Part shown: one piece after another, positions 1 through 24,704 of the stretch | Layout of the letters: each line of letters starts with the position of its first letter | How positions within the stretch are numbered: the stretch's first letter is position 1 | IMG/VR virus record: IMGVR_UViG_3300034103_001610 | Location: 1 to 24,704 of that record | Strand: one strand, 5' to 3' | Length of the DNA: 24,704 nucleotides | Origin: a virus | The notes under the pieces: model-generated | Told to the model about the DNA's origin: nothing | The model's database searches: none | The model's input: only the letters and a program-made list of their open reading frames with translations | Program-made: the position numbers and the translations under genes

Positions 1-12
1 TTACTCCATCAT

Positions 13-84
13 CCTCTGGTAGTCTATTGGTAAGGACAGGCAGACAATGCACTTGGAAACTAGGTTCGATTCCTAGACAGAGGA
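13..84 (+). tRNA. tRNA-like locus with abnormal anticodon arm (identity undetermined)
   Basis: The acceptor arms (13-18 with 78-83), a 4-bp D stem (22-25 with 34-37, loop containing GG) and a 5-bp T arm (60-64 with 72-76, loop TTCGATT) are all present, and the total length is that of a normal tRNA. The anticodon arm fails. With canonical spacing, positions 39-43 and 51-55 form no Watson-Crick pairs and position 33 is C rather than T, so no anticodon can be read. The seventh acceptor pair is G-A in the strict register; a register starting at 12 pairs fully but leaves one extra base after the T arm. It may be a decayed tRNA, a tRNA with a mutated arm, or a tRNA-like RNA with another role. Confidence 0.5.
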
Positions 85-88
85 ACAA

Positions 89-170
89 GTCGATGTGGCG
101 GAATTGGTAGACGCGCTGGGTTTAGGTTCCAGTAGATTAATCTGTGAAGGTTCAAGTCCTTTCATCGACA
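89..170 (+). tRNA. tRNA-Leu (UAG)
   Basis: A 7-bp acceptor stem (89-95 with 163-169) closes the cloverleaf. The anticodon stem 116-120 pairs with 128-132 around a 7-nt loop with anticodon TAG at 123-125. A long variable arm precedes the T arm with loop TTCAAGT, as expected of a class II leucine tRNA. CCA is not encoded, so maturation needs the CCA-adding enzyme of the host. Confidence 0.95.
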
Positions 171-171
171 C

Positions 172-200
172 TTGACAATCAAACTAAAATAGTTTATGAT
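172..200 (+). promoter_or_regulatory. sigma70-type promoter ahead of tRNA-Gly
   Basis: TTGACA at 172-177 and TATGAT at 195-200 are separated by 17 nt. This is an exact -35 and a 5/6 -10. The predicted start near 207 lies a few bases before tRNA-Gly at 210, so the promoter probably drives the Gly, Asn and Val tRNAs with host RNA polymerase early in infection. Confidence 0.75.
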
Positions 201-209
201 TGTCTACAT

Positions 210-281
210 GCGGAGTTAGTTCAGCGGTAGAACGCTATCCTTCCAAGTTAGATGTCGTCGGTTCGATTCCGATACTCCGCT
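210..281 (+). tRNA. tRNA-Gly (UCC)
   Basis: The acceptor GCGGAGT (210-216) pairs with 274-280. The D stem GTTC/GAAC is perfect. The anticodon loop CTTCCAA gives TCC, although one of the five stem pairs is T-T. The T loop is TTCGATT. The discriminator is T, common in glycine tRNAs, and CCA is not encoded. Confidence 0.93.
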
Positions 282-306
282 CTGAACCTTTTGGTTCTAA
301 ATTTAT

Positions 307-379
307 TGCCCTATAGCTCAATTGGCAGAGCACGGAGCTGTTAACTCTGGGGTTCTTGGTTCGAGTCCAAGTGGGGCAG
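307..379 (+). tRNA. tRNA-Asn (GUU)
   Basis: The acceptor stem 307-313 pairs with 372-378. The D stem is GCTC/GAGC, the anticodon stem CGGAG/CTCTG encloses the loop CTGTTAA (anticodon GTT), and the T arm CTTGG/CCAAG has loop TTCGAGT. The discriminator is G, and CCA is not encoded. Confidence 0.94.
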
Positions 380-466
380 TTGGAAGTGATCCTGCGATAA
401 CCTCAAGAGCTCTCCTTCCAACTAAAACCTAGAATATTTCTAGGTCAGGGGGATGGCCTCCCCTGT
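379..466 (+). other. Structured spacer: three successive hairpins between tRNA-Asn and tRNA-Val
   Basis: Three hairpins fill this 90-nt spacer. GTTGGAAG (379-386) pairs with CTTCCAAC (415-422). ACCTAGAA (427-434) pairs with TTCTAGGT (438-445) around a 3-nt loop. CAGGGG (446-451) pairs with CCCCTG (460-465). The last is followed only by TTT, so it is a poor terminator. They may separate or process the tRNA precursor, or form a small RNA. I recognise no known family. Confidence 0.5.
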
Positions 467-469
467 TTC

Positions 470-541
470 GGGCGATTAACTCAGCGGTAGAGTGCCTCCT
501 TTACACGGAGTAGGTCGGCGGTTCGAATCCGTCATCGCCCA
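470..541 (+). tRNA. tRNA-Val (UAC)
   Basis: The acceptor GGGCGAT (470-476) pairs with 534-540. The anticodon stem CTCC/GGAG holds the loop TTTACAC with anticodon TAC. The T arm has loop TTCGAAT. The discriminator is A, and CCA is not encoded. It ends 28 nt before the Dps gene. Confidence 0.95.
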
Positions 542-545
542 CTTG

Positions 546-553
546 ATAAATAA
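546..553 (+). promoter_or_regulatory. Possible T4-type late promoter ahead of dps
   Basis: GATAAATA lies 17 nt before the Dps start codon and differs from the T4 late -10 (TATAAATA) at the first base. A second overlapping AATAAATA follows. In AT-rich DNA this could be chance, but the distance suits a late promoter. Confidence 0.35.
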
Positions 554-569
554 ATACAAAAAGAGTATA

Positions 570-1004
570 ATGGAAAAACTGTTTAAACTCTTAAGTGATG
601 CTCAGTCATCACTTTTTGTTTTATTTCATAAAACTTGGGCATTTCATTGGAATGTAGTTGGTGAAGATTTCACGCAACTTCATCAACTCTTTGGTGGACA
701 GTATGAAACTATGTTTGAAGAGATTGACAGACTCTCTGAGCATATGAGATACTTAAATGTAAAACCATTAAGTTCTCTATCAAGAATGCTTGAGGTTACT
801 CAGATTAAAGAAGCAGCAAGTTCAACTGGAGCAAAAGAAATGCTTCAAGAACTTCTAGATAATAACACCAAGTTTTGTGAATTAATGGCAGAGATTTCAG
901 AAGAATCGGAAACACAAAAGCAATATGCAACTGCTAATCTGGTTCAAGACTTGATGGAATCTCATGGCAAATTTGTTTGGATGTTAAGATCTCATTTACA
1001 ATGA
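570..1004 (+). CDS. Dps-like ferritin (DNA protection / iron storage)
   Basis: This 144-residue protein belongs to the Dps family, which oxidises Fe(II) with hydrogen peroxide and stores iron in a 12-subunit shell, protecting DNA. The inter-subunit ferroxidase ligands are in place with the spacing of E. coli Dps: H26 (in AFHWNV), H38 (in QLHQLF), D53 and E57. The N-terminal tail is very short and not lysine-rich, so direct DNA binding is doubtful. An upstream in-frame ATG at 492 lies inside tRNA-Val, so I chose the ATG at 570, preceded by a weak AAGAG. A possible late promoter sits at 546. The inferred role is control of iron and peroxide during infection of a photosynthetic host, in line with the peroxiredoxin further right. 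Confidence 0.85.
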   Translation: MEKLFKLLSDAQSSLFVLFHKTWAFHWNVVGEDFTQLHQLFGGQYETMFEEIDRLSEHMRYLNVKPLSSLSRMLEVTQIKEAASSTGAKEMLQELLDNNTKFCELMAEISEESETQKQYATANLVQDLMESHGKFVWMLRSHLQ

Positions 1005-1019
1005 GTAGGATGAAAGGCA

Positions 1020-1271
1020 ATGATTTCAATAAGATGCAAAGATTGTAATAAAGAATTAGCAGGACACCTAACTAAAACAGTAACCTGTGGTTGTCCAAAT
1101 ATGGCAACAATTCGTGGAGATAAGATTTCAGCTGTTGACTTATCTCGCATTATTATGCTAAACTCTTTAAAAGAAAATCAAAACAAAAGTGTGCTTACTT
1201 CTCAAGATATTGCTTGGCAAGAGGCACGTCGTCAACGTAAAGTAAGACGACTTGATTTTGAAGTCCGTTAA
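1020..1271 (+). CDS. Small cysteine-rich protein, possible zinc ribbon
   Basis: This 83-residue protein has CKDC at residues 6-9 and CGC at 23-25, a spacing that could bind one zinc ion. The rest is helical and basic, ending in an arginine/lysine-rich stretch (QEARRQRKVRR). Such a layout fits a nucleic-acid-binding accessory protein, but I do not recognise the family. It starts 15 nt after dps with a good ribosome site (GAAAGG), so the two genes are probably co-transcribed. The next feature, tRNA-Ser, starts 12 nt after its stop. Confidence 0.75.
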   Translation: MISIRCKDCNKELAGHLTKTVTCGCPNMATIRGDKISAVDLSRIIMLNSLKENQNKSVLTSQDIAWQEARRQRKVRRLDFEVR

Positions 1272-1283
1272 GGACTTAAACTT

Positions 1284-1369
1284 GGAAGATTGGCCGAGTG
1301 GTTGATGGCGATAGTCTTGAAAACTATTAACGTTAATAGCGTTCCAGGGTTCGAATCCCTGATCTTCCT
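1284..1369 (+). tRNA. tRNA-Ser (UGA)
   Basis: The acceptor GGAAGAT (1284-1290) pairs with ATCTTCC (1362-1368). The anticodon stem ATAGT/ACTAT holds the loop CTTGAAA with anticodon TGA. A long variable arm and a T arm CAGGG/CCCTG follow. The discriminator is T, whereas bacterial serine tRNAs usually have G, which is worth noting for charging by the host enzyme. Confidence 0.93.
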
Positions 1370-1442
1370 TTAAGATAAGTTACAAATTTAACAATTCCTT
1401 CAACAGTGTTTCAATATGAACACAAAAGTTGATTTTTAAATT

Positions 1443-1472
1443 CCTGTGATTAGTATATAGTAGTATCACAGG
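1443..1472 (+). promoter_or_regulatory. Inverted-repeat operator candidate over a TATA-rich centre
   Basis: CCTGTGAT (1443-1450) and ATCACAGG (1465-1472) are a perfect 8-bp inverted repeat with a 14-nt centre that contains TATAGT (1456-1461), a 5/6 match to a -10 box. No convincing -35 is seen; TTGATT at 1429 is badly spaced. It ends 9 nt before the start codon at 1482. It could be an operator across a promoter or an mRNA hairpin in the leader. Confidence 0.4.
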
Positions 1473-1481
1473 GATAAACCT

Positions 1482-1631
1482 ATGGATCAGCACACCTATG
1501 AAAATTGGGTGAAGATCAAGGCAACTTTTGAAGCCTCTGGCAACACCAATAATATGTTTTATTATAGAGCATGTGAAATTGTGAAGACTAAAAAAGATCC
1601 TCTCGCAAAATTTCTTGGAGACGAGAAATGA
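1482..1631 (+). CDS. Small hypothetical protein (49 aa)
   Basis: This short soluble protein starts with MDQHTYENW and has no recognisable domain. Its reading frame is supported by position: it begins just after an inverted-repeat promoter region and its TGA overlaps the next start codon (ATGA at 1628-1631). It is the first gene of a chain of overlapping small genes that runs to 2476. Function unknown. Confidence 0.55.
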   Translation: MDQHTYENWVKIKATFEASGNTNNMFYYRACEIVKTKKDPLAKFLGDEK

Positions 1632-1831
1632 TGCACGAACAAGAAGAGTTTATTACACGTTCTGAAGTTCAGGAGATGATTGATGCTGCTATACGACGAC
1701 ACAACCGTAATGCTTCTATCATTAGTATGTGCGTCGGTTGGGTGGTTCTTGCTTTATTTGCTGAGGGACTTTTGAGATTGGTTGGAGTTATTCCTCCATT
1801 GCTACCATGGCTCAAAATCACTCTGAACTAA
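1628..1831 (+). CDS. Small membrane protein (67 aa)
   Basis: The first 30 residues are charged and probably helical (EEFITRSEVQEMIDAAIRRH). A hydrophobic segment at about 33-52 (ISMCVGWVVLALFAEGLL) looks like a single transmembrane helix, followed by a short hydrophobic tail. The start overlaps the upstream stop by 4 nt and has GGAG at 1617-1620. The 3' end overlaps the next gene by 25 nt. I recognise no family. Confidence 0.65.
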   Translation: MMHEQEEFITRSEVQEMIDAAIRRHNRNASIISMCVGWVVLALFAEGLLRLVGVIPPLLPWLKITLN

Positions 1832-2097
1832 TTTTTCTAGTTCCTTGGTTTGTTCTTGTGGTGATTGCCCTAACAATGTTTGTTCAGGGTTGGATGCTAA
1901 TGAATGCTCATTATGGGTATTCAAAAAGTCCAAAAGTAAAACATCCAGAATTAAACGACGTTAAAGCAGGAGATCCTTTACTAGTGGTTAGATTCACAGA
2001 AGAAGATTTGCAAGAATTGCACCAAAGAATTCTCCAACAGAAAATGGATGAACTCTTTGAAGAACCATCAACCTATGAGGACGAAGAAGATGAGTAG
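1807..2097 (+). CDS. Membrane-anchored small protein (96 aa)
   Basis: An N-terminal transmembrane helix spans about residues 8-30 (IFLVPWFVLVVIALTMFV within it). It is followed by a soluble domain with the motif HPELNDVKAGDPLLVVRF at about 47-64 and a very acidic tail (EDEEDE). The layout suggests an inner-membrane anchor with a cytoplasmic or lumenal domain. The 25-nt overlap with the upstream gene and 8-nt overlap with the next suggest translational coupling. Function unknown; it resembles conserved hypothetical proteins of cyanophages as I remember them, which I cannot verify here. Confidence 0.7.
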   Translation: MAQNHSELIFLVPWFVLVVIALTMFVQGWMLMNAHYGYSKSPKVKHPELNDVKAGDPLLVVRFTEEDLQELHQRILQQKMDELFEEPSTYEDEEDE

Positions 2098-2179
2098 TAC
2101 AATTTTCACGGCAATGACTATTTTTGGTCTTGTTGGTTTGTTTATTATATGGGGACTCAACAATGCATATCCACAATAA
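2090..2179 (+). CDS. Tiny membrane peptide (29 aa)
   Basis: It encodes a 29-residue peptide beginning MSSTIFTAMTIFGLVG, with one predicted transmembrane helix over most of its length and a short polar C-terminus (NNAYPQ). Its start overlaps the end of the upstream gene and GAGGA at 2077-2081 serves as ribosome site. Its size and single helix recall the smallest subunits of photosynthetic complexes (PetN, PsbT type), but I see no diagnostic match. It could regulate or replace such a subunit; this is speculation. Confidence 0.5.
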   Translation: MSSTIFTAMTIFGLVGLFIIWGLNNAYPQ

Positions 2180-2363
2180 ACAAAAATACAACTTTGCCAT
2201 GTCTGCATTTGTGAGGATGCACGGTCATTCCGTTATACATAATCATGATATTAAACAGTTTTGTGTTGAATGGTCCAATGGAAATGATAGTGCTCCTTTA
2301 AAGGGGCTTGACGAAGTGGATCAATACATGTATTATGAATACAAGCACTGGAGGGGTAGATGA
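2163..2363 (+). CDS. Small hypothetical protein (66 aa)
   Basis: A small soluble protein rich in histidine and aromatic residues (MHGHSVIHNHDIKQF, then DQYMYYEYKHWRGR at the end). I chose the ATG at 2163, which has GGGG about 8 nt upstream; ATG 2199 is an alternative, and a longer frame from 2124 would bury the upstream peptide gene. It overlaps the upstream 29-residue gene by 17 nt and the next by 4 nt (ATGA). Function unknown. Confidence 0.55.
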   Translation: MHIHNKQKYNFAMSAFVRMHGHSVIHNHDIKQFCVEWSNGNDSAPLKGLDEVDQYMYYEYKHWRGR

Positions 2364-2476
2364 TCTTTCATCTAGTTGAGACACTGGCAGCAAGTCCTTT
2401 CTTTCTTTTTCTTTGTGGAGTGGGGTTGACAATCGTTCCTTTTGCTGGTATTATGTATATACATAGAGATAAGTAA
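2360..2476 (+). CDS. Tiny membrane peptide (38 aa)
   Basis: It encodes 38 residues, with a hydrophobic helix at about 13-33 (PFFLFLCGVGLTIV, then FAGIMY) and a charged end HRDK. The start overlaps the upstream stop as ATGA. The stop TAA ends at 2476, directly abutting tRNA-Pro, and the promoter of that tRNA lies inside this gene. I recognise no family. Confidence 0.45.
   Translation: MIFHLVETLAASPFFLFLCGVGLTIVPFAGIMYIHRDK
2426..2454 (+). promoter_or_regulatory. sigma70-type promoter for tRNA-Pro, inside a small gene
   Basis: TTGACA (2426-2431) and TATTAT (2449-2454) are spaced by 17 nt, an exact -35 and a 5/6 -10. Transcription would start near 2461, 16 nt before tRNA-Pro. The element is embedded in the coding sequence of the 38-residue membrane peptide. 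Confidence 0.7.
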
Positions 2477-2552
2477 CGGAGTATCGCCTAACTTGGTCAT
2501 GGCACCTGCTTTGGGAGCAGGAATAATTTCGGTTCAAATCCGAATACTCCGA
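2477..2552 (+). tRNA. tRNA-Pro (UGG)
   Basis: The acceptor CGGAGTA (2477-2483) pairs with TACTCCG (2545-2551). The anticodon stem CCTGC/GCAGG holds the loop TTTGGGA with anticodon TGG. The T arm TTCGG/CCGAA has loop TTCAAAT. The discriminator is A, and CCA is not encoded. Confidence 0.95.
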
Positions 2553-2566
2553 TTCATAATCACTTT

Positions 2567-2797
2567 ATGAAAATGTATCCAGAACTTTCAGATCTCCAAA
2601 GATTTACAGTAGAAGAGTTTCAAGCAGATTTTGACAACTTAATACAAAGAGTAGAGAATGGTGAATCTTTTATTATTACTGATGGAGAAAGAAACGCAGT
2701 GATAGTTCCATACAATGAAACCATAAACTTTGAAATAGAATCTCGTGTGAGTGACGAACTGATACGCATTCATACCGATCACGAAGAAGGTTCGTGA
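2567..2797 (+). CDS. Phd/YefM-like antitoxin without a partner toxin
   Basis: This 76-residue protein matches the Phd/YefM fold: an N-terminal part where a beta strand leads into a helix (RFTVEEFQADFDNLIQRVEN, about 12-31), then a strand pair with the characteristic sense GESFIITDGERNAVIVPY at 32-49, then an acidic C-terminal tail. Members of this family bind DNA as dimers and neutralise toxins such as Doc or YoeB through the C-terminus. No toxin gene adjoins it; tRNA genes flank it on both sides. It may counter a host toxin or act as a regulator only. Start at 2567 (ATG), with a second in-frame ATG at 2573. Confidence 0.7.
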   Translation: MKMYPELSDLQRFTVEEFQADFDNLIQRVENGESFIITDGERNAVIVPYNETINFEIESRVSDELIRIHTDHEEGS

Positions 2798-2804
2798 TTT
2801 TATT

Positions 2805-2876
2805 GGGAGTATAGCTTAATGGTTAGAGCGGGCTCCTTATAAGGGCTTAGTCTGGGTTCAACTCCCAGTATTCCCA
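2805..2876 (+). tRNA. tRNA-Ile (UAU)
   Basis: The acceptor GGGAGTA (2805-2811) pairs with TATTCCC (2869-2875) with one G-T pair. The anticodon stem GGCTC/GGGCT holds the loop CTTATAA with anticodon TAT, read as Ile for AUA. The T arm is CTGGG/CCCAG. AUA is used in the AT-rich glycan genes, so a tRNA that reads it directly makes sense. CCA is not encoded. Confidence 0.9.
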
Positions 2877-2880
2877 TCAT

Positions 2881-2954
2881 GCAGGTTTAGCTCTCTGGTT
2901 GAAAGCACCGAACTCATAATTCGGCTAAGGTGGGTTCGATCCCCACAACCTGCA
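2881..2954 (+). tRNA. tRNA with CAU anticodon (Met, or Ile2 if lysidinylated)
   Basis: The acceptor GCAGGTT (2881-2887) pairs with AACCTGC (2947-2953). The anticodon stem CCGAA/TTCGG holds the loop CTCATAA, and the T arm GTGGG/CCCAC has loop TTCGATC. The first acceptor pair is G-C, so it is not a typical initiator. CAT could mean elongator Met, or Ile reading AUA after lysidine modification. Acceptor and anticodon alone do not settle it for me. Confidence 0.92.
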
Positions 2955-2979
2955 TAGGACAGAAACAACACTGTCCACC

Positions 2980-3008
2980 TTGACTTCTCCAAGTCAAACC
3001 CTTATAAT
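2980..3008 (+). promoter_or_regulatory. sigma70-type promoter for genes at 3031-3757
   Basis: TTGACT (2980-2985) and TATAAT (3003-3008) are spaced by 17 nt. The predicted start near 3015 gives a leader of about 16 nt before the ATG at 3031, which argues against an in-frame upstream start at 2980 inside this promoter. Confidence 0.8.
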
Positions 3009-3030
3009 ACTAAGGTCAACATTCAAAACA

Positions 3031-3246
3031 ATGACTCTTACAGCAAAATTCAAGAAAGACGTTTCCACTCTTCGTGGCGCAGCAAACGGTGAATTCTACC
3101 TTGATGTAAAGAATCCGAAACTCTACAAAAAGGTTCGTCGCTTTTACGAAAACGAAGGTGTAGTATTTTCTGGTGATCCTCTGGATGATTATGAAATGCT
3201 TATGGAATATGTTCTTGCTGATCTCGAATCTGTTGAGGTTGCATGA
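3031..3246 (+). CDS. Small hypothetical protein (71 aa)
   Basis: A small charged protein (starts MTLTAKFKKD; contains KNPKLYKKVRRFYENEGVVF at about 28-47, then an acidic end). A longer frame from 2980 would overlap a consensus promoter, so the ATG at 3031 is preferred. The stop TGA overlaps the next ATG by 4 nt. I recognise no domain. Its position right behind a strong host-type promoter suggests early expression and perhaps a host-takeover role, which is inference. Confidence 0.7.
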   Translation: MTLTAKFKKDVSTLRGAANGEFYLDVKNPKLYKKVRRFYENEGVVFSGDPLDDYEMLMEYVLADLESVEVA

Positions 3247-3482
3247 AAACTAAAGTTCTTCTTGAACGTGAAGGATACCGATTCGTTGAAGCAGGTATCC
3301 TAGAAATAAACGGTAAACCTGATTATCGTATGCAAAAACAGAACGAATACACTAAACGCTGGAATGACATTTATCTTTTTGATAATGTTCTACAATGTTC
3401 TACTGCAATGGAGGATATTGAGTATGCGAAATGGTTAGATCCAGATCGTGTTCCTTGTTATGTAAAAGATGATGATGAGTAA
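3243..3482 (+). CDS. Small acidic hypothetical protein (79 aa)
   Basis: The protein starts MKTKVLLEREGYRFVEAG and ends in an acidic tail (VKDDDE). It contains several aromatic residues and an NDIYLF segment but no known motif. It is coupled to the upstream gene through ATGA, so both are expressed from the promoter at 2980. Function unknown. Confidence 0.7.
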   Translation: MKTKVLLEREGYRFVEAGILEINGKPDYRMQKQNEYTKRWNDIYLFDNVLQCSTAMEDIEYAKWLDPDRVPCYVKDDDE

Positions 3483-3529
3483 ATAGACACGGATGGTCTA
3501 TAACAGCACTGGTCGGGAGCAAACCCCTT

Positions 3530-3757
3530 ATGTCTAAATCTGATTTACTTCGGTGGATTGGAAACATTCTTCTTATAATTGGTTATCAAACTATGTTATG
3601 GGGAGAATTTAAGTATGGTTTGATGATAAAAATTATTGGGGGATTACTCACAATACCTTTTGCCATTAAACTTAAACTTTGGGATGTGCTATTCTTATGT
3701 GCATTCTTTGGTATTTCCGAGATATCAAAGTTAACCCAACTTTTCTTAGTTTCTTAA
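3530..3757 (+). CDS. Small integral membrane protein (75 aa)
   Basis: Hydrophobic stretches at about 8-24 (RWIGNILLIIGYQTMLWG), 30-47 (LMIKIIGGLLTIPFAIKL) and 51-73 suggest two or three transmembrane helices. A GGGAG ribosome site lies 11 nt upstream. The stop codon falls in the loop of the first of three hairpin repeats that make up the 3' untranslated region. No family recognised; the composition suggests an inner-membrane protein. Confidence 0.7.
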   Translation: MSKSDLLRWIGNILLIIGYQTMLWGEFKYGLMIKIIGGLLTIPFAIKLKLWDVLFLCAFFGISEISKLTQLFLVS

Positions 3758-3890
3758 AACTAAGTGGTGGAGTCAATATGACCCTATTATGAGTTTCTTG
3801 CTTCTCTCAAGAGCAAGTGGTGCGGATGGGACTCTCTCCCGCCTGGTTTCTTATTTCCAGTCAAAGAATAAGTGGCGAGCCTGAGTTACA
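3742..3890 (+). repeat. Three imperfect hairpin repeats of about 52 nt
   Basis: Three units begin with TTTCTT (3742, 3794, 3847) and contain AAGTGG or AAGTGGC after a hairpin (3762, 3815, 3871). The stems are CTTAGTTT/AAACTAAG (3745-3752, 3757-3764), CTTGCT/AGCAAG (3797-3802, 3812-3817) and CTTATT/AATAAG (3850-3855, 3867-3872). The stems differ in sequence but stay paired, which is compensatory change. Units 1 and 2 have a second small hairpin (GTCA/TGAC; GGGA/TCCC). The array lies between the stop of the membrane gene and a terminator, just upstream of the glycan operon. It is a candidate structured RNA; comparison with the wcaG RNA motif of cyanophages is warranted. Confidence 0.6.
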
Positions 3891-3892
3891 TA

Positions 3893-3921
3893 AGATGGGT
3901 TGCATAAACCCATCTTTTTTT
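3893..3921 (+). terminator. Rho-independent terminator
   Basis: AGATGGGTT (3893-3901) pairs with AACCCATCT (3907-3915) around a 5-nt loop, followed by a run of seven T. It ends the transcript of the region 1 genes and the hairpin array. Confidence 0.9.
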
Positions 3922-3928
3922 GTATAAT
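3900..3928 (+). promoter_or_regulatory. Promoter of the glycan operon, overlapping the terminator
   Basis: TTGCAT (3900-3905) and an exact TATAAT (3923-3928) are spaced by 17 nt. The -35 lies in the loop side of the terminator hairpin and the spacer contains its T run. A start near 3936 gives a leader of about 21 nt. No other promoter is evident inside the next 15 kb, so this one may serve all 18 genes. Confidence 0.7.
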
Positions 3929-3956
3929 ACATACTACAGAGATTAATCATTGATTT

Positions 3957-5003
3957 ATGAGTCAATATAAAAAAACAGCACTTGTACTTGGTGCTGGTGG
4001 TTTCATTGGAAGTCACATGGTAAAACGACTACGCTCTGAAGGATATTGGGTGCGCGGTGTAGACCTTAAGTACCCAGAATATTCTGAAACAGAAGCAAAT
4101 GAATTTATTCAAGGTGACTTGAGAGATGCTGCTTTTGTTGAGAGAGTGATTCAGTTCAAAGGATATCTTGGGAATTTTTATCATTTCATTGCGTCAAAAT
4201 ATATTGATACCTTTGATGAGATCTATCAGTTTGCCGCTGATATGGGTGGTGCGGGTTTTGTTTTCACTGGAGAAAATGATGCAGACATTATGCACAATTC
4301 AGTTTCTATTAATCTGAATGTTCTTGAAGCACAGCGTCAATTGAATGACTTTAAGGAAATTAATAAAACTAAAATCTTTTATTCTGGATCTGCTTGCATG
4401 TATCCAGAGCACAATCAATTAGATCCTGATAATCCTGATTGTCGCGAGGAGTCTGCATATCCGGCTAACCCTGATTCAGAGTATGGGTGGGAAAAACTTT
4501 TCTCCGAACGTCTTTACTTTGCTTATCATCGCAACTACGGAATTCCTGTTCGTGTTGCTAGGTATCATAATATCTTTGGACCAGAAGGAACTTGGGAAGG
4601 TGGGAGAGAGAAAGCACCAGCAGCAATCTGCCGTAAAGTTGCCTACCTTCCAGAGAAAGGTGGATCAATTGATGTATGGGGAGACGGATTACAAACTCGT
4701 TCCTTCTTATACATTGATGAATGTGTTGAAGCAACACGCCGATTGATGGATTCTGAATTCATTGGACCAGTTAATATTGGTTCTGAGGAAATGGTTACGA
4801 TCAATCAACTTGTAGATACTGCTGCTAAAGTTGCTGATAAAGTGGTAGAGAAGAATCATATTGATGGTCCTCTTGGTGTTCGTGGACGTAATTCAAATAA
4901 TGATCTTATTCGCGAAAAACTTGGTTGGGATTATTCTCAAACATTAGAAGAGGGTATTCGTAAAACTTATAATTGGATTAAGGGGCAAATTGAGGCAAAA
5001 TGA
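3957..5003 (+). CDS. GDP-mannose 3,5-epimerase (GME)-like SDR enzyme
   Basis: GME converts GDP-D-mannose to GDP-L-galactose (and GDP-L-gulose). The 348-residue protein is close to the plant-type enzyme: NAD-binding GAGGFIGSH (12-20), AADMGGAGF (93-101), catalytic C147 in SACMYPE, Y176 and K180 in YGWEK, the signature GTWEGGREKAPAA (211-223), WGDGLQTRSF and a conserved GVRGRN near residue 307. Odd: an extra segment of about 18 residues (near 69-88, FYHFIASKYIDTFDEI) sits just before AADMGG and has no counterpart in the plant enzyme as I remember it. First gene of the glycan operon, so it likely supplies an activated sugar to the transferases downstream. Alternative: a related GDP-sugar epimerase. 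Confidence 0.88.
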   Translation: MSQYKKTALVLGAGGFIGSHMVKRLRSEGYWVRGVDLKYPEYSETEANEFIQGDLRDAAFVERVIQFKGYLGNFYHFIASKYIDTFDEIYQFAADMGGAGFVFTGENDADIMHNSVSINLNVLEAQRQLNDFKEINKTKIFYSGSACMYPEHNQLDPDNPDCREESAYPANPDSEYGWEKLFSERLYFAYHRNYGIPVRVARYHNIFGPEGTWEGGREKAPAAICRKVAYLPEKGGSIDVWGDGLQTRSFLYIDECVEATRRLMDSEFIGPVNIGSEEMVTINQLVDTAAKVADKVVEKNHIDGPLGVRGRNSNNDLIREKLGWDYSQTLEEGIRKTYNWIKGQIEAK

Positions 5004-5854
5004 AAATACTTATTTTGGGATCCGGTGGTCAAATTGGTGCTTATTTGACAGAATATCTTAATAACAAAGGGCATGAAGTAATTGAATTTGACTTTGTTAA
5101 TGGAGAAGATCAGGATTTGAGAAAGATTCCTAATCCAAAACTCATGCATGATATTAGAGTTGCTGACTTTGTTTTCTTCCTTGCATTTGATGTTGGTGGT
5201 TCTAGATATCTGAAAAAGTATCAACATACTTTTGATTTTATTAATAACAATACTAGGATCATGGCAAATGTATTCCAGTATCTGAAAGAATATCGTAAAC
5301 CATTTATCTTTGCCTCTTCACAGATGAGTAACATGAGTTATTCTCCGTATGGTGTGATGAAGAAAGTTGGAGAAATGTATACTCAAAACTTAGGTGGTTT
5401 GATTGTTAAATTTTGGAATGTGTATGGAATAGAAAATGATCATGAGAAGTCTCATGTAATCACTGACTTCATCCGCAAAGGATTTGAAGAAGGTGAATTT
5501 GAAATGATGACAGATGGTACAGAAGAAAGGCAGTTTCTCTATGCTGAGGATTGTTGTGAAGGTTTGGAAACAATCATGGAACATTATGCTGACTTTAAAT
5601 CTACAGACCCTCTTCATATAACATCATTCAGATCTGATTCAATTAAAAGAGTTTCTGAAATTATTCAGGGGCAATTTAATTTAATTGGTAAATATGAGGT
5701 TAAAATAAAACCCGGTCTTGCTAAAGACAGTGTTCAACTGGATAAAAGAAATGAAGCAGACAATTATATTCATGGTTGGTGGTTACCAAAAACAAATTTA
5801 GAAACTGGTATTGGAAAAGTATTTGCGGAGATGAAAAAAAATTATGGCTACTAA
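5000..5854 (+). CDS. NAD-dependent epimerase/dehydratase (SDR superfamily)
   Basis: This 284-residue protein has the extended-SDR fold: GSGGQIG at 7-13 for dinucleotide binding, D31 as likely ribose contact, a serine motif ASSQMS at 105-110, and the catalytic pair Y117/K121 (YGVMK). It is shorter than typical sugar epimerases (about 310-340) and its substrate cannot be told. A later GTEERQFLYAEDC segment matches the sugar-binding region of this family. It overlaps the GME gene by 4 nt, so the two probably act in sequence on a GDP-sugar; this is inference from context. Confidence 0.8.
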   Translation: MKILILGSGGQIGAYLTEYLNNKGHEVIEFDFVNGEDQDLRKIPNPKLMHDIRVADFVFFLAFDVGGSRYLKKYQHTFDFINNNTRIMANVFQYLKEYRKPFIFASSQMSNMSYSPYGVMKKVGEMYTQNLGGLIVKFWNVYGIENDHEKSHVITDFIRKGFEEGEFEMMTDGTEERQFLYAEDCCEGLETIMEHYADFKSTDPLHITSFRSDSIKRVSEIIQGQFNLIGKYEVKIKPGLAKDSVQLDKRNEADNYIHGWWLPKTNLETGIGKVFAEMKKNYGY

Positions 5855-6605
5855 TTTAAACGCACTTAAAAATTTTATTAATGAACCTCATTGTGATTTG
5901 GGATCCAACGCATGGGTTCTTGCTGATTTAGTTAAGACTATGAAGGACGCTAGATTTATTGATCTAGGTGTTCGTTTGGGAGCTTCTTCCGCTATAATGT
6001 CAATTAACGCAGAAGAAAATAATAATCAAGTCTGTGGATGCGATTTGATGTTTGATGGTTTTGAAAGAAACGGCGCAAAGTTTGTCAATAAAAACTACAT
6101 GTGTTACATGGCAGATAGTGTAACTCTTGGAAAAAATTGGGATGAAGATCCTTTTGATATTGTTTTTGTTGACACTATTCACACAAGAGAACAAGTTCTC
6201 GCAGAACTTTATTTCTGGGCAAATCATCTAAAAGAAGGTGGGTATTTTATTTTCCATGATTCTCATTGGGAAGGTCCGGGCGATGTTATTGGTGGAAAGC
6301 AATGGGAACGTGTAGATGTTGCCATCACCGATTTCTTTGGACTTCCTAGAAGTGTCCGTGAGATGAATCAGTATGAAGATGAAAATATTCGTCTTGAACA
6401 TTATACTCCAAGTTATGGTATGACCTTTGTTCAGGTTAAAACATTGGATGCTATTGAAAAGTTCAAGAGTAATATTGATTGGAAAGAAGTTTTTGATATT
6501 CGCAATTGGTTAAATGATCTTCATTTTAATCCAAAGAATCCCAATTTTGTAGATTGGAATCAAGACATTGATAATATTCAAAATGAGTTGATCATTAATC
6601 CATGA
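5844..6605 (+). CDS. Class I SAM-dependent methyltransferase (Methyltransf_24-like)
   Basis: The 253-residue protein has a SAM-binding motif I (FIDLGVRLGASS, about 38-49), an acidic strand-2 end (CGCDLMFDGF), and the post-core DIVFVDTIHTREQVL with the following LKEGGYFIFHDSHW. This pattern, with a HD pair after the last glycine, is typical of the family that methylates small molecules or sugars and of cephalosporin-hydroxylase-like relatives. The likely role is O- or C-methylation of a sugar in the glycan. It overlaps the upstream gene by 11 nt and the next by 4 nt. Confidence 0.7.
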   Translation: MATNLNALKNFINEPHCDLGSNAWVLADLVKTMKDARFIDLGVRLGASSAIMSINAEENNNQVCGCDLMFDGFERNGAKFVNKNYMCYMADSVTLGKNWDEDPFDIVFVDTIHTREQVLAELYFWANHLKEGGYFIFHDSHWEGPGDVIGGKQWERVDVAITDFFGLPRSVREMNQYEDENIRLEHYTPSYGMTFVQVKTLDAIEKFKSNIDWKEVFDIRNWLNDLHFNPKNPNFVDWNQDIDNIQNELIINP

Positions 6606-7423
6606 CATGTTCAGTTTCTCATTGGAGTGGTAGACTTGGTAATAATATCCAGCAAGTTGCAAATTGTTTAATGTTCGCTGAGAAAAAAGGTGATACTTTT
6701 TATCAGCAATTAGACCATGATATTATTCGCAAGTTTGCACTCAACTTCGGTGTTGAAGAAGACTCTCAAGAATATTCCGGTAGGTTTTATTCTTGGGAAC
6801 CATTAGTTCATTGTGAGAAGGGTATACTTGAGGGTGGTAATGAAATTGGTTTACCCAAAGAATATGTTTATGAAAATATTCATAGAGTTTGTAGAGGATA
6901 TATTACACCAAATCTAAAACTTCCTAAGAAAGAAGAGATTGGGGATGATACTGTAATAATGCATTTGAGAAGTGGTGACAACTATCATCGTATTTTTGAT
7001 CCACCAACAAACTACATTCCAAACCCTTTGATTTATTATTTGAACCTAATTGATTCTTTTGAAAAGTGTATTTTAATCACTGAACCAGATAAAGAAAATC
7101 CAATCATTCATGAGTTGATGAAGATTGATAAAGTTCAGATTCAATCATCAACAGTAGAAGATGATTTTGCAACTTTGATGAGTGCTAAAAATCTTGCATT
7201 ATCTGGAGTTGGAACTTTTGCTATGGCAGCTGCTTTATGCTCAAATAATATTCAGAATCTTTTCACTACAGATCTGTTATTGACTGAGCACCTAAATTAT
7301 AGTATGCTGTTTAATAGTAATGTCAACGTGCATGTGATGGAGTTGGAAAATTATCTTCCAGTTTTTCCTTGCAGTTGGAAAAACACAGAAGAGCAAAGAA
7401 AGTTTATTTTAGAGTATAGATGA
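6602..7423 (+). CDS. Divergent GT11/fucosyltransferase-like protein
   Basis: This 273-residue protein shares the N-terminal glycine motif of alpha-1,2-fucosyltransferases (GRLGNNIQQ at 10-18) and a GDP-binding-like HLRSGD motif at about 120-125. The C-terminal motif near SGVGTFAMAAAL is a diverged form of the usual NSTFSWWGAWL. It probably moves a deoxyhexose or galactose from a GDP-sugar to the glycan. Identity as GT11 is weaker than for the genes at 13169 and 15527. Coupled to both neighbours by 4-nt overlaps. Confidence 0.6.
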   Translation: MTCSVSHWSGRLGNNIQQVANCLMFAEKKGDTFYQQLDHDIIRKFALNFGVEEDSQEYSGRFYSWEPLVHCEKGILEGGNEIGLPKEYVYENIHRVCRGYITPNLKLPKKEEIGDDTVIMHLRSGDNYHRIFDPPTNYIPNPLIYYLNLIDSFEKCILITEPDKENPIIHELMKIDKVQIQSSTVEDDFATLMSAKNLALSGVGTFAMAAALCSNNIQNLFTTDLLLTEHLNYSMLFNSNVNVHVMELENYLPVFPCSWKNTEEQRKFILEYR

Positions 7424-8409
7424 AGATTTTTGTAACAGGATGCGCCGGACTACTTGGCGCAAATTATACTAGACATCTACTTGCCAATGGACATGAGGTT
7501 ATTGGTATTGATGACCTATCTGGAGGATACAAAGCATTTCTTCCTAAAGCAGAAAAGTTTACGTTTGCAAAGTTTGATCTTGAACGTAGAAAAAAAGTAG
7601 TTGAATTGTTTGAAGAGCATAAACCAGATGTTCTTCTACATTTTGCTGCTTACGCTGCTGAAGGATTGTCTCCTTTTATTCGCAACTTCAACTACAGAAA
7701 CAATCTTATTTGTTCGGCTAACTTGATCAATGAGTGTATTGCTCATGACACTAAGTTTATCTTTACGTCAAGTATGGCAGTGTATGGAGAACAAGAACCT
7801 CCATTTACTGAGGATAAGCGTCCTCAACCTATTGATCCTTATGGCATTGCAAAATATGCTGTTGAGTGTGATTTGAAACTTGCTCATGAACAGTTTGGAC
7901 TTAGATATAATATTGTCCGTCCTCACAATGTTTTGGGAATCTATCAGAACATTTGGGATAAGTATCGTAATGTGATTGGAATTTTTATTCGCAAGACATT
8001 GAATGGTGAACCAATTCTTGTATATGGTGATGGAGAACAGACTCGTGCTTTCTCAGATATCAGGTATTACATGGAACCATTTGATAAACTTCTAACAGAT
8101 TGTGACGGAGAAATCTTTAATATTGGTGCAGATAAACATTTTACCTTAAATGAAGTTGCTCAGGCAGTTCAAACTATTGGTAAGAAATATGGATATGAAG
8201 TTCCTATTGAACACGGTGAACCACGTCATGAAGTAAAACATGCTTACTGTGATCATACAAAAGCAAAAACTATGTTAGACTTCAAAGATGAAACCAATCT
8301 TGATGAACTGATTGAATCTATGTTTGTTTGGGCTATGAAACAACCAAACAGAAAAGTCAAGAAAATGGAATATGAAGTTACAAAAGACATCTACGATTAC
8401 TGGAAATGA
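7420..8409 (+). CDS. UDP-glucose 4-epimerase-like SDR enzyme
   Basis: The 329-residue protein is an extended SDR of the GalE type: GCAGLLG at 7-13, acidic D31/D32 after strand 2, the FTSSMAVYG motif around 115-123 with S117/S118, and the catalytic Y141/K145 in DPYGIAK. Its length fits GalE (about 330-340). It likely interconverts UDP-glucose and UDP-galactose, or the N-acetyl forms, giving donors for the transferases around it. The substrate cannot be settled from the sequence. Translationally coupled to both neighbours. Confidence 0.8.
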   Translation: MKIFVTGCAGLLGANYTRHLLANGHEVIGIDDLSGGYKAFLPKAEKFTFAKFDLERRKKVVELFEEHKPDVLLHFAAYAAEGLSPFIRNFNYRNNLICSANLINECIAHDTKFIFTSSMAVYGEQEPPFTEDKRPQPIDPYGIAKYAVECDLKLAHEQFGLRYNIVRPHNVLGIYQNIWDKYRNVIGIFIRKTLNGEPILVYGDGEQTRAFSDIRYYMEPFDKLLTDCDGEIFNIGADKHFTLNEVAQAVQTIGKKYGYEVPIEHGEPRHEVKHAYCDHTKAKTMLDFKDETNLDELIESMFVWAMKQPNRKVKKMEYEVTKDIYDYWK

Positions 8410-9089
8410 CTGATTACGAAGGACAATATCCAAACTCAAGAAGATACTTTAAAAGTGATTATGAAAGTTTAAAGTTTAAATTTACTGGATCTGAAAATAT
8501 TGAGAATAATTATTCGCAATCAATGCAAGACATGTTTGTTCTTTCTATTCTTAATGGAAAGAAAAATGGTGTTTATGTTGAGATTGGTGCAGACAAGCCT
8601 AGAGTGATTAATAACTCATATCTTCTAGAATCGCAATACGATTGGACAGGAGTTTCTTTTGAAATTGAAAGTGATAAAGTAGAATATTTTAATACAATAC
8701 GAAAGAATCAATGTGTTTGTGCAGATGCAACTAAGTTTGATTACAAGAATCTTTTTGATGAAAGAAAGTACCCAAAACAAATTGATTACTTACAGTTGGA
8801 TTGCGATCCTCCACAAATTACTTTGGAGTGTTTGAAAAAACTTCCTCTTGAAGATTATAGATTCTCTGTAATTACATTTGAGACAGATTTATATGCTGGT
8901 GGGCAAGAGGTTCAGAAAGAACACTGGGAAATATTATCATCTCTTGGATATCAAAGAGTTGTTAAGAATGTGAAAAATGAAGGCAATCCCTACGAAGATT
9001 GGTGGATTGATCCTTTGGTGATTGATGAAGATATGTGGAAACAATTTTCAAATGAAAATGTAGAGTTTAGTGAGGTTATTTTGGGATGA
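8406..9089 (+). CDS. FkbM-family-like methyltransferase
   Basis: The 227-residue protein follows the FkbM pattern: a SQDMFVL-type lead (39-45), then GVYVEIGADKPRVINNSYLLE (about 55-75) as the SAM-binding loop, WTGVSFEIE as the strand-2 acid, and DYLQLDCDPP with a long C-terminal domain. FkbM enzymes methylate hydroxyls of sugars or polyketides. Motif I has D/K replacing the usual NxG, so activity may differ. In this operon it probably O-methylates a sugar residue of the glycan. Confidence 0.7.
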   Translation: MTDYEGQYPNSRRYFKSDYESLKFKFTGSENIENNYSQSMQDMFVLSILNGKKNGVYVEIGADKPRVINNSYLLESQYDWTGVSFEIESDKVEYFNTIRKNQCVCADATKFDYKNLFDERKYPKQIDYLQLDCDPPQITLECLKKLPLEDYRFSVITFETDLYAGGQEVQKEHWEILSSLGYQRVVKNVKNEGNPYEDWWIDPLVIDEDMWKQFSNENVEFSEVILG

Positions 9090-9943
9090 AAGTATTTGAT
9101 TCTTTTATTTTTTTCAATGAGTTAGAATTATTAGAAATGCGTCTTAACATCTTAAATGATGTTGTTGACTATTTTATTCTTACAGAGTCTCCATTCACTG
9201 TAAGTGGAAATGAAAAACCACTTTACTATCAAGAAAATAAAGATAGATTCTCTAAATGGAATGATAAGATTATTCATTATGTGACAGAAGAAATCCCAAA
9301 TGATTTCAACCACATGCTACAAAAAACAAAATATCATGTGGCATATAATGATACTGATCCTTATGGAACTAAATTTATTGATCTTCCCATTAGATTTCAG
9401 AGAGCTCTCTTTAACAGAAATAATAGTTCATTTGCTATTGAAAATGCAGGAGCAACTGATGATGATCTAATCATTACTAGTGATGCTGATGAGATTATCA
9501 ATCCATACATTCTGGAAGATCTGTCTTGGTTCAATCCGAATAATCATTATCTTACTGTATGCAATGCTTACTATTATAAATTGAACTTCTTATATCAAGA
9601 TGATTGGATGGGATCAAGACTTTGTACTTGGAAGCATTTGAAAGACACTACAATTGATCAACTCCGCCAAGATCACAAAAATGCTTATAAGATTGAAGAT
9701 GGTGGATGGCATTTTAGTTTCCTAGGTAATGCTGAAAACTTTAAACTAAAGTTGGCATCATATGAACATACTGAAAACAATATTGAGTCTGTAGTTTCAA
9801 ACGCAGAAGAAAAAATTGAGAAGGGATTGGATCCTCTTAATAGAGGAATGACATATCGTGCAGTTCCCATTGATGAGACTTATCCAGAATATATTCAAAA
9901 CAATCAAGATAAGTATGCAGAGTTTATTAAACCATGGAACTAA
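9086..9943 (+). CDS. GT17-like glycosyltransferase (N-acetylglucosaminyltransferase III family)
   Basis: The 285-residue protein opens with the family signature: FDSFIFFNELELLEMRLN at about 4-21, then DVVDYFILTES and EKPLYYQ. The metal-binding DADE is at 133-136. In eukaryotes this family (MGAT3 type) adds a bisecting N-acetylglucosamine; bacterial and viral members have unknown acceptors. The full set of motifs and the length support an intact catalytic domain. It overlaps the next gene by 10 nt. Donor and acceptor cannot be read from sequence. Confidence 0.82.
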   Translation: MKVFDSFIFFNELELLEMRLNILNDVVDYFILTESPFTVSGNEKPLYYQENKDRFSKWNDKIIHYVTEEIPNDFNHMLQKTKYHVAYNDTDPYGTKFIDLPIRFQRALFNRNNSSFAIENAGATDDDLIITSDADEIINPYILEDLSWFNPNNHYLTVCNAYYYKLNFLYQDDWMGSRLCTWKHLKDTTIDQLRQDHKNAYKIEDGGWHFSFLGNAENFKLKLASYEHTENNIESVVSNAEEKIEKGLDPLNRGMTYRAVPIDETYPEYIQNNQDKYAEFIKPWN

Positions 9944-10863
9944 TTGAAGGTGTAGCATTATCAAAACTTTGTGATTATTCCTTTGGGGATCAATCGGGAC
10001 AATGGGGAAGGATTTATACTTCTTTTATGAAGGAGGCAAACTTAACCAATGTTGAGTTTGTTTCTAAAGTTTTTGAGATAAAGAAAAGTCGTGATTATAT
10101 GACTTTGTTTATTGATAATATTAGATTATATAAAAGAACTATTAAAGAAGTTTCTGAGTCTGATCGTCCATATATTGATTCTCTTCATGAAAAAAATGAT
10201 TTACTTCATCTTTGTTCTTGTTTTCCAGATGTAAAATTTATCATTTTTACTAACCTTGAAGACACTCCCATTGATGATTATATTTTTGATTTGATTCCTG
10301 AAAATGTTTTATGTATTTCCGCTGTTAATGCAGTTTCTTTGGGGGGGAAAGTTATTCCTGCACCCTATGGAATACAAAGGAGAATGTCTCCATCTGATAA
10401 TAGAATAGAAGATTTATCTTCATACATGAGGAATCTTCCTATTAATCCTCCGGGACTTTTATATGTAAGTCATAATGAGGGTTCTCATGAAGAGCGTCTT
10501 GGTATTAAAGATATGTTTCGTGATAAAAGTTGGTCTGAAGTTCATGATCAGAGAGTAACATATTCGGTGTTTCTCTATAATCTTTCTCAATCAAAGTTTA
10601 TGATTTGTCCTAGGGGAAATGCTATTGACTGCCATAGAAACTGGGAAGTTCTATACATGAGAAGAGTTCCTATCATGAAGAAACATCCTTATCTGCAAGA
10701 GTTGTTTAAAAATTATCCCGTATTATTTGTTGAGGATTTTGTTGAAGTGACAGAAAAATTGCTGATTGATAATGATCATCTTTTTCAAGAAGCACAACAA
10801 ATGGACCTGAATAGTTTGAATTTGAATAACTTCTATAACACTACAGTGAAGAATGCGTTATGA
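9934..10863 (+). CDS. Exostosin-like glycosyltransferase (tentative)
   Basis: The 309-residue protein has a GT-B type C-terminal part: SKFMICPRGNAIDCHRNWEVLYMRRVPIM with a conserved ED (VEDF) later. This arrangement (small-residue, CPRG, a basic and acidic pair, then RRVPI) is typical of exostosin-like transferases. The N-terminal half is unassigned. It starts within the end of the GT17 gene (10-nt overlap). Donor sugar unknown. I am fairly sure it is a transferase, less sure of the family. Confidence 0.6.
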   Translation: MELIEGVALSKLCDYSFGDQSGQWGRIYTSFMKEANLTNVEFVSKVFEIKKSRDYMTLFIDNIRLYKRTIKEVSESDRPYIDSLHEKNDLLHLCSCFPDVKFIIFTNLEDTPIDDYIFDLIPENVLCISAVNAVSLGGKVIPAPYGIQRRMSPSDNRIEDLSSYMRNLPINPPGLLYVSHNEGSHEERLGIKDMFRDKSWSEVHDQRVTYSVFLYNLSQSKFMICPRGNAIDCHRNWEVLYMRRVPIMKKHPYLQELFKNYPVLFVEDFVEVTEKLLIDNDHLFQEAQQMDLNSLNLNNFYNTTVKNAL

Positions 10864-11597
10864 ATTTTTTTTGTATATCAAATTATAATAATGATCTGAG
10901 TTGGTTATCAGAATATCCAAACCCACATTTAATCTATGATAAAACTTGGGCAGGAGGTGTTGTGGACAATGACAATTCAGGAATTCTTCCTCCATCTAAT
11001 CTCAAAGAAAAATATCCACAGTATAATATTACCAATGGGGATCCCAATGGATATAATATTAGTGATTACATGACTTTTATTATTGATCATTACGATAGTC
11101 TACCAGATGTGGTTGCTTTTCTTAAGGGTAACACTATTGGTAGACATGTTAGTAAGGAATACTTTGACAGAGTGATCAATAATAAATGTTTTACTTGTCT
11201 TGAGGATTGGAAAGAACATGATCCAAATCAAGCAGCACTTCAAAATGGTTATGCAATGTTTTCATGTGAAGGTGGATGGATGGAAACTAATGATAGTTGG
11301 TATTTAAATCATTCAAAACATCCAACAAAATATTTTAAAAACTATAACGATTTCCTTGATTATTGTTTTGTTGATGCGGTTCATCCAAGATATGTTAGAT
11401 TTCCTCCTGGAGCAAATTTCATAGTTCCCAAAGAATACATTTTGAAGTATAATAAGATATTCTATGAAAATCTTAGAACTTTTACTAGGCACACAAGAGT
11501 ATCTGGTGAAGGTCAAATGATTGAGAGAGCATTATATACCATTTGGTTGGGTAATTATGAAGTATCTGAGAGGATGAAAAAGCGTGTTAGCGACTGA
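10860..11597 (+). CDS. DUF3431-like protein, candidate glycosyltransferase
   Basis: The 245-residue protein fits the DUF3431 layout: an NGYNISDYMTFIIDHYDSLPD segment (about 63-83) followed by VVAFLKGN, and later a RFPPGANFIVPKEYILKY segment. In that family these surround a sugar-nucleotide binding core, but function has not been established to my knowledge. The position among transferases suggests the same role. It overlaps the next gene by 14 nt. Confidence 0.6.
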   Translation: MNFFCISNYNNDLSWLSEYPNPHLIYDKTWAGGVVDNDNSGILPPSNLKEKYPQYNITNGDPNGYNISDYMTFIIDHYDSLPDVVAFLKGNTIGRHVSKEYFDRVINNKCFTCLEDWKEHDPNQAALQNGYAMFSCEGGWMETNDSWYLNHSKHPTKYFKNYNDFLDYCFVDAVHPRYVRFPPGANFIVPKEYILKYNKIFYENLRTFTRHTRVSGEGQMIERALYTIWLGNYEVSERMKKRVSD

Positions 11598-12474
11598 ATT
11601 TATTCATGGGCAGGGATTAGGTAATCAATTATTTTGCTATGTGACAACGAGAATGTTGGCACATAGACTTGGATATGATTTTGGTATTGGGGGACTTAGA
11701 AATGCTGGAGATTCTAGAGTAAACAAAAAAGGATTTTACTTTATGGATCTTGATTACGGCAAAGAAATTCCTGAAGGATTGGTGCGTTATGATGAGTATC
11801 GTCATGCTTTATGGACTGATGCCCAACTAAGAACCGATATTCGTTTAACTGATAAAAAATTATTATCAATATCAGATAATACTATAATTTATGGCAATCT
11901 TCAATCGGAAGAATATTTTGGAAATAGGTTAGATCTTGTTAAGTCTTGGTTAAGGGTGAAGAAAGAGTATGAACACATGGACACAAATGGAAAGAATATT
12001 TGTGTTATGAACTTCCGTGGTGGTGATATGGTTGGCAATGCTGGTGGATTTGTTTCCCGTAAGTATTGGGATAATGCCATTCAGAGAATGTTGGAATATA
12101 ATCCAAGTATGGAGTTTTGTATTGTAACTGATGACGTAGAAACTGCAAATCAAATGTTACCGGAGTATCCTGCGTATCATGTTGATGTTGCTTGGGATTA
12201 TGTTGCTATTAAGAATGCAAGAAACGTGATTTGCACTACATCAACTTTTTCTTGCTTCCCTTTATGGACAAGTGAAACTTTAGAGTATTGCATTGCACCC
12301 AAATACTGGTTTCACCATAACTTATCTCAAGGGTGGTGGAGTCTTGGGTGTAGCATATATAGTTACCCAACCTATTATATGGATAGGGAAGGAAAACTCT
12401 TTACACCTGAAGAATGTAAGGTAGAATGGGAAGAGTATAAGAAGCAATCAAACATTTATGGTGATGATTTATGA
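11584..12474 (+). CDS. Divergent GT11-like fucosyltransferase
   Basis: The 296-residue protein has the N-terminal GQGLGNQLF motif (9-17) of GT11 and an NFRGGD motif in place of HVRRxD, then TSTFSCFPLW in place of NSTFSWWGAW. The core is therefore GT11-like but two signature motifs have drifted. The start is GTG at 11584, 10 nt after GAGAGG (11568-11573), since no ATG is in frame nearby. It overlaps the upstream gene by 14 nt. Either a fucosyltransferase with altered specificity or a relative acting on another GDP-sugar. Confidence 0.65.
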   Translation: MLATEFIHGQGLGNQLFCYVTTRMLAHRLGYDFGIGGLRNAGDSRVNKKGFYFMDLDYGKEIPEGLVRYDEYRHALWTDAQLRTDIRLTDKKLLSISDNTIIYGNLQSEEYFGNRLDLVKSWLRVKKEYEHMDTNGKNICVMNFRGGDMVGNAGGFVSRKYWDNAIQRMLEYNPSMEFCIVTDDVETANQMLPEYPAYHVDVAWDYVAIKNARNVICTTSTFSCFPLWTSETLEYCIAPKYWFHHNLSQGWWSLGCSIYSYPTYYMDREGKLFTPEECKVEWEEYKKQSNIYGDDL

Positions 12475-13172
12475 TTGAACTGCCTGATGTAACTTTAATA
12501 TCCGTTGATACTACTGCTGACTTGAGTGGAACTCTTAGGGGAGTCTACACAAGTATGGGTGGTATTAATTTTGGTTCTGTTAAAATAATTACTACTAAAG
12601 AACAAATTGAAAATAATCCGTCTCTTACAGATGATGGAATTGATCTTGAAGAACCAGTTACTGATATTAAAAACTATAATGATTACAACTACTATGTCAT
12701 TTATCATTTGCATGAACATGTAGATACTTCACATTGTCTTCTTGTTCAACCTGATGGATTTGTATTGTTCCCAGATAAGTGGGATAATACATGGCTTGAA
12801 TATGATTACATTGGTGCTCCTTGGGCATATGTAGAAGATGCTTATATTGATCCTTTTGGTAATCATCATCGCGTAGGTAATGGTGGATTTTCTTTAAGAA
12901 GTAAAAAGTTTCTTGAAGTTCCTACCAAAGTAGAAGTTCCTTGGGAAACTAACAATAGTGACTTTTACTGGATGCCTGAAGGTGTGGTAAACTATCATGA
13001 GGATGGAAATGTCTGTGTTCATAATAGGCATATCTTCATTGAGCAAGGATGTAAGTATGCACCTGTTGAAGTTGCAGTGAGATTCTCACAAGAAACAAGA
13101 GTTCCTGAATGCGAAGGAATTACACCATTTGGATTTCATTATAGATTACCCCCCGGAGTTGAATTAACATGA
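12471..13172 (+). CDS. DUF5672-like protein, candidate glycosyltransferase
   Basis: The 233-residue protein opens with LPDVTLISVDTT (4-15), has LLVQPDGFVLFPD and a LEYDYIGAPW segment in the middle, and VGNGGFSLRSKKFLEVP at about 138-154. This set matches DUF5672, which is found in glycan gene clusters and is probably a glycosyltransferase. The GNGGFSLR motif resembles the acceptor-binding loop of GT-A enzymes. Coupled to its neighbours by 4-nt overlaps on both sides. Confidence 0.68.
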   Translation: MIELPDVTLISVDTTADLSGTLRGVYTSMGGINFGSVKIITTKEQIENNPSLTDDGIDLEEPVTDIKNYNDYNYYVIYHLHEHVDTSHCLLVQPDGFVLFPDKWDNTWLEYDYIGAPWAYVEDAYIDPFGNHHRVGNGGFSLRSKKFLEVPTKVEVPWETNNSDFYWMPEGVVNYHEDGNVCVHNRHIFIEQGCKYAPVEVAVRFSQETRVPECEGITPFGFHYRLPPGVELT

Positions 13173-13978
13173 TCGGACATAATCACATTGGAAAAAACGG
13201 AAGATTTGGAAATCAAATGTTCCAATACGCAGCAACTAGAGGTATTGCTACAGCTCGCGGATATGATTTTATTATTCCCGATGGACCTAAAACTGATGCT
13301 GAGTTTGTTGATGAAGAACAGCAGCACAAACTCTTCATGGCATTTAAAATGTCTGGACTTAAAAATATTGGAATGTTGGATGCAGGATACCAGCAAGAAA
13401 GTTCTTTTAGATATGATAAAGAACTAGTAAAACATTGTCCTGATAATATCAACCTTTATGGGTATTTTCAATCAGAAAGATATTTTTTCCACATTGAAGA
13501 AGAACTTCGTAAGGACTTTGAATTTCGTGATGAAGTAAAAAAACTGTGTGATGATATTTGGAAAGAAATTGTTGTTGATGAGGGGCACTCTGAAGCAATC
13601 TCACTTCATGTTCGTCGTACAGATCATTTAATCAAACCAACTTTTCATCCAGTGCTTCCTATCAGTTATTATGAAGAAGCACTTTCAAAACTACCAAAAG
13701 ACATTCCTGTATTTGTGTTTACTGATGATCCTGCATGGGCATTTGGTCACGAGTTCTTCTCTTCAGATAGATTCTTTATTTCTGAAAGCGACAACATCCA
13801 TGACATGTGTTTGATGTCCATGTGTAACTATAATATTATTGCCAACTCTACTTTCTCATGGTGGGGTGCTTGGTTGGCAGGACATAACAAAGTTATTGGT
13901 CCAAAGTTATGGTTTGGTCCAGATGGTGAAGATCCTACTGATATTTTTATTGACAGATGGGAGTATCTAGATGTCTGA
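13169..13978 (+). CDS. GT11 alpha-1,2-fucosyltransferase-like
   Basis: The 269-residue protein has the full GT11 signature: GRFGNQMFQYA (11-21), SLHVRRTD (about 145-152, GDP-fucose binding), and NSTFSWWGAWL near 227-237. GT11 enzymes transfer fucose from GDP-L-fucose in alpha-1,2 linkage, typically to galactose. It is clearly a paralogue of the gene at 15527. No GDP-fucose synthesis gene lies in this window; the GME gene suggests GDP-L-galactose may be the donor instead, which shares the L-configured 6-carbon frame with fucose. That is inference. Confidence 0.82.
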   Translation: MIGHNHIGKNGRFGNQMFQYAATRGIATARGYDFIIPDGPKTDAEFVDEEQQHKLFMAFKMSGLKNIGMLDAGYQQESSFRYDKELVKHCPDNINLYGYFQSERYFFHIEEELRKDFEFRDEVKKLCDDIWKEIVVDEGHSEAISLHVRRTDHLIKPTFHPVLPISYYEEALSKLPKDIPVFVFTDDPAWAFGHEFFSSDRFFISESDNIHDMCLMSMCNYNIIANSTFSWWGAWLAGHNKVIGPKLWFGPDGEDPTDIFIDRWEYLDV

Positions 13979-14735
13979 AATTTCCGTATGCATTCCCACG
14001 TATGAATATAAAGGTGAGGGTGTAAAATATTTGAATGAGTTATTCAAGTCATTATCAACACAAACCTTTCAAGACTTTGATGTTGTAATTTCCGATCATA
14101 GTCAAGACGCAGAAATTATGAATTTCTGTAGAGAATGTGATTATGATTTTGAACTGACTTATATTCAAAATCCAAATGGCAGAGGATATCAAGCACCAAA
14201 TACAAATTGTGCTTTAGAAAATGCTGAAGGTAGAATTATTAAATTAATCTATCAAGATGATATTTTTGTTGATGATAATGCACTTGAAAAAATCAAAAAT
14301 GCTTTCGATACTTCAGAGTGCAAATGGTTATTTCATGGATTTACTCACACAACAGACGGTATAGAAACTCATAGGCATTGTGTTCCTCGTTGGACAGATA
14401 TGATGCTTGAGGGTAGAAATCTTCTGGGGAGTCCATCTTGTATTGCAATGTTAAATGAATGTAAGATGTACATGGATGAAAATATAAAACTGCTTATTGA
14501 TACTGAGTTGTATCATAGAATGAGAATTGAACTTGGTATGCCACAAATTATTACTGATGTGTTGATTGCTAATCGTGAACATGTTGGTAGAATGAGTTCT
14601 AGTGGCATTCAGTATGACGCACAAATTGATCATCCTGAAGGTGGTTGGTTAGTTAATAAGGCAGAGTTAGACTATGTGGAATCAAAGCATATAGAATTTT
14701 GTACAAGTGGGAGAAAATATCCAGATGAAAATTGA
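13971..14735 (+). CDS. GT2-family glycosyltransferase
   Basis: The 254-residue protein starts with the GT2 pattern: SVCIPTYEYKGEGVKYLNEL (5-24), FDVVISDHS for the strand carrying a nucleotide contact, and a YQDDIF element (about 94-99) as the DXD-like metal site. It adds a sugar, with unknown specificity, to the growing glycan. It overlaps the preceding gene by 8 nt and the next by 11 nt. Confidence 0.78.
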   Translation: MSEISVCIPTYEYKGEGVKYLNELFKSLSTQTFQDFDVVISDHSQDAEIMNFCRECDYDFELTYIQNPNGRGYQAPNTNCALENAEGRIIKLIYQDDIFVDDNALEKIKNAFDTSECKWLFHGFTHTTDGIETHRHCVPRWTDMMLEGRNLLGSPSCIAMLNECKMYMDENIKLLIDTELYHRMRIELGMPQIITDVLIANREHVGRMSSSGIQYDAQIDHPEGGWLVNKAELDYVESKHIEFCTSGRKYPDEN

Positions 14736-15540
14736 TTTAACTAAAGCAACTTTTATTATTCCTATCCGAATTGAATCTCAGGATAGGTTAAGAAATGTTA
14801 TTACGACAACTGCATTCCTTCTAGAAAACTTTGATACTAATATTATTATTAAAGAAGTAGATTCAGAATCAGTTTTTTCTAGGGATGCTTTACCAATACT
14901 TAATGATATTCTAGATGAAGAGATTGCAGTAACTCATATCTTTGAAGAAAGCAATGAACCACTATTCCATAGGCAAAAAGTCTTGAATGAGATGGTTGCA
15001 GAATCAAAAACTGAAATCGTCGTTAATTATGATTGTGATGTTCTTCTTCCATTAGATTCCTATCATGAAGCATATCAAACCATTCTCTATAATACTCATG
15101 ATGTGATTTATCCATACGGACAGGGAATGTATCAATATCAAGTTCAAGCAACTGATGAAATAGTTTCTCATTTTTTACAAAATAAAGATTTTCATTATCT
15201 TGAGAAACATTCAAAACTTCACACTTCCGATTTTGGTTGGGTTCAATTCTTTAATCGCCAAGTCTATATTGATGGTGGATTAGAAAACGAAAACTTTAAA
15301 GCATATGCACCAGAAGACAAAGAAAGATTTTACAGATTTAATACATTAGGTTATAATGTAGGACGTATTAATGATTACGTTTATCATCTAGAACACGCAA
15401 GGGGAGAGAACTCTTGGTTTAATAATCCACATATGACTTCTAATATGGAAGAATGGGAAAAAATTCAAAAGATGAATAAAGAACAACTAATAGAATACTA
15501 TTCACAACAAGAGTATCTTAAAAAATATGCTGGCATTTAA
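14725..15540 (+). CDS. GT2-like / GT-A glycosyltransferase with galactosyltransferase C-terminal region
   Basis: The 271-residue protein begins with ATFIIPIRIESQDRLRNV (8-25), carries a DCD metal motif in VVNYDCDVLLP, and has a C-terminal segment GWVQFFNRQVYIDGGLENE leading to EDKERFYRF, as in GT2/GT27-type enzymes. A GTG at 14707 would extend it six residues; I chose the ATG at 14725, which overlaps the upstream stop by 11 nt. The product sugar is unknown. Confidence 0.7.
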   Translation: MKIDLTKATFIIPIRIESQDRLRNVITTTAFLLENFDTNIIIKEVDSESVFSRDALPILNDILDEEIAVTHIFEESNEPLFHRQKVLNEMVAESKTEIVVNYDCDVLLPLDSYHEAYQTILYNTHDVIYPYGQGMYQYQVQATDEIVSHFLQNKDFHYLEKHSKLHTSDFGWVQFFNRQVYIDGGLENENFKAYAPEDKERFYRFNTLGYNVGRINDYVYHLEHARGENSWFNNPHMTSNMEEWEKIQKMNKEQLIEYYSQQEYLKKYAGI

Positions 15541-16384
15541 TCAAATTGGTAGTCTTGGAAGACTGGGAAATCAAATGTTTGAGTATGCAGCTCTACGTGG
15601 CATTGCATCTCATCATGGATATGACTGGTGCATTCCTCCATATAATAGGAAAGGTATAGAAAACTACAGTCTTCATTATTGTTTTAAGTTAGAATCTGTT
15701 AAGGAAGATAATCTAAATTATCTTGATCATTATCAGTATGTGCAAGAAAGGTTCTTTCATTTTGATGAAGAACTTTTTGATCAGTGTCCAGACAATGTAA
15801 GTCTTCATGGATTTTTTCAATCAGAAAAATATTTCAAACATATTTCTGACGAAATTCGTAAAGACTTTACATTTCATGATGAGCACCTTGGTCCATGTAA
15901 AGAAATGATGAATTCTCTTGAAGGACAGGAACCAATCATGCTTCATGTTCGTCGCGGTGATCCTAATCTAGTTGATCCTCGTGGATTTAAATGGAGTTAC
16001 ACTCAATGCGGAGATCAGCATCCAGTTCAACCTCTTGAATATTATGAAAAGGCACTTGCAGAATTTGATGCTGAACAACCAGTAGTTGTTTTTTCAGATT
16101 CTCCTGAATGGGTTAAAGAACAAGAATTTTTCTCTGGGGATAGATTTTTAATTTCAGAACCACAAGACAAATATGCTGATGGTTCTTTTACTCCATATAC
16201 TGACCTGTGTTTGATGTCTTTGTGTTCTCATGCTATTATTGCTAATAGTAGTTTGAGTTGGTGGGGTGCTTGGTTGATTAACAATCCAAATAAAAAAGTT
16301 ATCGCGCCTAAGATGTGGTTTGGTCCTGCATACGCTGATAAAAATACTAAAGATCTTTATTGTCCTGATTGGGTAGTATTATGA
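15527..16384 (+). CDS. GT11 alpha-1,2-fucosyltransferase-like (paralogue)
   Basis: The 285-residue protein shares long blocks with the gene at 13169: GRLGNQMFEYAALRGIA, CPDNVSLHGFFQSEKYF, LHVRRGDPN, and NSSLSWWGAWL. All GT11 motifs are intact. It probably arose by duplication of that gene and may add a second unit or a different linkage. The start ATG overlaps the upstream stop by 14 nt, and its own stop overlaps the NAD+ synthetase start (ATGA). Confidence 0.83.
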   Translation: MLAFNQIGSLGRLGNQMFEYAALRGIASHHGYDWCIPPYNRKGIENYSLHYCFKLESVKEDNLNYLDHYQYVQERFFHFDEELFDQCPDNVSLHGFFQSEKYFKHISDEIRKDFTFHDEHLGPCKEMMNSLEGQEPIMLHVRRGDPNLVDPRGFKWSYTQCGDQHPVQPLEYYEKALAEFDAEQPVVVFSDSPEWVKEQEFFSGDRFLISEPQDKYADGSFTPYTDLCLMSLCSHAIIANSSLSWWGAWLINNPNKKVIAPKMWFGPAYADKNTKDLYCPDWVVL

Positions 16385-17142
16385 ATAGAATTACAAATTA
16401 CGAAGAAGTTAAAAATAAAATCACTAAATGGATTGGAGATTATATTCTAGAAAATCCTAGTATTAAATCTCTTGTCGTTGGTGTTTCTGGTGGTATTGAC
16501 TCTGCAGTAGTTGCTACTCTTTGTGCAGAGACTGGTCTTCCAACTTATGTTTTGTCTATGCCATTGAATTCAAATAAGAAAAATGATGAATTGTCTGACT
16601 CTTATTCTGATTCTCTGGAAGATAGGTACGAAAATGTAACTAAAATTAGAATTGATCTTTCTTCTGTGTATGAAAGATTCATCAGTTCTTTTGACTTCTG
16701 GACTGGTGATGGGGAGTTTACCTCTAATGATCTGACAAACGCCAATACAAAGTCTCGTATTCGCATGGTGACCTTGTATCAAGTTGCTGGAAACGTTAGT
16801 GGTATTGTTGTTGGAACTGGTAATAAAGTTGAAGACTATGGTGTAGGATTTTATACTAAATATGGTGACGGTGGTGTTGATATTGCACCTATCGCAGATC
16901 TTTATAAAACTGAAGTATGGGAACTTGGAAAACATCTTGGTGTAGATCAACGTATTATTGACGCTCCTCCTACAGATGGACTCTGGGAAGATAGTCGGAC
17001 TGATGAAGATCAGATTGGCGCATCATACGCTCAACTTGAAGAGGCGATGGAATTGGGAACTGGACCTGCGGTTGAAGTTCTTAAAAAATTCAATACCCAA
17101 AACAAACATAAAATGCAACCTATTCCCACGTTTAAACTATGA
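16381..17142 (+). CDS. nadE: NAD+ synthetase (ammonia-dependent NadE)
   Basis: NadE joins nicotinate adenine dinucleotide, ATP and ammonia to form NAD+. The 253-residue protein has the P-loop SGGIDS (36-41), NTKSRIRM, GTGNKVEDYGVGFYTKYGDG, the metal- and dinucleotide-contacting DIAPIADLYKTEV and PPTDGLWEDSRTDEDQIGASY. No glutaminase domain is present, so it uses free ammonia. A TTG at 16369 is possible, but ATG 16381 gives an ATGA overlap like its neighbours. Its position among glycan genes is odd. It may supply NAD+ for the SDR enzymes and the dehydrogenase, or support host metabolism. Confidence 0.9.
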   Translation: MNRITNYEEVKNKITKWIGDYILENPSIKSLVVGVSGGIDSAVVATLCAETGLPTYVLSMPLNSNKKNDELSDSYSDSLEDRYENVTKIRIDLSSVYERFISSFDFWTGDGEFTSNDLTNANTKSRIRMVTLYQVAGNVSGIVVGTGNKVEDYGVGFYTKYGDGGVDIAPIADLYKTEVWELGKHLGVDQRIIDAPPTDGLWEDSRTDEDQIGASYAQLEEAMELGTGPAVEVLKKFNTQNKHKMQPIPTFKL

Positions 17143-18251
17143 AAATTGGAGTAATCGGAGCAGGAAGACTTGGCATTTGCTTTGCTCTTCTTTGCGAACA
17201 AGCAGGATATGAAGTGGTCGTCTCTGATATTAGAGATGGTTATGTTGAAGCACTGCAAAATAAACAGATTGAAACTAATGAACCTGAAGTTCTTGATCTG
17301 TTAAAAAAATCTACCAATCTTACTGCTACTACTAGTAATAGTGAGGTCATTAAACAGTGTGACATCATTTATACTCTGGTAGCAACTCCATCTCTTCCAA
17401 CGGGAGATTATGATGTAACTGCTGTTTGGCAAGTGGTTAACGATATTAAGCAACAATCAAATGTGAATGGTAAATCATTTGTTGTTGGGTGTACTACTAA
17501 TCCCGGAGATTGTGAAGAGTTTCAAAAAGAATTGGAACCATATGGTGTAGATGTTTTCTATAATCCAGAATTTATCGCCCAAGGATCAATCGTTCGTGAT
17601 TTGAGACGTGCTGATATGGTTCTTATTGGTGGAAAGAGAAATGAAGTTTATGATGAACTCTGTGAACTTTATAATAAAATTCAAGAGACTCAACCAAGAA
17701 TCAATATAATGTCAACAACTGCAGCAGAACTTGTAAAACTTGCTGTCAATTGTTTTCTAACAACCAAAATTAGTTATGCAAATATGGTTGGTGAGGTCAT
17801 GACTCTTGCTGGACTTGAAGATGAAATCTCAACAGTTTTGACAGCTATTGGTGATGATAGTCGTGTTGGTAGAAAATATCTAAACTATGGTTATGGATTT
17901 GGTGGTCCTTGTCTACCAAGAGATAATCGTTCTTTTGCAGCATACGCAAAAAAATTAGGACTAGAATATAATCTTGGCGCAACAACAGATAATTTTAATG
18001 ATGAACATGCTAGATTTTTGTTAGAATATTTTGTAAAGAAAAACGATAAAAATTTACCATTCTGTTTTCATTATGCTTCTTATAAAGAAGGAACAGATAT
18101 TATCACAGAGAGTCAGCAATATCGTTTATGTTTAGATCTTCTTGATAATGGATATAAAGTTTATGTTGTTGAAGATTATGTAAAATCTCAATGTGATGAT
18201 AGAATTATTTTTGGTATTCCAAATGAAGAGGTGTTCTGGGTTGAGCTATGA
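17139..18251 (+). CDS. UDP-glucose/GDP-mannose dehydrogenase family protein
   Basis: The 370-residue enzyme would oxidise the C6 of a nucleotide sugar to a uronate with two NAD+. It has GAGRLG at 7-12, NPEFIAQG at 142-149 (E144), K200 and N204 in the AAELVKLAVN segment, and the catalytic C258 in GFGGPCLPRD with D262. It is somewhat shorter than typical members (about 390-440), mainly in the C-terminal domain. Co-expression with NadE is notable because each turnover uses two NAD+. The exact donor (UDP-glucose, GDP-mannose or other) cannot be told. Confidence 0.85.
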   Translation: MKIGVIGAGRLGICFALLCEQAGYEVVVSDIRDGYVEALQNKQIETNEPEVLDLLKKSTNLTATTSNSEVIKQCDIIYTLVATPSLPTGDYDVTAVWQVVNDIKQQSNVNGKSFVVGCTTNPGDCEEFQKELEPYGVDVFYNPEFIAQGSIVRDLRRADMVLIGGKRNEVYDELCELYNKIQETQPRINIMSTTAAELVKLAVNCFLTTKISYANMVGEVMTLAGLEDEISTVLTAIGDDSRVGRKYLNYGYGFGGPCLPRDNRSFAAYAKKLGLEYNLGATTDNFNDEHARFLLEYFVKKNDKNLPFCFHYASYKEGTDIITESQQYRLCLDLLDNGYKVYVVEDYVKSQCDDRIIFGIPNEEVFWVEL

Positions 18252-19057
18252 ATCAATTATTGGATAAAAATAAATCTACATTCAAACTTAAAAACATTGG
18301 TCCCATTTATTATATTAATCTTGACGATCAACCAGAAAGAAAAGAATATATGGAGTCTCAGTTTAAATACTGGGAAATAGAAAACTATACTCGTATCTCT
18401 GCATATGATGGTCGTGAAGATGATCTAAGTGATATTATTACGAGTCGTTATCCAGAAATGATGACCTCTGGGGAAATTGGATGTGTAACTTCTCATCTCA
18501 AAGCAATCAAACATTGGTATGAGACCTCTGATAGTCCATACGCAATCATCATGGAGGATGATTGTAATTTGGATCTAGTTAAGTATTGGAACTTTACTTG
18601 GACAGATTTTTATGCACATATCCCTTATGATTGGGATATTGTGCAAATTGCTATTATCTGCACTGGAGACATTCACGTTAAACTACATAAAAGGTTTGTG
18701 AATGATTTTTCAACTGCTTGTTATTTGATTACTCGTCATCATGCAGAAAAACTTCTTAAGTTTCATGTAAAGGGAGATAAGTATCGTTTGGATAATGGTG
18801 TGAAACCACGTCCAGTTGCCGATGATTTAATCTATAATTCTGGAAATACTTATTCTATTCCTCTCCTTCTTTATAGAATTGAATTGGGTTCTTCTATTCA
18901 TCCAGAACACATAGATGCTTTTCATAGAGGAAACTACAATGCACTATCTCAATTTTGGGAGCAGAATGGTGCTAATATTGATATTAAAGATTATATGAAC
19001 TATGATCCTTATTTGGGAAGAATAACTGAAAACTCTGCGGCACAGCAGGGGACTTGA
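18248..19057 (+). CDS. GT25-like glycosyltransferase
   Basis: The 269-residue protein has the LPS galactosyltransferase (LgtB/LpsA type) signature: YYINLDDQPERKEYM (about 21-35), SGEIGCVTSHLKAI and an IMEDD metal motif, with ADDLIY later. GT25 enzymes usually add galactose in beta-1,4 linkage to LPS; specificity here is unknown. It is the last gene of the operon and its stop overlaps the -35 of the next promoter. Confidence 0.8.
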   Translation: MNQLLDKNKSTFKLKNIGPIYYINLDDQPERKEYMESQFKYWEIENYTRISAYDGREDDLSDIITSRYPEMMTSGEIGCVTSHLKAIKHWYETSDSPYAIIMEDDCNLDLVKYWNFTWTDFYAHIPYDWDIVQIAIICTGDIHVKLHKRFVNDFSTACYLITRHHAEKLLKFHVKGDKYRLDNGVKPRPVADDLIYNSGNTYSIPLLLYRIELGSSIHPEHIDAFHRGNYNALSQFWEQNGANIDIKDYMNYDPYLGRITENSAAQQGT

Positions 19058-19121
19058 CTGATCCCAAAGAAAATGTTAAGATACATACCTTGATACATCT
19101 GTGCCGCAATTATTTGCACAG
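19036..19121 (+). promoter_or_regulatory. Overlapping inverted repeats in the porin leader
   Basis: TGCGGCACAG (19036-19045) and CTGTGCCGCA (19099-19108) are a perfect 10-nt inverted repeat 53 nt apart. The CTGTGC part also pairs with GCACAG (19116-19121). The two pairings exclude each other. In a transcript reading through from the glycan operon the long one can form; in one from the local promoter only the short one can. Confidence 0.45.
19054..19082 (+). promoter_or_regulatory. Promoter candidate for the porin gene
   Basis: TTGACT (19054-19059) and TAAGAT (19077-19082) are spaced by 17 nt, with TGT directly before the -10 as an extended -10. The -35 overlaps the stop codon of the GT25 gene. 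Predicted start near 19089, giving a leader of about 64 nt that contains a 6-bp hairpin (CTGTGC/GCACAG). Confidence 0.5.
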
Positions 19122-19152
19122 ATAATCAATAAGTCGTTTAGTAAAAATTTTT

Positions 19153-20619
19153 ATGAAACTCAAACAACTGATGCTCGCACCTGTTGCTCTGGGAATGGTT
19201 GCTCCTGTTGCTGCGAATGCCGCAGATCTGAATATGGCAGCAGTCAACCAATACTCTTCTGAGCAGGTTACAAGCATCTCTCAACTTTCTGATGTGCAAC
19301 CCACCGATTGGGCATATCAGGCACTCAGCAACCTTGTAGAGCGTTATGGTTGCGTTGCTGGTTATCCTAATGGCACCTACGGTGGTGGCAAGGCAATGAC
19401 TCGTTATGAGGCAGCAGCACTTCTAAATGCTTGCCTTGACCGCGTAACCGAAAACACCGATGAACTCAAGCGTCTTGCTGATGAGTTCCGCAATGAACTG
19501 ACTGTTATTCAGGGTTCTGTTGCTAAACTGGAAGCACAGGTTGGTCAACTTGAAGCAACTCAATTCTCCACCACTACCAAACTGCGTGGTGAAGCAAACT
19601 TCGTTCTCGGTGGTGTTCCTGGTTATGATACCAAAGGTGGTGATAGCACTCGCACCGCATTTAATTATGATCTGCGTCTGAACCTGGATACTTCATTTAC
19701 TGGCAAAGATCTTCTCAAGACTCGTTTGCGTTCTGCTAACTTCAGCAGTGATCCTTTTGGTTCTAGCTCTTCTCTGTTCAAACTGGATAAAGCAGACAAT
19801 ACCTCTAGTGAAGTTGGTAACAACGTAGTTATTGATCGTCTGTACTATCAGTTCCCTGCTTTCAATAACAAAGCAACTCTGACTGCTGGTGCTGCAGTTC
19901 GTAACACTGAGATTGCCTGGATGCCTTCTGCATATAAGTCCGGTATTCTTGACTTCTTTGCTGTTGCTGGTACTCCTGGTGTCTATAACAAGGCAACTGG
20001 TGCTGGTTTTGGTGTTCAGTATGGTAAGAAAGGTCTTGTTGCTGGCGTAAACTATGTTGCTCAAGCAGGTCAAGATAGTTCCAAGGGTGAGTTTGATGAG
20101 ACTGGTGCTCTGAACACTCTTGCACAAATCGGTTATCGTGGTAAGAACTGGGGTGCTGCATTTGGTTATCGTTACGGTACTGAAGGCACTCGCGTCCGTA
20201 CTTATAATGGTCTGGATGGTTCTTCTGGTACTCTGGTTCCTGGTCAAACATCTAACGGTTATGCTCTGAATGCATACTGGCAACCCACCAAGTCTGGTAT
20301 TGTTCCCTCTGTTTCTGCAGGTTATGGTTGGAATACCGTAAGTGGCACTCCTAGTTCTGCTACCGATAGTCAGTCTTGGTTTGCTGGACTTCAATGGGAA
20401 GATGTGTTTGTTGGTGGTAATTCCGCTGGTGTTGCTATTGGTCAAGCACCTACTGGTGAAAACCTTGAGAAGGCAACAATGCTTGAAGTCTTCTACAAGT
20501 ATCAAGTATCTGATAACATCAGTGTTACTCCCGCTATCATCTATGGCAGTGACAACCAGCGTCTTGCTGATAACTCCTCTAACTGGGGTGGTGTAATCCA
20601 GACCACTTTCCGTTTCTGA
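19153..20619 (+). CDS. Cyanobacterial-type outer-membrane porin (SLH plus beta-barrel, OprB-like)
   Basis: The 488-residue protein begins with a signal peptide (MKLKQLMLAPVALGMVAPV, cleavage after ANA near residue 23). Next is one SLH domain (about 44-98, with LSDVQPTDWAYQAL and GCVAGYPNGTYGG and TRYEAA), which binds the cell-wall polysaccharide, then a coiled coil (about 100-136) and a beta-barrel ending in the C-terminal phenylalanine (TTFRF) needed for outer-membrane insertion. The layout is that of host porins of the SomA/OprB type, which pass small solutes. The codon use (CTG, GCT, CGT) looks more host-like than that of the glycan genes. The start shares 16 nt (TTTTATGAAACTCAAA) with pstS and lacks a Shine-Dalgarno site. 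It ends in a strong terminator. Confidence 0.88.
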   Translation: MKLKQLMLAPVALGMVAPVAANAADLNMAAVNQYSSEQVTSISQLSDVQPTDWAYQALSNLVERYGCVAGYPNGTYGGGKAMTRYEAAALLNACLDRVTENTDELKRLADEFRNELTVIQGSVAKLEAQVGQLEATQFSTTTKLRGEANFVLGGVPGYDTKGGDSTRTAFNYDLRLNLDTSFTGKDLLKTRLRSANFSSDPFGSSSSLFKLDKADNTSSEVGNNVVIDRLYYQFPAFNNKATLTAGAAVRNTEIAWMPSAYKSGILDFFAVAGTPGVYNKATGAGFGVQYGKKGLVAGVNYVAQAGQDSSKGEFDETGALNTLAQIGYRGKNWGAAFGYRYGTEGTRVRTYNGLDGSSGTLVPGQTSNGYALNAYWQPTKSGIVPSVSAGYGWNTVSGTPSSATDSQSWFAGLQWEDVFVGGNSAGVAIGQAPTGENLEKATMLEVFYKYQVSDNISVTPAIIYGSDNQRLADNSSNWGGVIQTTFRF

Positions 20620-20641
20620 TAACTCACTCATAACTTGAGTG

Positions 20642-20669
20642 AAACCACCCCAGAGAGGGGTGGTTTTTT
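20642..20669 (+). terminator. Rho-independent terminator after porin
   Basis: AACCACCCC (20643-20651) pairs with GGGGTGGTT (20657-20665) with a 5-nt loop, then T runs to 20669. A smaller hairpin CACTCA/TGAGTG (20625-20641) precedes it. Confidence 0.93.
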
Positions 20670-20685
20670 GTTAGGTAATGGAGAC

Positions 20686-20730
20686 CTTAACCAAACCTTA
20701 GTGGACTTTAAGGTTTCCTTCCAGTATCAT
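20686..20730 (+). promoter_or_regulatory. Pho-box array and -10 of pstS
   Basis: TTA-type half-sites start at 20687, 20698 and 20708 (CTTAACC, CTTAGTG, CTTTAAG), with a weaker CCTTCC at 20718; spacing is 11, 10 and 11. This fits the tandem NTTAACC repeats with 11-nt period described for PhoB sites in cyanobacteria. A -10 box TATCAT is at 20725-20730, and no -35 is needed in that class. The inferred regulation is by the host PhoB during phosphate starvation. Confidence 0.72.
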
Positions 20731-20764
20731 TACTTACGAAGTCAATTCACTTCTAAACTCTTTT

Positions 20765-21727
20765 ATGAAACTCAAAAATTTTATTGCTGTTGGTCTGGTT
20801 GTTGCTCCTGCTGCTGCTCTTGCTGGATCTACTTTGAATGGTGCTGGTGCCACCTTCCCTGCACCAATTTATCAACGCTGGTTCCAAGATTATGCACGAA
20901 CTTCTGGGAGTAGGGTTAATTATCAGTCCGTTGGTTCTGGCGCTGGTGTTCGTCAATTTATTGCGGGCACAGTTGACTTCGGAGCAAGCGATGAACCAAT
21001 CAAACCAGCAGAAGCAGCAAAGGTAAAGCGTGGCGTTGTTCAAATTCCAATGGTTGGTGGAACGATTGCTGTTGCTTATAACAAGCCTGAATGCAAACTG
21101 AAACTGACCCAGAAGCAAACCGTTGATGTTTTCTCTGGACGCATTAAGGATTGGAAAGCACTTGGTTGTGCTGCTGGTCCTATTCAGGTAGTGTATCGTT
21201 CTGATGGTTCTGGAACCACTTATGCGTTCACTAACTCTCTGGATGCTTTTGGTGGTTGGAAACCTGGCGTTGGTAAGGCAGTCAAGTGGCCTACTGGTGT
21301 TGGTTCAAAAGGTAATGAAGGTGTTGCTGGAACCATCAAGAACACTGCTGGTGCTATTGGTTATGTGAACACTGGGTTTGTTCGTGCTAACAAACTCCAA
21401 GCCGCTGTACTTCAAAACAAGGCAGGTAAGTTCGTTGGACCTTCTGCTGTGACTGGTTCCGCTGCTCTGAATGGTATTACTCTGGATGCAAACCTTGCTG
21501 GTGAGAACCCCAATCCTGCTGGTGTAAATGCATATCCTATTTCTACTCTGACTTGGATCCTTGCATATAAGACTGGTAATGGTGCAAAGGCAGATGATAT
21601 CCGTGCTGCTATCAATTATGCTCTAAGCACCAAGGCACAATCTATTGCTGATGACCTTGGATATGTTCCTCTTTCTGGAAGTGTTCTGAACAAAGCACGA
21701 CTTGCAGTTGGTCGTATTGGTCAGTAA
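20765..21727 (+). CDS. pstS: PstS, periplasmic phosphate-binding protein
   Basis: PstS captures inorganic phosphate and hands it to the PstCA-B importer of the host. The 320-residue protein has a signal peptide (about 1-20, ending AALA), then LNGAGATFPAPIYQRW (24-39), GAGVRQFIAG and FGASDEPI (about 58-80), and YRSDGSGTTYAFTN for phosphate binding. The rest matches the Venus-flytrap fold and the full length suggests activity. It is preceded by Pho boxes, so it is likely induced by phosphate shortage. It ends 31 nt before a terminator. Well known as an auxiliary gene of cyanophages. Confidence 0.95.
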   Translation: MKLKNFIAVGLVVAPAAALAGSTLNGAGATFPAPIYQRWFQDYARTSGSRVNYQSVGSGAGVRQFIAGTVDFGASDEPIKPAEAAKVKRGVVQIPMVGGTIAVAYNKPECKLKLTQKQTVDVFSGRIKDWKALGCAAGPIQVVYRSDGSGTTYAFTNSLDAFGGWKPGVGKAVKWPTGVGSKGNEGVAGTIKNTAGAIGYVNTGFVRANKLQAAVLQNKAGKFVGPSAVTGSAALNGITLDANLAGENPNPAGVNAYPISTLTWILAYKTGNGAKADDIRAAINYALSTKAQSIADDLGYVPLSGSVLNKARLAVGRIGQ

Positions 21728-21758
21728 ATCCTGATCAAAATAAGTATAAATGACTGCG

Positions 21759-21786
21759 AGGGGTGCTTGACACCCCTTTATTTTTC
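21759..21786 (+). terminator. Rho-independent terminator after pstS
   Basis: GGGGTG (21760-21765) pairs with CACCCC (21771-21776), loop CTTGA, followed by a T-rich stretch TTTATTTTT. Confidence 0.88.
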
Positions 21787-21795
21787 CTATATAAT
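21767..21795 (+). promoter_or_regulatory. Consensus sigma70 promoter of the hli operon, inside the terminator hairpin
   Basis: TTGACA (21767-21772) and TATAAT (21790-21795) are exact consensus boxes spaced by 17 nt. The -35 is made of the terminator loop and its 3' stem. A start near 21802 gives a leader of about 21 nt before hli. Confidence 0.88.
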
Positions 21796-21822
21796 TGTGT
21801 AACAATTCTTAACGAATGTACA

Positions 21823-22017
21823 ATGACTGTAACAACTAATGAGTTTGGGCAACAGAATATGTTTGCCAAAGAGCCAACCATGTATTATGAGAACTATGGT
21901 ATGCTCACCCCCAATCAAGTAAAGGAGCGTACTAATGGACGTTGGGCAATGGTCGGTTTTGTTGCTGGGATCATTTCTTATCTTAGCACTGGCAACTTCT
22001 TCTTCGGTGTCTTCTGA
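21823..22017 (+). CDS. hli: High-light-inducible protein (HLIP)
   Basis: The 64-residue protein belongs to the one-helix chlorophyll-binding family. Its core KERTNGRWAMVGFVAG (about 34-49) has the ERxNGRxAMxGF pattern for chlorophyll-binding helix formation, followed by a TM end with TGNFFFGVF. It protects the photosystems by quenching excess light energy and, with phage infection, may keep photosynthesis running. I chose ATG 21823, behind the promoter at 21767; an in-frame start at 21763 would lie inside the terminator. Confidence 0.95.
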   Translation: MTVTTNEFGQQNMFAKEPTMYYENYGMLTPNQVKERTNGRWAMVGFVAGIISYLSTGNFFFGVF

Positions 22018-22103
22018 TGATTGAAGCACTTTGGACAGTAACCACAGTTGCATTTTTTGTCATTCTGGGTTATGCTGTTGATCAACTTTCGGAAACTTAT
22101 TAA
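22017..22103 (+). CDS. Tiny membrane peptide (28 aa)
   Basis: A 28-residue peptide with one transmembrane helix (MIEALWTVTTVAFFVILGYA, about 4-20), then a polar tail VDQLSETY. It sits between hli and the next gene: the first A of its ATG is the last base of the hli stop, and its own TAA overlaps the next ATG by one base (TAATG). Such tight packing makes it a real gene. It might be a partner of HLIPs in the membrane, which is inference. Confidence 0.55.
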   Translation: MIEALWTVTTVAFFVILGYAVDQLSETY

Positions 22104-22378
22104 TGACTGCTGGAATGCTTGGGCAATTTGCGATTGCCCTTGAAAAACTTGGATGGGACGCAAACGATGAACTATCAGTTGAAATCGGTGGTGTAGCAGT
22201 TACAGGAACTGCAACTCATCCAGATGCAAACCCAAAATGGGCAAAACCATTTGGAACAGTAACTTATCAGAACGATGCTTTTATTGTTATCAAAAATAAA
22301 ACCAGAAGTCCTATGGTTTTTTCCCAACCTAATCCTGAACTTAAACAACAACACCCTTATCAAGGAGAAAACAAATGA
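22103..22378 (+). CDS. Hypothetical protein (91 aa) in the hli operon
   Basis: The 91-residue protein has two parts: an N-terminal helix with LGQFAIALEKLGWDANDELSVE (about 6-27) and a beta-rich part containing the sequences IGGVAVTGTATH and FGTVTYQNDAFIVI, then a polar proline-rich tail. No signal peptide or transmembrane helix is seen. It overlaps the gene upstream by one base and the second hli by 4 nt, so it belongs to the operon. I do not recognise the family. Confidence 0.7.
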   Translation: MTAGMLGQFAIALEKLGWDANDELSVEIGGVAVTGTATHPDANPKWAKPFGTVTYQNDAFIVIKNKTRSPMVFSQPNPELKQQHPYQGENK

Positions 22379-22494
22379 ACAAAATTTTTACCGAAAAAGC
22401 AGAGCGTATTAATGGATGGGCTGCAATGATTGGAATCGTAGCTGCCATGGGTTCTTATCTCACTACTGGGCAAATTATTCCCGGCGTATTCTGA
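22375..22494 (+). CDS. hli: Second, minimal high-light-inducible protein (39 aa)
   Basis: The 39-residue protein has the HLIP core EKAERINGWAAMIGIVAAMG (about 7-26) and ends TGQIIPGVF, like the upstream hli. It lacks the N-terminal extension of the first copy, so it is close to the minimal form. A strong ribosome site AAGGAG (22362-22367) precedes the ATG, which overlaps the upstream stop by 4 nt. A duplication of hli with separation by two small genes is likely. Confidence 0.85.
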   Translation: MNKIFTEKAERINGWAAMIGIVAAMGSYLTTGQIIPGVF

Positions 22495-22505
22495 TGGAGG
22501 TTAAA

Positions 22506-23033
22506 ATGCGTAAAGAACAATATCAAATTCCTCAAGTAGAATTTGTATTTCGTGAAAACGGTGAATTTGTAAAACGTACCTCTTCAGAACTTTTTAATGA
22601 AAAGCGCGTTGTCATTTTTAGTTTGCCTGGTGCTTTCACTCCTACTTGCAGTGCCTATCAGTTACCTGGATTCGAAGAGAAATACGACGACTTTATTGGT
22701 AGTGGCATCGACAATATTTACTGCATCTCTGTTAATGATGGGTTTGTGATGAATGCTTGGGCTCAAGATCAGAACATCAAGAATGTAAAACTGATCCCTG
22801 ATGGTAATGCATATTTCACACGTTCTATGGGTATGCTCGTCAATAAGTCTAATCTTGGTTTCGGTGATCGCTCTTGGCGTTATGCTGCGGTCGTGGATAA
22901 TGGAATCATCGAAAAACTATTCATTGAGGCAGGTCAGCGTGACAATGCGGACAGTGACCCTTACGAAGAAACTACTCCTGAGAATGTTCTGGATTACGTG
23001 AAGTCTACAGTACGAGAAACAGTTACTGCATGA
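22506..23033 (+). CDS. Peroxiredoxin (Prx5 / type II)
   Basis: Peroxiredoxins reduce hydrogen peroxide and organic peroxides using a peroxidatic cysteine. This 175-residue protein has PGAFTPTCS at 41-49 with C48 as that residue, and GDRSWRYAAVVDNG further on with the conserved arginine. The Prx5 features ISVNDGFVMNAWA are present. Reduction is likely by host glutaredoxin or thioredoxin. I chose ATG 22506 because GGAGG lies 5 nt upstream; an in-frame ATG at 22494 is also possible and would overlap the hli stop. A terminator follows immediately. Confidence 0.9.
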   Translation: MRKEQYQIPQVEFVFRENGEFVKRTSSELFNEKRVVIFSLPGAFTPTCSAYQLPGFEEKYDDFIGSGIDNIYCISVNDGFVMNAWAQDQNIKNVKLIPDGNAYFTRSMGMLVNKSNLGFGDRSWRYAAVVDNGIIEKLFIEAGQRDNADSDPYEETTPENVLDYVKSTVRETVTA

Positions 23034-23041
23034 AGATAATC

Positions 23042-23065
23042 AAAGCGCCCAAAAGGGCGCTTTTT
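23042..23065 (+). terminator. Rho-independent terminator after peroxiredoxin
   Basis: AAAGCGCCC (23042-23050) pairs with GGGCGCTTT (23055-23063) around AAAA, then T to 23065. Confidence 0.93.
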
Positions 23066-23066
23066 C

Positions 23067-23074
23067 TATAAATA
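23067..23074 (+). promoter_or_regulatory. T4-type late promoter
   Basis: TATAAATA is an exact match to the T4 late -10 element recognised by the late sigma factor gp55. It follows a terminator by 1 nt and lies 25 nt before the start codon, giving a short leader. It makes the peptidase-lysozyme unit a late-expressed one. Confidence 0.78.
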
Positions 23075-23098
23075 CGTTAGTGTTTATAGAGATAATCC

Positions 23099-23770
23099 AT
23101 GACCCTAGATCTTCATAACTTTTTTAAGTTTTATGATGATGGTAATGCGAATCATGTAGCAGCAGTTCAGTGGTTAGAGGATAACCTACCTGCTCAATTT
23201 CTAGATGATTCAGAGACCGATTGGATTGGTATCTTCAGAACAAAACCACCAACTCCAGCGGTTCTTGCAGTCCCATACTTTAATCAAGTAGATAACTATA
23301 GAGATGCACATAGAACTTGTAACAGTTCATCGTGTGCTATGTGCCTTGCTTTCCTCAAGCCAGGAAGCATTAAAGGTGATGACGAATACGTTAAGAAAGT
23401 ATTTGCGATTGGCGATACAACTGACCATGCCGTACAGACGAAAGTTCTGGCAGGTTATGGAATTAAGTCACACTTTAGTTACAATCTTTCTTTTGCTGAT
23501 ATTGATAAGAGTCTTGATGCTGGGAAGCCTGTCGTTATTGGTATCCTGCATCGCGGTTCTTTATCTGCACCTACTGGTGGGCACATGTGTGTTGTAATCG
23601 GTAAGACTCCTGATGGTAAGGGATATTATGTAAATGATCCTTATGGTTCTCTCAATGATAACTATACTGGTCCAGTGACAAATGGTAAGAAAACCATTTA
23701 CACCAAAGCAGTTCTCAAGCATCGCTGGTGTCCAGGAGGAAACGATGGATGGGGCAGAATCTTCGACTAA
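23099..23770 (+). CDS. C39-like cysteine peptidase with shared N-terminal module
   Basis: The 223-residue protein has two parts. Residues 4-47 (LHNFFKFYDDGNANHV...) are a module shared with the lysozyme at 23869. Residues 57-223 form a C39-type papain-like domain: Q63 for the oxyanion hole, C74 in RTCNSSSC, H162 in GGHMCVVIG and D180 in YYVNDPYG. Such domains cleave peptides, including cell-wall ones or leader peptides. With a lysozyme next to it and a late promoter, a role in host lysis or as part of the virion entry machinery is likely. The exact bond cleaved is unknown. Confidence 0.75.
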   Translation: MTLDLHNFFKFYDDGNANHVAAVQWLEDNLPAQFLDDSETDWIGIFRTKPPTPAVLAVPYFNQVDNYRDAHRTCNSSSCAMCLAFLKPGSIKGDDEYVKKVFAIGDTTDHAVQTKVLAGYGIKSHFSYNLSFADIDKSLDAGKPVVIGILHRGSLSAPTGGHMCVVIGKTPDGKGYYVNDPYGSLNDNYTGPVTNGKKTIYTKAVLKHRWCPGGNDGWGRIFD

Positions 23771-23882
23771 TTTTAAAAGAAAGATCCTTAAAGTAATTAA
23801 GGATCTTACGAATACGGGCAAACATAAGGAAGCAAACGATCTTTATCAAAAGTATTTCGGAGGAACAAATGGCAAGAATTGA
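23745..23882 (+). CDS. Small helical protein bridging peptidase and lysozyme (45 aa)
   Basis: It starts MDGAESSTNF and continues with lysine-rich helices (KRKILKVIKDL, then KHKEANDLYQKYF). A strong ribosome site AGGAGG (23734-23739) lies 5 nt upstream. It overlaps the peptidase by 26 nt and the lysozyme by 14 nt, which suggests translational coupling. An 11-bp hairpin (23781-23791 with 23797-23807) lies inside it. Function unknown. Confidence 0.65.
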   Translation: MDGAESSTNFKRKILKVIKDLTNTGKHKEANDLYQKYFGGTNGKN

Positions 23883-24537
23883 TTTACACAACTTTTTCAA
23901 ATTTTATGATGAAAAAAATCCTAACCATGTTAAGGCAGTTCAGTGGTTAGAAGACAACCTACCAGTCAAATATCTAGAAGATAACATTGATTGGGCAGAG
24001 ATTTATCGCGGAAAAAAGACTAGTGCTGCACCAGCCCCTGCCGCTGCTGCAGCTCCTGTAACAGGTGGCGATGATGTTCCACAAATTGGCATCAAATTAA
24101 TTAAAGAGTTTGAAGGATGTCATTTAAAAGCATATCCTGATCCTCTGACTGGTGGACTTCCAATCACAATTGGTTGGGGTTCTACCCGTAGGAAGGATGG
24201 GTCACACTTCAAACTAGGTGATACTCTCACCCAACAAGAAGCAGATACACTTCTAATTGAACAATGTAAGAATGAGTTTCTTCCTGCCCTTCGCAAAATC
24301 CCACATTGGAGTGAAATGTCAGATGGAAAAAGAGGCGCTCTGCTCAGCTTTGCTTATAATCTTGGTGCCGGTTTTTACGGTGGTGATAACTTTAATACTA
24401 TTACTAAACGCCTGAAGAATAAGGAGTGGGATTTAGTTCCCGATGCTCTTTATCTCTACCGCAATCCTGGTTCAAATGTAGAGGCAGGTCTTGCACGTAG
24501 AAGAAAGGCAGAAGGTGAAGCATGGAAAAAAGGATAA
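23869..24537 (+). CDS. GH24 phage lysozyme with shared N-terminal module
   Basis: The 222-residue protein has three parts. Residues 5-48 (DLHNFFKFYDEKNPNHV...) are the same module as in the upstream peptidase. Residues 50-67 form an alanine-proline linker. Residues 72-222 are a GH24 muramidase with catalytic E82 (in KEFEGCHLKAY), D91 and T100 in TIGWG, and a complete C-terminal domain with ALLSFAYNLGAG. It cleaves the beta-1,4 bond of peptidoglycan between MurNAc and GlcNAc. Ribosome site GGAGG is at 23860-23864. No signal or anchor is seen, so it needs a holin or works on the virion. Confidence 0.9.
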   Translation: MARIDLHNFFKFYDEKNPNHVKAVQWLEDNLPVKYLEDNIDWAEIYRGKKTSAAPAPAAAAAPVTGGDDVPQIGIKLIKEFEGCHLKAYPDPLTGGLPITIGWGSTRRKDGSHFKLGDTLTQQEADTLLIEQCKNEFLPALRKIPHWSEMSDGKRGALLSFAYNLGAGFYGGDNFNTITKRLKNKEWDLVPDALYLYRNPGSNVEAGLARRRKAEGEAWKKG

Positions 24538-24540
24538 ATA
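24533..24540 (+). promoter_or_regulatory. Possible late promoter before the right-edge gene
   Basis: GATAAATA overlaps the lysozyme stop and differs from the T4 late box at its first base. The gene it could serve starts 140 nt further, a long leader, so I give it moderate weight only. The stretch 24541-24679 has no gene that I can see; it holds the inverted repeat described at 24594-24675. Confidence 0.35.
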
Positions 24541-24593
24541 GTTAAAATCAATACTGATTCTTGATCTTAAATGGTCTGAATCTACATACCCCG

Positions 24594-24675
24594 AGTCCTC
24601 TGCGACTTGGTGAATACTTTACTTTTAAACAACTTTAGTTTGTTTCGTTTAGTACACACTGAGTCATAGAGGACT
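24594..24675 (+). promoter_or_regulatory. Leader inverted repeat covering a ribosome site
   Basis: AGTCCTCT (24594-24601) is complementary to AGAGGACT (24668-24675). The second arm contains the ribosome site AGAGGA of the gene starting at 24680, so base pairing would hide it. Confidence 0.45.
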
Positions 24676-24679
24676 TTTT

Positions 24680-24704
24680 ATGTCTTACGCTAAGAAGGCG
24701 CTTG
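24680..24704 (+). CDS. Start of a gene cut by the window edge (MSYAKKAL...)
   Basis: An ATG at 24680 has AGAGGA 6 nt upstream and runs open to the end of the window, giving MSYAKKAL. Only eight complete codons are visible, so no function can be proposed. It follows a 139-nt leader with an inverted repeat, which supports a real start. Confidence 0.5.

Follow-up and report, generated by a model that had tools for sequence, protein, structure and literature searches.

A conserved 28-residue gene joined end-to-start to hli in cyanophages, and an HLR1-like repeat at the hli promoter

The hli gene is a core gene of cyanophages, hli03 being named as such for the marine T4-like cyanophages in the excerpted text of Sullivan et al. 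(2010; PMC3037559). We analysed the whole IMG/VR record IMGVR_UViG_3300034103_001610 (24,704 bases, hereafter the window), which, judged from its own genes, appears to be a fragment of a T4-like cyanophage (cyanomyovirus). Its gene order is pstS, hli (64 aa), pep28 (28 aa), a gene for a 91-aa protein, a second hli (39 aa) and peroxiredoxin (prx), with the following features:

20765-21727: pstS, upstream of the first hli
21758-21778, + strand: terminator-like hairpin (stem 8, loop 5, T-rich tail) that encloses the -35 box
21767-21795, + strand: sigma-70 consensus promoter, TTGACA-17-TATAAT, 12/12, with the -10 at 21790-21795
21799-21816, + strand: HLR1-like direct repeat (RpaB-type box), GTAACAATTCTTAACGAA, directly 3' of the -10, 3 mismatches
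21823-22017, + strand: hli, 64-aa HLIP with the motif ERTNGRWAMVG (PHROG 178, E 1.7e-27)
22017-22103, + strand: pep28, predicted 28-aa single-helix membrane peptide of a new, unannotated family
22103-22378, + strand: 91-aa protein, function unknown (PHROG 475, E 6e-29, residues 8-85)
22375-22494, + strand: short hli, 39 aa, motif ERINGWAAMIG, in which W replaces the usual R (PHROG 178, E 4.3e-20)
22494-23033, + strand: peroxiredoxin, 179 aa (PHROG 2281, E 1.4e-75; Pfam Redoxin, E 1.1e-24)

An earlier note on this DNA had described an operon of small genes that touch or overlap, and the coordinates, verified on the sequence, bear this out: hli and pep28 share 1 nt (TGATG), pep28 and the 91-aa frame 1 nt (TAATG), the 91-aa frame and the short hli 4 nt (ATGA), and the short hli and the peroxiredoxin gene 1 nt (TGATG). 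The peroxiredoxin frame scores 87.4 bits against Pfam Redoxin, exceeding the curated cut-off of 26.6. No RNA family was found with Rfam between positions 20500 and 24000 of the window. Adjoining pstS is a gene for an OprB-type porin with an SLH domain (19153-20619), upstream of which runs a long series of putative glycosyltransferase- and epimerase-like genes, recognized by eye. At 23099-23770 a C39-like peptidase is encoded (Pfam) and at 23869-24537 a second, lysozyme-like protein; the two have a common N-terminal stretch (DLHNFFKFYD..N.NHV.AVQWLEDNLP) and different catalytic domains.

A 28-codon gene downstream of hli

The pep28 frame is a genuine protein-coding gene, length-locked at 28 aa. 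Used alone as a query (E up to 10, each match spanning at least 80% of the query), the peptide matched 143 of 50,697 phage records, all cyanophages, and the family consensus matched 152 of 50,697, all of them Synechococcus phages or cyanophages and none of the 152 named Prochlorococcus. A profile was run against 186 sources, namely the window and loci L001-L187 minus the window copies L006 and L007. It returned 179 copies, every one on the strand expected; they fall into 124 distinct contexts and comprise 117 different DNA and 91 different protein sequences, and 178 of the 179 have an ATG start and exactly 28 codons. Purifying selection is indicated by a dN/dS of 0.29 in frame, where the two frame shifts give 1.16 and 2.33 (116 distinct sequences, 2,757 pairs in the usable divergence range, leaving out L017, a 29-aa variant with another start), and 53% of the nucleotide differences sit at third codon positions. 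The window copies and the later, overlapping re-fetches (L192-L271) were left out of the neighbour, selection and promoter counts. Cyanophages, in other words, carry an overlooked and strongly conserved gene for a 28-residue predicted membrane protein that is joined end-to-start to hli.

The earlier note had taken two genes of the operon to be too short for standard calling. This holds for pep28, which has no CDS of its own in any of 24 GenBank phage loci (L001-L005, L169-L187), and mostly fails for the short hli, many copies of which are annotated, that of P-SSM2 included. In phage B23 the pep28 frame is without a normal start and stop and reads through into the short hli; of decay and fusion, this may be decay instead of a meaningful fusion.

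M1, L17 and T27 do not vary among 90 distinct peptides, F13, E26 and Y28 hardly do, and the conserved C-terminus is polar. The peptide has one hydrophobic stretch, with a best 19-residue hydropathy mean of 1.9, which is at membrane-helix level; helical periodicity of the conservation is marginal (p 0.05). No convincing match to it was obtained in Pfam, NCBIfam, PHROG or PDB, and it has neither the HLIP chlorophyll-binding motif ExxNGRxAMxG nor a match to PHROG 178.

The small frames and their order are conserved in other cyanophages, as the earlier note's reading of the operon presupposed. An hli lies within 60 nt upstream of pep28 in 117 of the 124 distinct contexts, 63 of them sharing the 1-nt overlap of the window, and the gene directly downstream is petF in 79, hli in 16, PHROG 475 in 15 and prx in 2, with none within 60 nt in 12, these neighbour counts being biased in that most loci were located via hli or PHROG 475. 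Of the 20 loci located via pep28 itself (L004, L169-L187), 19 have hli as the immediate upstream neighbour, and the remaining one, RB11-B, has one short ORF between hli and pep28. Some copies of pep28 are separated from hli by gaps of 9-14 nt and are still conserved. At the pep28/petF junction a TAATG overlap is found in some contexts, and in 2 of the 124 petF stands upstream of pep28 instead. Among 80 hli-seeded loci pep28 is present in 76 and petF in 47, and pep28 is also present in 78 of 80 PHROG 475-seeded loci. The recurring order is hli-pep28-(petF)-(PHROG 475)-hli-(prx); its commonest full form, hli-pep28-petF-PHROG475-hli-prx, accounts for 44 of the 124 contexts and the exact order of the window, without petF, for 12, with 13 contexts too near a contig end for the order to be judged. 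A petF gene may be located elsewhere in the genome of the window phage, beyond the fragment.

The two hli copies and the 91-residue protein

The HLIP motif is ExxNGRxAMxG, with an arginine. Both hli copies of the window belong to the cyanophage hli family (PHROG 178; T4-GC 267, 'hli03'), accounts of which in the excerpted text of PMC3037559 do not describe pep28 or the adjoining promoter box. The 64-aa copy is an HLIP by its PHROG 178 match together with the motif, and scores below the family cut-off of Pfam PF00504; the motif arginine is present in all 111 distinct long copies. The 39-aa copy is an HLIP by its PHROG 178 profile, and the motif arginine is absent from it (NGW, not NGR). Of 74 distinct short copies, 48 have tryptophan in place of this arginine and 24 retain it, and because the residue varies among them it was not treated as defining for the short HLIP sub-class. 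What had been called a minimal 39-residue hli is an HLIP by profile, though not an exceptional one, as 67 of the 74 short copies are 35-39 aa long. The arginine-less short HLIPs and the arginine-keeping long ones appear as if meant to pair unequally.

PHROG 475, to which the 91-aa protein belongs, is a cyanophage family that joins the cassette often, not always. It occurs in 407 phage records, and in the 17 phages where both positions are visible it adjoins pep28/hli in 8 (S-RIM8, S-RIM50, S-WAM1, S-WAM2, S-H9-1, S-H9-2, DSL-LC02 and S-RSM4) and is over 5 kb distant in 9 (S-SRM01, Bellamy, S-SM2, RB11-B, RN05-S, S-B05, S-RIM2, S-B64 and S-H35). Its AlphaFold model (mean pLDDT 66, pTM 0.37) is too uncertain for a fold to be named, and a search of PDB sequences gave a chance hit only (E 0.63). 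Searching genome contigs with the 91-aa protein gave a sole match, JABXKB010000293.1, which is filed under a Lokiarchaeota MAG, encodes petF as well as PHROG 475 and has the appearance of cyanophage contamination.

The hli promoter and its HLR1-like repeat

The perfect sigma-70 consensus ahead of the first hli is typical of its relatives: of 116 distinct stretches upstream of hli, 97 have a promoter with at most 1 mismatch, versus 63 of 1000 random 150-mers. The hairpin that encloses the -35 box lies 3' of the preceding gene; terminator-like hairpins occur in this region at a similar level by chance, and a function for this one is only putative for that reason. A G-run is located just 5' of the -35 in 81 of 111 hli promoters.

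Directly 3' of the -10 lies a direct repeat that looks like HLR1, the RpaB site of host high-light genes. The consensus was that given in the excerpted text of PMC11633204, (G/T)TTACA(T/A)(T/A)NN(G/T)TTACA(T/A)(T/A), that is, two repeats 2 nt apart. With 3 mismatches the box of the window is among the weaker ones; in many relatives the repeat reads GTAACAGTTCTTTACAAA. A box with at most 3 mismatches is present in 106 of 111 hli promoters, a count from which 5 of the 116 upstreams were left out for lack of TATA(A/C)T, and none of 100 permuted motifs reached that number. Since some of the best matches in this count sit on the -35 box itself (position 17, 7/111), the reliable counts are those restricted to 40 nt from the -10, where the box is found in 93 of 98 hli promoters versus 10 of 175 other promoter-like sites. 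After removal of near-duplicates it is present in 18 of 20 hli promoters, versus 5.4% of shuffles. Two other readings of the repeat, as an NtcA site and as a Pho box, were not enriched (1 and 0, respectively, of the 20 non-redundant hli promoters). Four phages obtained for other purposes were examined as well: the first hli of P-HM2 and that of P-SSM2, both Prochlorococcus phages, each have a box with 1 mismatch, the first hli of ACG-2014a has one with 3 mismatches, and at the first hli of B23 none was found (best 5 mismatches).

A box is also present at 19 of 22 psbA promoters, where the repeat in many cases reads TATGATAAATAGGTAAACAAATGTTACG; most of these belong to one sequence cluster and the count is 5 of 12 among non-redundant promoters of the TATNNTAAATA class, for which reason the psbA box is taken as a lead only.

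In hosts, RpaB represses HLIP genes via HLR1 boxes near the start site, according to the excerpted texts of PMC6331805 and PMC11633204. The phage repeat resembles the HLR1/RpaB boxes of host hli and psbA in sequence and in its place near the transcription start, and differs in lying in phage promoters and in being known here from sequence. No description of HLR1/RpaB sites in cyanophages, nor of the pep28 peptide, was found in the open-access literature, to which the search was confined; the sole paper there that names HLR1 as well as cyanophages has HLR1 in its reference list alone, and four papers mention RpaB as well as cyanophages. The promoter scan of cyanophages by Sullivan et al. (2010) covered T4, Pho and NtcA promoters, RpaB being unmentioned in the available excerpts of that paper (PMC3037559). 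The box would offer a molecular reason for the light response of phage photosynthesis genes. Phage transcription in P-HM2, the same phage whose hli promoter carries a 1-mismatch box, was found to be far higher in light than in the dark, and host RpoD and CopG were suggested as possible mediators, in the excerpted text of Thompson et al. (2016; PMC5082946).

A proposed role for pep28 and its alternatives

Most likely, pep28 is a thylakoid helix made together with an HLIP in a light-stress operon, with the HLIP as its putative binding partner; to the proposal that it acts as a companion of the HLIP we assign a probability of roughly 0.45. The operon would comprise hli, pep28, petF ferredoxin in most relatives, PHROG 475, the short hli and peroxiredoxin under a sigma-70 promoter of its own. 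The overlap of hli and pep28 would couple translation of the peptide to that of the HLIP, and both products would insert into the thylakoid membrane, where pep28 may aid assembly of the HLIP on photosystem II intermediates. The infected cell would thereby keep its photosystems running, with ferredoxin and peroxiredoxin dealing with electrons and peroxides. Host RpaB, bound to the HLR1-like repeat 3' of the -10, would keep the operon repressed in low light and lift the repression under light stress, in parallel to its control of host hli genes. The wider claim, that the phage operon is wired into the host high-light regulon through an HLR1/RpaB-type operator at the hli promoter (perhaps also at psbA), and that it yields an HLIP coupled to a 28-aa thylakoid microprotein that, in Synechococcus phages, works within the HLIP complex, we put forward more tentatively still. 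As a conserved, unannotated helix on the hli message, pep28 makes a concrete candidate for a component so far missed, and one that is easily tagged and tested. Several observations count against its companionship with HLIPs, among them the absence from pep28 of the chlorophyll-binding motif, the marginal helical periodicity of its conservation, the state of the frame in B23 and the 3-mismatch box of the window. The hli gene occurs in 481 phage records, 27 of them named Prochlorococcus, versus the 152 with pep28, none so named, from which it follows that HLIPs can work without the peptide; moreover, the commonest downstream neighbour of pep28 is petF, not hli.

This last point would fit a membrane adaptor for electron flow with the phage ferredoxin, by which pep28, at photosystem I, NDH-1 or cytochrome b6f, would dock PetF or adjust the cyclic flow of electrons. 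The proximity of petF (present in 286 phage records) on either side of pep28, in some cases with overlapping codons, is in its favour, as is the precedent of SliP4, a small, RpaB-controlled, high-light-induced Synechocystis protein of 37 aa that joins NDH-1 to the photosystems (excerpted text of PMC12850537). SliP4 and pep28 are alike in being very small and set in a light-stress context, and pep28 differs in its phage origin and its length. The adjacency to hli is tighter than that to petF (117 versus 79 of 124), however, and in 33 of the 124 contexts hli, PHROG 475 or prx comes next downstream, which leaves an adaptor role unlikely, if still the leading alternative. Another reading has pep28 mimic or replace one of the small subunits of host photosynthetic complexes that consist of one helix, for instance Ycf12/Psb30 of photosystem II, which is a single hydrophobic helix of about 30 residues. 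Size and single helix agree, and 3 of 19 pep28 members match Pfam Ycf12 (PF05969), with a best E of 0.058; matches this weak are, however, expected by chance for hydrophobic helices, no Ycf12-type match was obtained in NCBIfam and a search of PDB chains with the family profile came up empty at E up to 10, so that we regard such mimicry as rather improbable.

The earlier note had proposed the 91-aa protein as the new HLIP partner, and 36 of 80 hli-seeded loci, together with 11 of the 19 loci L169-L187, do have its family within the cassette. Its wide occurrence, its distance from pep28/hli in 9 of 17 phages, a sequence without a long hydrophobic stretch and the low-confidence model make this proposal weak and distinctly improbable; being so often outside the cassette, PHROG 475 is a weaker candidate for an HLIP partner than pep28, which the earlier note had named only briefly and which we consider the better one. 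That pep28 is a small membrane-active toxin or a lysis-type peptide would suit a short, hydrophobic, phage-encoded product, and is very improbable in view of its conserved polar C-terminus and its location in a photoprotection operon, away from lysis genes. Least credible of all is a mere translational coupler or leader whose amino acids are irrelevant: start and stop codons do overlap at both ends of pep28 in the window, but the strong amino-acid conservation (dN/dS 0.29) largely refutes it, and the peptide is conserved even where it has no overlap with hli.

The hli clusters of Prochlorococcus phages hold other tiny hydrophobic frames of 24-42 aa, some of them unannotated (positions 834-1795 of the P-SSM2 locus L189 and 2567-3075 of the P-HM2 locus L190), one pair of which is alike in P-SSM2 and P-HM2 (MYQLIFVAA... 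and MIYQIAFAC...). Small poly-Asp proteins with a similar end (..DDDD..GGG..PAY/PVY..) are also encoded near hli in S-SM2 (L004, 3029-3175), P-SSM2 (L189, 1290-1418) and P-HM2 (L190, 2715-2891).
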